Shown: piece by piece, positions 1-64,000 of the stretch
Position numbering within the stretch: the first letter of the stretch is position 1
How the letters are laid out: each line of letters starts with the position of its first letter
DNA from: an uncultured Flavobacteriaceae bacterium
GTDB taxonomy: Bacteria; Bacteroidota; Bacteroidia; Flavobacteriales; Flavobacteriaceae
Assembly: GCA_905181615.1 (NCBI GenBank)
Contig: CAJIYH010000006.1
Location: 1-64,000, forward strand
Length of the DNA: 64,000 nucleotides
Reading direction: 5' to 3'
Translations under genes and position numbers: made by a program
Notes under the pieces: model-generated
The model's database searches: none
Told to the model about the DNA's origin: nothing
What the model saw: only the letters and a program-made list of their open reading frames with translations

Positions 1-1
1 T

Positions 2-1255
2 CCTATTCCAGAAGGAGCTGTCGAAGGTACAGAAGCTGAAAAAGTAACCGTTGACAATATTGTCAATAATCCAAATCCTGCATGGACACAACTTCCTGCA
101 GATTTAAAAGAAGACGATTACAATTCATTTTATCGTGAATTGTACCCAATGCAGTTTGAAGAACCCTTGTTTAATATCCACTTAAATGTAGACTACCCGT
201 TTAACTTAACCGGGATTTTATACTTTCCAAAGCTGAGTAACGACCTCAGTATTCAGAAAGACCGAATTCAACTGTACCAAAACCAAGTATTTGTAACGGA
301 TAATGTAGAAGGAATTGTGCCGGAATTTTTAACCATGTTACGTGGAGTAATTGATTCTCCAGACATTCCTCTTAACGTTTCTAGAAGTTACCTTCAAGCA
401 GATGGTGCTGTCAAAAAAATAAGCAATTACATTACTCGAAAAGTTGCTGATAAACTAGCCAGTCTTTTCAAGAAAGATAGAGCTGCTTTTGAGCAAAAGT
501 GGAATGATATTAAAGTTGTTATAGAATATGGAATGCTTTCTGAAGATAAGTTCTTTGAAAAGTCTGACAAATTTGCTCTTTACCCAACAGTAGACGGAAA
601 TTACTTTACTTTCGATGAACTTAAAGAAGCTGTCAAAGATTTACAAACAGACAAAGACGATAAACTCGTTATTCTTTATGCTTCAAATCAAGACGAGCAA
701 CACTCCTATATTGAAGCTGCAAAAGAAAAAGGATATCAAGTATTGCTCTTAGATTCTCCTATTGTCCCTCACTTGATTCAAAAACTAGAAGGTGCCAACG
801 ATAAACTTTCTTTTGCCAGGGTAGATGGTGATGCAATTGAAAACCTCATCAAAAAAGATGAAGTAACAGTTTCTAAATTATCTGATCAAGAAAAAGAAAC
901 ACTAACTCCTTTGATCGAAGCGGTAGTTCCAAAAGAAAAATACACCATTCAATTAGAAGCGCTTAGCAGCTCTCAACTTCCTTTCGTATTAACTCAGCCT
1001 GAGTTTATGCGAAGAATGAAAGAGATGCAGCAAACTGGAGGTGCAGGTAGTATGTTTGGGAATTTCCCGGAAATGCACACCCTGGTAGTTAACACCAACC
1101 ACCCGCTTGTTAGTCAAATTTTAAACACAAAAACCGAAAAGAAGAGAGAACGGCTAATTCAACAGACATTAGATTTGGCTCGATTATCTCAAAACCTTCT
1201 AAAAGGGGAAGAACTCACCCAGTTCATTGTCCGAAGTGTTGACTTAATTAAATAA
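2..1255 (+). CDS. htpG: Molecular chaperone HtpG (Hsp90), C-terminal part; 5' end outside window
   Basis: Frame open from window edge; Hsp90 middle/C-terminal motifs (YPMQFEEPLFNIHLNVDYPFNLTGILYFPK, DSPDIPLNVSRSYLQ). Confidence 0.95.
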   Translation, partial: PIPEGAVEGTEAEKVTVDNIVNNPNPAWTQLPADLKEDDYNSFYRELYPMQFEEPLFNIHLNVDYPFNLTGILYFPKLSNDLSIQKDRIQLYQNQVFVTDNVEGIVPEFLTMLRGVIDSPDIPLNVSRSYLQADGAVKKISNYITRKVADKLASLFKKDRAAFEQKWNDIKVVIEYGMLSEDKFFEKSDKFALYPTVDGNYFTFDELKEAVKDLQTDKDDKLVILYASNQDEQHSYIEAAKEKGYQVLLLDSPIVPHLIQKLEGANDKLSFARVDGDAIENLIKKDEVTVSKLSDQEKETLTPLIEAVVPKEKYTIQLEALSSSQLPFVLTQPEFMRRMKEMQQTGGAGSMFGNFPEMHTLVVNTNHPLVSQILNTKTEKKRERLIQQTLDLARLSQNLLKGEELTQFIVRSVDLIK

Positions 1256-1265
1256 ACTTTATTCT

Positions 1266-1297
1266 AAAGGCTGTTTTTAAAAGACAGCCTTTTTTTT
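1266..1297 (+). terminator. Rho-independent terminator after htpG
   Basis: aaaGGCTGTttttaaaagACAGCCttttttt inverted repeat plus T-run. Confidence 0.85.
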
Positions 1298-1340
1298 AAA
1301 ACTCTTTTAACTTAGCAACATTCATTATACCCCAAAGCTG

Positions 1341-2024
1341 ATGATTAAGGAAGAATTTAAATTAGACAATCCCATATGGTACGCACTAAGCGAGACCCAT
1401 AAGGAATATGCAGTTGAATTTAATGGTTGTAAGTTTTATAAACCAGAATACAGTCCTTTTGGCGGAGTTGGAGCAGTATCTAATGAACCTTTGGCAATAG
1501 ATCAATATAGTAAGCTTACTACTAGTTTTTATATGGTTGGCGGACCACCAAAAATAAGTAAGAACACAAAAGTAATAATCCAGCTGAATGGACATCAGAT
1601 GATTAGTTACAAGCCACTTGAAGTAGAAATCAAAGAATCAATTGTAGAACTAAAATTTGAATTTCAGAAAAAAGAACTTTTCGATTTAGTCAACCTTGTG
1701 CAGCCTGGATTCATGCGAAAAAAAACAGCGGAGATGGGAACTTACTTTGGAATTTATGCCGACGGGAATTTAATTGCTGCCTCTGGAGAACGCATACAAA
1801 TGAATTCTTATTGCGAAGTAAGTGCAGTGGTTACGCATCCCAATTTTAGAAACAGAGGCTATGCAAAACAACTCTTGAAAAGGACTACTGACAAAATCTT
1901 TGCAGATAACAAAATACCAATACTCCACGTAGACCAGCGGAATCTAAACGCAATAAAGCTTTATGAGCAATTGGGTTTCATAACCAGACGTAAAATAGGG
2001 TTCTGTTTGCTAGAAACCATTTAA
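1341..2024 (+). CDS. GNAT family N-acetyltransferase
   Basis: C-terminal GNAT motif VSAVVTHPNFRNRGYAKQLLKRTTDKIF...LHVDQRNLNAIKLYEQLGF. Confidence 0.85.
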   Translation: MIKEEFKLDNPIWYALSETHKEYAVEFNGCKFYKPEYSPFGGVGAVSNEPLAIDQYSKLTTSFYMVGGPPKISKNTKVIIQLNGHQMISYKPLEVEIKESIVELKFEFQKKELFDLVNLVQPGFMRKKTAEMGTYFGIYADGNLIAASGERIQMNSYCEVSAVVTHPNFRNRGYAKQLLKRTTDKIFADNKIPILHVDQRNLNAIKLYEQLGFITRRKIGFCLLETI

Positions 2025-2041
2025 AACTACCTCACATGCTT

Positions 2042-3568
2042 TTACAACAAAGCATTCTTTTCTGTATAAGGGAAAATCTCGTCATATTTTTTAATGAGGT
2101 TCATTCCAATGCGGCGATTAATGTGCTTTCGTTCTAACTTTTCGGGAGACTTAACTCCTGCAGCAGCTATTAATTCCGTAAAACTTTTGAGGGTTTTTCT
2201 GTGAAAATTTGCAACTCGAACAGACTTATCATTCACATCCAATCCGCTCATCAGAGTTTTGTCCTGAGTAGCAACTCCAACCGGACAAGAATTCGTATTA
2301 CACTCTAAGGCTTGAATACAACCAATTGCCATCATCATAGCACGAGCACAGCTAACCATATCGGCTCCTAAAGCCAAGGCGCGAGCAATATGAAATCCTG
2401 TAAATATTTTACCCGATGCTATTAATTTTATTTCATCCTTAAGACCGAAACCAACCAGCGTATCGTGAACAAAAGCAAGTCCATCGCGGAGTGGCATTCC
2501 AAGAGAATTTGAAAATTCGACCGGCGCAGCTCCTGTTCCTCCTTCACCTCCATCGACCGTTATAAAGTCTGGAGTAATACCTGTTTTGAGCATGGTTTTA
2601 CAGATGTCTATAAATTCTTGTTTTTTACCAACACACAGTTTTATACCAATGGGTTTACCGTTAGCGCGTTCACGTAATAAAGAAATAAAGTCAATTAATT
2701 CGGCTGGGTTTGAAAAAGCAGAATGACTGGGCGGAGAATGTACATCGGTATGAGGTTCAACATCTCGAATAGCGGCAATTTCTGGGGTGTTTTTGGCGGC
2801 TGGTAAAATTCCTCCATGACCTGGCTTTGCTCCTTGAGAAATTTTTATTTCTATCATTTTTACAGAATCTAAGCTTGCTTTTTCAGCAAAAGTATCGGGA
2901 CAAAAATTACCCGCTTTGGTTCGACATCCGAAATAACCTGTTCCTATTTGCCAGATCAAATCGCCTTCTGGCTCCAAATGAAAAGGACTGATCGACCCCT
3001 CTCCCGTGTTTTGTGCAAAATCTCCCATTTTAGCGCCTTTATTTAAGGCCAATACAGCGTTTTTACTCAAAGAACCATAGCTCATTGCAGAAACGTTTAA
3101 TAGACTAGCTGAATAAGGCTGAGAACAGCCTTTCCCTCCTACGGATATTCTTGGTTTGTTATTTACTTGAGATTCATCAATTGCATACATAGAATGATCC
3201 ATCCATTCATAACCTGAACGATATACATCCATTTGGGTTCCAAAAGGAACTGTATCGGTAACATCCTTGGCACGTTGATATATTAAACTTCTAAACATTC
3301 GGTTAATTGGTCGTCCTTGGGTATCTGTTTCCACAAAATACTGCATAATCTCTGGACGTATCGATTCTAATAAATATCGAAAATGCCCCAAAACAGGAAA
3401 GTTTCTAAGAATGGTTTGTCTCCTTTGTGTTAAATCATAAAACCCAATAAAAATAATAGGGCCAGTAATTATTAAACTCCATAATCCAGGTTTCCAATAG
3501 AAATAACTAGCTGCAGTAAGGAATAGAGTTAAAATGGATAAATAAATAAAACCTGTACGTACTTTCAT
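2042..3568 (-). CDS. FMN-binding glutamate synthase family protein (GltB central-domain-like)
   Basis: SAMSYGSLSKNAVLALNKGAKMGDFAQNTGEGSIS, KISQGAKPGHGGILPAAKNTPEIA, TVDGGEGGTGAAP, NSCPVGVATQD motifs. Confidence 0.9.
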   Translation of the reverse strand: MKVRTGFIYLSILTLFLTAASYFYWKPGLWSLIITGPIIFIGFYDLTQRRQTILRNFPVLGHFRYLLESIRPEIMQYFVETDTQGRPINRMFRSLIYQRAKDVTDTVPFGTQMDVYRSGYEWMDHSMYAIDESQVNNKPRISVGGKGCSQPYSASLLNVSAMSYGSLSKNAVLALNKGAKMGDFAQNTGEGSISPFHLEPEGDLIWQIGTGYFGCRTKAGNFCPDTFAEKASLDSVKMIEIKISQGAKPGHGGILPAAKNTPEIAAIRDVEPHTDVHSPPSHSAFSNPAELIDFISLLRERANGKPIGIKLCVGKKQEFIDICKTMLKTGITPDFITVDGGEGGTGAAPVEFSNSLGMPLRDGLAFVHDTLVGFGLKDEIKLIASGKIFTGFHIARALALGADMVSCARAMMMAIGCIQALECNTNSCPVGVATQDKTLMSGLDVNDKSVRVANFHRKTLKSFTELIAAAGVKSPEKLERKHINRRIGMNLIKKYDEIFPYTEKNALL

Positions 3569-3703
3569 GGTGATTTAAGTTTTTTTAAATATAATAAATC
3601 CCTTCTTATGTATTCTAAATCAGTTCAAGTCATTTGATAGACTTTTTGGTACAGTATTTTTTTAACAGAAAGGAAATCATTAAAATAACTCGTATTTTTG
3701 AAA

Positions 3704-4315
3704 ATGATTGAACTTTTTTCAGACAACAATACCCCTTGGCTACCAAAACTACCAGATGCAGCGTTACGCTACTACCCTTGTTTCTGGTCAAAAAGGGAAG
3801 CTGATATGATTTTTATAAAACTACTTGATGAAATTCCTTGGAGGCAAGATCCCATTACTGTTTTCGGAAAAACCTACCCGCAACCAAGACTTACTTCTCT
3901 TCATAGTATAAATAAGGAACCCTATCGCTATTCTGGAATTCAAATGAATCCAGAGCCCATGAGTCATGAACTAATTTCTTTGCTAACTGAGATTAAAAGT
4001 GTTGAGAAGAATGAGTTTACTTCCGTGTTATTAAACCAATATCGTGACGGAAAAGACAGTAACGGATGGCATTCTGATGATGAAAAAGAACTAGGAATAA
4101 ATCCTGTAATCGCTTCTGTTAGCTTAGGGGAAGAACGATTTTTTCATCTCAAACATAAGCATGATAAATCCCAGCGGCTAAAAATTAAGCTCGAACATGG
4201 AAGTTTATTAATTATGGGAGGAGCCATGCAAACCCATTGGCAACATCAAATTGCCAAAACAAAGCGCCAAATACGCCCGCGAATTAATTTGACTTTTAGA
4301 AAAATAATATCATAG
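3704..4315 (+). CDS. AlkB-like 2OG-Fe(II) dioxygenase (alpha-ketoglutarate-dependent)
   Basis: LLNQYRDGKDSNGWHSDDEKELG...SLGEERFFHLKHK...GSLLIMGGAMQTHWQHQIAKTKRQIRPRINLTFR. Confidence 0.88.
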   Translation: MIELFSDNNTPWLPKLPDAALRYYPCFWSKREADMIFIKLLDEIPWRQDPITVFGKTYPQPRLTSLHSINKEPYRYSGIQMNPEPMSHELISLLTEIKSVEKNEFTSVLLNQYRDGKDSNGWHSDDEKELGINPVIASVSLGEERFFHLKHKHDKSQRLKIKLEHGSLLIMGGAMQTHWQHQIAKTKRQIRPRINLTFRKIIS

Positions 4316-4974
4316 AGGTTTGGTTTTCTCCGTCATAAACAGAAGAAACAAGTGTCCATGATTTTATGATTTTAGCATGATTTGTATCTGCAGTAGCAGA
4401 TTCACTTCCTTCCATTGGATCATCTTTAGCAGCAAAATAATCGCCCTCTAGCGCATTGCAGGCATCAAAATCAGCTTCATCAGGAATGTTCAATTTAACA
4501 CTAAAAGTTGCAGAAAGATTATCACCATTGACAACAACAACTATATTAGTTAAAGTAGCTATTGTAACTTCTAATGTTCCTAAATTGAAATTTAAATCAA
4601 CACTCGAAACATTACCCGAAGCATCCTCGTTCATGTCATAAGTTCCAAAAGCAACAACGCTATAACCGTCGACAATTAAAGCCATAACGTAAGCATAGTC
4701 TGTGAATTCTATAAAATCAAATGCACAGGCATTCGATTTAGCAGAAGAATATGATCTACCGGAATTGGCAATGTCCCATTTTCCATAAATGGTTTTCTTA
4801 GCTTGGGCAACTGTTTGCTCAGCAACTGAACCTGTTGCGGTTAGGTCCGTTAGGGCTAATTCTGGAGCAGCGTCATCGTCACTACCACACGAAATAACAA
4901 ATGCAAAAGCAATAAAGTATATTAAATTTTTTATAAAATTATATAGTTTTATATCAAATAAGGTTTTAATTGAG
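4296..4974 (-). CDS. Lipoprotein, lipocalin-like; extends well upstream of the listed ORF start, no ATG found
   Basis: Frame of the 4296..4685 ORF continues upstream as ...YNFIKNLIYFIAFAFVISCGSDDDAAPELALTDLTATGS...GKWDIANSGRSYSSAKSNACAFDFIEFTDYAYVM..., a lipobox signal peptide; only non-ATG starts (ATA/ATT) are available. Confidence 0.7.
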
Positions 4975-5049
4975 ATTTATTCAGGTTTTAAGAGTTTAAT
5001 TCAGAAATCAATACTTATTTTCGTAATCCAAAACATTAAAAAAATTGAA

Positions 5050-7260
5050 TTGAATAAAAGGTTTGTTTTTATATTAACGCCGTTTTTATTTTCCCAGCTA
5101 AACTATGGACAAGATTCCATGCAAGCTGAGGTGAAATTTTCAACACAAGAAATCGTGATTGATGGTTATGGAAATGAAGATGTATGGGAAAAAGCCGATA
5201 AGATTGATGACTTTTGGCAATGGTTTCCGTCGGACAAATTAAAGGCTGAACAACGAACAGTTGCAAAGTTCTTAGTTGATGATGTGAACCTATATGTTTT
5301 AATAAAATCCTATTCCAAAACCCCAGATTATATTGTCCCTTCACTTAGACGAGATTATTCCGGGGCAGGGAACGATAATGTAACTCTTATTTTAGACACT
5401 TTTATGGATGGTACAAACGGATTTATGTTTGGCACAAATCCACTAGGAGTAAAAAGAGAGTCTCTTATTTCTAACGGGGGTAATAGCTACGAAAGAGACT
5501 TTAATAAAAGTTGGGATGTTAAATGGGAAACAGAAGCTACTCAACAAGAGGGCTTTACAGTTTCTGAGATTAAAATTCCATTGAAATCAATACAATATCC
5601 AGAAGGTGCTACGCAGTGGAGGGTTAATATTTACCGTCATGATACCGACACCAAACAATGGTACACTTGGGCAAACATACCCCAAAACCAAACCATCGCT
5701 GGTTTAGCGTATGCTGGAATTCTAAATTTCGAAAAGCCTTTAACTAAATCCAGTAAAACAGTCGCACTCATTCCTTACATTGGGGGTTCTGTTCAGAAAG
5801 ACTTCGAAGCTGATACAAGTAAAAGCATATTCAACTACGGGGGTGATGCAAAACTATCTATTGGAAGCGGGATGAACTTAGATTTGACAATCAACCCTGA
5901 TTTCTCTCAAGTAGAAGTAGATGACCAAGTAATTAACTTGACCCGATTTGAAGTTACCCTCCCAGAAAAAAGACAATTCTTTATTCAAAATAGTGATTTG
6001 TTTGTGAACTTTGGAGATCGTAGAGAAGCACAACCTTTTTTCTCAAGAAGAATTGGTGTTGCAAAAGACACAACCGGAGCAACTTTTGAAAATAAAATTA
6101 TAGCAGGGGTTCGACTAAGTGGAAAAGTAAACAACAACCTTCGCCTTGGGTTTTTAAACATGCAGACCGATCAAGACCAAGCAAATCAAATTGCTTCAAA
6201 TAACAATACCGTGTTTACCTTACAACAAAAAGTATTGGATCGTTCAAATCTAAATTTCATATTTGTAAACAGGCAAACTACAGGAGATCCCGATTTTGAA
6301 CATGCACAAGATAGTTTTAATCGTGTGGTAGGAGTTGATTTTAATTTAGCCTCCAAGAGTAACAAATGGACCGGTAGGGCATTTCTTCATAACTCCTTTA
6401 GTCCAGATCAAAAAAACGATACCTACGCCTCTGGCTTAAGTATTGACTATAACGCAAGATCTCATTCTTTTTCATATGGGGGTATTCGAATAGGAGATAA
6501 TTATCAGTCTGACCTTGGGTTTATTAGAAGAACTGGAATCTTAAAAAACTACATGCGATATACCTATCGAATTTGGCTTGACTCAAAATCACTTCGATCC
6601 ATTAACCTATCTCAAACATTCTATTACATAGGGAGACCAAAAGATGATAATTTAACAACGGATCGCGGACTTTGGTCTAGTGCTGAATTTTCTTTTACAA
6701 ACCAATCGAGAATTCAATTGCGATACAGCAACCGATACACTTATCTGTTAAACTCTTTTGACCCAACCGGAAGTCTCGATGATAATCCATTGAAGGCAGA
6801 TACTGGTTATAGCTATGATGATGTTGACCTGTCATTTCGATCGGATCCAACCAGTGTATTTACGTATAATTTAAGAAGTACTTATGGAAGTTTTTATAAC
6901 GGAACTAAGCTCTCTTTTTCCACACAAATGAATTATCGTATTCAGCCCTATTTTACTGCTAGTATGCGCTTTAACTACGACAAAATAAAACTTCCAACTC
7001 ATGACCCTGTAAGCCTAATATTAGTAGGACCTAAGGTTGATATAACGTTTAATAAAAAATTATTCTGGGGTACTTTTTTCCAATACAGTTCTCAATCTGA
7101 TGTCTTTGGTATTAACTCAAGACTGCAATGGAGGTTTAGTCCTTTGTCCGATTTTTATCTAGTTTATAATGATAATTACTTTATCACAGATGCTTTTGCT
7201 ACTTTTGCACCTAAAGTGCGAAGTTTAACTTTCAAATTAACCTACTGGTTTAATAAATAA
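5050..7260 (+). CDS. DUF5916 / CBM9-like outer-membrane beta-barrel protein; start probably TTG near 5050, not 4789
   Basis: Signal peptide (L)NKRFVFILTPFLFSQLNYGQD; ferric-type DUF5916 features (RTVAKFLVDDVNLYVLIKSY, NPDFSQVEVDDQVINLTRFEVTLPEKRQFFIQNSDLF). Upstream part of the listed ORF is antisense to the lipoprotein. Confidence 0.8.
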   Translation: MNKRFVFILTPFLFSQLNYGQDSMQAEVKFSTQEIVIDGYGNEDVWEKADKIDDFWQWFPSDKLKAEQRTVAKFLVDDVNLYVLIKSYSKTPDYIVPSLRRDYSGAGNDNVTLILDTFMDGTNGFMFGTNPLGVKRESLISNGGNSYERDFNKSWDVKWETEATQQEGFTVSEIKIPLKSIQYPEGATQWRVNIYRHDTDTKQWYTWANIPQNQTIAGLAYAGILNFEKPLTKSSKTVALIPYIGGSVQKDFEADTSKSIFNYGGDAKLSIGSGMNLDLTINPDFSQVEVDDQVINLTRFEVTLPEKRQFFIQNSDLFVNFGDRREAQPFFSRRIGVAKDTTGATFENKIIAGVRLSGKVNNNLRLGFLNMQTDQDQANQIASNNNTVFTLQQKVLDRSNLNFIFVNRQTTGDPDFEHAQDSFNRVVGVDFNLASKSNKWTGRAFLHNSFSPDQKNDTYASGLSIDYNARSHSFSYGGIRIGDNYQSDLGFIRRTGILKNYMRYTYRIWLDSKSLRSINLSQTFYYIGRPKDDNLTTDRGLWSSAEFSFTNQSRIQLRYSNRYTYLLNSFDPTGSLDDNPLKADTGYSYDDVDLSFRSDPTSVFTYNLRSTYGSFYNGTKLSFSTQMNYRIQPYFTASMRFNYDKIKLPTHDPVSLILVGPKVDITFNKKLFWGTFFQYSSQSDVFGINSRLQWRFSPLSDFYLVYNDNYFITDAFATFAPKVRSLTFKLTYWFNK

Positions 7261-7271
7261 CATCCTGTTTT

Positions 7272-7982
7272 ATGAAAACTGTTTTTTCACTATTACTTTT
7301 AAGTTTACTGATTTCTTGTGGGACTCCAAGTAAAAAGGCAATGAATATTACTGGAACAATAGACGGCCTTAGGAAAGGTACTTTATATCTTCAGAAATTT
7401 TTAGATACTACACTGGTATCAATAGACTCTTTTACAGTTCAAAAAGACAAACCTTTCAGCCTTGGTGACGATATAGATTACCCTCAAATATATTATCTAT
7501 ACCTTGACAAAGAAGATGGAGACACCTTAAATGATCGCATTACGTTCTTTGGAGAAAAAGGAGACATCACAATCAATTCTTTATTAAAAACATTTGAAAG
7601 CAGTGCACAAATTTCAGGCTCTGAAAATCATGTTTTATGGGAAGATTATCAAGCAATGCTTAGACGTTTTAATGCTAAAAGTTTGGATCTTGTTAAAAAT
7701 TATCTTGAAGAAGATTCCTTGAGTTTAGATGTCAGAGAGGCTAAGTTTGATAAGGATTCTAAGAATTTATTGAAAAGACGTTATCTGTTTGCTCTAAACT
7801 ATGCTACCAACAATGCAGATAAAGAAATAGCGGCATATATTGGATTATACGAAATCAGTAATGTAAATCCAAAACTCTTGGATACATTGTACAGTAAAAT
7901 GTCTGAAAACGTAAAAAACTCAACCTATGGGGTTGAGTTTAATAAATTTCTTTCCTCCCTTAAGGAAGATAAAAAGGAATAA
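7272..7982 (+). CDS. DUF4369-type lipoprotein
   Basis: Lipobox LLISCGT; MNITGTIDGLRKGTLYLQKFLDTTLVSIDSF is typical of DUF4369 domains. Confidence 0.7.
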   Translation: MKTVFSLLLLSLLISCGTPSKKAMNITGTIDGLRKGTLYLQKFLDTTLVSIDSFTVQKDKPFSLGDDIDYPQIYYLYLDKEDGDTLNDRITFFGEKGDITINSLLKTFESSAQISGSENHVLWEDYQAMLRRFNAKSLDLVKNYLEEDSLSLDVREAKFDKDSKNLLKRRYLFALNYATNNADKEIAAYIGLYEISNVNPKLLDTLYSKMSENVKNSTYGVEFNKFLSSLKEDKKE

Positions 7983-7987
7983 CTTTT

Positions 7988-8260
7988 TTATTTAAGCTTA
8001 TCAATTTTTGCGGAAATAGAGGCTGAAGTTTTATTCAACTCATCTACAATTGAATTGAAGTGTTTCTTTGCTGATGTTCCTTCTTGAAAAGAATGAATTT
8101 TAATAATCAATTCATCAAATAAAATAATAGCTTCATCAATTAATTTTTCACTTTTCTTGAAATCACCTTTTGGGTTCATTAACTCCCACACATAGATTTC
8201 TTCTATTAGAGCACCAACGCTGTTATTGATATCTTTCTTAAGTTGTTTTTTACTAGCCAT
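7988..8260 (-). CDS. Conserved hypothetical protein (90 aa)
   Basis: Intact ORF, charged helical protein; ATG start. Confidence 0.6.
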   Translation of the reverse strand: MASKKQLKKDINNSVGALIEEIYVWELMNPKGDFKKSEKLIDEAIILFDELIIKIHSFQEGTSAKKHFNSIVDELNKTSASISAKIDKLK

Positions 8261-8360
8261 AATGCTTTTTTATTTTTGGTAAAGGTATTGAAATTAAATT
8301 TGTTTTAAGAGCCTCAAATTGAAATGAAATTATCAAAACTATTCGTTTGTTATTTTCGGC

Positions 8361-8807
8361 TTACTTTAACTGTTGTAGTGCTTTCTTTATGTGGGTATCG
8401 GGCATAAGACTGCTGTGAACGTAAGAAACTTTTCCTTTTTTATCGACTACAAAAGTGATTCGCTTGGTGTATAAACCAAATAAAAATTTAGGTAACTTAA
8501 ATAAACGCTGAACTTTCTTGTCTGAATCGGCTAACAAAATAAAAGGAAGGTGATGCCTTTTTGCAAATTTCTGGTGACTTTTAACTCCATCTGAACTGAT
8601 CCCTATAACTTCTGCTCCTAATTCCAAAAACTCTTCGTAGCGATCCCTAAAGCTACAAGCCTCGGCGGTACAGCCTGGAGTTTGATCTTTGGGATAAAAA
8701 TAAACTACGACTGGCTTTTTACCAATAACGGTCCCACTATCAAAAGGCTCCCCGTGTTGGTTTAACAATTCGAATTTTGGAATACTGTCCCCTACTTTTA
8801 GACTCAT
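8361..8807 (-). CDS. bcp: Peroxiredoxin (Bcp/PrxQ type)
   Basis: VVYFYPKDQTPGCTAEACSFRDRYEEF catalytic motif. Confidence 0.92.
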   Translation of the reverse strand: MSLKVGDSIPKFELLNQHGEPFDSGTVIGKKPVVVYFYPKDQTPGCTAEACSFRDRYEEFLELGAEVIGISSDGVKSHQKFAKRHHLPFILLADSDKKVQRLFKLPKFLFGLYTKRITFVVDKKGKVSYVHSSLMPDTHIKKALQQLK

Positions 8808-9217
8808 AATTTTTCGGAATAAGTGACAAAGTTTCGAGGGGTTTCGTAAAGAACAACCTCCATACTTTGATCAACACTAAGGATTTTTTTTAATTTGTTG
8901 TAAATCACTACAACTATATTTTCTGCTGTTGGAATGGTATCAAAAAATTCTGGAACTTCTAAATTCAAATTTTTATGATCAAAAGCATCTTCTACTTCAG
9001 ATTTAATGTAATCTTTCAGAATCTTCATATCCATTACATAACCCGTATCCGGATCAATGGGTCCAGTTACACTAACAATTAGTTCGTAGTTATGTCCATG
9101 AAAATTAGGGTTAGAACATTTCCCAAAGACAGAGTCGTTTTTTTTATCGGTCCAGTCCTTACGATACAAACGGTGTGCCGCATTGAAATGTGCTTTTCTA
9201 CTTACAGTTACCCTCAT
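8804..9217 (-). CDS. queD: 6-pyruvoyl tetrahydropterin synthase / 6-carboxytetrahydropterin synthase QueD-like
   Basis: FNAAHRL...KCSNPNFHGHNYELIVSVTGPIDPDTGYVMD; FDHKNLN. Confidence 0.88.
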   Translation of the reverse strand: MRVTVSRKAHFNAAHRLYRKDWTDKKNDSVFGKCSNPNFHGHNYELIVSVTGPIDPDTGYVMDMKILKDYIKSEVEDAFDHKNLNLEVPEFFDTIPTAENIVVVIYNKLKKILSVDQSMEVVLYETPRNFVTYSEKL

Positions 9218-9738
9218 GAATTTAATTTTAAATGATTATAAAAACGATCGAATATTATTGCAAACCAAACAGTATACGATGCTGAGTTTTCTTTTAAATC
9301 AATGTTTATTTGCTCAATATCCATCCATTTCCACAAAGCTACTTCATCTGGATTTATGGTTGGTACTCCTTCATATCGACCCAGCATTACATGATCTAAT
9401 TCATGCTCTGTTAATCCATTATCAAAGGGAGCTTTATAGATGAAATTAAATAGATATTCTAAAGGTGTTTCGAAACCCATTTCTTCTTCAAGCCTTCTAA
9501 GGCCTGCTTCAATATTACCCTCCCCCTCGCGTTGATGACTGCAACAAGTGTTGGTCCATAGACCTGGAGAATGATATTTCTGAAGAGCACGTTGCTGAAG
9601 CATCAATTCATTTTTGCTGTTTACAACAAAAACAGAAAAGGCTCTATGAAGAACTGCCTTTTCGTGAGCTTCCATTTTTGGCATCAAACCAATTGGTTCG
9701 TCATTCGAGTTAACCAGTATAACTTTCTCTTCTTCCAT
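9214..9738 (-). CDS. idi: Isopentenyl-diphosphate delta-isomerase type I
   Basis: HRAFSVFVVNSKNELMLQQRALQKYHSPGLWTNTCCSHQREGE Nudix/IDI motif. Confidence 0.92.
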   Translation of the reverse strand: MEEEKVILVNSNDEPIGLMPKMEAHEKAVLHRAFSVFVVNSKNELMLQQRALQKYHSPGLWTNTCCSHQREGEGNIEAGLRRLEEEMGFETPLEYLFNFIYKAPFDNGLTEHELDHVMLGRYEGVPTINPDEVALWKWMDIEQINIDLKENSASYTVWFAIIFDRFYNHLKLNS

Positions 9739-9832
9739 CGGGTTAAAATTACAAAATTATTTTATCAAAAACCTACTTTGAAATGAAACACACTTCCTAT
9801 ATATATTTGTATTTTTGATCAAAATTTAATTC

Positions 9833-11416
9833 ATGTTTTTAGAAGAAATTGCAAGAAGGAGAACCTTTGGAATTATTTCACATCCAGATGCTGGAAAAAC
9901 AACCTTAACAGAAAAGCTACTTCTTTTTGGAGGTGCTATTCAAGAGGCTGGTGCAGTAAAATCAAACAAAATAAAAAAAGGCGCTACCAGTGATTTCATG
10001 GAAATTGAACGTCAACGTGGTATTTCTGTTGCTACATCCGTTCTTGCTTTTATTTATAAAAATAAAAAAATAAACATTCTAGACACCCCTGGACATAAGG
10101 ATTTTGCTGAAGATACATTCAGAACGCTTACCGCGGTGGATAGTGTGATTGTAGTTATTGATGTTGCAAAAGGTGTTGAAGAGCAAACCGAAAAATTAGT
10201 TGAAGTTTGCCGCATGAGGAGCATTCCAATCATTGTATTCATAAACAAACTGGACCGTGAAGGGAAAGATTCTTTTGACCTGCTTGATGAAATAGAAACC
10301 AAATTAGGATTACGCGTTACTCCCTTATCCCATCCAATTGGTATGGGTTATGATTTCAAAGGTATTTATAACATCTGGAGTAAAAATGCAAAACTCTTTC
10401 TAGAAGACACCAAAACATCTAAAGGAAATACAGTTTCTTTCGACAACCTCGAAGACCCAGAATTGGAGCGTTTAATTGGAACAAAGTCATTAGAAACTTT
10501 AAAAGAAGAATTAGGACTGGTTGCTGGAGTTTACCCTCCCTTTTCTCAAGAAGAATATTTAGATGGTGCCTTACACCCCGTGTTTTTTGGTTCAGCTTTA
10601 AACAACTTTGGTGTACAAGAATTGTTAGACTGCTTTATTGACATTGCTCCCGCTCCATTAAAAAAACAATCAGAGGAACGCTTAATAAAACCTGACGAGA
10701 AAGATTTTAGTGGCTTTGTATTTAAAATACATGCTAATATGGATCCAAATCACCGAGATCGCTTAGCATTTATTAAAATAGTTTCTGGGACTTTTGAAAG
10801 AAACACACCCTACCTACACGTTCGAAATAATAAGAAAGTTAAATTTTCTAGTCCCAATGCGTTTTTTGCAGAGCGTAAAGAAATTGTAGACATCTCCTAT
10901 CCTGGTGATATTGTTGGACTTCACGATACTGGAAATTTCAAAATCGGAGATTCATTGACTTCTGGGGAACAAATACATTTTAAAGGAATTCCGAGTTTTT
11001 CACCAGAACATTTTAGGTACATCAACAATGCCGATCCTATGAAGTCAAAACAACTGAACAAAGGAATTGATCAGTTAATGGACGAAGGGGTAGCGCAGTT
11101 ATTTACCATGTCTATGAACAACCGTAAAATCATCGGTACCGTTGGAGCACTTCAGTTTGAAGTTATTCAATACCGATTAGAACATGAATACGGTGCAATT
11201 TGTTCCTATGAAAATTTGAATGTCTTCAAAGCGTGTTGGGTGCAACCAAAAGACGAAAAAAACCAAGAGTTCACCGACTTCAAACGTGTGAAACAAAAAT
11301 TCTTAGCAACAGACAAGCAAGGGCAGTTAGTGTTTTTAGCAGATTCTAGTTTTTCATTGCAAATGACACAACAGAAATATCCTTCTATTAAATTTCATTT
11401 AACTTCGGAGTTTTAA
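9833..11416 (+). CDS. prfC: Peptide chain release factor 3
   Basis: GTPase motifs ISHPDAGKTTLTEKLLLFGGAIQEAGAVK, RQRGISVATSVL, DTPGHKDFAEDTFRTL. Confidence 0.95.
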   Translation: MFLEEIARRRTFGIISHPDAGKTTLTEKLLLFGGAIQEAGAVKSNKIKKGATSDFMEIERQRGISVATSVLAFIYKNKKINILDTPGHKDFAEDTFRTLTAVDSVIVVIDVAKGVEEQTEKLVEVCRMRSIPIIVFINKLDREGKDSFDLLDEIETKLGLRVTPLSHPIGMGYDFKGIYNIWSKNAKLFLEDTKTSKGNTVSFDNLEDPELERLIGTKSLETLKEELGLVAGVYPPFSQEEYLDGALHPVFFGSALNNFGVQELLDCFIDIAPAPLKKQSEERLIKPDEKDFSGFVFKIHANMDPNHRDRLAFIKIVSGTFERNTPYLHVRNNKKVKFSSPNAFFAERKEIVDISYPGDIVGLHDTGNFKIGDSLTSGEQIHFKGIPSFSPEHFRYINNADPMKSKQLNKGIDQLMDEGVAQLFTMSMNNRKIIGTVGALQFEVIQYRLEHEYGAICSYENLNVFKACWVQPKDEKNQEFTDFKRVKQKFLATDKQGQLVFLADSSFSLQMTQQKYPSIKFHLTSEF

Positions 11417-11512
11417 AAAATTGACTATACTCCTTAGCCATTCGATTAATTCCTTTTATTTATTTTTTAGAAAAAGAATTGTTCAGTCATGGCAAACTTT
11501 GGAAGATATAGT

Positions 11513-11842
11513 CTAATCTTTAGTAGCATCAAAACCACGCCTACCTATAAGAATATCCAAGAAAAGGGTGAAATCGCCTCGTAGACTCCATAGTGGATGT
11601 TTAAAAGTTGCTGGTTTGTTTTTTTCGAAAAATGCATGTCCGACCCAGGCAAAACCATAACCTGTCAGTGGAAGAGCAATCCAAAATTGAGCTTCTTTCT
11701 GAGCTACCGCAAGAAAAATAAGCAATCCGAAAACCAAAAATGTACCAATAAAATGGAGCATACGACTGGTTTTATTTTTATGTTCAGAGAGGTAAAAAGG
11801 ATAAAATTCCTTGAAGTTTTTAAAAGAAGAGTCTGACATCAT
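11513..11842 (-). CDS. DUF962 / Mpo1-like membrane protein
   Basis: FYPFYLSEHKNKTSRMLHFIGTFLVF...GYGFAWVGHAFFEKNKPATFKHPLWSLRGDF. Confidence 0.85.
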   Translation of the reverse strand: MMSDSSFKNFKEFYPFYLSEHKNKTSRMLHFIGTFLVFGLLIFLAVAQKEAQFWIALPLTGYGFAWVGHAFFEKNKPATFKHPLWSLRGDFTLFLDILIGRRGFDATKD

Positions 11843-11911
11843 TTTTATTTTTCACTAAAGTAATAAATTTAAAATTCATCAGGAAAACAAAATATTAGAT
11901 CAGTAGGAATC

Positions 11912-11944
11912 AAAAAAAATCCCCAATATTGATGTTGAGGATTG
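11912..11944 (-). terminator. Terminator at the end of the rplKAJL-rpoBC-DUF3467 operon
   Basis: Minus strand AATCCTCAAcatcaaTATTGGGGATTTTTTTT: stem-loop plus T-run just after DUF3467. Confidence 0.75.
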
Positions 11945-11948
11945 TTTA

Positions 11949-12260
11949 TTATGCTTCGCCGGTAGGGCCAAAATTTAATGGAATCGGAGGTTGTTCTTGA
12001 AATTGAATTTCTCCGTTTGCATTTTCAAATCGTTGAATGTTTTCACTCAGCGCTTTTTGTAATCTTTTAGCGTGTTGCGGAGTTAAAATGATTCTAGATT
12101 TAACCTTGGCCTTAGGAGCTCCAGGCATCATTGAAATAAAATCAACGATGAACTCAGATACCGAATGATTGATGATGGCTAGGTTGGAATAGGTTCCCTC
12201 TGCCGTAGCTTCATCTAATTCAATATTGATTTTCTGTTCTTCTTTCTTTGAATCACTCAT
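11949..12260 (-). CDS. DUF3467 domain protein
   Basis: ATAEGTYSNLAIINHSVSEFIVDFISMMPGAPKAKVKSRIILTPQHAKRL typical of DUF3467; directly downstream of rpoC. Confidence 0.88.
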   Translation of the reverse strand: MSDSKKEEQKINIELDEATAEGTYSNLAIINHSVSEFIVDFISMMPGAPKAKVKSRIILTPQHAKRLQKALSENIQRFENANGEIQFQEQPPIPLNFGPTGEA

Positions 12261-12263
12261 AAC

Positions 12264-15200
12264 TTATGCTTCTACTTCCGTTTCTGCTTCTTCTTTATCA
12301 ATTAACAAGCTTGTATATTCTTCTTTAGAACCTACAATCACGTCGTTATACTCTCTAAGACCAGTTCCTGCAGGTATTTTGTGACCTACAATTACATTTT
12401 CTTTCAATCCTTCAAGCGTATCTACTTTACCGCTTACAGCGGCTTCGTTTAATACTTTAGTTGTCTCTTGGAAAGAGGCAGCTGAGATGAATGACTTGGT
12501 TTGAAGAGATGCTCTGGTAATTCCCTGAAGCTCAGTAGTTGCAGTTGCAGAACGTGCATCACGAGCAACAACTAGCGCTTTATCTTCGCGTTTAAGGATT
12601 GAATTCTCATCTCTAAGGTCTCTTGAGGTAATCAATTGTCCTTCTTTTAAGATCTCAGAATCTCCTGCTTCTTCAACAACTTTTTTACCAAATAAATCAT
12701 CGTTCTCGGATATAAAGTCATATTTATGAATCAATTGATTTTCTAAGAAAATGGTATCTCCTGGATCGTTAATTTTAACTTTACGCATCATCTGACGGAC
12801 TACTACTTCAAAATGCTTATCGTTAATTTTCACTCCTTGCAATCGATATACTTCCTGTACTTCGTTTACTAGATATTGTTGAACAGCCGATGGGCCTTTA
12901 ATTTTCAAAATATCAATTGGAGTAATAGAACCATCTGATAAGGGCATCCCTGCTTTTACGAAGTCATTCTCTTGTACTAAGATCTGACTAGATAATTTAA
13001 CTAGATATTTTCTGATATCACCAAATTTAGATTCTACGATAATTTCTCGGTTACCTCTTTTGATTTTACCAAAAGAAACAACACCATCAATTTCAGAAAC
13101 TACAGCTGGATTAGAAGGGTTACGTGCTTCGAAAAGTTCAGTTACACGAGGTAAACCTCCAGTAATATCACCTGAACGAGCAGATTTTCTTGGAATTTTC
13201 ACCAAGATTTTTCCTTCTTCTATTTGCTCATTGTCATCTACCATGATGTGAGCTCCAACAGGCAGGTTATAAGAACGCAATACAGTTCCTTTTTTATCTT
13301 GAATCAATAAAGTAGGAATTACTTTTCTGTTTCTAGATTCTGAAATAACTTTTTCTTGGAAACCAGTTTGCTCATCAATCTCTACTTGATATGTAACACC
13401 TTGTTCTACATTTTCGTATACGATCTTACCTGTAAATTCAGAAACGATAACTCCGTTGAAAGGATCCCAAAGGCAAATCAGATCATCCTTCTTAACTGTA
13501 CTTCCGTTTTTGATCATTAAGGTTGATCCGTAAGGTATATTGTTTGTGCTTAAAACAACTTTAGTTTTCTTATCAGACAATTTGATTTCGGAAGTCCTTG
13601 AAATCACAATATTGATTTCATTTCCTTCTGTATCTTTTCCTTTAACCGTCTTAAGGTCTTCAATTTCTGCAACTCCGTTAAATTTAACACGAAGTTCATT
13701 TTCTTGAGAGCTACCACCTGCTACCCCACCCACGTGGAATGTTCTTAGGGTTAACTGTGTTCCAGGCTCTCCAATAGACTGCGCAGCAACTACACCTACA
13801 GCTTCACCTTTTTGAACCATTTTACCGGTTGCAAGGTTACGTCCGTAACAAGATGCACAAATTCCTTTTTTAGCTTCACAAGTAAGCGGAGATCGAACCT
13901 CAATTGTTTCGATTGGAAGTTGGTCAATACTGTCGGCAAGTAAATCAGAAATCTCTTGTCCACCTTCGATAATAACCTCACCATCTAAAGGATTGATTAC
14001 ATCAAATAAAGCAACTCTACCTCGGATACGATCCGACATAGATTCAACAATTTCTTCATTTTTACGCAACGGCTTAACGTCAATTCCTCTTAATGTACCA
14101 CAATCAACTTCGTTGATAATTACATCTTGAGAAACATCTACTAAACGACGTGTCAGATATCCTGCATCTGCAGTTTTAAGAGCGGTATCAGCTAATCCTT
14201 TACGCGCCCCGTGAGTAGAAATAAAGTATTCTAGAATCGAAAGACCTTCTTTAAAATTTGAAAGAATTGGATTTTCAATAATTTCTCCACCACCTGAAGT
14301 AGATTTTTTAGGCTTCGCCATTAATCCACGCATTCCTGTTAACTGACGAATCTGTTCTTTAGATCCACGAGCTCCTGAGTCTAACATCATATATACAGAG
14401 TTAAATCCTTGCTGGTCTTCACTAATTCTCTTCATCGCAAGGTTGGTTAGACGCGAATTGGTATTTGTCCAAATATCAATAATCTGATTATAACGTTCGT
14501 TATTGGTAATCAGACCCATATTATAATTTCCTTTAATACCATCAACTAAAGCATTTGCTTCGTCAATTAAAGGTTGCTTTTCTGGTGGAATAATAATATC
14601 TCCTAAACTAAAGGATAGTCCTCCTTTAAATGCAAAACCATACCCCATACTTTTGATCTTATCTAAGAAGTCAGCGGTTACAGGTACACTCGTTACTTTA
14701 AGGATTTTTCCGATAATTTCACGTAAGTTTTTCTTGGTAAGGACTTCATTGAAGAACCCTGCATTTTCAGGAACTACTTCGTTGAACAATACGCGACCTA
14801 TGGTAGTATCAATAATTTGGTATTCTAAAACACCTTCTTCATTGAAATCTTTTGCTCTAATCTTAATGGTTGCATTAAGATCAACACGCTTTTCGTTATA
14901 TGCAATATGAACTTCTTCTACCGAGTAAAAAGTAAGTCCTTCGCCAATCACTTTATGATCTGGAGTAGAAACTCGTGCTTTAGTCATGTAGTATAATCCC
15001 AATACCATATCCTGAGAAGGAACCGTTACCGGTGATCCATTAGCAGGATTCAAAATATTGTGAGAAGCAAGCATTAAAATTTGTGATTCTAAAATAGCTT
15101 CAGGTCCTAGAGGTAAGTGAACAGCCATTTGGTCACCATCAAAATCGGCGTTAAATGCAGTACAAACCAACGGGTGCAATTGAATTGCTTTTCCTTCGAT

Positions 15201-16574
15201 TAATTTAGGCTGAAATGCTTGAATACCAAGTCTGTGTAATGTAGGGGCACGGTTCAATAGTACCGGATGTCCTTTCAATACACTTTCTAAAATATCCCAA
15301 ACTACAGGCTCTTTTCGGTCTATAATTTTCTTTGCAGATTTTACCGTTTTAACAATACCACGTTCAATTAATTTACGTGTAATAAACGGCTTGTATAATT
15401 CTGCAGCCATATCCTTAGGAAGACCACATTCAAATAATTTTAATTCAGGTCCAACAACAATTACAGAACGTGCTGAATAATCAACTCGTTTTCCTAGTAA
15501 GTTTTGTCTGAAACGACCTTGCTTTCCTTTTAATGAATCGGAAAGAGATTTTAACGGACGGTTAGAATCTGTTTTTACAGCAGAAGATTTTCTCGTATTA
15601 TCGAATAATGAATCAACAGATTCTTGAAGCATTCGCTTCTCATTTCTTAAGATTACTTCTGGTGCTTTAATTTCAACCAATCGTTTTAAACGATTGTTAC
15701 GAATAATTACACGACGGTAAAGATCATTTAAATCAGACGTCGCAAAACGACCCCCATCTAAAGGAACTAAAGGACGTAATTCTGGTGGAATTACGGGAAC
15801 CGCTTTAATAATCATCCATTCTGGAAGATTTTCTTTACGTAAGTTAGCATCACGGAAAGCTTCAACAACTTGAAGTCTTTTAAGTGCCTCTGTTTTACGC
15901 TGTTTAGAGGTTTCATTATTAGCTTTGTGACGTAATTCGTAAGAAAGCTCTTCTAAGTTAATTCTTGAAAGCAAATCGATCAAACACTCAGCTCCCATTT
16001 TCGCAATGAATTTGGTAGGGTCAGTATCATCAAGATATTGGTTTTCAATCGGTAATTTTTCGAGTGCATTTAGATACTCTTCTTCCGAAAGGAAATCCAT
16101 TTTCTCAAGAGATTCACCTTCTTCGTTTTTAGCATCACCTGCTTGAATTACAACATATCGTTCATAATAAATGATCATGTCTAATTTCTTGGAAGGTAAT
16201 CCAAGTAAGTATCCAATTTTGTTAGGTAAAGAACGGAAGTACCAAATGTGAGCAACAGGCACCACTAAGTTGATGTGACCAACACGGTCTCTTCTTACTT
16301 TCTTTTCTGTAACTTCTACACCACAGCGATCACAAACAATTCCTTTATATCGGATTCTTTTGTATTTACCACAAGCACATTCAAAATCTTTTACTGGGCC
16401 AAAAATTCGCTCACAGAAAAGACCATCACGTTCCGGTTTGTGGGTACGGTAATTGATTGTTTCAGGTTTTAAAACTTCTCCACGTGAGTTTCCTAAAATT
16501 ACTTCAGGAGAAGATAATCCAATAGAAATTTTATTGAATTTTTTTTGAGTAACAATTTCGTTATTTCTTGCCAT
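12264..16574 (-). CDS. rpoC: DNA-directed RNA polymerase subunit beta'
   Basis: [15 protein letters not shown] active-site motif; [20 protein letters not shown] zinc site; 1436 aa. Confidence 0.99.
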
Positions 16575-16626
16575 AACTACCTGCTGATTTATTTTATAAT
16601 ATTTATAAAAGAAGTAAACTTCTTTA

Positions 16627-19600
16627 TTATTCTTCTAAACGAATATCAAGACCTAGACCTTTCAATTCATGCATCAATACATTAAACGATTCAGGTAAAC
16701 CTGGTTCCGGAAGTGTATCTCCCTTTACAATCGCTTCATATGTTTTTGCTCTACCTACAACATCATCCGACTTAACGGTTAAGATTTCTTGAAGTGTACT
16801 TGAAGCGCCATATGCTTCTAGTGCCCATACTTCCATCTCTCCAAAACGTTGTCCGCCAAATTGCGCTTTTCCTCCAAGAGGTTGTTGCGTAATAAGGGAG
16901 TAAGGTCCAATCGAACGTGAATGCATTTTATCATCAACCATGTGACCTAATTTCAGCATGTAAATAATACCTACTGTAGCCGGTTGATCAAAACGCTCCC
17001 CTGTTCCTCCATCATAAAGATAGGTGTGACCATATCTAGGGATTCCTGCTTCGTCTGTAAGTGTGTCTATTTGACTTGCACTTGCTCCATCAAAAATCGG
17101 TGTAGCATATTTTTGATCTAACTTTTGACCAGCCCATCCAAGAACTGTTTCATAAATCTGACCAATGTTCATACGAGAAGGGACTCCTAATGGGTTTAGA
17201 ACAATATCAACAGGAGTTCCGTCTTCCAAGAAAGGCATTTCTTCGTGACGTACAATACGTGCAACGATACCTTTATTTCCATGACGTCCTGCCATCTTAT
17301 CTCCTACTTTCAGCTTACGTTTTTTAGCGATATACACTTTTGCTAAACGCTTAATTCCAGCTGGAAGTTCATCTCCAACACTAATCGTAAATTTCTCACG
17401 ACGAAGTGCTCCTTGAAGATCGTTTTCTTTTATCTTATAGTTGTGAATTAAATCTGCTATTAATGCATTAATAGCATCTGTTGTAGTCCATGTACCCTTA
17501 GTTAAGTGAGTATAATCCTCTACTGCAGTTAGCATCTTTAACGTGAACTTTTTACCTTTTGGTAAAATCTCTTCACCTAAATCATTTTGTACACCTTGAC
17601 AAGTTTTTCCGTTAACAATGGTAAATAGTTTTTCAACCATAATCGTTCGGAGTTCATCAAACTTTATAACAAATTGATTTTCTAATTCTTCTAGTTCTTG
17701 TTTGTCTTGATTTCGTTTACGCTTATCTTTTACAGAACGCGTAAATAATTTTTTATCAATAACAACCCCATGAAGTGATGGTGGTGCTTTTAAAGAAGCA
17801 TCCTTTACATCTCCAGCTTTGTCTCCAAAAATGGCACGTAATAGTTTTTCTTCTGGTGTTGGATCTGATTCTCCTTTTGGGGTAATTTTTCCAATCAATA
17901 TATCACCAGGATGAACTTCAGCTCCGATTCGAATCATTCCAAATTCATCTAGATCTTTAGTAGCCTCTTCACTTACGTTAGGAATATCGTTTGTAAGTTC
18001 TTCTGACCCTAATTTAGTGTCTCGAACATCTAAAGAGTATTCATCAATATGGATAGAAGTAAATACATCTTCACGAACAACACGTTCAGAAATCACAATC
18101 GCATCCTCAAAGTTATAACCTTTCCAAGGCATAAAGGCTACTTTCATATTTCTTCCTAAAGCAAGCTCCCCATCTTGAGTAGCATATCCTTGAGAAAGTA
18201 CTTGTCCTTTTTCAACACGATCGCCTTTTTTAACGATAGGTTTAAGGTTAATACAAGTTCCTTGATTTGTTTTTCTAAATTTAATTAAGTTGTATGTTTT
18301 TGTATCGCTTTCAAATCGAACCAAATGCTGGTTATCAGTAAGGTCGTATTTGATTGTAATTTTATTAGCATCAACATATTCAACAACACCCTTACCTTCT
18401 GCGTTTATAAGTACTCTTGAATCCGAAGCAACTTGGCGTTCAAGACCTGTACCAACGATAGGAGATTCAGGACGCAATAAAGGCACTGCCTGACGCATCA
18501 TGTTTGATCCCATCAAAGCGCGGTTAGCATCATCATGTTCCAAGAAAGGAATTAAGGATGCAGAAATCGACGCAATTTGGTTTGGTGCTACATCCGTATA
18601 ATCAACCATATTTGGGTCGATTACTGGATAATCAGCTTCTTGGCGTGCAATAATTTTATCGGCCGTGATGTTTCCTTTTTCATCAAAAGGAATATTCGCT
18701 TGAGCAATTAATTTATTTTCTTCTTCTTCTGCACTTAAATAAATTGTTTCCTCGAGGTTTATTTTTCCATCGGTTACCTTACGATAAGGAGTTTCGATAA
18801 ATCCAAGGTTATTAACTTTTGCAAAAACACCTAAGGAAGATATCAACCCAATGTTTGGTCCTTCAGGAGTTTCAATAGGACATAAGCGTCCGTAATGAGT
18901 ATAATGTACATCTCGTACCTCAAAACCAGCTCGTTCTCTTGAAAGTCCACCAGGTCCAAGTGCAGATAAACGTCTCTTGTGAGTTATTTCTGCTAATGGA
19001 TTGGTTTGGTCCATAAACTGAGACAACTGGTTTGTTCCAAAGAATGTATTAATTACTGAGGATAGTGTTTTGGCATTAATAAGGTCGATTGGAGTAAACA
19101 CTTCGTTGTCACGAACATTCATTCGTTCACGAATTGTTCTAGCCATACGAGCTAAACCTACACCAAACTGGGAAGAAAGTTGCTCTCCAACAGTACGTAC
19201 TCTTCGGTTAGATAAGTGATCAATATCATCAATCTCAGCCTTAGAATTTATTAGTTCAATAAGGTATTTTACAATAGTAATGATGTCTTGTTTAGTTAAA
19301 ACAAGCTTGTCCATTCCTTCGTTGTTCCCTAATTTTTTATTCATTCGGTAACGACCAACCTCTCCTAGGTTATAACGTTGATCCGAGAAAAATAATTTAT
19401 CAATTATACCTCGCGCAGTTTCTTCATCTGGCGGCTCAGCATTTCTTAATTGACGGTATATGTGTTCAACGGCTTCTTTTTCAGAGTTTGTTGGATCTTT
19501 TTGAAGGGTGTTGTGAATGATTGCATAATCAGACATGTGAGCGTCTTCTTTGTGCAATAGAATTGTTTTCACATTAGCTTCAAGAATTTCTTCGATGTGG

Positions 19601-20436
19601 TCTTTTTCAACTACAGTATCACGATCAATGATGATTTCGTTACGTTCGATAGAGATTACTTCTCCCGTATCTTCATCAACAAAATCTTCATGCCATGAAT
19701 TCAATACACGAGCTGCTAGTTTTCGTCCAAGAATTTTCTTGAGTGCAGTTTTTGAAACTTTAATCTCTTCAGCAAGATCAAATATTTCAAGAATATCTTT
19801 ATCACTTTCATATCCGATTGCTCGAAAAAGTGTAGTTACTGGTAATTTTTTCTTACGATCAATGTATGCGTACATTACATTGTTAATGTCTGTAGCAAAT
19901 TCAATCCAAGAACCTTTAAAAGGAATTACACGAGCAGAGTACAATTTAGTGCCATTTGCATGGAATGACTGTCCAAAGAACACACCAGGTGATCTGTGTA
20001 ACTGAGAAACAACGATACGTTCAGCACCATTGATTACAAAGGTTCCACTAGGAGTCATGTATGGAATTGTTCCTAAGAATACGTCTTGAACTATAGTTTC
20101 GAAATCCTCATGTTCAGGATCTGTACAATATAATTTCAATCGCGCCTTTAAAGGAACAGAATAAGTTAATCCTCGCTCAATACATTCTTGTATAGAATAT
20201 CTTGGAGGATCAACGAAATAGTCAATAAATTCTAAAACAAACTGATTACGGGTGTCCGTAATTGGAAAGTTCTCTTTGAACGTATTAAAAAGACCTTCCT
20301 CTGCACGTTCGGCAGATTTGGTCTCGAGTTGAAAGAAATCTTGAAAAGATTTAATTTGAATATCTAGAAAATCTGGATAATCGGGTGTCTTCTTGGCAGA
20401 AGCGAAATTTACTCTATTCTTTAATATACTCGGCAT
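16627..20436 (-). CDS. rpoB: DNA-directed RNA polymerase subunit beta
   Basis: [63 protein letters not shown]. Confidence 0.99.
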
Positions 20437-20508
20437 CAGGAGTGGTTTTATATTAATTTCAACAACGATACAAGACTAGGGGAGTCTATAAACTATAAAA
20501 GGATTAAA

Positions 20509-20531
20509 GCCTCTAGACATAATCTAGAGGC
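20509..20531 (-). promoter_or_regulatory. Perfect 9-bp hairpin in the rplL-rpoB spacer (attenuator or processing-site candidate)
   Basis: gcctctaga-cataa-tctagaggc. Confidence 0.5.
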
Positions 20532-20560
20532 AATAACCTTATTTATTTGGGTTAAGTGAA

Positions 20561-20935
20561 CTACTTAACTTCAACCTCAGCTCCAGCTTCTTCTAAAGAA
20601 GTTTTTAGACCTTCAGCTTCATCTTTAGACACAGCTTCTTTTACATTAGCTGGTGCACTATCAACTAATCCTTTAGCCTCTTTAAGACCAAGACCAGTAA
20701 GTTCTTTAACAAGTTTTACAACTGCTAATTTAGAACCACCTGCTGCTTTAAGAACAACAGTAAATTCTGTTTGCTCTTCTTTTGCTTCTGCTCCACCAGC
20801 TGCTGGACCTGCCGCTGCAACTGCTGCTGCTGCTGGCTCGATACCATACTCATCTTTTAAGATAGTAGCTAATTCATTAACTTCTTTTACTGTTAGATTA
20901 ACTAGTTGTTCTGCGAATTCTTTTAAATCTGCCAT
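20561..20935 (-). CDS. rplL: 50S ribosomal protein L7/L12
   Basis: [39 protein letters not shown]. Confidence 0.98.
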
Positions 20936-20998
20936 TTTCTATAGTTTTAAAATTTAATTTAATTTAATTGTTTGGGTGCGTACACCGATTATATCAGA

Positions 20999-21514
20999 TT
21001 ATCGTTCTGATAAAGTTTTAATAATACCAGCAAGTTTCCCGCCTCCAGACTTAAGTCCAGAAACAACATTGTTAGCAGGCGATTTTAATAAGGTAATAAT
21101 ATCTCCAATAAGTTCTTCTTTCGATTTGATTGCTACCAAAAAATCAATTTGATCATCACCTACATAAACAGCTTCTTCAATATAAGCGCCCTTTAATACC
21201 GGTTTATCAGATTTCTTGCGGAAATCTTTGATTACTTTTGCTGGAGCATTTCCAACCTCAGAAAACATTAAGGATGTATTTCCCTTCAATACTTCTTTTA
21301 AGTCACCGAACTCTTTATCAGAAGCATCCATTGCTTTAGATAAAAGTGTATTCTTAACTACGGATAGTCTAATACCGGCCTTAAAACAAGCACGTCTAAG
21401 CGCAGTTGTATCTTTAGCATTTAAACCAGCTGTATCGGTAAGATACAAGGTTTTAGCTTCAGATAGCTCTGCAGTTAGTGTTCCAATTACTTGCGATTTT
21501 TCTTCTCTTGTCAT
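20999..21514 (-). CDS. rplJ: 50S ribosomal protein L10
   Basis: AKTLYLTDTAGLNAKDTTALRRACFKAGIRLSVVKNTLLSKAM; operon position. Confidence 0.97.
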   Translation of the reverse strand: MTREEKSQVIGTLTAELSEAKTLYLTDTAGLNAKDTTALRRACFKAGIRLSVVKNTLLSKAMDASDKEFGDLKEVLKGNTSLMFSEVGNAPAKVIKDFRKKSDKPVLKGAYIEEAVYVGDDQIDFLVAIKSKEELIGDIITLLKSPANNVVSGLKSGGGKLAGIIKTLSER

Positions 21515-21535
21515 TCGAATTAGTTTTAAAAAATC

Positions 21536-22225
21536 TTAAGCGATTTTAGTGTCAATTGAAATACTAGGACTCATTGTGCTGGACATAAAAATGCTCTTCA
21601 CATAGATCCCTTTGGTCGTAGATGGTTTTAGCTTCATAATTGTATTCAACAATTCTGCAGCATTATCCATAATCTTGTCAGCTGTAAATGAAGATTTACC
21701 TACAGAAGCATGAATGATTCCAGTTTTGTCAACTTTAAAATCAATCTTACCTCCTTTTACATCACTAACAGCTTTTTTAACGTCCATAGTTACTGTACCA
21801 GTCTTTGGGTTGGGCATTAAACCACGAGGGCCTAATACACGTCCTAAAGGACCTAATTTACCCATAACGCTAGGCATAGTAACAATTACATCAACATCGG
21901 TCCAACCGTCTTTGATTTTTTGTAAATATTCATCTAGTCCAACGAAGTCTGCCCCACCTTCTAATGCTTCAGCTTCCTTATCAGGAGTTACTAAGGCGAG
22001 TACTCGAATATTTTTTCCAGTACCATGTGGAAGGGTTACTACTCCGCGAACCATTTCATTAGCTTTTCTAGGATCAACTCCTAAACGTATTGCTAAATCA
22101 ACAGAAGCATCAAATTTTACATTAGTAATTTCCTTTACTAATGTGGAAGCTTCTTCAAGAGAGTAGACCCTATTTGGTTCTACTTTAGCTCTTGATTCTT
22201 TTTGCTTTTTTGTAAGTCGTGCCAT
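21536..22225 (-). CDS. rplA: 50S ribosomal protein L1
   Basis: [20 protein letters not shown]...[16 protein letters not shown]. Confidence 0.98.
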
Positions 22226-22242
22226 TTTCTTTCTTTATAAAA

Positions 22243-22683
22243 TTAAAAAGGGGACTTTCCTCCTGATACAGTGAATCCCATAGATCGTGCGGTACCCGCA
22301 ACCATTTTCATTGCCGATTCGATAGTAAATGCATTTAAATCTTGCATTTTATCTTCAGCAATTACTTTAACTTGGTCCCAAGATACTGTCGCAACTTTTA
22401 CTCTATTAGGTTCTCCTGAACCTTTCTTGGCCTTAGCTGCTTCCATCAATTGAATGGCCGCCGGAGGTGTTTTAATGATAAAGTCAAACGACTTATCTTT
22501 ATATACAGAGATCACGACTGGTAAAACTTTACCAGGCTTATCTTGAGTTCGAGCATTAAATTGCTTACAAAACTCCATGATATTAACCCCTGCAGCACCT
22601 AGCGCGGGTCCAACCGGTGGCGACGGATTCGCTGCACCTCCCCTTACTTGTAATTTGACTAGCTTGTCTACTTCTTTTGCCAT
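22243..22683 (-). CDS. rplK: 50S ribosomal protein L11
   Basis: [43 protein letters not shown]. Confidence 0.98.
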
Positions 22684-22752
22684 TGTTTCAATTTACGATT
22701 AAGAATAATCTAGAGTGGAAGCTCTAAACCATTCGATATATATATGTAACAT

Positions 22753-23304
22753 TTAAATTTTATCTACTTGCATGTAACTCAATTCTAATGGTGTTTTTCT
22801 TCCGAAAATCTTAACCATTACCTGAAGCTTGCGTTTTTCTTCGTTAACACTTTCAATGGTTCCTGTGAAACCGTTGAAAGGACCATCGATAACTTTTATT
22901 GTTTCTCCTGTTGAATAAGGAATAGCTGCATGTTCTTCTGTAAGAGCAAGTTCATCTACCTTACCTAACATACGGCTAACTTCAGATGACCTTAAAGGAA
23001 TTGGTTCTCCTCCTTTTGTTTCACCCAAAAAGCCAATTACATTAGTAACTGATTTAATGATGTGGGGAATCTCTCCTACCAAATCAGCTTTTACCATTAT
23101 ATATCCAGGAAAATAAACTTTTTCTTTATTGACTTTCTTTCCGTTACGGATTTGAACAACTTTTTCAGTTGGAACAAGAATGTCTTCTAAATGGTGATCA
23201 TACCCTAAACGAGTAATTTCAGATGCTATATAATCTTTGATCTTAGCTTCCTGACCACTCACCGCACGTACTACGTACCATTTTTTTTCGCTTACCTCAG
23301 ACAT
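22753..23304 (-). CDS. nusG: Transcription termination/antitermination protein NusG
   Basis: KKWYVVRAVSGQEAKIKDYI...VYFPGYIMVKADL; KOW motif DGPFNGFTGTIESVNEEKRKLQVMVKIFGRKTPLEL. Confidence 0.98.
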   Translation of the reverse strand: MSEVSEKKWYVVRAVSGQEAKIKDYIASEITRLGYDHHLEDILVPTEKVVQIRNGKKVNKEKVYFPGYIMVKADLVGEIPHIIKSVTNVIGFLGETKGGEPIPLRSSEVSRMLGKVDELALTEEHAAIPYSTGETIKVIDGPFNGFTGTIESVNEEKRKLQVMVKIFGRKTPLELSYMQVDKI

Positions 23305-23502
23305 TTATCCGTTGATTAATTTAAAGAAACCATTAATAACTTTAGACAGTACTGTATCTGCTCCCCATATCGCTAATGAAAAAAGGAGTGAAAATACAAG
23401 AACAACAACAGTTAAACGTTGTAATTCTGCACCTGGTGTCCACGAGACATGGTTTGTTAACTCTTCGTAAGACTCTCTTATATAGGATATAATTGCTGAC
23501 AT
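23305..23502 (-). CDS. secE: Preprotein translocase subunit SecE
   Basis: Small single-TM protein between tRNA-Trp and nusG; YIRESYEELTNHVSWTPGAELQRLTVVVLVFSLLFSLAIWGAD. Confidence 0.93.
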   Translation of the reverse strand: MSAIISYIRESYEELTNHVSWTPGAELQRLTVVVLVFSLLFSLAIWGADTVLSKVINGFFKLING

Positions 23503-23523
23503 CGGATGCTATTATTATTTATG

Positions 23524-23596
23524 CACGGGTTGAGAGGCTCGAACTCCCGACACCTGGTTTTGGAGACCAGTGCTCTACCAACTGAGCTAAACCCGT
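23524..23596 (-). tRNA. tRNA-Trp (CCA)
   Basis: Minus strand ACGGGTTTAGCTCAGTTGGTAGAGCACTGGTCTCCAAAACCAGGTGTCGGGAGTTCGAGCCTCTCAACCCGTG; cloverleaf, anticodon CCA. Confidence 0.95.
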
Positions 23597-23611
23597 TTTT
23601 ATTTGACACAA

Positions 23612-23638
23612 AAGGCATCCGTCAAAAACGGACACCTT
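23612..23638 (-). terminator. Hairpin downstream of tuf, upstream of tRNA-Trp
   Basis: AAGGcaTCCGTcaaaaACGGAcaCCTT; no clear T-run, may be a processing hairpin. Confidence 0.4.
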
Positions 23639-23665
23639 GAAGTATCATATTAAAAACTTTTTTTC

Positions 23666-24853
23666 TTAGTCTAAAATCTCTGTAACCTGACCAGCACCTA
23701 CAGTTCTACCACCTTCACGGATAGCAAAACGAAGTCCAAGGCTTAATGCGATTGGGCTGATTAGATCTACATGGATAGTTAAGTTATCTCCAGGCATAAC
23801 CATCTCTACGCCATCAGGAAGAGAAATATTTCCTGTTACGTCAGTTGTACGAACGTAAAACTGTGGGCGATAGTTATTGTGGAATGGAGTGTGACGTCCA
23901 CCTTCTTCTTTTTTAAGAACGTATACCTCTGCTTTGAATTTAGCATGGGGAGTTACAGAACCTGGCTTACAGATTACCATTCCTCTTTTGATATCAGCTT
24001 TCTCGATACCTCTTAGTAGAATCCCTACGTTATCTCCAGCTTCACCTCGGTCTAATATTTTTCTAAACATTTCAACTCCAGTTACTGTAGACTTTAATTT
24101 CTCAGCACCCATACCAATAATATCAACTTCGTCTCCGGAGTTAAATACACCAGTTTCAATTCTACCCGTAGCAACTGTACCACGACCAGTAATTGAGAAT
24201 ACATCTTCAACAGGCATTAATGCGTCTTTTTCAACATCACGCTTAGGAAGTTCGATCCAAGAATCAACTTCTTTCATAAGTTCTAATACGCTATCTACCC
24301 ATTTAGCTTCTCCGTTAAGAGCGCCAAGAGCAGAACCTTGAACTACAGGAGTGTTATCTCCATCGTAATCGTAGAAAGAAAGTAATTCTCTTACTTCCAT
24401 ATCAACTAATTCTAAAAGTTCTTCATCGTCAACCATGTCAACTTTGTTAAGAAACACAACAATACGAGGTACACCAACCTGACGTCCTAAAAGGATGTGC
24501 TCTCTGGTTTGTGGCATTGGCCCGTCTGTTGCAGCAACTACTAGAATTGCTCCATCCATCTGTGCAGCACCAGTAACCATGTTCTTTACGTAATCGGCGT
24601 GACCTGGACAGTCTACGTGAGCGTAATGACGATTTTCTGTTTGATACTCAACGTGTGATGTGTTGATAGTAATACCACGCTCTTTTTCTTCAGGAGCGTT
24701 GTCGATTTGGTCAAAACTTCTCGCTTCAGAGTAACCAGCGTCTGACATTACTTTAGTAATTGCAGCAGTTAGTGTAGTTTTACCGTGATCTACGTGACCG
24801 ATGGTTCCAATATTTAAGTGGGGTTTTGACCGATCAAATGTTTCTTTAGCCAT
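23666..24853 (-). CDS. tuf: Elongation factor Tu
   Basis: [49 protein letters not shown]. Confidence 0.99.
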
Positions 24854-25066
24854 AATACAGGTTTTTCTTTAATGTTTTAAGAGGTGCAAATTTATAAATT
24901 TTTTTATTTAAAAATTACTTTTCTAGACTTTTTTGATTATTTTTTTTATACAAGGTGTTTTGGAACCCTTTTTTTGGCTCAAATATTGAGATTAAAACCA
25001 ATAAAAACTACTAAAAATTAAAGCCTCAAAACCATCAAATGAAACCTCATATTCCCTAAATATAAA

Positions 25067-26380
25067 TTACTTTTTACGGTTCATTTCAAGAACAGCTTCT
25101 TCGATACCTTTGGGTGTGAGTGGATACATCGGTAAAAGTTCTTTTATGATTTGTGTAGAGAGGGTTCCATTCCAGAACTTAATAGGTTCAGGATTTAGCC
25201 AGGCAACTTTCTTAAAATGGTCTTTAATGTCAGCATAGGTATTCAAGCTTGTACGATCTAGTTCGTAAGGTGCCATTGCCGCATCTCCTATAAAAAATAC
25301 ATGATAATTTGGGTCTTTCGATAAAAGACGCTCTATTGGAAGTACTTTTCGACGCTGAGAATCTGAAAATACTTGACGATAAACCGTATTGTGGAAATAA
25401 TAGGTTTCCAGATCATGAGCAAATCGCGTTTTCATTTTTCTAAACAAAGTCTGAACCGCTTTAATGTAGGGATGCATTGAATAACCTCCATTATCAATAA
25501 CTAGAAGGACTTGTAATTTATCAAAGGTTTCGTTTTTGATTTCAGGAATGAATAAACCTCCACGTTCCAATCCTTTTTCAATGGTCTCTTTAACATCCAA
25601 AATTTCTTGAGCCGTTTCTTCTACAATTCCTTTTAAAGAAGCTAAAGCTGCATCTATGTTGTTGTCATTCAAAACGGCATCTAAATCTACTGGAAAGTAA
25701 TTTGAATCTCCTAAAACTTTACGTGCCATTTTGCCACCTCCAGAACCACCAACTCGAATTCCATCTTTAGCAGCACCACCATGACCATATGGTGATATAC
25801 CTCCGGTACCTACCCAATGACTTCCGCCACTATGCTGCGACTGCTGCTGCTTCATTACTTCTTCCATCCGTTGCATCAGCTCTTCTAAACTGAGATCAGA
25901 ATAATCTGCCATTCGATCTAAAGGTCTGTTGGGTGTTTCTTCTTGGTTTTGTTCTTGCTCGTCTGCAAGGTCGCCCTTGTCTTTGTCCCAAAGTTCTTTC
26001 CCGTCTAACACTTCTTTAATGTCATAATGTGTAAGATGAACTTGATCTAAAAATCGATTCACCCATTCTTCAGGGGTTATGTCTTCTTCGATACGGCCAA
26101 AATTAACTTCTTTCCATTGTTCGAAAGTTTGTGACCTCAGAATTGCATCGTTTAATCTTTCGTTAGGTCGGATGTTAATGTCCAAGAAATAAGAATAAAA
26201 AGCCTTAGTATATGGTCCTATATGTTCCGGATCTTTTATGATAAAAGTTCGAAGCACATTATATAAATCGCCTATGGTTTTAACAAGCCCACGATCCATT
26301 GCCTTTTGCAATAATAAAAGAGCACGGACATCTACAGATAAATCAAATTTCTTAAACGCTTCTGGGAGTTTTGTAAACAT
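25067..26380 (-). CDS. VWA domain protein (CoxE-like) paired with MoxR ATPase
   Basis: LQVLLVIDNGGYSMHPYIKAVQTLFRKMKTRF...VFFIGDAAMAPYEL; adjacent to MoxR-type AAA ATPase. Confidence 0.8.
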   Translation of the reverse strand: MFTKLPEAFKKFDLSVDVRALLLLQKAMDRGLVKTIGDLYNVLRTFIIKDPEHIGPYTKAFYSYFLDINIRPNERLNDAILRSQTFEQWKEVNFGRIEEDITPEEWVNRFLDQVHLTHYDIKEVLDGKELWDKDKGDLADEQEQNQEETPNRPLDRMADYSDLSLEELMQRMEEVMKQQQSQHSGGSHWVGTGGISPYGHGGAAKDGIRVGGSGGGKMARKVLGDSNYFPVDLDAVLNDNNIDAALASLKGIVEETAQEILDVKETIEKGLERGGLFIPEIKNETFDKLQVLLVIDNGGYSMHPYIKAVQTLFRKMKTRFAHDLETYYFHNTVYRQVFSDSQRRKVLPIERLLSKDPNYHVFFIGDAAMAPYELDRTSLNTYADIKDHFKKVAWLNPEPIKFWNGTLSTQIIKELLPMYPLTPKGIEEAVLEMNRKK

Positions 26381-26384
26381 ACAA

Positions 26385-27293
26385 CTAGTTTAAAGTTCCA
26401 AAGCTCTGCTCAGATGCATTCCCAAATTGACGCTGAACACGTTCTAAATCTGCTTGGGTTTTAATTAAGGTTCCTAGACCGTCTAAGGCGTTGATTTTAG
26501 ACAAAGCTTCTTGAGTCGAAAACGTCTTTACATAACGCAACCAATTGAGTAATTCTCTGGTTGTTGGAGCGCGCTCCAGACCAATCCTTCTTAATTGGTA
26601 AAATATATCTAAACAGGACTCTACAATTTTATTAGAAACTTTAGGGTGGTGTTTACTAACAATCAATCGCATTTTTTCGGCATCTGGGAATTGAATGTAA
26701 TGGTAAATACATCTTCCCTTAAAGGCGGTTGGTAATTCTTGCTCCCTATTTGATGTTATTACAATAGTAGGCATGTCTTTTTCTGTAGTTTCGATTACTT
26801 TTCCAGATTCTGGTAAAATAAACTTACGGTGGCTTAAGGCATAAAGTAAGTCGTTTGGAAATTCTCGGGGGGCCTTGTCAATTTCATCTATTAGCAAAAC
26901 CGAATTGGGCTGACTAAATGCTTTAGTTGCAGGTCCCATTACAACATAATCTGATAAATTCTCTGTATCTCTTCCGCCTGAAGAAAGCTTGGTGTCTAAC
27001 CCTTTCTCATTTCGTTGAGCATTGAGAATTTCAATCTGTGAATCTCTTAAATACTTAACGTGATCAAACTTGGCAACAAACTGCTCCACATTACTTTTAG
27101 ATCCAGCTGGGTAAACAAACATTTCTGTTTGCTGACTTGCTGCATATTGAAGTGGTAACTCTGTTTTTCCAGTTCCGGGTTCCCCTTCTATAAGTAAAGG
27201 CATTCCTAAGGTTCGTGCTATATGAAATGCTTGAGCTAATTCTTTATCACATAAATAGTGATCTGATCCATCCCAAAATGTAGTGTCTGCCAT
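26385..27293 (-). CDS. MoxR-family AAA ATPase
   Basis: MPLLIEGEPGTGKTELPLQYA Walker A; VLLIDEIDKAPREFPNDLLYAL Walker B. Confidence 0.9.
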   Translation of the reverse strand: MADTTFWDGSDHYLCDKELAQAFHIARTLGMPLLIEGEPGTGKTELPLQYAASQQTEMFVYPAGSKSNVEQFVAKFDHVKYLRDSQIEILNAQRNEKGLDTKLSSGGRDTENLSDYVVMGPATKAFSQPNSVLLIDEIDKAPREFPNDLLYALSHRKFILPESGKVIETTEKDMPTIVITSNREQELPTAFKGRCIYHYIQFPDAEKMRLIVSKHHPKVSNKIVESCLDIFYQLRRIGLERAPTTRELLNWLRYVKTFSTQEALSKINALDGLGTLIKTQADLERVQRQFGNASEQSFGTLN

Positions 27294-27305
27294 AAACTAT
27301 AATTA

Positions 27306-27971
27306 TTATTTTTCTTCAATATACTGTTTAAATATCTTTTTCAACTGCTTTTTATCTACTCGGTGATCTCCAGGGTAAGCCTCGATATTGAAATCTAAAT
27401 TACCTCGCTCACAAATTTCTTTAATTTCATTTATTCTTTTTTCATTCAAGAACTGGTCTTGTTCTCCGTAGGTGAAAATTTTACAAATCTGACCCCAATT
27501 CGTTTTTGCAATTTCGTAGTCAATATCCTCTGGAATCCATGAGGCATATGGAATTAAAAAATCAACGCTAACTTCAATGTGATGAAGCCAACGCATGGCT
27601 GTTATTCCTCCTTGAGAAAAACCCATAATTATAGTCTTACATGTCGCCGGAATTTTTTGAACATGCAAATCAAATAAGGTCGAACAATAGACCGAAAAAT
27701 CATGAATCTCTTCTAAGCGATCACGCTTGGTCATCCAAGAAGAAACAACGTCACCTCCAAATCCGTTTAAATAAAATCGAGATAAGCCTTCTGGCGCGAC
27801 TACAAAATGAGTTTCCGGGTCAAACTCTTTGAATTTATAAAGCATTTGCTCCGCTAACATATTAGATCCGTGGAGCACAAACCAAAAATATTTAGTCTTC
27901 GTACTCATTTTTCCATAAGTTGAGTAGCGGGCTGTTTTGGGTGTTATTAGATGATGTGTATTGAGTTTCAT
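27306..27971 (-). CDS. Alpha/beta hydrolase (predicted esterase)
   Basis: IIMGFSQGGITAMRWL nucleophile elbow GFSQGG; PGDHRVD. Confidence 0.82.
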   Translation of the reverse strand: MKLNTHHLITPKTARYSTYGKMSTKTKYFWFVLHGSNMLAEQMLYKFKEFDPETHFVVAPEGLSRFYLNGFGGDVVSSWMTKRDRLEEIHDFSVYCSTLFDLHVQKIPATCKTIIMGFSQGGITAMRWLHHIEVSVDFLIPYASWIPEDIDYEIAKTNWGQICKIFTYGEQDQFLNEKRINEIKEICERGNLDFNIEAYPGDHRVDKKQLKKIFKQYIEEK

Positions 27972-27978
27972 TTATGTT

Positions 27979-29844
27979 TTACTTTTCAAGAAAATCTTGA
28001 TATGTGGTTTGTAAAATAGCTTTACCAAGTCTTATTAAAGATTCTTCTTCTTTTCCTTCCGACTGAACAACATCTTGACTTATAAAATCATAAACCATAA
28101 AACCTGAATTGTTTATGGTTCCAAATCCTTCGTTAAAAACATAATGAGCAAAGCGATTTTTATTGGAATTAAAAAGGTGGGTTCCAAATTCAAAGGAACT
28201 GTTATCTGCATCTAGTAAGTCTAAAAGCGTGAATGCAAGGTCGACCTGCGAGCCTAAATTTGGATTGATTGTTCCCGGAGTTTCGAGGGCCCCTCCTAAC
28301 CAAAGCATAGGAATTTTAAACCTGCTGGGAGTATTAAAGTTTTGACCCGGAGTTTTTGGTAAGGGATGTCCATGGTCTGCCGAAATGATAACCAATGTGT
28401 TTTTCCACCAGGGCTGATTTTTTGCAAATGCAATAAAATCTCCAACCGCTTTGTCGGTATAAGCCATGGAGCTTTTAAATTTATTCAATTCTGTGTTTTT
28501 ACCAAACTTATACTCACCAGGAAATTCATAGGGCTCATGACTCGTTAGAGTTAGGATGGTCTTAAAGAAAGGCTCTTGTTCTTGTTTATTAAAATCTGTA
28601 GTTACCCGATCAAAAAGCACATGATCATGAACCCCCCATTTGGAATTCCAATCTTTACTTTCAAATATCTCCGAGCCATAAATTTGATCAATTCCTTTTC
28701 CGGTGAGGTAAGTATTCATATTTCCAAAATTCAAATCTCCTCCGTAATAAAAGAAGTTTTGATAGCCACTTGTTTTCATTTCCTGAAACAACAATGGAAG
28801 CTTTTTAGACTTTACAGGTATTTTAATAATACTTTGTTTGGGCTGAGGATAATAACCGCTCAACAAGGCCACTAAGCCTTTGTCTGTTCGGTCTCCGTTT
28901 GCATAGAAATTGGTAAACAGAATTCCTTCGTCTGATAGCTGATTTATGTTTGGTGTTATGGTTTTATCTCCTCCTAAGGGGCCAACAACTTTAGATGTTA
29001 GTCCTTCCCAAATAATAAATATCACATTCGGTTTTTTTACTTTTAAAATATTAATGAGAATAGAATCCTTCGCAAGCAAAGGTTTTTTTGAAGATTCATA
29101 AATTGCTTCAGCCTCAAGCTGTTTATAGGTTAAAAAGGGATGTTCGTAAGGATCTACAAGTTTTGTGTAGGCATGCATAAAGTTCCAAGCATAATTTATT
29201 GCCGCGTGATTAGCAAACATCTTTTTAGAAAAATACACATTACTCTGGTTAATCGGTATGGTTTGAAAACCTCCGCGCATCGGAAGAATTAAAAGTCCCA
29301 AAATAACAATTAGTATTGGAGCACCATAATACGACAGCTTTTCTGACTCATTATAGTTCTTGTAAAAGAAAAAATTAAATATGCGAAATAACGCAAAGGT
29401 TGAGGCAACAAGTAGTCCTAAAAATAAAATAATTTCAGCTGTTGTAGCAGAAGCAAACATAAGCTCTGGTGTATTGAGGTATCGAATAAAGGTAGTATCT
29501 AGGCGTGTATTCCAGTATGAATACAAAAACAAGTCAGCTAAAAACAGACCATTTAACACTAAAATAATTCCAAAAGAATATGCTTTATGAAGTATGCGTA
29601 TTAGTTTTCCATAAATGAAAACTCTCAAAAAAGATAAAATAAATGGGATTACTACAATATAAGCAGCTATAGATAAATCAAGTCTTAGACCGAAAGCAAT
29701 TAGAGATAATGTCTCGTTTGCTTCTAATAATTTTGTTGAATCAAAATAATATATCAAGAATAAAAAGCGAGCAATAATAAAATACATTACCCAGACGCCG
29801 TAGTACTTTAAATTGAAAAGAATTAAACGGTATATAGCTTGCAT
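27979..29844 (-). CDS. LTA synthase-like sulfatase-family membrane protein
   Basis: Five N-terminal TMs, then PNVIFIIWEGLTSKVVGPLGG...GLVALLSGYYPQPKQ...VIISADHGHPLP; start likely at internal Met (MQAIYRLILFNL). Confidence 0.85.
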   Translation of the reverse strand: MQAIYRLILFNLKYYGVWVMYFIIARFLFLIYYFDSTKLLEANETLSLIAFGLRLDLSIAAYIVVIPFILSFLRVFIYGKLIRILHKAYSFGIILVLNGLFLADLFLYSYWNTRLDTTFIRYLNTPELMFASATTAEIILFLGLLVASTFALFRIFNFFFYKNYNESEKLSYYGAPILIVILGLLILPMRGGFQTIPINQSNVYFSKKMFANHAAINYAWNFMHAYTKLVDPYEHPFLTYKQLEAEAIYESSKKPLLAKDSILINILKVKKPNVIFIIWEGLTSKVVGPLGGDKTITPNINQLSDEGILFTNFYANGDRTDKGLVALLSGYYPQPKQSIIKIPVKSKKLPLLFQEMKTSGYQNFFYYGGDLNFGNMNTYLTGKGIDQIYGSEIFESKDWNSKWGVHDHVLFDRVTTDFNKQEQEPFFKTILTLTSHEPYEFPGEYKFGKNTELNKFKSSMAYTDKAVGDFIAFAKNQPWWKNTLVIISADHGHPLPKTPGQNFNTPSRFKIPMLWLGGALETPGTINPNLGSQVDLAFTLLDLLDADNSSFEFGTHLFNSNKNRFAHYVFNEGFGTINNSGFMVYDFISQDVVQSEGKEEESLIRLGKAILQTTYQDFLEK

Positions 29845-30027
29845 ATAGTAAAAGTATGGATTAATATGCTCAAAAAGAACAGAAACAAAAGTCAATAAAA
29901 AATAGTAATTCAAGAAATTATAGCAGCATAGCTTTTGAAAATATTTACATTAAAAAACTATACTGATCTGTTATTAAAAATTTTATGTGCATTTAAAATG
30001 ATTATTATAAGCTGTAAAGAACAAATC

Positions 30028-30153
30028 ATGAAAAAAATATTTGCCTGGCAATTTAATTTCATTCGAAAAAAAACAGTTCTATGGGCTTATCTTAGTTTTG
30101 TGAAAGGGATTTTGATTACCCTTATAGCTCTTTACTTTCTTGAAACTATTTAA
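30028..30153 (+). CDS. 41-aa predicted single-TM miniprotein (start inside the listed 72-aa ORF)
   Basis: MKKIFAWQFNFIRKKTVLWAYLSFVKGILITLIALYFLETI; basic N-side, hydrophobic segment. Confidence 0.45.
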   Translation: MKKIFAWQFNFIRKKTVLWAYLSFVKGILITLIALYFLETI

Positions 30154-30189
30154 ACATCAAAAAACTCAAAACAAATAAATGTATTTTTA

Positions 30190-30294
30190 ATGAGAAAAAA
30201 AATAATTTTGCTTCTAGTTGTACTTATCTTACTTTACCTATGGGCAGAATTAGCTGTTGGAGTTTTTTTTCAAGACAGCTGGGGAGGCAGCTAG
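30190..30294 (+). CDS. 34-aa predicted single-TM miniprotein (not in ORF track)
   Basis: ATG...TAG: MRKKIILLLVVLILLYLWAELAVGVFFQDSWGGS. Confidence 0.45.
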   Translation: MRKKIILLLVVLILLYLWAELAVGVFFQDSWGGS

Positions 30295-30344
30295 TTATTT
30301 AAACTAAATTTAGAAAAGTTTCAACTGAAGGCCAACGAACAACT

Positions 30345-30443
30345 ATGGGTTTAAAGATTTACAAGTACTTTATAATTACAACGGTATTAGTCGTTATCGT
30401 TTTTAAACTTTATAATGACCTAAGTGTATGGCTTTTTTTTTGA
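30345..30443 (+). CDS. 32-aa predicted single-TM miniprotein (not in ORF track)
   Basis: ATG...TGA: MGLKIYKYFIITTVLVVIVFKLYNDLSVWLFF. Confidence 0.4.
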   Translation: MGLKIYKYFIITTVLVVIVFKLYNDLSVWLFF

Positions 30444-30457
30444 ATAGCAAATCACTC

Positions 30458-31093
30458 CTACCCTTCTTGATGTTTTCTGTGAAAATATAGTGCCACTAAG
30501 TATATTATTGGAGTCATAATAATCCAACTGGATTGTGCCTGTATAGTAATTGGACTGCCTGATATTTTAAATAGGGTTGGATTTATCCATGATCCTAGGG
30601 GATGCATCGGAGCCCAAGAAAGATCTCCATTACTACCCAGCTGAAATTTATAAAAGAAACCTTCGACATAAATATTTTGAGCAATAAACCAAAATAATAA
30701 AATTAAAAAAGCACTCCAATTCCATTTCAAAAACGGTGAAGGTTTTTTTTTGTAAAGCAACTTCACAAACGCTATTCCAATCCAGACAATAAGAACATCT
30801 GCTAATGAATTCAAAATCCAGTTTAAATTAAAAGGAATGGCACAACTAAGAGCTACACTTCTTCTCTCGTTCACTGGAAGTCCTCCAGCCAAACCATATG
30901 TTAACCAAAGCTCCCACCCAATTGCGGCTATTATAAAAGCGGCAACTAACGTTGATGCAAGTCTAATAGTCATTTTCTTTTTAAAGAGAAGATAAATTGA
31001 TAAAAAAACGGGAATCAAGGCAGCTGTATAAAGACGAATTACCAGCCAATATTCAAAATCTGACAAGGCACAACTTTTTAAACCATCAAGCAT
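30458..31093 (-). CDS. Multi-pass membrane protein, unknown function
   Basis: Several hydrophobic segments; intact ORF. Confidence 0.6.
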   Translation of the reverse strand: MLDGLKSCALSDFEYWLVIRLYTAALIPVFLSIYLLFKKKMTIRLASTLVAAFIIAAIGWELWLTYGLAGGLPVNERRSVALSCAIPFNLNWILNSLADVLIVWIGIAFVKLLYKKKPSPFLKWNWSAFLILLFWFIAQNIYVEGFFYKFQLGSNGDLSWAPMHPLGSWINPTLFKISGSPITIQAQSSWIIMTPIIYLVALYFHRKHQEG

Positions 31094-31127
31094 AAAAATT
31101 GTTTTGATTTGTTATTAGGTAAAACAA

Positions 31128-31472
31128 CTATTCTTTTTTATTAATTCGATAAAGGGCTTTAGTTTTTACACCATCAAAATGGTTTACTTTATTTTTCTTT
31201 AAAATTTCAAAGTATTGAGTCTCCCTGGCGGTACCGACAATTCTCCAAAATATTTTTTTATTTATATCATCGTACTTTAAGATTTCAACTCCTGCAATAT
31301 ACCCTCCATCTGGAATTGCAAACATTAAAAGTCCATCTTGAGAAATCAAATCAAAGCATTCCTCATTACCTTTTTGACACCATGTGCCGTTTAGATATTT
31401 ATCTATATCAAACTCCTGTGAAAAGCAATAACTTGTAATAATCAATAATAAAATAGTTAGTATGTTTTTCAT
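31128..31472 (-). CDS. Secreted hypothetical protein
   Basis: Signal peptide MKNILTILLLIITSYCFSQ. Confidence 0.6.
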   Translation of the reverse strand: MKNILTILLLIITSYCFSQEFDIDKYLNGTWCQKGNEECFDLISQDGLLMFAIPDGGYIAGVEILKYDDINKKIFWRIVGTARETQYFEILKKNKVNHFDGVKTKALYRINKKE

Positions 31473-31571
31473 ATTATGTAAAATTTAAAAAAATTTACAT
31501 AAATATAAATAAATAAGTTGTATTTGATAATTAAAAAAACCTCAAATAAAAAACTAAAATTTTAATGTATC

Positions 31572-31835
31572 TTGAATGCTATGAAAAAAATAAACCAATA
31601 CATGCCAATCAAAATCGTATTAATTATAAGCATAAGTTGTCTTTTGTTTTCTTGTTCTTCACAAGATAATTCGACTCCTTCCGAAAAATGTATAGACGCA
31701 TCTCAAATCGATGATTCGGCAATTTGTTATGAGATTTACAGCCCAGTTTGCGGCTGTGACAACAAAACCTATTCAAACGACTGTAAGGCAAACTCTAAAG
31801 GAGTTTTGAGTTTTACTTCGGGTGCGTGTTCTTAA
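31572..31835 (+). CDS. Lipoprotein with Kazal-type serine protease inhibitor domain
   Basis: Lipobox LLFSCSS; CIDASQIDDSAICYEIYSPVCGCDNKTYSNDCKANSKGVLSFTSGACS matches Kazal PVCGxDxxTYxNxCxA pattern. Confidence 0.88.
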   Translation: MNAMKKINQYMPIKIVLIISISCLLFSCSSQDNSTPSEKCIDASQIDDSAICYEIYSPVCGCDNKTYSNDCKANSKGVLSFTSGACS

Positions 31836-31956
31836 AACAAACATTAAGATTTTTTTGAAATTAAATCTCATAAAGCCTTGTCTAGCAACTGACTATTATG
31901 TCATTGGGCTATTCGATTGATTTGACTATCTTTAAACAAGATAAAAAATATTAATT

Positions 31957-33504
31957 ATGAAAAAAATATTTTTATTACTATCACTAGGGTTTCTAGTGAT
32001 TAGTTTCAACGGTAACGCACAAGATCAACAAGTAATAGAACGGATTGTTACAGAGGCAAATGAGAACTCTCAGTTAGAGGATTTAGGACAGCAATTATTA
32101 GACGGCATTGGGCCCAGACTAGTGGGTACTCCACAAATGAAACAGGCGCATGATTGGGCAGTTGCAACCTATTCCAAATGGGGAATTTCTGCGCGAAACG
32201 AATCTTATGGTACTTGGAGGGGATGGGAACGAGGTATTACCCACGTAGACATGCTTTCCCCTAGAGTTCAAAGTCTAAAAGGAACTCAATTGGCCTGGAA
32301 CCCTTCTACTTCTAAAAAAGGTGTTACTGCAGAAGTTGTAATTCTTCCTATGATAAAAGATTCCTTAGAATTTGCTAAATGGTTACCTTCTGTAAAAGGA
32401 AAGTTAGTTATGGTTTCTAAATTAGAAGCTTCAGGTAGACCCGATTATAATTGGGAAGAGTTTGCAACAGAAGAATCTTTTGAGAAAATGAAATCTGAAA
32501 GAGATGCTGCAAATAAGTCCTGGAGAGCAAACATGAGAAATACTGGCTATACTTCGAGAACCATTAACCAAGCAATAGAAGAAGCTGGAGCAGTTGGAAT
32601 TGTTACCTCTTACTGGTCAAAAGGTTTTGGTGTAAGTAAAATTTTCAGCGCTAGAACAAAGAAAATCCCAACAGTTGACCTCGAGTTAGAAGATTATTCT
32701 TTGGTTTATAGATTAGCTACTAGGGGAGAAAAACCAACATTGAATATAGTTGCTCGATCTAAAGAATTGGGAGAAGTGCCTACATTTAACACCATAGCAA
32801 AGATTAAAGGAAGTGAAAAGCCAGAGGAGTATGTTATACTTTCTGCACACTTTGACTCTTGGGATGGTGGAACTGGAGCAACAGACAACGGAACAGGTTC
32901 TTTGGTTATGATGGAAGCAATGCGAATCCTTAAAAAAGTATATCCAAATCCAAAGAGAACAATATTAGTTGGACATTGGGGAAGCGAAGAACAGGGTCTA
33001 AATGGATCAAGAGCCTTTGTTGAAGATAATCCTGAGATTGTAAAAAATGTACAAGTAGTGTTTAATCAAGATAATGGAACCGGAAGAGTTGTCAATATAT
33101 CTGGGCAAGGTTTTCTTCATTCCTACGATTATATTGGCAGATGGTTACACGAAGTGCCGGCTGATATTACCAAACATATAGAAACTAACTTCCCTGGAAC
33201 TCCAGGTCGTGGAGGATCTGATTATGCTGCATTTGTTGCAGCGGGTGCTCCTGCTTTTAGTTTAAGTTCATTAAGCTGGTCATATTGGAATTACACTTGG
33301 CACACCAATAGAGATACGTATGATAAAATTATTTTTGATGATGTTAGAAACAATGCTATTCTTACAGCAGTTTTAGCTTATATGGCTTCTGAAGATCCAG
33401 AAACCACTTCAAGAGATCAGATTATCTTACCTGTAAGTAAAAGAACAGGTAGGCAAATGGAATGGCCTACTCCTAGGTCTCCAAACAGAAAAGGGGGAAT
33501 GTAA
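31957..33504 (+). CDS. M28 family metallopeptidase
   Basis: VILSAHFDSWDGGTGATDNGTGSLVMMEAMRIL...HWGSEEQGLNGSRAFVED; PGRGGSDYAAFVAAGAPAF. Confidence 0.9.
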   Translation: MKKIFLLLSLGFLVISFNGNAQDQQVIERIVTEANENSQLEDLGQQLLDGIGPRLVGTPQMKQAHDWAVATYSKWGISARNESYGTWRGWERGITHVDMLSPRVQSLKGTQLAWNPSTSKKGVTAEVVILPMIKDSLEFAKWLPSVKGKLVMVSKLEASGRPDYNWEEFATEESFEKMKSERDAANKSWRANMRNTGYTSRTINQAIEEAGAVGIVTSYWSKGFGVSKIFSARTKKIPTVDLELEDYSLVYRLATRGEKPTLNIVARSKELGEVPTFNTIAKIKGSEKPEEYVILSAHFDSWDGGTGATDNGTGSLVMMEAMRILKKVYPNPKRTILVGHWGSEEQGLNGSRAFVEDNPEIVKNVQVVFNQDNGTGRVVNISGQGFLHSYDYIGRWLHEVPADITKHIETNFPGTPGRGGSDYAAFVAAGAPAFSLSSLSWSYWNYTWHTNRDTYDKIIFDDVRNNAILTAVLAYMASEDPETTSRDQIILPVSKRTGRQMEWPTPRSPNRKGGM

Positions 33505-33517
33505 AATAGACTCCAAT

Positions 33518-33553
33518 AAAAAAAGTCCTGTAAGGATCTTAAAGGACTTTTTA
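33518..33553. terminator. Bidirectional terminator between convergent M28 and CocE genes
   Basis: aaaaaAAAGTCCtgtaaggatcttaaAGGACTTTttt. Confidence 0.8.
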
Positions 33554-33568
33554 TTTTAAATATGTTTC

Positions 33569-35467
33569 TTATTTAATAAGTGGCAATACAATTTTTGACA
33601 AGTGCTTACTGTTATGATGTACATTGTTGTTTGCAATAACTGATTTAGATTCGTCAAAGTTATCTCCGCCCGTATTTAAGTTTCGAGCAAACCTAGGAAA
33701 ATTAGAACTTGATATTTCTATTCGAATGCTATGCCCCGGTTTAAAGTAATTTGAAGTAGCTAGTTTAGAAATCTCTAAAGCATATACTTTTTCTTCTTCC
33801 ATAAAAACTTCCTTATCATATCCTTCTCTATATCGAGCTCTTTGGATGGTTTCGTCCAAATTATATGCAGTCCCATCTGGAGCTACATCAATTAACTTAA
33901 CCGTAAAATCAGTGTCCTTGGCATCAGAAGAAACGTATAGAGTTGTTTCTACAAAACCACTCAAGGTTACTCCTTTTTCAAAAGGTTCAGATGTATAGAC
34001 TAAGATGTCATTTCTAGTCTCAAGCTCTTGTTGGTCAAAGGCACCTCCTTTAACAGCATTACCTGTACAACAAACGTTTCCACCATAGGAAGGAACTGCG
34101 TCCATGGGGTCATAGACAAAACTATCTTTTGGGCTATTCTTAGCTGGTTTTTTTCTACTCAGTTTACCATCTCCAAAGCGGCTGTTTGCTTTTCCTTTAG
34201 AATGCAAGTAGTAAGTAGTCATTTTAGATTCTTTTGGAGGCCATACTTCCGAGAAATTCCAAGTGTTACTTCCCATAGTGAAGTATTGAACCCGAGGTGT
34301 GTTTTCTTTAAAATCATTGGGCTGGTCTTTTAGCCAGAGATCAAACCATTTATAGATTTGTTCATTATAATTTAAAGTTGCATCGCCCATGCTTCTTTCA
34401 CCTACAACAGTGTTTTCTGTAGCGCGGGTATAAGCACAATGTAGTGTTGGTGAAATAACCAAGTATTGGTTGTCTCTAATTTCTAAATCTTTAGCATTTT
34501 CACGCAAGTGATTAAACAGTGTAATGTTAGGACCTACCGAAACGTCATACCAAGAAGCAAACCAAAAGCTTGGAACACCAAAATCCATGGTGTCGTGGTA
34601 AAGACCTCCTTCGAACCAAGCGGGATCATTAGGTTTTCTAATTACCATTTGATCGAATACCTCACTTTTACCCTTCATGTTCTTTAACATGTCTTTTATG
34701 GGTAAATGAGCCAAGGCTTCTGACATGTCAACTTTAGGATTTTCAGGAGCTAAATCATAATATCTAGAAATTCTTAATAAATCTTCTTGGGAAGCACCCG
34801 CTGGTATTCTAGGCTTAAACGTATCGTGTTCCACTCCATATAACCAGGAGAAAAAAAGCAGTTGCTCTGCTCCTCCTTTATACCAGTTTCCTTGTTCAAA
34901 AAAATCACCTACAGTACCTACACCAGCTCCAAAGCCCTGAGGCACCATAGCAGCATGCGATGGGTGGTCTAAAGCAGCAACAGCCATTTGCCATTCTGCA
35001 GTAGAAGAACAACCCAGCGTTCCTATTTTCCCATTAGACCATTCTTGGTCTTTAATCCATGTAAATGCATCGTAGCCGTCTGTTAAGGGTATTCCCAGAA
35101 TATCCCATTCTCCTTCCGAGTAATAACGTCCTCTTTCGTTCTGTATTACATAAGCATAACCGCGTTTTACTGCCTCTAATGCTTTTTTAATTGCTCGAGT
35201 ATTAACTTTTCCATCCCTCCAGTTATTGAAATTATAAGGGGTTCTTGAAAAAATAATAGGAACTGGTTTATCTGTCTTTGGTCTGTAAATATCTGTAGAC
35301 AAACGGATCCCATCACGCATAGGCATCATGACTTTTTGGTCAATAATTCCTATTTCTAAAAACTCCTTAACTAGGGGGTCATCTTCCGGATAAGCATGTT
35401 TTCCCTGTGCGTTTACTTGAATTGCAGAAACTAAAAATAATAAAGATAATAGTGTGTTTTTTAACAT
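33569..35467 (-). CDS. CocE/NonD family hydrolase (S15 X-Pro dipeptidyl-peptidase-like)
   Basis: [41 protein letters not shown]-terminal jelly-roll [23 protein letters not shown]. Confidence 0.9.
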
Positions 35468-35714
35468 AATAATAGCTTGTATTGTAGAGCTTTAGCAAAG
35501 AGAACTCTTATTATTACACTAAATATACAAAGTTTAAATTCAAGTCTGATTTTCTGAAACAAAAAATATTTCTAAAAGCTAGCCTCCTCAAACCAAAACT
35601 ACAATAGAACACCCCAAAATGAAGCTTTTTTAGCTAAGTTATTGGCGAAAATATTTAATAACACAAATCAAAAAGGCTTAAAAATCTCTGAACTTAGAGA
35701 AGAGGATATGCTTG

Positions 35715-38700
35715 TTATTGAACTGTAATCGTTCCATACATACCATTGTGAGCTGAACATTGATAGTAATACGTTCCTGCAGCTGTAGGTGTCCAATTTA
35801 CTACTCCACTTGTAGCTCCATTATTAGTTACATTAGAAACTTGATTATCTGTACCTGTCCCTTGAACTGTTTTAATATAGAATGGATGACTAGCAGCATT
35901 TACAATAAAGTTAACCTCGTCTCCTACATTAATAGTTATTGAAGGGTCGTTTCCTGATACTGCACCATTTCTGTCAGAACCTGCTAGGGTATAATCAGAA
36001 TTAGAAGATGCTGTGACGTTTATATTGTAATTAGGACAAGTTCCCCAGATGGGTTTGTTTGTATTTGTTAAGGCTGAAGCTTCATTGGTGAAAAGTTCAG
36101 GTTCAGATGAAATATTTATAACACACCAGTCTTTTAGATTTTGGTTAAAAAGAGGAGCCCCACGAAACATTCTGTCCATATTTGTTACACTTGACGTATC
36201 CCAACCTCCTATATTTTGATTAAATACACCAGCATCTCTAAACAAACTTTCCATATTTGTTACACTTGACGTATCCCAACCTCCTATGTTTTCATCAAAA
36301 TAGTTTGCATTGTAAAACATTCCACCCATATCAGTTACGTTTGAAACATCCCAACCTCCTATATTTGGAGATGAATTTGTACTGACAAACATAGAACTCA
36401 TATTAGTAACATTTGAAGTGTTCCAACTACCTATATCTTGATTAAATGAAGTTGCATTGTAAAACATGCCACTCATATCTGTAACATTTGAAGTGTTCCA
36501 GCTGCCAATATCTTGATTGAAAGCAATAGCATTTTGAAACATACTTTCCATATTGTTAACACTAGATGTGTTCCAGTTACTTATGTCTCTATTAAAATTA
36601 CCATTAGCAAACACTCCTGCCATTCCTAAAACATTTGAAGTATCCCAACTGCCAATATCTTGATTGAATGCAGTTGCTCCATTGAATAAATTATGAATGT
36701 AAGTTACATTAGAAACATCCCAATTACTTATATCCTTATTAAACGAAGTTGCATTGAAAAACATATAATTTAATGATATCATTGAAGATAAATCCCAACT
36801 ACTTATATCTTGATTAAATGAACTTGCTCCGTTGAACATATCCGTCATTCCGGTTACTTTTGAAATATCCCAAAAACTAATATCAGTATTAAACGAGGAA
36901 TTATCTTTAAAAAGTTCACTCATATCAGTAACCAACGTAGTACACAGATTAACATTACCATTCGCAATCTTTCCTGCTATAGTTGAGTTATCTACTGCGG
37001 TATACGTTACCCCATTAATAACATCTATATCTCCCACTGTTGCATTAGGGCATTGACAAGTTCCATTTATAAATGAGATTGAACCTGTTGATGTATTTGT
37101 TGATGCATTAACAGTTATGGTCCCTGAAAGGGTTATGGAGTTAGTAGTTGATGATTCAGCTACCGTTACATCATAATTATAAGTCCCCGATGCAGTTGTT
37201 GTTCCAGATATATTAACAATATTATTACTGAAAGTCATACTAACTCCAGGAGGAAGATTATATGCATTAGCAGACAATGATTGACAATCGGTAGTTATAT
37301 CATATCCAATATTGGCGATTGCTTCTCCTGCAGTAACAGTTTGAGAAGCTTGACCATTAATTAATGAACTAGTAATGGTACAACTAGATGTATTTGTTGT
37401 AGAAGTACTTGTTGTACTTTCTTGAACAATTATTTGACCAAATACTACCGCAGAAACCGTTGAGCTTTGAAGTGTTTGATTATTATAATATTCTAGATAG
37501 TAATCAAAAGTTCCTTGAGTAGATGGAGTACCACTAATAATTATGGTATTATTTTGACTAGAGAAACTGTATTTCACTCCTTCTGGAAGACCATTGGCTG
37601 AAGAATTAAGCGCATTACCATTAGCATCTGGTGGACAATCTGTAGTTAGCTGGTAGTTTATTGCAGCAATAGAATTTCCTAGGGTTATGGTTTGATTGTT
37701 TGAGCCATTTCCTACTGTATTATTTTGTTCATAAATTAACTCAATTGTAGCCGAAGTACATACTTCATTAACAATTACAGTTCTAGTCGTTGAAACGATA
37801 TTACTTGCACTATCAGAAACACTATAAGTCAAAGTATATGTTCCTACTGTTGAGGTATCAACTGTTCCAGTAGTGATTATTGAAGAAGTGAGGTCACCAT
37901 CTAAATCATCTGTAGCAGTTGCCCCAGGGTCTGTGAAAGTGTCTCCCACTAGAAGAGTAATAGTTGAAGAACCTGTTAAGGTAATCGTTGGAGGTAAATC
38001 TAAACTTACAATTACTGTTCTGGTTATTGAAACAGAGTTACCTGCTGCATCAGAGACTGTGTAAGTAATTAAATAAGTTCCCTCGGTTGCTGTATCAACA
38101 GTTCCAGAAGATGTAATTGAAGAGGTAATGTCTCCGTCTATACTATCCTCTGCAGTAGCTCCTGCATCTGTAAAAGTATCTCCTACTCCTAAATAGATTG
38201 TAGAAGAACCCACAAGTGATATAACAGGTGGTAAAGAAGTGTCTGTAGCTTCATCATAAGTGTCATCTCTATCTCCTGTAGCATCCTCTGTACATCCGCT
38301 ATTTAGACTAATTGAAAAACTAATATATCCATTGGTAAGAACAAGGTTTGTAATAGCTCCAAAAGGAGATTCCTCTTGGGTTAAGGTAATTGTTGTATTT
38401 GAATCTACGTTAAACTGACCTGTAACGGTAATAGTTCCAGTGGCTATTGTAAATGTACCATCTGTTCTAAATATGATTTCTGACACTTCACAATCTGTAA
38501 ACTTACTAGTATCAGTTCCACCTGTTTTTTTCCTAATCTTCCACTTTCCAACTCCTAGAAAAGTATCATTAGCAGCTAAAACTTGACTTATCGTTTCTTC
38601 AAAGGTTGCAGTAACTGATTTTGTTCCATCAATAGTAACATCAATCTGGTTTGTTGTTTCAGTTGAAGACCCAGACCAACTATTAAATATAGAACCACCA

Positions 38701-39137
38701 GAAGGTGTTGCAATTAAACGAACTACGTCTCCTGAATTATACTCTTCAGATGTTTTATCCGAACTGATTACTTCTTGTGTTATTGTACCTTCTCCTATCT
38801 TACCTACACTAAGAGTATACTGTGTTCTTATGAAGTTAGCAGTAATTGTCTTATTGCTATTCATTGAAACAGTTAATGGATTGTCTGTGCCAGAAGCATC
38901 TCCAGACCAACTAGTAAATTCATACCCAGCATCAGCAGTAGCTGTTATTGAAACATTAGAGTTTTCGTTGTAAGTTCCACCCGTATTGTTTACAGTCCCT
39001 CCTTCAGAAGCTGTAGCTGTTAAAGTATAGGTTATCGTTGGTGTTGGTGCATCTGGAAGAGGACTATCCTTTGAACAAGAGTTTATAAATAGAAATAAAG
39101 AAAATATAAGTAGAGAGCTTTTAAGAAGAAATTTCAT
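35715..39137 (-). CDS. Surface lipoprotein: InlB-B-like repeats, DUF5011/Ig-like repeats, BspA-like DUF285 repeats, C-terminal cupredoxin-like domain (paralog 1)
   Basis: Lipobox LFINSCSKDS after MKFLLKS start; many 'FNQDIGSWNTSNVTDMSGMFYNATS' repeats; C-term SHPFYIKT...YYYQCSAHNGMYGTITVQ. Confidence 0.82.
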   Translation of the reverse strand: MKFLLKSSLLIFSLFLFINSCSKDSPLPDAPTPTITYTLTATASEGGTVNNTGGTYNENSNVSITATADAGYEFTSWSGDASGTDNPLTVSMNSNKTITANFIRTQYTLSVGKIGEGTITQEVISSDKTSEEYNSGDVVRLIATPSGGSIFNSWSGSSTETTNQIDVTIDGTKSVTATFEETISQVLAANDTFLGVGKWKIRKKTGGTDTSKFTDCEVSEIIFRTDGTFTIATGTITVTGQFNVDSNTTITLTQEESPFGAITNLVLTNGYISFSISLNSGCTEDATGDRDDTYDEATDTSLPPVISLVGSSTIYLGVGDTFTDAGATAEDSIDGDITSSITSSGTVDTATEGTYLITYTVSDAAGNSVSITRTVIVSLDLPPTITLTGSSTITLLVGDTFTDPGATATDDLDGDLTSSIITTGTVDTSTVGTYTLTYSVSDSASNIVSTTRTVIVNEVCTSATIELIYEQNNTVGNGSNNQTITLGNSIAAINYQLTTDCPPDANGNALNSSANGLPEGVKYSFSSQNNTIIISGTPSTQGTFDYYLEYYNNQTLQSSTVSAVVFGQIIVQESTTSTSTTNTSSCTITSSLINGQASQTVTAGEAIANIGYDITTDCQSLSANAYNLPPGVSMTFSNNIVNISGTTTASGTYNYDVTVAESSTTNSITLSGTITVNASTNTSTGSISFINGTCQCPNATVGDIDVINGVTYTAVDNSTIAGKIANGNVNLCTTLVTDMSELFKDNSSFNTDISFWDISKVTGMTDMFNGASSFNQDISSWDLSSMISLNYMFFNATSFNKDISNWDVSNVTYIHNLFNGATAFNQDIGSWDTSNVLGMAGVFANGNFNRDISNWNTSSVNNMESMFQNAIAFNQDIGSWNTSNVTDMSGMFYNATSFNQDIGSWNTSNVTNMSSMFVSTNSSPNIGGWDVSNVTDMGGMFYNANYFDENIGGWDTSSVTNMESLFRDAGVFNQNIGGWDTSSVTNMDRMFRGAPLFNQNLKDWCVINISSEPELFTNEASALTNTNKPIWGTCPNYNINVTASSNSDYTLAGSDRNGAVSGNDPSITINVGDEVNFIVNAASHPFYIKTVQGTGTDNQVSNVTNNGATSGVVNWTPTAAGTYYYQCSAHNGMYGTITVQ

Positions 39138-39375
39138 AAACAAAGTATATAACTCAAATATATGTAAAAGCACTTCGACAAACAAATGTACTTCAAAGCA
39201 TGAGGGAAAAATGCAGTAATAGAAAAAATTAGTGAATCGATTAAATTTGTAGAATTAGAAATCTAGCATAGTCTTTTAAGCTATTTAAGAGGGTTAGATA
39301 TCCCTGAACTTACTTAACTTGACATGCCTCTGGTTTAAAAGAAAACGCTAATAAAGTTCATTTTACGCTATTTTA

Positions 39376-40008
39376 TCACCCTGCATCTCCTCCTCCGCCT
39401 GCATCTCCACCACCTACATCACCTACGCCTGAATCTCCAAAACCTGCATCACTCATAATCATATGACCAGAATCACTTGACGGAATATTATTTATGTTAA
39501 TTTGAAATTCATCTAATATAAAACCTGCTATTAAATCTTTAGCATCTAATCTGTCTGGAAGTTTTGATTCGGTTAGCTTACCATTATCTAAATTAAGAAG
39601 ATAAATTGTCTTTGATGAAAAAAGATAAAATTTACCATTCAATAAAAATGTTTTTGGTGTTGACCATCTAAAAGGTGATTTTAAACTAAACTTTTCAATA
39701 CCACTATTTATATCAATAGCTGTAAATTTATTTGTCCTATTTTTAAAAATCAATATATTCTTAATTATATGTATAGAATAAAATATTTCTTTTAAATCCC
39801 AAGTTTTTTTGCCAGATTTAAAGTCAATTAAGCTTGTGAAATTTGAAGTTCCCCAATTATTTCGGGTTGTTACAAAAACATAGTCATCTATTCTTGATAT
39901 ACCATAAATATGTTTATCAAAATCTACTTTCCAATCAATTGAATTATTTGACCCATTATATTTAGTAATACTTTTTCCTTTAGTGAATAAAACTGAATTA
40001 GATTTCAT
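39376..40008 (-). CDS. Hypothetical beta-propeller-like protein with Gly/Asp-rich tail
   Basis: Repeating 'DWKVDFDKHIYGISRIDDYVFVTT...LIDFKSGKKTWDL...AIDINSGIEKFSL' PQQ-propeller-like pattern; tail GDSGVGDVGGGDAGGGGDAG. Confidence 0.5.
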   Translation of the reverse strand: MKSNSVLFTKGKSITKYNGSNNSIDWKVDFDKHIYGISRIDDYVFVTTRNNWGTSNFTSLIDFKSGKKTWDLKEIFYSIHIIKNILIFKNRTNKFTAIDINSGIEKFSLKSPFRWSTPKTFLLNGKFYLFSSKTIYLLNLDNGKLTESKLPDRLDAKDLIAGFILDEFQININNIPSSDSGHMIMSDAGFGDSGVGDVGGGDAGGGGDAG

Positions 40009-40057
40009 ATTAATTAATTTATGGTTACTGCTAATATAATAAATCCCTGAACTTAAT

Positions 40058-40110
40058 ACACAAACAGAGGCAAGTCATTGACCTCATCTACTTCGTGTTT
40101 CAACTAAGGC
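40058..40110. repeat. Intergenic repeat module alpha, copy 1
   Basis: acacaaacagaggcaagtcattgacctcatctacttcgtgtttcaactaaggc; about 49/53 match with 42124..42176. Confidence 0.85.
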
Positions 40111-40224
40111 AAAGTTTATTTTAAGGCTATTTGTACAAAACTGTTTTTAAAGCAACTGAAATCAATGAATAGGATGTTTTGAGTAGTAAAAATAAATTAA
40201 GTAAACCTTCGGAAAGGCACAGAT

Positions 40225-40920
40225 TTATTCCTCAAGCTCTTGTTTTATAAGAAGTTGTGCTTGTCTATAGGTTTTTAAAATATCACTTAATTGACGTTTG
40301 TACATATTTGAATAGAGTTTTGCTTGAGATAACATTCCATAAAACTCATTTGAAAAGTAATAATCCTTGTTAAATTTGAACCTTGTTAATTGTCTACTGC
40401 CATAAAATTCTCCCTTCAATAAATTGTAGTCAAACCTTATTCTAAATTTGGTATAAGGCTTTTGTCTAAATCCTATATTAAAATTATCAATCTCTAATGA
40501 TGTTGCATAATTTCGAGCCTTTTGATGGTTATATATCTCAAGTAAATTGTTTTTTAAGTCATTATTTGAAATTAATTCAAAAGAGCCCGTTGCAATCATT
40601 TGATTAAAGATTCCATCTTTAGGGAAAAAAGAAAAACCTACTTCAATTCCAATGAGTGTTTTTATAGATTCCTCATCCTTCAAAATAGAATGTCTTTCGT
40701 CAATATCAGTTTGAATACTCGATATCATTTCTTCTGAAGCATATAAGGTTTTCAGAAGTGATTCTATTTGTAGAATATCATCTTTTATTGTTTTTGACAA
40801 ATCAAGAATGTATCCATTTTTTTTAGCTTTTTCTGATGATATATCATTTAGATTCCCTATATAAAGTGAAAATAAAACACTAGAAAAAATAACAATTCCC
40901 TCAAAAAAGTACTTTTTCAT
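40225..40920 (-). CDS. Hypothetical membrane-anchored protein (DUF6090-like)
   Basis: N-terminal TM, then DILQIESLLKTL...GIFNQMIATGSFELISNNDLKNNLLEIYN. Confidence 0.6.
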   Translation of the reverse strand: MKKYFFEGIVIFSSVLFSLYIGNLNDISSEKAKKNGYILDLSKTIKDDILQIESLLKTLYASEEMISSIQTDIDERHSILKDEESIKTLIGIEVGFSFFPKDGIFNQMIATGSFELISNNDLKNNLLEIYNHQKARNYATSLEIDNFNIGFRQKPYTKFRIRFDYNLLKGEFYGSRQLTRFKFNKDYYFSNEFYGMLSQAKLYSNMYKRQLSDILKTYRQAQLLIKQELEE

Positions 40921-41042
40921 TTTAATATATTCATAGTTATAATCTTCAATTTATAACTTTTATTAAAAAAAACTTGTTTAAAGTAAGCAATGATTTTATT
41001 TTTTTAAAAAATCTAGTGATAGCTTAAAATTACCTTAACTTA

Positions 41043-41525
41043 CTAAAAGGGTATGCCTCTGGTTTTGTTGCCTAGAAATATTTTCTTTAGTTCAGCTGCT
41101 TTCCTGTCAAAATCTTCTTGGGTTATTATTCCCATTTCGAGGTACTCTTTAAGTTCTTTGATTTTATCTAATGCGTGGTTTTTTGCCATTTCAGCATTAG
41201 GGATTAAATAGATTCTTGTTAACTTAGGAGGTGTGTTATGAGCTGGAGGTTTCCAGAATTCATTTTCAAATTCAATTTCAATACCTTTCCTTTTAATATA
41301 TTCAGCAACCTTCTTTTCAAGTCTCCTCGCAATAGATTTTTTAGTCTTAAAACCATTCAATGAAGTTTCAACAGCATATAATTTACCATCGTGTTCACGA
41401 AGTCCCTCTTCATAAAGCCAACCCAAAGAATTATCTTGCATTTTAATATCCGCATTCAAATTAATTGTTTGTGCAGATAATCCAAAATAAAATTGTAAGA
41501 ACAAGAAAGCAAGTAACTTTTTCAT
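41043..41525 (-). CDS. Secreted protein with C-terminal SHOCT-like motif
   Basis: Signal peptide; KIKELKEYLEMGIITQEDFDRKAAELKKIFLG resembles SHOCT. Confidence 0.65.
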   Translation of the reverse strand: MKKLLAFLFLQFYFGLSAQTINLNADIKMQDNSLGWLYEEGLREHDGKLYAVETSLNGFKTKKSIARRLEKKVAEYIKRKGIEIEFENEFWKPPAHNTPPKLTRIYLIPNAEMAKNHALDKIKELKEYLEMGIITQEDFDRKAAELKKIFLGNKTRGIPF

Positions 41526-41534
41526 ATATCTAAT

Positions 41535-41614
41535 TTATCAATACAATGTACGAAACTGTTTTCAAAGCTTGTTTTGATTAACTGAACTTAATGAACAGGA
41601 TATGCCTCTGGTTT
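41535..41614. repeat. Intergenic repeat module beta, copy 1
   Basis: 80 bp, roughly 89% identical to 45610..45689; ends ctgaacttaatgaacaggatatgcctctggttt. Confidence 0.8.
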
Positions 41615-41656
41615 CAAGTAAATATACTTTTTAATAAAAAATCTTTATATTTAAAA

Positions 41657-42112
41657 ATGGAATTAAATTCTACTAAAATTTATTTAAATAAACTCAATGA
41701 AGATAGTAATCCGAGTTGGGGAATTATGAATTCTAGCCAAATGCTATACCATTGTAATAAATACATAGACGTATCTTTTGGAATTAAAAAAATATATGTC
41801 GTAAACAGAATTTTATTTAGAGTTTTTTTTAGATACTTTTTTTTACAATATTTAAAACATCTAGAATTTGATATTACAAAATTTAAAAAAAATTCAACAA
41901 CATTAAAAATTTTTAAATCATACCCTTTATCAATTGATTTTAATAATGAGAAAGAAATATTAATTCAAAATTTAAACAAAGTTCAAAATATTAATGTTAA
42001 AATAATTCATCATCAACTCTATGGAAATATATCATCTAATTTATTTAAAAAATTAATTGCTTTTCACACTTCATATCATTTTAGTCAATTTGGGATATTA
42101 AGTGATTTATAA
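41657..42112 (+). CDS. DUF1569 / DinB-like protein
   Basis: MELNSTKIYLNKLNEDSNPSWGIMNSSQMLYHCNKYIDVSFG...HHQLYGNISSNLFKKLIAFHTSYHFSQFGIL. Confidence 0.65.
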   Translation: MELNSTKIYLNKLNEDSNPSWGIMNSSQMLYHCNKYIDVSFGIKKIYVVNRILFRVFFRYFFLQYLKHLEFDITKFKKNSTTLKIFKSYPLSIDFNNEKEILIQNLNKVQNINVKIIHHQLYGNISSNLFKKLIAFHTSYHFSQFGILSDL

Positions 42113-42123
42113 CCTAATCTATC

Positions 42124-42176
42124 ACACAAACAAAGGCAAGTCTTTGACCTCATCTATTTCGTGTTTCAACTTAGGC
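42124..42176. repeat. Intergenic repeat module alpha, copy 2
   Basis: acacaaacaaaggcaagtctttgacctcatctatttcgtgtttcaacttaggc. Confidence 0.85.
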
Positions 42177-42179
42177 CTA

Positions 42180-45100
42180 TTATTGAACTGTAATTATTCC
42201 ATACATACCGTTATGAACTGAACATTGGTAGTAATACGTTCCTGCAGCTGTAGGTGTCCAATTTACTACTCCGCTTGTAGCTCCATTATTAGTTACATTG
42301 GAAACTTGATTATCTGTACCTGTCCCTTGAACTGTTTTAATATAGAATGGATGACTAGCAGCATTTACAATAAAGTTAACCTCGTCTCCTACATTAATAG
42401 TTATTGAAGGGTCGTTTCCTGATACTGCACCATTTCTGTCAGAACCTGCTAGGGTATAATCAGAATTAGAAGATGCTGTGACGTTTATATTGTAATTAGG
42501 ACAAGTTCCCCAAACAGGTTTGTTGGCATCTGTTAGGGCAGAACTAAACAAAAAGTTTATGGGCTCTGAATTAATGTTAGAAACACACCAACCCGAAATA
42601 TCCTGATTAAATGAGGATGCATTTTCAAACATTCTGTCCATATTAGTTACATTAGAGGTGTCCCAGAAACCAATATCAGAGTTAAAGTTTGCTTTGCCAG
42701 AAAATAAATTTTGCATACTAGTAACCAATGTAGTACAAAGATTAACATTACTATTCGCTATTTGCCCTGCTATAGTTGAATTATCCACTGCGGCATAAGT
42801 TACCCCATTAATTACATCTGTATCTCCTGCCGTTGCATTTGGACATTGACAAGTTCCATTTATAAATGAGATGCTTCCTGAATTATTAGTTGTAGCTGCT
42901 GAATTTACCGTAATTGTTCCTGTAACTACTTGTGATGTTGAAGCCCCTGAAATAGTTACTGTATAGTTAAATGTTCCTGTTGCGTTAGCACTACCTGATA
43001 TAGTGGCTACATTATTACCAAAGGCTAAGGTTACTCCAGATGGAAAGCCTGATGCAGATGCAGATAATGTTCCTGTACAAATAGGTGCTGCCGTATATAC
43101 TATATCTGTAGTTGCGTTAGTAGCTGTTACTGTCTGTGAGTTAGAGCCACTTGTAAGTGCTACTGTAAATTCTTTTCCCCAGAGAGGTTTATTGGCTTCT
43201 ATTAGGGCTGATGACAAGTTAACAAATTCAGTCGGTTCAGATGTAATACTAGATACACACCAACCTGTTAAGTCTTGATTAAATACCTCAGCGGCTTTAA
43301 ATTGTTTAGACATATCTGTAACATTAGAAGTATCCCAATTACCAATATTTTGATTGAATGCAAATGCCGATGCGAACATATTAACCATACTGGATACATT
43401 AGAAGTATCCCAACTACCTATATTCTTATTGAATGCCCAGGCATTCCTAAACATTTCGTTCATATTAGTAACACTAGAAGTATTCCAATTACCAATATTT
43501 TGGTTGAATATATTTGCAGCCCTAAACATAAGAGTCATATCTGTGACATTTAGAGTATCCCAAGAGGAAATATCAGAGTTAAAAGATGTTGCACCATAAA
43601 ACATACTCTGCATATTTGTCACGTTGGAGGTATCCCAAAAACTTATATCTGAATTGAAAGAATCATTTGCTCGAAATAGTTCACTCATATCAGTAACCAA
43701 TGTTGTACACAGATTAACATTCCCATTCGCTATCTGACCTGCTATTGTTGAATTATTTACTGCAGTATAGGTAGTCCCATTAATTACAACTGTATCTCCT
43801 ACTGTTGCGTTAGGGCATTGACACGTTCCGTTTACAAATGAGATATTTCCTGAATTAGAAACAGCAGCACTTACAATAACTGTTCTACGAACTACTGTTG
43901 CAGCATTACCCGCAGCATCCGAAACGTTATACGATATTGTATATGTTCCTGCCGAAGATGTATCAACTGAACCAGATATTAATACTGATGATGTAATATC
44001 ACCATCAATATTATCAGTAGCTATTGCTCCTGGGTCTGTGAAGGTATCCCCTACGGTTAAATTGACGGTAGAAGAACCTGTTAATGTAATTGTTGGTGGT
44101 GTTGTATCTGGGAGTGGGTCAACAATGACTGTTCTTGTTACCGAAACGAAGTTATTCCCACTATCCGAAACAGAATAGACTAAGGTGTACGATCCTGCAT
44201 TAGAAACATCAACTGTTCCTGAAGTTGTTATAGAAGCTGTGATATCTCCATCCTCTTGGTCTGTTGCAACACATCCATCCTCTATGTAAGTGTCTCCCAC
44301 TAGAAGAGTAATAGTTGAAGAACCTGTTAAGGTAATCGTTGGAGGTAAATCTAAACTTACAATTACTGTTCTGGTTATTGAAACAGAGTTACCTGCTGCA
44401 TCAGAGACTGTGTAAGTAATTAAATAAGTTCCCTCGGTTGCTGTATCAACAGTTCCAGAAGATGTAATTGAAGAGGTAATGTCTCCGTCTATACTATCCT
44501 CTGCAGTAGCTCCTGCATCTGTAAAAGTATCTCCTACTCCTAAATAGATTGTAGAAGAACCCACAAGTGATATAACAGGTGGTAAAGAAGTGTCTGTAGC
44601 TTCATCATAAGTGTCATCTCTATCTCCTGTAGCATCCTCTGTACATCCGCTATTTAGACTAATTGAAAAACTAATATATCCATTGGTAAGAACAAGGTTT
44701 GTAATAGCTCCAAAAGGAGATTCCTCTTGGGTTAAGGTAATTGTTGTATTTGAATCTACGTTAAACTGACCTGTAACGGTAATAGTTCCAGTGGCTATTG
44801 TAAATGTACCATCTGTTCTAAATATGATTTCTGACACTTCACAATCTGTAAACTTACTAGTATCAGTTCCACCTGTTCGTTTTCTTATTTTCCACTTTCC
44901 AACTCCTAGAAACTCATTATTATCAGATAGGACTTGACTTATAGTTTCTTCAAATGTTGCAGTAACTGATTTTGTTCCATCAATAGTAACATCAATCTGG
45001 TTTGTTGTTTCAGTTGAAGACCCAGACCAACTATTAAATATAGAACCACCAGAAGGTGTTGCAATTAAACGAACTACGTCTCCTGAATTATATTCTTCAG

Positions 45101-45473
45101 AGGTTTTATCCGAACTGATTACTTCTTGTGTTATTGTACCTTCTCCTATCTTACCTACACTAAGAGTATACTGTGTTCTTATAAAGTTAGCAGTAATTGT
45201 CTTATTGCTATTCATTGAAACAGTTAATGGATTGTCTGTGCCAGAAGCATCTCCAGACCAACTAGTAAATTCATACCCAGCATCAGCAGTAGCTGTTATT
45301 GAAACATTAGAGTTTTCGTTGTAAGTTCCACCCGTATTGTTTACAGTCCCTCCTTCAGAAGCTATAGCTGTTAAAGTATAGGTTATCGTTGGTGTTGGTG
45401 CAGGAAGAGGACTATCCTTTGAACAGGATAAAAGAATAAAAAAAGCAAATAGAGTAGGACTAAAATTTTTCAA
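42180..45473 (-). CDS. Surface lipoprotein, mosaic paralog 2 of 35715..39137
   Basis: Lipobox FILLSCSKDS; near-identical N-terminal ~1.1 kb and C-terminal ~0.33 kb to paralog 1; DUF5011/HYR, BspA-like repeats, cupredoxin-like end. Confidence 0.82.
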   Translation of the reverse strand: MKNFSPTLFAFFILLSCSKDSPLPAPTPTITYTLTAIASEGGTVNNTGGTYNENSNVSITATADAGYEFTSWSGDASGTDNPLTVSMNSNKTITANFIRTQYTLSVGKIGEGTITQEVISSDKTSEEYNSGDVVRLIATPSGGSIFNSWSGSSTETTNQIDVTIDGTKSVTATFEETISQVLSDNNEFLGVGKWKIRKRTGGTDTSKFTDCEVSEIIFRTDGTFTIATGTITVTGQFNVDSNTTITLTQEESPFGAITNLVLTNGYISFSISLNSGCTEDATGDRDDTYDEATDTSLPPVISLVGSSTIYLGVGDTFTDAGATAEDSIDGDITSSITSSGTVDTATEGTYLITYTVSDAAGNSVSITRTVIVSLDLPPTITLTGSSTITLLVGDTYIEDGCVATDQEDGDITASITTSGTVDVSNAGSYTLVYSVSDSGNNFVSVTRTVIVDPLPDTTPPTITLTGSSTVNLTVGDTFTDPGAIATDNIDGDITSSVLISGSVDTSSAGTYTISYNVSDAAGNAATVVRRTVIVSAAVSNSGNISFVNGTCQCPNATVGDTVVINGTTYTAVNNSTIAGQIANGNVNLCTTLVTDMSELFRANDSFNSDISFWDTSNVTNMQSMFYGATSFNSDISSWDTLNVTDMTLMFRAANIFNQNIGNWNTSSVTNMNEMFRNAWAFNKNIGSWDTSNVSSMVNMFASAFAFNQNIGNWDTSNVTDMSKQFKAAEVFNQDLTGWCVSSITSEPTEFVNLSSALIEANKPLWGKEFTVALTSGSNSQTVTATNATTDIVYTAAPICTGTLSASASGFPSGVTLAFGNNVATISGSANATGTFNYTVTISGASTSQVVTGTITVNSAATTNNSGSISFINGTCQCPNATAGDTDVINGVTYAAVDNSTIAGQIANSNVNLCTTLVTSMQNLFSGKANFNSDIGFWDTSNVTNMDRMFENASSFNQDISGWCVSNINSEPINFLFSSALTDANKPVWGTCPNYNINVTASSNSDYTLAGSDRNGAVSGNDPSITINVGDEVNFIVNAASHPFYIKTVQGTGTDNQVSNVTNNGATSGVVNWTPTAAGTYYYQCSVHNGMYGIITVQ

Positions 45474-45609
45474 AACATAAAATTTTTGAAATGTAAAGCT
45501 AAAACTTTAAATTAAATAATCATCTACTGCATTATCACTTCAGCATAGGGGCGAAAGTCTTTTCTATTATAAAGCATTATTTATTGAGTAGCTTTTCATA
45601 ATATCTTAT

Positions 45610-45689
45610 TTATCAGTACAATGTACAAAACTGTTTTTAGAGCTTGTTTTCATTATCTGAACTTAATAAACAGGATATGCCTTGGGTTT
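45610..45689. repeat. Intergenic repeat module beta, copy 2
   Basis: ttatcagtacaatgtacaaaactgtttttagagcttgttttcattatctgaacttaataaacaggatatgccttgggttt. Confidence 0.8.
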
Positions 45690-45722
45690 AGTATATTTAA
45701 CTTGAAAATTAAAACCTAAAAA

Positions 45723-45953
45723 ATGAAGAAAATTCTATTACTACTTATTGGACTAACGATTCTGTATAGTTGTGATAAAAGAGATGATTGCTTTACAATA
45801 GGAGAAAAGTTTATTGCGGAAGGACAATATTATTTTCTAGATGATGAATTAGGAAATAACAGATATGAGAACACACGCCCTAGTGGGCAGATTATCATAT
45901 CAGAAGAAGTTTACACTGAGTATTTGGTTGGAGATGAATTTTGTATTAATTAG
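45723..45953 (+). CDS. Small lipoprotein (76 aa)
   Basis: MKKILLLLIGLTILYSCDKRDD lipobox. Confidence 0.6.
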   Translation: MKKILLLLIGLTILYSCDKRDDCFTIGEKFIAEGQYYFLDDELGNNRYENTRPSGQIIISEEVYTEYLVGDEFCIN

Positions 45954-46119
45954 AGCTTACAATTATAGAATTAAGTTAAATGTTAATTTCTTACTAGTCT
46001 GTTTTATTTTAAAATACGATGTAAACAGAATTAAACTTTAAGTTTAGAAATTTAACTATAATTAAAAATCTAAAAAATGAAGAAAATTGAATTAGTAAAC
46101 TTATGGTAAACTTTTAAGC

Positions 46120-46156
46120 AAAAAAAACACCTAAACTGATGTCTAAGTGTTTTTAT
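46120..46156 (-). terminator. Terminator after the tRNA block
   Basis: Minus strand AAAACACTTAGacatcagTTTAGGTGTTTTTTTT: 11-bp stem (with G-U) plus T-run. Confidence 0.75.
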
Positions 46157-46191
46157 ATTTTGGTAACTTTCTGATTACTAGCATTAAGTTG

Positions 46192-46263
46192 AGCCAGCGA
46201 GCAGATTTGAACTGCCGACCTCTTCCTTACCAAGGAAACGCTCTACCCCTGAGCTACACCGGC
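46192..46263 (-). tRNA. tRNA-Thr (GGT)
   Basis: Minus strand GCCGGTGTAGCTCAGGGGTAGAGCGTTTCCTTGGTAAGGAAGAGGTCGGCAGTTCAAATCTGCTCGCTGGCT. Confidence 0.95.
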
Positions 46264-46271
46264 AAAAAGAG

Positions 46272-46344
46272 AGCGAGAGACCGGGTTCGAACCGGCGACA
46301 TTCAGCTTGGAAGGCTGACGCTCTACCAACTGAGCTACTCTCGC
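46272..46344 (-). tRNA. tRNA-Gly (TCC)
   Basis: Minus strand GCGAGAGTAGCTCAGTTGGTAGAGCGTCAGCCTTCCAAGCTGAATGTCGCCGGTTCGAACCCGGTCTCTCGCT. Confidence 0.95.
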
Positions 46345-46373
46345 TTTTTAAAACCTTATAAAGGTTAGGGTTG

Positions 46374-46455
<82 letters not shown>

Positions 46456-46524
46456 AGAATATTTCAATAAACAAGAATGATGTTCTTGAATGAATCGACA
46501 ACGTATTCGATTCTTTTTTCTTTG

Positions 46525-46598
46525 AGCCGATGGAGGGACTCGAACCCACGACCTGCTGATTACAAATCAGCTGCTCTAGCCAGCTGAGCTACATCGGC
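46525..46598 (-). tRNA. tRNA-Thr (TGT)
   Basis: Minus strand GCCGATGTAGCTCAGCTGGCTAGAGCAGCTGATTTGTAATCAGCAGGTCGTGGGTTCGAGTCCCTCCATCGGCT. Confidence 0.95.
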
Positions 46599-46691
46599 TT
46601 TTATTGGTATAAAACTACGTTCTTTTGAACGGTGTGCAAATGTAGATATTTATTTTTTTTGATTCAAACGAATTGAAGAAAAAAATATGAA

Positions 46692-46985
46692 TTATTTGAT
46701 AATTTCTTTATGCTTTTTCAAAACACGTTCTGCGGCCCTGACATTCAAATCAATAGCTTCCTCAAAGGATTTACATATTTTCTTCACTATAACATTATCT
46801 CCTACAATCCTTAGTTTAATCTCTGCAAACTTATTTATTCGATCGGAAGCATTCTCTACTTTGAATGTAACTTCTGCACTTAAAATTTTATCATAGAACT
46901 GTTCTAGCTTTTCAATTCTCTTTTTTGCGAATTCAATTAATTTAACGTCTGCTGTAAAATTGATGGATTGGATGTTGATTGTCAT
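46692..46985 (-). CDS. hpf: Ribosome hibernation promoting factor / RaiA family
   Basis: INIQSINFTADVKLIEFAKKRIEKLEQFYDKILSAEVTFKVEN. Confidence 0.9.
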   Translation of the reverse strand: MTINIQSINFTADVKLIEFAKKRIEKLEQFYDKILSAEVTFKVENASDRINKFAEIKLRIVGDNVIVKKICKSFEEAIDLNVRAAERVLKKHKEIIK

Positions 46986-47008
46986 AATTATTAGTGTTTA
47001 AAGTAAAA

Positions 47009-47902
47009 CTATTTTTCAGTTCCTCTGGGATGTGCCTGAGCATAAACCTGCTTCATCTTATCAATACTGGTATGCGTATAGACTTGAGTAGCTGCTAAGG
47101 AAGCGTGCCCTAAAAGTTCTTTCACCGCATTTAAATTTGCTCCTTTATTTAGTAGGTGTGTTGCAAAACTATGTCGGAGCATGTGCGGACTTCGTTTAAC
47201 TTTTGTAGACACTATACCAATATAATCATTTACCGTTTTGTAAACAAAATTCTCCGAGATATTTTTGCCCTTTTCAGACTGAAGAAAGTTACCCTTTAAA
47301 ACATAGTTTGAATTTTGCTCTGCTAAACTAAAAAAATTCTTCATCGAATTATGCAAAGAATCTAACATCGGTATTATCCTTTCTTTATTTCTTTTGCCTA
47401 AAACACGGATGGTTTTAGAATCAAACGAGACATCGCTTTGCTTAAGCGATATTAACTCCGCACGACGCATCCCTGTTCCATACAAAAGCTCTATTACACT
47501 TCTTTGCAACCAACCCTTGTAAGAATCCTCAAAATGATCTCCTTCAAACAACTCTTTCATTTCTTTTTCTGAAAAGGGAATTTGCACTTTCTTGGACTGC
47601 TTTAGTGGAATGTGTTTTCGAAGAGGAGATGTTTTAATAACCTCTAGTCGTAATAAAAAATTGTAATAAGACCGTAATACTGAAATTTTACGATTAACTG
47701 TTCGGTTGCTTTTTCCTTTTTCTACCAATGCCACTAACCAAGAGCGAATATATGAATAGGGGGCTTTATCAATATCAGTGTCGTCAAAATTATCTTTACA
47801 GAATTGCTCAAAGCTAAGCAGATCATTAGAATAGGCGATTTGCGTATGTAACGAATATTTACGTTCATAGGTTATATACTCTATATATTTGGGTATGGAC
47901 AT
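47009..47902 (-). CDS. xerC: Tyrosine recombinase XerC/XerD family
   Basis: ELLYGTGMRRAELISLK; SPHMLRHSFATHLLNKGANLNAVKELLGHASLAATQVYTH; housekeeping position between rpsU and hpf. Confidence 0.92.
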   Translation of the reverse strand: MSIPKYIEYITYERKYSLHTQIAYSNDLLSFEQFCKDNFDDTDIDKAPYSYIRSWLVALVEKGKSNRTVNRKISVLRSYYNFLLRLEVIKTSPLRKHIPLKQSKKVQIPFSEKEMKELFEGDHFEDSYKGWLQRSVIELLYGTGMRRAELISLKQSDVSFDSKTIRVLGKRNKERIIPMLDSLHNSMKNFFSLAEQNSNYVLKGNFLQSEKGKNISENFVYKTVNDYIGIVSTKVKRSPHMLRHSFATHLLNKGANLNAVKELLGHASLAATQVYTHTSIDKMKQVYAQAHPRGTEK

Positions 47903-47972
47903 AAATAAACGTTGATACTCAAAGTTATAAAACTTTAAACAACAACGCTTATATTTTAAGCAACAATTAAAA

Positions 47973-48167
47973 TTAAAGAGCTTCTGAGTCTCTCAATTTT
48001 TGGATGTATTGTGCTTTCTGAATTTTTACTCTGTTCTTGACAGAAGGTTTTGCAAACTGTTTACGAGAACGTAGCTGACGCATGCCTCCAGTTTTATCAA
48101 ATTTACGTTTAAAGCGCTTTAAAGCTCTATCGATATTTTCACCTTCTTTAATTGGTATAATTAACAT
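47973..48167 (-). CDS. rpsU: 30S ribosomal protein S21 (start at 48167, not 48212)
   Basis: MLIIPIKEGENIDRALKRFKRKFDKTGGMRQLRSRKQF; SD AGGAGGTG upstream of ATG at 48167. Confidence 0.95.
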   Translation of the reverse strand: MLIIPIKEGENIDRALKRFKRKFDKTGGMRQLRSRKQFAKPSVKNRVKIQKAQYIQKLRDSEAL

Positions 48168-48174
48168 AATAATG

Positions 48175-48182
48175 CACCTCCT
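48175..48182 (-). promoter_or_regulatory. Full-strength Shine-Dalgarno for rpsU
   Basis: Minus strand AGGAGGTG-CATTATT-ATG. Confidence 0.85.
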
Positions 48183-48241
48183 TTCGTTAAAATAGGTCGC
48201 AAATATAAGCAACCTTTTATATAAATCTAATTTTTATTTAC

Positions 48242-49399
48242 TTAATCTTTCAAGAGTTCTCTTGAGATTACCAGTTTCTGAATTTCAGTTGTTCCCTCGC
48301 CTATAGTACAGAGTTTTGCGTCTCGATAAAACTTTTCGACAGGATAGTCTTTTGTAAACCCATAGCCTCCGTGAATCTGTAGGGCTTCGTTGGCAACTTT
48401 AACACAAACTTCAGAAGCATACATCTTTGCCATTGCCCCTATTTTAGTTATATTTTTGCCTTGGTTTTTATCAAAAGCTGCTTTGTGTAAGAGCAATTCA
48501 GAAGCTTCAATTTCTGTAGCCATTTCGGCTAGTTTAAACGAAATTCCCTGAAAAGAACTGATCGGCTTTCCAAACTGTTTTCGTTCTTTCGAATACTGAA
48601 GTGCTGCTTGGTAAGCTCCTTTAGCTAACCCTAAGGATAACGCTCCAATTGAAATCCGTCCACCATCTAATATTTTCATTGACTGAATGAATCCTTCGCC
48701 TACCGCTCCCAATCTATTTTCGTCTGATATTACGCAGTTATCAAAAACCATTTCTGCAGTTTCTGAAGCACGCATACCCAATTTATCTTCTTTTTTTCCA
48801 AAACCAAAACCAGGAGTTCCTCGCTCTACAACAAAAGCAGTCATACCTCGACTGTCTCCTTTTGATCCGTCACGAGCAATGACTACAGCAATGTGTCCAC
48901 TTTTTCCATGGGTTATGAAATTCTTAGTTCCGTTCAACACCCAGGTGTCTCGTACTTTTTTGGCGGTGGTGTTCATACATTTTGCATCGGATCCTGTACT
49001 GTGTTCTGTAAGCCCCCAAGCACCAATATATTCTCCAGAAGTTAATTTAGGTAGCCATTTTGAGCGTTGCGTATCGTTTCCAAAAAGGTAAATGTGGTTG
49101 GTGCAAAGCGAATTATGAGCTGCTACAGAAAGTCCAATAGAGGGATCTACAATAGATATTTGTTCAATTACAGAAATATACTCATGATAGCCTAAGCCTG
49201 AACCTCCGTAATCTTCTGGAATTAAAACTCCCAAAAAACCTAGTGCTCCAGCTTGACGCATTAAATCAATTGGAAAGTGCTGACTTTCATCCCATTCTTT
49301 TATATATGGTTTAATATACTTAACTGCAAAATCTCTTGCAGAATCAGTAATCATGTCTATTGACTCTGAGGTTTGATGTGAGAAGGAGTTTTCAATCAT
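48242..49399 (-). CDS. Acyl-CoA dehydrogenase
   Basis: GAWGLTEHSTGSDA, YSKERKQFGKPISSFQGISFKLAEMA, QIHGGYGFTKDYPVEKFYRDAKLCTIGEGTTEIQKLVI. Confidence 0.95.
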   Translation of the reverse strand: MIENSFSHQTSESIDMITDSARDFAVKYIKPYIKEWDESQHFPIDLMRQAGALGFLGVLIPEDYGGSGLGYHEYISVIEQISIVDPSIGLSVAAHNSLCTNHIYLFGNDTQRSKWLPKLTSGEYIGAWGLTEHSTGSDAKCMNTTAKKVRDTWVLNGTKNFITHGKSGHIAVVIARDGSKGDSRGMTAFVVERGTPGFGFGKKEDKLGMRASETAEMVFDNCVISDENRLGAVGEGFIQSMKILDGGRISIGALSLGLAKGAYQAALQYSKERKQFGKPISSFQGISFKLAEMATEIEASELLLHKAAFDKNQGKNITKIGAMAKMYASEVCVKVANEALQIHGGYGFTKDYPVEKFYRDAKLCTIGEGTTEIQKLVISRELLKD

Positions 49400-49535
49400 A
49401 GGAGATTTATTTACTGCAAATATAACGCTAATCTTTCTAATTTCAAGGAATCAAATTCAGGTTCATTCAGAAGACTTTTCAACGTTATTTTTTTGTTTTT
49501 TGTTTGGAGTCCTATAATTTTTTTCGCTTTTTTTG

Positions 49536-50177
49536 TTAAAATAGAATCCTAAAAAGATCCTCCATGGTAGCCTCAGCTAATACTATTTTATTGCGTTTAG
49601 CGGGATTCAAAATTTGATATTGACTCTTTATCTTGCTGATTACCAAACTGTCTAATCCATAAACCTGATCGAGTTATTTCATAAGGTCAAATCCTTTAAT
49701 ACAGGCTCGATATTTAACGATTCACTTAGAAAGAACTGCTCCAATTCCGTGAATTTCTGTAAGCTCCTCCGCTGTTGCTGTGTTAATATCTTTTATTACT
49801 GAAATATTTAGATCTTTAGCTTTTAGCTTCTTCAAAGTTACCCATTCAGGGAATTTAAAATAAGGGCTCTATTTTATAATCCAATCCGACGAAACTTGAT
49901 TAACCACTTTGAATTCCGCAATGGAATTTGCGAATTTTCCTGAATTTCGAAACCGATACAAGCGCTCAATTTCTTATAAATAAAGATTTAATTGGAAGCC
50001 TTTTGATAAAAATATGTGGTTTGGATTGATTGGATAAATTTGATCTTTTCTTTCTCGTTGTTTCAAAGAATCAATTTGCTCATGTAAAACAAAGTCAAAA
50101 GCCATAATGTCCCTTAGTTCATTCTGAAGAGAGAAAAATTTAAGATAGATCTGAAAACCTATCAATATTGAAAACAA
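49536..50177 (-). pseudogene. ComEA-like helix-hairpin-helix protein, one frame interrupted by four nonsense codons
   Basis: N-term ...IYPINPNHIFLSKGFQLNLYL*EIERLYRFRNSGKFANSIAEFKVVNQVSSDWIIK*SPYFKFPEWV...DINTATAEELTEIHGIGAVLSK*IVKYRACIKGFDLMK*LDQVYGL...; stops at 49974-49976, 49869-49871, 49722-49724, 49674-49676. Confidence 0.82.
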
Positions 50178-50230
50178 AAAAAGGCCATTCGCTGTGTTCG
50201 GTATGAACGATAAGCGAATGAGCTTTTTTG
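50176..50230 (-). terminator. Terminator downstream of the AGCS symporter gene
   Basis: aaaaaAGgcCATTCGCT...AGCGAATGagCTtttttt inverted repeat. Confidence 0.65.
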
Positions 50231-50245
50231 TGGTATCAATTTTTT

Positions 50246-51799
50246 TTAACTTTCCAAAGTCTTAATAGCATTTATATATTTCTTAAGTTCTTTTTTCACA
50301 ACTGGGAACAAGAAGAATAAACCAATCATATTAGGGAATACCATTGCGAAAATCATTGCATCAGAGAATGCCCAAATTGAATTCATACTTGCAGAAGCTC
50401 CTATGATTACAAAAACTAAAAATAATAATTTGTAAGTTAAGTCTGCAACTTTTCCTCTTCCAAACAAGTATTTCCAAGACTGAAGTCCGTAATAAGACCA
50501 AGAAATCATCGTAGATACTGCAAAAAGAACAACGGCTATCGTTAAAAATATATTTGAATAAGGGATGTACTCACCGAATGCCATTGAAGTAATTCCAGCT
50601 CCTTCATAAGAAATACCATCAATCATAACAGCCCCTTCTCCTCCGTATTGAAAAGCACCTCCAAAATTAAAGATAATAATTACTAAAGCAGTCATTGTAC
50701 AAATCACTACGGTATCAATAAACGGCTCCAACAAAGCAACCAATCCTTCTGAGGCTGAATATTTTGTTTTTACTGCGGAATGAGCAATAGAAGCTGAACC
50801 AGCCCCTGCTTCGTTAGAGAAAGCAGCTCTTTTAAAACCTACCAATAAAACACCTATAACACCTCCAACTCCAATTGCTTTAGGGTTAAAAGCTTCTGAT
50901 ACAATCAAGGAAAATGCGTCATCAATTAACAAAAAGTTACTTAGTATTATGTAAAGACATGCTATTATATACATTACAGCCATAAAAGGAACAACTTTCT
51001 CAGTTACCTGAGCAATCCTTTTAATTCCTCCAATAATGATGATACCAACTAAAAAAGCTAAAATTATACCAATCCAAAAACCAGCGGCAGTACTTTCTAA
51101 GCTCATTAAATCTTTCAAAACAATTGTAGCTTGATTCGATTGTGCAGCATTACCACCTCCGAAAGATCCTCCAATACAGAATATTGCGAAAAAAACTGCG
51201 GCAACTTTACCAAGATTTGTAAAACCTCTTTCTTTAAGTCCTTTGCTTATATAGTACATTGGACCACCATAAATGGTTCCATCTTCTCCTACATCTCTAT
51301 ATTGGACTCCAAGGGTACATTCAACAAATTTTGAAGACATTCCTAACAACCCACAAATAACCATCCAAAAAGTAGCGCCTGGACCTCCGAGTGCAATAGC
51401 TAATGCAACACCAGCAATGTTACCGTTACCAACCGTACCAGAAACAGCAGTTGCAAGTGCTTGAAAATGTGTTACCTCTCCTTCTTTACTCTCCCCACTA
51501 TCACTTTTATCTAGTTCATCATATTTTCCGCGAACAACATTTATAGCTGTTGGAAATCTTCTAATGTTTACAAAACCAAAATAGATAGTGAAAAACAAAG
51601 CACTAGCTACTAAAAGGATCAGAACAAATGGAACCCCTAAAATTTCAAAAAACACGATTTCCGAAACTTTATCTGAAAAAGGCTTAAATGCCTGATCTAT
51701 TCGTTGGTCTAAGCCTTGCTTTTGGGCAAAGGTAGATGGAATCGAAAGGACCGATAATAGAAAAAATAGGAACTTGGATTTATTTGCAATAAATTTCAT
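50246..51799 (-). CDS. Sodium:alanine symporter (AGCS family)
   Basis: ALATAVSGTVGNGNIAGVALAIALGGPGATFWMVICGLLGMSSKFVECTLGVQYRD; KRAAFSNEAGAGSASIAHSAVKT. Confidence 0.93.
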   Translation of the reverse strand: MKFIANKSKFLFFLLSVLSIPSTFAQKQGLDQRIDQAFKPFSDKVSEIVFFEILGVPFVLILLVASALFFTIYFGFVNIRRFPTAINVVRGKYDELDKSDSGESKEGEVTHFQALATAVSGTVGNGNIAGVALAIALGGPGATFWMVICGLLGMSSKFVECTLGVQYRDVGEDGTIYGGPMYYISKGLKERGFTNLGKVAAVFFAIFCIGGSFGGGNAAQSNQATIVLKDLMSLESTAAGFWIGIILAFLVGIIIIGGIKRIAQVTEKVVPFMAVMYIIACLYIILSNFLLIDDAFSLIVSEAFNPKAIGVGGVIGVLLVGFKRAAFSNEAGAGSASIAHSAVKTKYSASEGLVALLEPFIDTVVICTMTALVIIIFNFGGAFQYGGEGAVMIDGISYEGAGITSMAFGEYIPYSNIFLTIAVVLFAVSTMISWSYYGLQSWKYLFGRGKVADLTYKLLFLVFVIIGASASMNSIWAFSDAMIFAMVFPNMIGLFFLFPVVKKELKKYINAIKTLES

Positions 51800-51876
51800 A
51801 TAAAATTTGTCTAAATTAGTAGATGACCAATATGCAAAAATTAGTCTAGAAATCAAATTTTAATACCAAGTCATTT

Positions 51877-52101
51877 CTACAAATCAAATACAGAAGTACG
51901 TTTAGTGTAGACCATATCTTTCAGTTTCATCCAGAAAGCTAAGGTCAAATAGAGACCAAAAAAACCGCCAAAAGTTGCAAAAGATGCATAAATAAAAAAT
52001 AGGCGGACATTTTTAACTTTCATTCCCAAAGCATCTGCAAAGCGACTACTCACCTCAAAACCGTATTTTTCAAACCAATGTCTTATTTTATTCATGCTCA
52101 T
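51877..52101 (-). CDS. PspC-domain family small membrane protein
   Basis: EVSSRFADALGMKVKNVRLFFIYASFATFGGFFGLYLTLAFWMKLKDM. Confidence 0.7.
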   Translation of the reverse strand: MSMNKIRHWFEKYGFEVSSRFADALGMKVKNVRLFFIYASFATFGGFFGLYLTLAFWMKLKDMVYTKRTSVFDL

Positions 52102-52356
52102 TTATTTGGTCTTAAAATAGAATATCCAATGCTGCAATTTAAGCATTTTTTTAAATCACAGTAATTCGTTTTTAACTCAATTAAACTTTGTGAATCTAAG
52201 GCCCTGCATGTTTATTATGAATACATTAGTTTACAACCTGCAAGTCTACTCCTTGGGTTGTCTTTAGATTTGTTTGAAGAAACTTTTTTTGCTTCCACAA
52301 AAAGTGTAAAAAATCTTCTTTCATAAGCTTTGGGCAATGAAAATATTTTAAAAAAA

Positions 52357-52668
52357 CTACGCTACTATATCCCCTGTCCAGGCTAATATTCCTCCTTTTA
52401 AATTATATGTTGACGCTATACCCAATTGACTTAACAACTGGCAAGCTTGACCACTACGAGCTCCTGAACGACAATAAACAAAATATGATTTACTTTTATC
52501 TAAAGCCTGAACCGCTTCCATAAATTCAGGAGGTTGTTTTATATCAATTAAATGCGCACCCGCAATATATCCCGACTCAAATTCCTCTTCTGTTCTAACA
52601 TCTAAGATGACAGCATTCGTTTTTTCTGCTTGTAAGGAAACCCATTCCTTTTGATCTAAATCATTCAT
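52357..52668 (-). CDS. Rhodanese-like domain protein
   Basis: VILDVRTEEEFESGYIAGAHLIDI...YFVYCRSGARSGQACQLL. Confidence 0.92.
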   Translation of the reverse strand: MNDLDQKEWVSLQAEKTNAVILDVRTEEEFESGYIAGAHLIDIKQPPEFMEAVQALDKSKSYFVYCRSGARSGQACQLLSQLGIASTYNLKGGILAWTGDIVA

Positions 52669-52793
52669 AGTACTTAATTTTAATCAAATGTATATCGATT
52701 TCATGGAGCTACAAAATATTACTTTCATTACCTGATTTGGAAATATAAAAAATAGTATTATATTTGTACATACAAATGTTGTTTATACAATAT

Positions 52794-53228
52794 ATGAGCG
52801 AGCAAATAACACGCAATACAGTAATTAGTATTCTGATCAGTGGATACCAAGTCAACGACGAATTATCTGCGCTGTTCAAGGTCTATGGAATTTCATTACC
52901 TCAGTTCAATGTGCTTAGAATTTTAAGGGGTCAAAATGGAACTGCTGCAAATTTATCAACCATACAAGAACGTATGATTCATAAAATGAGTAACACCACG
53001 CGCTTGATTGATAAGTTAATTGTTAAAGGCTATGTAAATCGATTTGTTTGTAAAAAAAACAGACGCAAGATTGAGCTTTTCATAACCGATCAAGGACTAA
53101 AGTTACTCAAATCATTAGACCATACTATAGACGATAAAGAAAAGGAATTACTCAAAAATCTAAACATAAAAGAAAAAGAAGAATTGATGCGAATTCTCTC
53201 TAAAATTAAAACAAAAAAAAGTCAATAA
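52794..53228 (+). CDS. MarR family transcriptional regulator
   Basis: LPQFNVLRILRGQNGTAANLSTIQERMIHKMSNTTRLIDKLIVKGYVNRFVCKKNRRKIELFITDQGLKLL wHTH. Confidence 0.9.
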   Translation: MSEQITRNTVISILISGYQVNDELSALFKVYGISLPQFNVLRILRGQNGTAANLSTIQERMIHKMSNTTRLIDKLIVKGYVNRFVCKKNRRKIELFITDQGLKLLKSLDHTIDDKEKELLKNLNIKEKEELMRILSKIKTKKSQ

Positions 53229-53283
53229 CTTAATTATAACTCTTATGAAAAAAAACAATTCAATTATCTTAAAATCAAGTACC

Positions 53284-53907
53284 ATGAAAATCAACAAAAT
53301 TTTATTTGCATTATTCTTAACAACAGCTATAATAAGCTGTGGCTCAACAGAAGGTAAAAAAACAGAAGTTAAAGAAGTTGTTGCAAAAAGCTCAGAACTG
53401 GCTCAACAGAAAGCTGACATTAATATAACAGAAAGCTCAATTCACTGGTTGGCTAAAAAAGTAACTGGACAGCACGAAGGAAACATCAATTTGGTTTCTG
53501 GAAGTTTAATGATGAACGATGGAATCTTAACTGGTGGATCTTTTGTTGTTGACATGACTTCTTTGAACACCACAGACCTCCAAGGAAATTCTAAACAAAA
53601 GCTAGAAGGGCATTTAAAGTCAAACGATTTTTTTGGTGTAGCAACTTACCCTCAAGCGAAACTTGTATTTACTTCTGTTGAAAGTAAAGGGTCTGGCTTG
53701 TATACGGTAACTGGTGATTTTACAATCAAAGGAAAAACTAACCCTGCAACTTTTGATCTTCAAATGAGCGGAGGTTCTGCTACTGCAAAAGTAGTTATAG
53801 ACCGATCGAAATACGACATTCGTTATGGATCAAAATCATTTTTTGATGATCTTGGAGATAAAGTTATCTATGATAATTTTGACCTTGATGTAACTTTAAA
53901 ACTATAA
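53284..53907 (+). CDS. YceI family protein (lipoprotein)
   Basis: Lipobox IISCGST; INLVSGSLMMNDGILTGGSFVVDMTSLNTTDLQGNSKQKLEGHLKSNDFFGVATYPQAKLVFTSV. Confidence 0.92.
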   Translation: MKINKILFALFLTTAIISCGSTEGKKTEVKEVVAKSSELAQQKADINITESSIHWLAKKVTGQHEGNINLVSGSLMMNDGILTGGSFVVDMTSLNTTDLQGNSKQKLEGHLKSNDFFGVATYPQAKLVFTSVESKGSGLYTVTGDFTIKGKTNPATFDLQMSGGSATAKVVIDRSKYDIRYGSKSFFDDLGDKVIYDNFDLDVTLKL

Positions 53908-53912
53908 ATCAT

Positions 53913-53996
53913 ATGAAAGCTGAACGACCAAAATGTGGCTGTGGAAACACACAAAATCCTGAAGGTTTTTGTGATGGATCACACCTAAACAAATAA
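53913..53996 (+). CDS. 27-aa CDGSH-type iron-sulfur mini protein (not in ORF track)
   Basis: ATG...TAA: MKAERPKCGCGNTQNPEGFCDGSHLNK; C-x-C...P-x-x-x-C-D-G-S-H. Confidence 0.7.
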   Translation: MKAERPKCGCGNTQNPEGFCDGSHLNK

Positions 53997-54009
53997 TTTG
54001 TGTTTCTTT

Positions 54010-54042
54010 TTTGGAATAAAAATATTTTTTCAACTATATTTG
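54010..54042 (+). promoter_or_regulatory. Candidate Bacteroidetes-type promoter for the trp operon
   Basis: TTTG (54010-54013), 21-nt spacer, TATATTTG (54035-54042) matching TAnnTTTG. Confidence 0.5.
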
Positions 54043-54047
54043 ACCCA

Positions 54048-54089
54048 ATGAAACGATTAACAAATTTTACAGCTTGGTGGAACGAATAA
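54048..54089 (+). CDS. trpL: trp operon leader peptide
   Basis: MKRLTNFTAWWNE with tandem TGG TGG codons, 80 nt before trpE. Confidence 0.85.
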   Translation: MKRLTNFTAWWNE

Positions 54090-54156
54090 ATTAATTTATT
54101 CGTGATCAACGCTATTTCAATATATCAAAGGCTTGTCATCACGACAAGCCTTTTTT
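54082..54156 (+). promoter_or_regulatory. trp attenuator: pause hairpin, candidate antiterminator and intrinsic terminator
   Basis: ACGAATAAA-TTAA-TTTATTCGT (54082-54103); TCGTGAT (54100-54106) complementary to ATCACGA (54138-54144); terminator GGCTTGTC-ATCAC-GACAAGCC-TTTTTT (54130-54156). Confidence 0.85.
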
Positions 54157-54168
54157 AATTTAAGACCT

Positions 54169-55569
54169 ATGGAAACATTCAAATTACATTCACAGCACAA
54201 AAAAATACTGGCAGATACCCTGACTCCAGTTAGTGCGTATCTAAAGATTAGAGATGTTTTTCCGCACAGCTTACTTCTAGAAAGTAGTGACTACCATGCA
54301 AACAACAAAAACTTTTCCTACATCTGCTGCAACCCTATTGCTTCTATGGAACTTAAAAACAAACACCTCACTATTAAATATCCAGATGGGACGTCCTCAT
54401 CAGAACAACTTACAAGTGGTGCTAATATTCCTGAGCGCATCCATCAATTTTCACAACAATTCAAAAGCGAAGACTATCCTTTTAAATTCATAAGCAACGG
54501 TATTTTTGGTTACATCGCTCATGATGCAGTTGAGCATTTCGAAAACTTAGAACTGAACCAGAAAAAAGAAGGACTCGATATTCCAGAAATATTTTATGCG
54601 GTATATCAAAACATCATTGCAATCAGCTTATTCAACCACGAAGCACATTTATTTTCTCATGTCTTCGATGGGGAGCATAATGTTGAAGACATCGAACAAT
54701 TACTTCAAGCTAAAAACAGCACCCGTTTTGCTTTCGAAAAAGTTGGCGAAAAAACATCCAACCTTACGGACTCAGATTTCATTGATTTTGTAAATAAAGG
54801 CAAGCAGCATTGTTACCGTGGTGATGTTTTTCAACTGGTACTTTCCCGAAGATTTTCACAGAAGTTCAAAGGGGATGAATTTAATGTTTACAGAACCTTA
54901 AGATCCATCAACCCCTCGCCTTACCTCTTCTTTTTTGACTATGGCGACTTTAAGATTTTTGGAAGCTCTCCCGAAGCTCAGATTATTGTAGAAGAGAGCA
55001 AAGCCGAAATACATCCGATTGCCGGAACGTTCAAAAGAACAGGCAACGATGCACAGGACAAACAAGCTGCATTGGAATTGGCAAAAGATCCAAAAGAAAA
55101 TAGCGAACACGTGATGCTGGTCGACTTAGCTCGAAACGATTTAAGTAGAAACGGCTCTAATGTAGTGGTAGAAAAAAATAGAGAAATTCAGTTTTTCTCC
55201 CATGTAATTCATTTGGTATCTAAAGTAACCTGTACCATGAAAAAAGCTGCAAAAACATTTCAGGTAGTTGCCGACACCTTTCCTGCTGGAACTTTGAGCG
55301 GAGCTCCAAAACACAATGCATTAAAGCTAATTGATCGATACGAAAAAACGAAACGTAATTTTTATGGGGGTGCTATCGGGTATATGGATTTTAAAGGAAA
55401 CTTTAATCACGCAATAATCATTCGATCGTTCTTGTCAAAAAATCAAGAATTACATTATCAGGCTGGGGCTGGAATAGTTGCAGACTCGGTTCCCAAAAAC
55501 GAATTACAAGAAGTATATAACAAATTAGGGGCTTTAGACAAAGCCTTAATCTTAGCCGAAGACGTATAA
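54169..55569 (+). CDS. trpE: Anthranilate synthase component I
   Basis: FQLVLSRRFSQKFKGDEFNVYRTLRSINPSPYLFFFDYGDFKIFGSSPEAQIIVE...PIAGTFKRTG; ORF-track start at 54133 lies inside the terminator. Confidence 0.96.
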   Translation: METFKLHSQHKKILADTLTPVSAYLKIRDVFPHSLLLESSDYHANNKNFSYICCNPIASMELKNKHLTIKYPDGTSSSEQLTSGANIPERIHQFSQQFKSEDYPFKFISNGIFGYIAHDAVEHFENLELNQKKEGLDIPEIFYAVYQNIIAISLFNHEAHLFSHVFDGEHNVEDIEQLLQAKNSTRFAFEKVGEKTSNLTDSDFIDFVNKGKQHCYRGDVFQLVLSRRFSQKFKGDEFNVYRTLRSINPSPYLFFFDYGDFKIFGSSPEAQIIVEESKAEIHPIAGTFKRTGNDAQDKQAALELAKDPKENSEHVMLVDLARNDLSRNGSNVVVEKNREIQFFSHVIHLVSKVTCTMKKAAKTFQVVADTFPAGTLSGAPKHNALKLIDRYEKTKRNFYGGAIGYMDFKGNFNHAIIIRSFLSKNQELHYQAGAGIVADSVPKNELQEVYNKLGALDKALILAEDV

Positions 55570-55570
55570 T

Positions 55571-56134
55571 ATGAAACGAATTTTTCTCATTGATAATTAC
55601 GATTCTTTCACCTATAATTTGGTGCATTATCTAGAAGAGTTGAACTGTGAAGTAATCGTAAAAAGAAACGACCAGTTTGACTTAGACGAACTCGAGGCAT
55701 ACGATTACATCGTGCTTTCTCCAGGCCCAGGTATTCCAAACGAATCTGGATTATTAAAAGCGGCGATTGAACGCTACGCTCCTACCAAAAAAATTCTAGG
55801 CGTTTGTTTGGGACAGCAAGCAATTGCAGAGGTATTTGGCGCTACACTAATCAACTTAGACAAAGTATATCATGGAGTTGCAACTCCCATAAACATTGTT
55901 CAAGAGGATGCACTTTTTAAAGGTCTTCCAAAAACATTCGAAGTTGGTCGTTACCATTCTTGGGTAGTTAAAACCCCACTACCCGATCAGCTTGTTGCCA
56001 CTTCCTTTGACAACGAGGGTCAGTTAATGTCTTTGCGGCATAAAGAGTATAATGTATGTGCGGTTCAATACCATCCGGAGTCTGTACTTACACCCGATGG
56101 GAAAAAAATAATCGAAAACTGGATTAATTCATAG
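55571..56134 (+). CDS. trpG: Anthranilate synthase component II (glutamine amidotransferase)
   Basis: FLIDNYDSFTYNLVHYLEEL; ILGVCLGQQAIAEVFGA; VQYHPESVLT. Confidence 0.96.
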   Translation: MKRIFLIDNYDSFTYNLVHYLEELNCEVIVKRNDQFDLDELEAYDYIVLSPGPGIPNESGLLKAAIERYAPTKKILGVCLGQQAIAEVFGATLINLDKVYHGVATPINIVQEDALFKGLPKTFEVGRYHSWVVKTPLPDQLVATSFDNEGQLMSLRHKEYNVCAVQYHPESVLTPDGKKIIENWINS

Positions 56135-56137
56135 GCT

Positions 56138-57130
56138 ATGAAAAAGATACTCAACCGTTTAATTCGTCACGAGCAACTTTCTAAAGAAGAGGCGCGCAAA
56201 ATGCTTATTAATATCGCTGACGATAAGTACAACAGCTGTCAAATTGCATCGTTCCTTACAGTATTCATGATGCGCAGTATTAGCTTAGATGAGCTAGAAG
56301 GATTCAGAGCAGCCTTGTTAGAACTTTGCCTCGCGGTTGACCTCAGCGAATTCGAAACCATTGACTTGTGTGGAACTGGAGGAGACGAAAAAGACACCTT
56401 CAATATCTCTACACTTTCCTCTTTTATAACCGCTGGAGCAGGGGTGAAAGTTGCCAAGCATGGAAACTACGGTGTTTCTTCGGGCTGTGGTTCTAGTAAT
56501 GTATTGGAACATTTAGGGATTCGTTTTTCTAACGAAGAAGATTTTTTAAAACGCTGCATTGATCAGGCTGGGATTTGCGTTTTACATGCCCCACTGTTTC
56601 ACCCAGCAATGAAAAACGTTGCACCTGTGCGCAAAGATCTGGGTGTTAAAACATTTTTTAACATGCTCGGGCCTTTGGTTAATCCGGCGTTTCCGAAAAA
56701 CCAATTGACGGGTGTTTTTAATTTAGAATTGGCTCGTTTGTACCACTATCTTTTTCAAAAAACAGAACAAAACGTTACCGTTTTATACGACCTAAAAGGG
56801 TACGACGAAATATCCTTAACAGGAACAACCAAAGCATTGAGTAGAAACAGCGAACGGGTTCTTACTCCTGCAGATTTTGGAGTAAAACAACTCCAAGCTA
56901 CTCAGATTTCTGGTGGATCAAGTCTGGCTTCTTCTGCAGAAATTTTTATGAATATAATTCAAAACAAAGGAACCGAAGCACAACAAAATGTAGTTTGTGC
57001 AAATGCCGGAATGGCACTTGCAACTGCTTTAAACTTAAGTCCAATCGAAGGCTTCGAGAAAGCAAAAGAATCCCTTCTTAGCGGCAAGGCTTTTATTGCT
57101 TTATCAACACTTCAAAATCTGAGCAAGTAA
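56138..57130 (+). CDS. trpD: Anthranilate phosphoribosyltransferase
   Basis: DLCGTGGDEKDTFNISTLSSFITAGAGVKVAKHGNYGVSSGCGSSNVLEHLG. Confidence 0.96.
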   Translation: MKKILNRLIRHEQLSKEEARKMLINIADDKYNSCQIASFLTVFMMRSISLDELEGFRAALLELCLAVDLSEFETIDLCGTGGDEKDTFNISTLSSFITAGAGVKVAKHGNYGVSSGCGSSNVLEHLGIRFSNEEDFLKRCIDQAGICVLHAPLFHPAMKNVAPVRKDLGVKTFFNMLGPLVNPAFPKNQLTGVFNLELARLYHYLFQKTEQNVTVLYDLKGYDEISLTGTTKALSRNSERVLTPADFGVKQLQATQISGGSSLASSAEIFMNIIQNKGTEAQQNVVCANAGMALATALNLSPIEGFEKAKESLLSGKAFIALSTLQNLSK

Positions 57131-57921
57131 TGACTATTTTAGATAAAATAATCGCAGACAAAAAAATTGAAGTTGCTTTACGCAAACAACTGTTTCCATT
57201 TAAATACTGGGAAGCCTCTCCTGTATTCGAAAGAACCACAAACTCCTTAGCTAAAGAACTCCGAGCGAGTAAATCGGGGATTATTGCAGAACACAAAAGA
57301 CGCTCTCCATCCAAGCAAAACATCAACAGCTCCCTTTCGGTAATCGATGTGGCAAAAGGATATGAAGACGCAGGCGTATGCGGCATGTCCGTTTTGACCG
57401 ATGGTAAGTATTTTGGTGGATCGCTAGAAGATTTAAACGTTGCTCGAGCAGTAACCAATTTTCCATTGCTCAGAAAAGATTTTATAATAAACGAATATCA
57501 ACTCATCGAAGCCAAAGCTCACGGTGCAGATGTCATTCTTCTGATCGCCTCCGTATTGACTCGCGAAGAAATAAAAAAGCTGTCAACTTTTGCTCAAAGT
57601 TTGGGACTCGAAGTTTTACTAGAAGTACATAACCGAGAAGAATTAGAAAAATCAATCATGCCTTCTTTGGATATTTTTGGAGTGAACAACCGCAACCTTA
57701 AAACATTTGAAGTAGACCTCAATACCAGCCGAACCTTAGTCGAAAAGATACCTACCGATTTCGTCAAAATATCAGAAAGCGGTATCAGCGATTCAGCTGC
57801 CATTTTAGATCTAAAAACCTATGGTTTTGAAGGGTTTTTGGTTGGCGAAAATTTCATGAAAACAAACAACCCGGGTGCAAGCGCTGCTGCATTCATTAAA
57901 GAAATTGAAGATGAAGCTTAA
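57130..57921 (+). CDS. trpC: Indole-3-glycerol phosphate synthase
   Basis: GIIAEHKRRSPSKQNI...FLVGENFMKTNNPG; overlaps trpD stop. Confidence 0.95.
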   Translation: MTILDKIIADKKIEVALRKQLFPFKYWEASPVFERTTNSLAKELRASKSGIIAEHKRRSPSKQNINSSLSVIDVAKGYEDAGVCGMSVLTDGKYFGGSLEDLNVARAVTNFPLLRKDFIINEYQLIEAKAHGADVILLIASVLTREEIKKLSTFAQSLGLEVLLEVHNREELEKSIMPSLDIFGVNNRNLKTFEVDLNTSRTLVEKIPTDFVKISESGISDSAAILDLKTYGFEGFLVGENFMKTNNPGASAAAFIKEIEDEA

Positions 57922-58528
57922 GGTTTGCGGCATGAGAACACCCGAAAACATCGAAGCTCTTGCAGCTTTGAATCCCGATTATATGGGCTTTATTTTTTGG
58001 GCGTCCTCTTCCCGTTTTGTAAATAAAATCACCCCTTTGTTGCCAAACAAAATAAAGAAAACTGGAGTTTTTGTTGATGCTACAATCGATTATATCGAAA
58101 CTATAATCAAAGAGCACAAACTACAGGCGGTGCAATTACATGGAAAAGAAGCTCCCGAATTTTGTGCTTACATCAAAACCTTAGACGTTGAAGTAATCAA
58201 AGCATTCAGCATGAAAGAGGCATTTGATTTTAAATCTTTAGAACCTTACGAAATTGCTTGTGACTTTTATTTATTCGACACCAAAGGAGAACTGCCGGGA
58301 GGAAATGGATATGGATTTGATTGGAGTATTTTAAAAAACTACCCCTCGGTAAAACCATTCTTTTTGAGCGGTGGAATTGGCAAAGAAGAAGTGTCCCAAA
58401 TTTTAGAATTAAGAAATACAGATTTACCCCTTTATGCAATTGATGTAAATAGTAAATTCGAAAGCGCACCTGGAGTAAAAAAAATAGATGAATTAGAACA
58501 ATTTAAAAATGAATTGTATGAACTATAA
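57911..58528 (+). CDS. trpF: Phosphoribosylanthranilate isomerase (start at 57911)
   Basis: [48 protein letters not shown]. Confidence 0.94.
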
Positions 58529-59699
58529 TGTAGATGAAAAAGGATATTACGGTGATTTTGGAGGAGCATTCATCCCCGAGATGTTATATCCTAATGTCGC
58601 TGAGCTTAAAGAAAATTACCTTAAAATAACGGCAGAACCTGAGTTCAAAAAAGAATTCGATGCCTTACTTAAAAATTATGTAGGAAGACCTACGCCCCTT
58701 TATTTCGCAAAACGCTTATCCAAAAAATACAACACCAAAATTTATCTCAAACGAGAAGATTTATGTCATACTGGAGCGCATAAAGTAAACAACACCATCG
58801 GTCAAATTCTATTGGCAAAACGCCTGGGTAAAAACCGAGTAATTGCCGAAACTGGAGCTGGACAACACGGTGTTGCAACTGCAACGGTTTGTGCTTTAAT
58901 GGGAATTGAGTGTATCGTATATATGGGAGCATTAGACATCAAGCGTCAAGCTCCGAATGTTGCTCGAATGAAAATGCTTGGGGCAGAAGTTAGACCTGCT
59001 CTCTCGGGAAGCAAAACCCTAAAAGATGCCACAAACGAGGCCATTCGGGACTGGATTAACAATCCCGTAGACACACACTACATCATTGGATCTGTAGTTG
59101 GACCACACCCCTACCCGGATATGGTTGCTCGTTTTCAATCGGTTATTAGTGAAGAAATAAAAATACAACTCCAAGAATTAGAAGGCCGCGACTATCCCGA
59201 TCATGTAATAGCTTGTGTTGGTGGTGGAAGTAACGCTGCTGGGTTATACTACCATTACCTAAACGACGAACGTGTAAACATCATTGCAGTAGAAGCTGCC
59301 GGAAAGGGAATTGATTCTGGTGAGAGTGCTGCTACTTCAGTTCTTGGAAAAGAAGGAATTATACACGGAAGTAAAACCTTGCTGATGCAAACCCCCGACG
59401 GTCAAATTACAGAACCCTATTCTATTTCGGCAGGACTAGATTACCCAGGCGTTGGACCCATGCATGCCCATTTGTTCAGAACCAAGAGAGCCGAATTTAT
59501 TTCTGTTCCCGACAAAGAAGCCATGGATTGGGGATTAACTCTTTCTCAAATGGAAGGAATTATTCCTGCCATAGAAACTGCCCATGCATTCGCAGCACTA
59601 GATGTCCGTAAATTTGGACCCGATGAAGTGGTGGTATTTAACTGCTCGGGGCGTGGAGACAAAGATTTAGAAACCTACATCGATTATTTTAAGTTGTAA
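58509..59699 (+). CDS. trpB: Tryptophan synthase beta chain
   Basis: [39 protein letters not shown]. Confidence 0.98.
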
Positions 59700-59723
59700 A
59701 AACAACAAGCAAGATTTTAGAAC

Positions 59724-60494
59724 ATGAAACAAAATAGAATAGACCTCAAATTCAAAGAAGACAAAAAACTATTGTCCATCTATTTTTCTGCTGGGTTCCC
59801 GAACCTAGAAGATACCGTACCAATTTTAAAAAACCTTCAAGCCTCGGGCGCAGATATGGTCGAAATTGGACTTCCTTTTTCCGACCCGCTTGCCGATGGA
59901 CCTACCATTCAAGAAAGCTCTACCAAGGCGCTTCAAAACGGAATGACCACTCAAAAACTCTTCGATCAGCTGCAAGGCATTCGCAAGCATATCGACATTC
60001 CTTTGGTGCTTATGGGCTATTTCAATCCGATGATGCAGTACGGAATACAGAAATTCTGTGAGCAGTGCGAAGCGATTGGCATTGATGGACTTATTATTCC
60101 TGACTTGCCCGTAGATGTGTATCACGAAGAATATAAAAACCTCTTCGAAAAACACGGACTCTACAATATGTTTTTGATTACCCCACAAACTTCAGATGAA
60201 CGCATCCGCTACATCGATGATGTTTCGAACGGATTCATTTATATGGTTTCTAGTGCCGCCGTTACAGGAGCGCAAGGCTCTTTTGGAGCAACCCAAGCGG
60301 ACTACTTTAAACGAGTTGCCAATATGAACCTAAAAACAGAAACAGTGGTTGGGTTTGGGATCAGCAATGCCGATACATACCAAGCTGCAACAGCCTATTC
60401 TAGGGGAGCAATTATTGGTTCTGCTTTTATTAAATTCCTTGAAAAAGATGGGGTTGATAACATCAAAGACTTTGTAGCCCAGATTAGGAAATAA
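59724..60494 (+). CDS. trpA: Tryptophan synthase alpha chain
   Basis: YFSAGFPNLEDTVPILKNLQASGADMVEIGLPFSDPLADGPTIQ. Confidence 0.98.
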   Translation: MKQNRIDLKFKEDKKLLSIYFSAGFPNLEDTVPILKNLQASGADMVEIGLPFSDPLADGPTIQESSTKALQNGMTTQKLFDQLQGIRKHIDIPLVLMGYFNPMMQYGIQKFCEQCEAIGIDGLIIPDLPVDVYHEEYKNLFEKHGLYNMFLITPQTSDERIRYIDDVSNGFIYMVSSAAVTGAQGSFGATQADYFKRVANMNLKTETVVGFGISNADTYQAATAYSRGAIIGSAFIKFLEKDGVDNIKDFVAQIRK

Positions 60495-60721
60495 CAACAT
60501 TTTGTCTTTATATATATATTAGTGAAAGCATAACTTCCCTAGCCTTATCAAAATATGGTTCTTCTGTTAAAAAAAATAAATGCTATTGCTAGCCTACTTA
60601 CAAAAAATACTCGTGAATTTTCTATTTGGTTTGTATTTGCTAAATTAGTTGCTTAATCAACGTAACAACTCATACACAAACACGTTGTATCCCAATACAA
60701 AAAAAACTGAAATTAATTATA

Positions 60722-62071
60722 ATGGAAATAATATTTATACTAATCGGATTAATGTTGGGAGGTCTAATAACGTTCTTATGGACTTTAAATAATAAAAAGC
60801 TAAAAGACAAAATTCATACTATTAAAAATGAACAATCTGAATTAAAAGTAAAAAAGGAAGGTTTAGAAAATGAGAATAAATTAAAAGAAGAGAAAATTAA
60901 CAAAACTACTCAGCTTTTGAATGACAAGACATTAGATTATAACTCTCTGAATAAACAATTAGCGACAGAGTTAGCAAATAATAAAGCATTAAGAGAAAAA
61001 CTTGAAACACAAAAACAAGAAATTGAAAATTTAGGAAAAAAATTCAATATTGAGTTTCAGAATATCGCTAATAAAATATTAGAGGAAAAAACTGAAAAAT
61101 TCACGAATGTAAATAAGAAAAGCCTTGAAGTAATATTGAAACCTCTAGCTGACAATATAGATAAGTTTAAAAAACAAGTAGAAGATAGTTATAATAATGA
61201 ATCTAAAGAACGCTTCTCGCTGGGGGAACAAGTCAAAGAGATGGCTAAGCTAAACAAGATCATTAGTGATGAAGCACGGAATCTTACTACTGCTTTAAAA
61301 GGAGAAGCAAAAACACAGGGTAATTGGGGAGAAATGATTCTTGAAAGTATTCTTGAAAAATCAGGTTTGCGAAAAAATGAAACCTATTTTACAGAACATC
61401 AATTACTAGATGATGATGGTAATCCTTTACGAACTGATTCTGAAAATAAAAAAATGCGCCCAGATGTAGTAATTAAATATCCTGATAATAGAAGCGTAAT
61501 AATTGATTCAAAAGTATCATTGAATGCCTTTACTCGATATTTATCATCATCTGATAAAGATGAGCAAGAGCGTGAATTACAGCTACACGTTATTGCTATA
61601 AAAAATCATATAGTTTCGTTAAGCACAAAAGGTTATGACGATTACGACAAAGCCTTAGATTTTGTTATGATGTTCATCCCTAGTGAACCAGCTTACATTG
61701 CCGCTATGCAAGGTGATTCAAACCTATGGAATTACGCATATGACAAGAGAATTTTATTAATGAACCCAACTAATTTAATAACTTCTTTAAAACTCATAGT
61801 TGACTTGTGGAAAAGAGAATATCAAAATGAAAATGCCATAGAAATTGCTAATAGAGGTGCTAAACTTTATGATAAATTTGTAGGATTCGTGATGAACCTT
61901 AAAGATGTAGGAACTCATTTAGTTAAAGCACAAGGAAAATATGAAGATGCTTATAAACAACTGAGAACAGGAAACGACAATTTAGTATTACAGGCGACAA
62001 AACTAAAAAACTTAGGTGTAAAGAATAAAAAAGATTTACCGAACGAATTTAAAACCATAAAAAATGAATAA
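60722..62071 (+). CDS. rmuC: DNA recombination protein RmuC
   Basis: Coiled-coil N-term; GNWGEMILESILEKSGL...MRPDVVIKYPDNRSVIIDSKVSLNAFTRYL. Confidence 0.95.
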   Translation: MEIIFILIGLMLGGLITFLWTLNNKKLKDKIHTIKNEQSELKVKKEGLENENKLKEEKINKTTQLLNDKTLDYNSLNKQLATELANNKALREKLETQKQEIENLGKKFNIEFQNIANKILEEKTEKFTNVNKKSLEVILKPLADNIDKFKKQVEDSYNNESKERFSLGEQVKEMAKLNKIISDEARNLTTALKGEAKTQGNWGEMILESILEKSGLRKNETYFTEHQLLDDDGNPLRTDSENKKMRPDVVIKYPDNRSVIIDSKVSLNAFTRYLSSSDKDEQERELQLHVIAIKNHIVSLSTKGYDDYDKALDFVMMFIPSEPAYIAAMQGDSNLWNYAYDKRILLMNPTNLITSLKLIVDLWKREYQNENAIEIANRGAKLYDKFVGFVMNLKDVGTHLVKAQGKYEDAYKQLRTGNDNLVLQATKLKNLGVKNKKDLPNEFKTIKNE

Positions 62072-62331
62072 AAACACAGATTTAGGATTATTAATCCATC
62101 GCATGCAGTTGGTGGATTAATGTTGTAGCTTGGTATTGCAAAATTAAATGGGGTATCCAACATTGAAGGAATGTTAATTGCAACAGGCCTACGGCATTTT
62201 CAGCTTATGGCGTGTACATCACAGAAATTGTTGCACCCATTTAATTCTTATTGGGTTTAGAACACGTTTGGCTTCTGCTGTTTTTGTATATGGTGCATTG
62301 TTTGCGCAACTGAACATCTTGCATTCCTATA
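62065..62331 (+). pseudogene. Decayed DoxX-family membrane protein
   Basis: Frame-shifted fragments: MNKNTDLGLLIHR / AVGGLML*LGIAKLNGVSNIEGMLIATGLRHF / AYGVYITEIVAPI / ILIGFRTRLASAVFVYGALFAQLNILHSYI. Confidence 0.75.
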
Positions 62332-62677
62332 TCTAAAGCGTCTATTTTGTCTCGATAGGCTCCATCTACAACATCACATATTCCAAATTGTTCTCGTTTC
62401 AAAAAAGACTTACGCTGCTCTATCGCTTGGGTTGTGTTTTTGATAACTGATTTTAAATCATAGAGGCGATTCCAAATTTTCCAAAGCATTCCGTTACTAC
62501 TTCCGTAACAAAAATCTATATCTTGATCGTTATCGCTTCAGTCGAAGATCATGGCGGAGGTAATGTGCCAACAATTAAGCGAGTTGAGTTTTCGAGAATA
62601 TAAGGATGCTTATGGAACCACATAATAGGAATTTGCACTAAAAATAGATATATTAGTTAAAAGTAAATCAACTAGTT

Positions 62678-62782
62678 ATGGGAAAAGGAGATAAAAAAAC
62701 ACGACGAGGAAAAATTAATCTTGGCACTTCTGGTGTAACACGTAACCGAAAAGACAGCAAGAAAAAACGCGCTAAATCTTAG
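62678..62782 (+). CDS. 30S ribosomal protein THX (34 aa, not in ORF track)
   Basis: MGKGDKKTRRGKINLGTSGVTRNRKDSKKKRAKS. Confidence 0.9.
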   Translation: MGKGDKKTRRGKINLGTSGVTRNRKDSKKKRAKS

Positions 62783-63540
62783 CGAATAAAGACAGGCTGC
62801 ATCTCGTTTGTTGTATACTCTTCGCTGTACTGATAACCAGCTACATCAAAATCTTGTAAATCGGATAGGCTTTGGCAGTCGTTATCCAAAACATAGCGTA
62901 CCATAATTCCACGGGCTTTTTTGGCAAAGAAGGAAATTATTTTGAGCTTTCCGTTTTTAAAATCTTTGAACTGCGGAGTTACTATCGGAGCTTCTAATGC
63001 TTTGGTATCGATTGCAGCAAAATATTCGTTGCTGGCAAGGTTTACAAAAAGTTCGTCTTTCTTAAATTCTTCGTTCAACAAACTAGTAACCTTAGTTTTC
63101 CAAAAGTCAGGTAAATTTTTCTTAGTTCCTACGGGGAATTTTGTTCCCATTTCTAAACGGTAGGGTTGAATTAAATCCAAAGGTTTTAATAAACCATACA
63201 AACCCGAAAGAATGCGAAGTTGGCTTTGTAATGCCTCAATTTTTTTTGAATCAAGAGAATAAACATCAAGGCCTGTATAGACATCCCCATCAAAAGCATA
63301 AATTGCAGGGCGGGCATTTTTTGGTGTAAAAGGAAGTTCAAATGCTTGGTTGCGCTCCCAGTTTAGTTGAGATAATTTTTGGGAAATTCCCATCAAGTTG
63401 CCTAAACCAGCAACCGATTTTTTCTTTAGCAATTTATTGATGCGTTCAGATTCAGACAAAAAAACAGACTGAGATGCTTTTGAAGTTGGGAGTTCCTTTT
63501 CAAAATTCAAGGATTTGGCGGGTGAAATAATCATTTTCAT
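62779..63540 (-). CDS. yaaA: Peroxide stress protein YaaA (DUF328/UPF0246)
   Basis: MKMIISPAKSLNFEKELPTSKASQSVFLSES...AIYAFDGDVYTGLD...GLYGLLKPLDLIQPYRLEMGTKF. Confidence 0.94.
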   Translation of the reverse strand: MKMIISPAKSLNFEKELPTSKASQSVFLSESERINKLLKKKSVAGLGNLMGISQKLSQLNWERNQAFELPFTPKNARPAIYAFDGDVYTGLDVYSLDSKKIEALQSQLRILSGLYGLLKPLDLIQPYRLEMGTKFPVGTKKNLPDFWKTKVTSLLNEEFKKDELFVNLASNEYFAAIDTKALEAPIVTPQFKDFKNGKLKIISFFAKKARGIMVRYVLDNDCQSLSDLQDFDVAGYQYSEEYTTNEMQPVFIR

Positions 63541-63619
63541 AGTCCTACAATTTTAATCTAAAGTAAGGGGCTTATTTGAAAAACACAAATGAAATGGATT
63601 TCAACTCTTTATACCTTCA

Positions 63620-64000
63620 TTATAAATTTTTATGAACGGCGTATTGACGCCATTTTTCAAGTGCTAATTCCATGTCGTTTGGAATTTCAGAATCGAACTG
63701 CATCCACTTTCCAGTAACAGGGTGTTCAAAACCAAGAGTCTTTGCATGCAACGCCTGACGGGGTATTAACTTAAAACAATTGTCAACAAATTGCTTGTAT
63801 TTTGTAAAACTCGTCCCTTTAAGAATCGAATCACCACCATACCGTTCGTCGTTAAATAAGGTATGTCCAATGTGTTTCATATGTGCACGAATTTGGTGTG
63901 TTCGTCCCGTTTCTAATTGACATTCCAGAAAGGTCACATAACCCAAACGCTCCAATACTTTGTAATGAGTAACCGCGTTTTTTCCAGCTTCTCCCTCTTC
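63620..64000 (-). CDS. RluA family pseudouridine synthase, C-terminal part; 5' end outside window
   Basis: EEGEAGKNAVTHYKVLERLGYVTFLECQLETGRTHQIRAHMKHIGHTLFNDERYGG; LHAKTLGFEHPVTGKW. Confidence 0.93.
   Translation of the reverse strand, partial: EEGEAGKNAVTHYKVLERLGYVTFLECQLETGRTHQIRAHMKHIGHTLFNDERYGGDSILKGTSFTKYKQFVDNCFKLIPRQALHAKTLGFEHPVTGKWMQFDSEIPNDMELALEKWRQYAVHKNL

Follow-up and report, generated by a model that had tools for sequence, protein, structure and literature searches.

A probable ribosome-mediated tryptophan attenuator, related to Bacteroid-trp, precedes trpEGDCFBA in an uncultured Flavobacteriaceae bacterium

Introduction

Is the trpEGDCFBA operon of an uncultured Flavobacteriaceae bacterium controlled by a leader that senses tryptophan through translation and, if so, does that leader belong to a catalogued family? 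The operon is complete in the window, by which is meant the whole 64,000-nucleotide stretch analysed here (contig CAJIYH010000006.1 of assembly GCA_905181615.1, positions 1 to 64,000), and spans positions 54169–60494, with its genes named by their best NCBIfam matches. Gene matches place trpE first (54169–55569). A sequence-only reading had proposed a textbook-style attenuator, with a nearly leaderless leader peptide, just upstream of trpE.

For Flavobacterium psychrophilum, a member of the same bacterial family, leader-peptide attenuation has been proposed ahead of amino-acid operons, including trp (PMC9723704, PMC6414381), and the passages of those papers that deal with it carry no base-level mechanism. 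Weinberg et al. (2010; PMC2864571) list the Bacteroid-trp motif (Rfam RF01692) in their main text as a table entry only. A base-level account of the Bacteroid-trp antiterminator was not found in the literature searched, supplements and subscription journals lying outside that search.

Results

A conserved leader with tandem tryptophan codons

The leader ORF, MKRLTNFTAWWNE, encodes 13 amino acids and lies on the + strand, like all the other features of the leader region and trpE. Direct reading of the sequence gives its limits (54048–54089; ATG at 54048–54050, TAA at 54087–54089) and bears out the TGG TGG pair at 54075–54080, the putative sensor. Conservation of this arrangement in relatives was a check on the earlier proposal, and it is found at both levels: WW or WWW is kept across the family, and the 13-codon leader with WW is conserved within the genus, where every member with a readable leader (16/16) retains WW-(N/S/T)-E together with both the hairpin and the terminator. 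The last Trp codon lies 18–19 nt from the downstream antiterminator strand (element 2, see below) in most relatives and 18–20 nt in the genus. In addition, trpE follows directly 3' of the leader in 148 of the 156 loci where both a leader and a terminator could be detected, at a median of 20 nt. In two loci from other genera of the family (L067 and L118) the WWW leader is apparently initiated at TTG rather than ATG. Elsewhere in the window, four tRNA genes recognised by Rfam cluster at 46192–46598 on the - strand.

A candidate promoter would place the start of transcription next to the leader ATG

Upstream of the leader, a candidate -7 box, TATATTTG (54035–54042), stands 5 nt from the ATG, and a candidate -33 box, TTTG (54010–54013), lies 21 nt further 5'; in the family profile TTTG sits about 19 nt 5' of TAnnTTTG. 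Of 131 loci, 127 have a TAnnTTTG element no more than 60 nt 5' of the leader, as against 6% in shuffled sequences. This spacing predicts a transcription start at about 54047, with a 1-nt UTR, and hence a leader mRNA that would be nearly leaderless. Passages on F. psychrophilum place its promoter box at -12 to -5 and put leaderless mRNAs at 5.5% (PMC9723704). A short cysteine-rich ORF, MKAERPKCGCGNTQNPEGFCDGSHLNK, which is CDGSH-like, occupies 53914–53996, directly 5' of the trp promoter.

Alternatively, transcription of the same attenuator could start at a promoter further 5' and give the leader a longer 5' UTR, which we regard as possible though rather unlikely. The box-to-ATG distance is 14–22 nt in many relatives and the start site here is a prediction, which favours the longer UTR; against it, the box and the first ATG are exactly 5 nt apart in each of the 16 genus members whose leader could be read, and likewise in 16 other loci (in L045 the first ATG was the point of measurement). 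The promoter spacing agrees with the near-leaderless start that had been suggested from sequence. A leaderless attenuator leader would be uncommon, yet by analogy it has a precedent in trpL of Sinorhizobium meliloti, where a 14-residue leader peptide is translated from an mRNA that starts at the ATG and serves trp attenuation (PMC7298713). That leader is alphaproteobacterial and is likened to the present one by description.

Two mutually exclusive structures downstream of the Trp codons

The leader stop codon is overlapped by a perfect 9-bp hairpin, ACGAATAAA-TTAA-TTTATTCGT (hairpin 1, or 1:2; 54082–54103), as had been described. In the genus its median z is about -6 against shuffles, and in two loci (L042 and L045) a change of the stop from TAA to TAG is matched by a change on the other arm of the hairpin. 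Hairpin 1 would sequester the 5' half of element 2, TCGTGAT (54100–54106), the putative 5' strand of the antiterminator, which reads TCGTGA in nearly all relatives with a TCACGAC terminator. The strong intrinsic terminator anticipated before trpE is also present, with corrected limits: its 11-bp stem runs from 54127 to 54153, not from 54130, and only the T run reaches 54156 (-15.6 kcal/mol). Element 2 is exactly complementary to ATCACGA (54138–54144), confirming the pairing that had been noticed, and its target comprises the terminator loop, ATCAC (54138–54142), and the first two bases of the 3' arm.

The antiterminator pairing covaries

Across the 156 loci the terminator reads TCACGAC over its loop and 3' arm in 119, with TCGTGA standing 5' of it in 114 of them. 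In a sequence-only alignment of 84 sequences, 88% of antiterminator cells are paired compared with 9–54% for slid registers, and four pairs show two-sided changes; the terminator is paired in 99%, with six such pairs. The remaining 37 loci, in which the target has changed, are informative: as a group they pair better with their own targets than with the targets of others (KS p 4e-6, kinship uncorrected). The shuffle controls for all of these comparisons leave some shared ancestry in. Clear compensations were identified in L104, L146, L169, L170, L181, L184 and L185, and by eye also in L145 and L189, examples being TTGTCGCAAT:ATTGCGACAA in L104, GAGAA:TTCTC in L169 and ATGTGGC:GCCACAT in L181. 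The antiterminator pairing is near-invariant, and it covaries at the positions that vary. Both alternative pairings are conserved in relatives, the antiterminator with compensatory changes, and a mutually exclusive terminator and antiterminator backed by covariation is one mark of a ribosome-mediated trp attenuator. In some relatives (L181, L185 and L145) the antiterminator is formed with the 5' arm and loop of the terminator, as in Escherichia coli, and not with the loop and 3' arm.

The pattern TCGTGA...TCACGA by itself proves nothing, since elsewhere in the genome it occurs about as often as the reversed control does. For nearly all relatives, folding predicts an antiterminator extended to 13 bp by pairing with the terminator 5' arm. 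It is not claimed here as selected, because in the genus a shuffled linker pairs almost equally well (z of linker pairing with the 5' arm, median -1.4 in the family and -0.6 in the window).

The unusual sequence conservation of the terminator and element 2 might point to a TRAP-like protein or a riboswitch-like small molecule that acts on the leader RNA and chooses the hairpin, the leader ORF being secondary. This conservation is accounted for by a single strand that takes part in two helices, the tandem Trp codons are kept at a fixed distance from element 2, and the Rfam scans matched no riboswitch family at the leader, so that such a regulator is very improbable. We give just as little credence to the terminator serving an upstream transcript or insulating trpE, with trp expression set elsewhere and an incidental leader ORF: a strong terminator does stand between the CDGSH-like ORF and trpE, but the promoter-like box, the WW leader and the covarying antiterminator all intervene between the upstream gene and that terminator, and their conservation extends over about 130 genera.

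Folding of the nascent RNA and a proposed mechanism

The timing of these structures was modelled by folding, with the stalled ribosome represented as a mask up to 54088 and the ribosome edges taken as assumptions. When the nascent RNA extends to 54144–54147, the antiterminator forms in the presence of the stalled ribosome (P 0.93–0.95), whereas hairpin 1 forms in its absence (P 0.81). Once 54150 or later has emerged, the terminator is favoured at equilibrium in all cases, even with a stalled ribosome, which implies that antitermination must be kinetic. The antiterminator would be the first to form, and would have to persist until the polymerase clears the U-tract.

Taken with the conserved WW leader, the two conserved pairings and the compensatory changes, the sequence and folding analyses make it very likely that the leader is a ribosome-mediated tryptophan attenuator of trpEGDCFBA, in which the start site, the stalling of the ribosome and the way control runs are as we infer them. 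In the proposed scheme RNA polymerase would start at about 54047, and a ribosome would engage the leader ORF very close to the 5' end of the RNA. If charged tRNA-Trp were scarce, the ribosome would stall at TGG TGG and cover the first arm of hairpin 1. Element 2, thus freed, would pair with ATCACGA as it emerges and keep the terminator open past the U-tract, so that trpEGDCFBA would be transcribed. With plentiful tryptophan the ribosome would reach the stop codon and depart, hairpin 1 would lock up element 2, and the terminator would fold and stop transcription 5' of trpE. Attenuation is, as a mechanism for this leader, inferred but strongly supported, and the earlier interpretation stands on this point.

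The leader is a divergent relative of Bacteroid-trp

At the gathering threshold, an Rfam scan gave no match at the leader. In a permissive scan, the best match was Bacteroid-trp (RF01692), aligned end to end at 36.4 bits (E 0.011) and so short of the gathering cut-off of 49 bits. Ten members of the genus score 37–47 bits, and it is because the genus falls under the cut-off that the threshold scan is silent. A model based on 52 relatives from other genera (R1) was applied to the 2.2-Mb genome from which the window comes, and the leader was its best place (56.7 bits, E 2e-7 on a rough calibration). On this match the leader is called homologous to Bacteroid-trp, though it lies under the formal threshold of Rfam. 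Homology to accepted members is joined by a position 5' of trp genes in the Bacteroidetes and by a short ORF with Trp codons. The leader shares with Bacteroid-trp its TGG-rich ORF, the AAAGGCUUGUC terminator arm, its placement before trp genes and the phylum; it differs in having WW instead of WWW, a stop codon 12–14 nt before element 2 and a strong 1:2 hairpin. The RF01692 model ends in the 5' arm of the terminator, which leaves the pairing of element 2 with the loop outside it. By these sequence comparisons the leader is a divergent relative of the catalogued family, or borders on it, and the system is not new.

Within the Flavobacteriaceae, RF01692 matches 131 of 150 genomes, nearly always directly 5' of trpE, and the matched loci that were read have a WW or WWW leader. 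About half of the 19 genomes that lack a match also lack a convincing trpE. Nine clear trpE genes from genomes missed by the model were found by protein alone, and so form a set independent of it: six (L186–L190 and L192) have a WW or WWW leader 110–140 nt upstream, L194 has a weaker candidate, L193 has none, and the trpE of L191 starts at the very edge of a contig, so that no DNA precedes it. Among genomes sampled from the order, the model matches 25 of 115, with more than half of the matches again in the Flavobacteriaceae, and matches also turn up in a few more families of the class. One genome from another family of the order carries tandem RF01692 matches 140 bases apart (L164 and L175; G168:C26:75-332), possibly a doubled attenuator.

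The genus departs from the family in the position of its stop codon

A TCGTGA or TTGTGA element is recognisable in 129 loci, and these were classified by the position of the leader stop. It falls in or just after element 2 in 90 of them and 3–9 nt before it in 22; in both layouts a terminating ribosome could cover element 2. In the other 17 it lies at least 11 nt before, and 15 of the 17 belong to the genus of this bacterium, where the distance is 12–14 nt and a strong 1:2 hairpin is present. A ribosome with a stop codon in its A site shields about 12 nt past the first base of the stop. At 12–14 nt, element 2 would lie at or beyond the ribosome edge, and masking it would then require a strong hairpin 1. 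The median energy of hairpin 1 is -7.3 kcal/mol in the class with the distant stop and -2.8 and -1.0 kcal/mol in the others (Mann-Whitney p 3e-9), a contrast that is dominated by one clade and so amounts to effectively one evolutionary event. A first hairpin of this strength is a trait of the genus and not a family rule. We lean, by a little, towards the view that one family uses two designs for masking the antiterminator: the ribosome itself resting on element 2 in most members, and a strong hairpin 1, on a nearly leaderless mRNA, in this genus, where it would have taken over as the stop shifted 5'.

Discussion

Like the trp attenuator of E. coli (RF00513), the leader combines tandem Trp codons with a 1:2 hairpin, a terminator and an antiterminator. 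In E. coli it is the 5' arm of the terminator that the antiterminator occupies, whereas that of the window uses the loop and the start of the 3' arm, and the leader here lacks a Shine-Dalgarno sequence. RF00513 gave no match at the leader at E-values up to 10, and the leader is not counted in that family. Overall, sequence comparison presents a system that is ordinary in kind. It is a probable attenuator of a divergent Bacteroid-trp type, well supported by comparison with relatives, and the genus adds two modest features of its own: the early stop with its strong 1:2 hairpin, and the promoter box close to the ATG.

The analysis supplies a base-level model, with covariation, for a leader family that has hitherto been mainly a computed motif, and the model accounts for the strong sequence conservation of the terminator stem and loop. 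If the reading of two masking designs is true, hairpin 1 should make the untranslated default of the genus OFF, and the family would offer a natural comparison of the two designs. The leader would also provide a case for testing the coupling of transcription and translation in a phylum without Shine-Dalgarno sequences.
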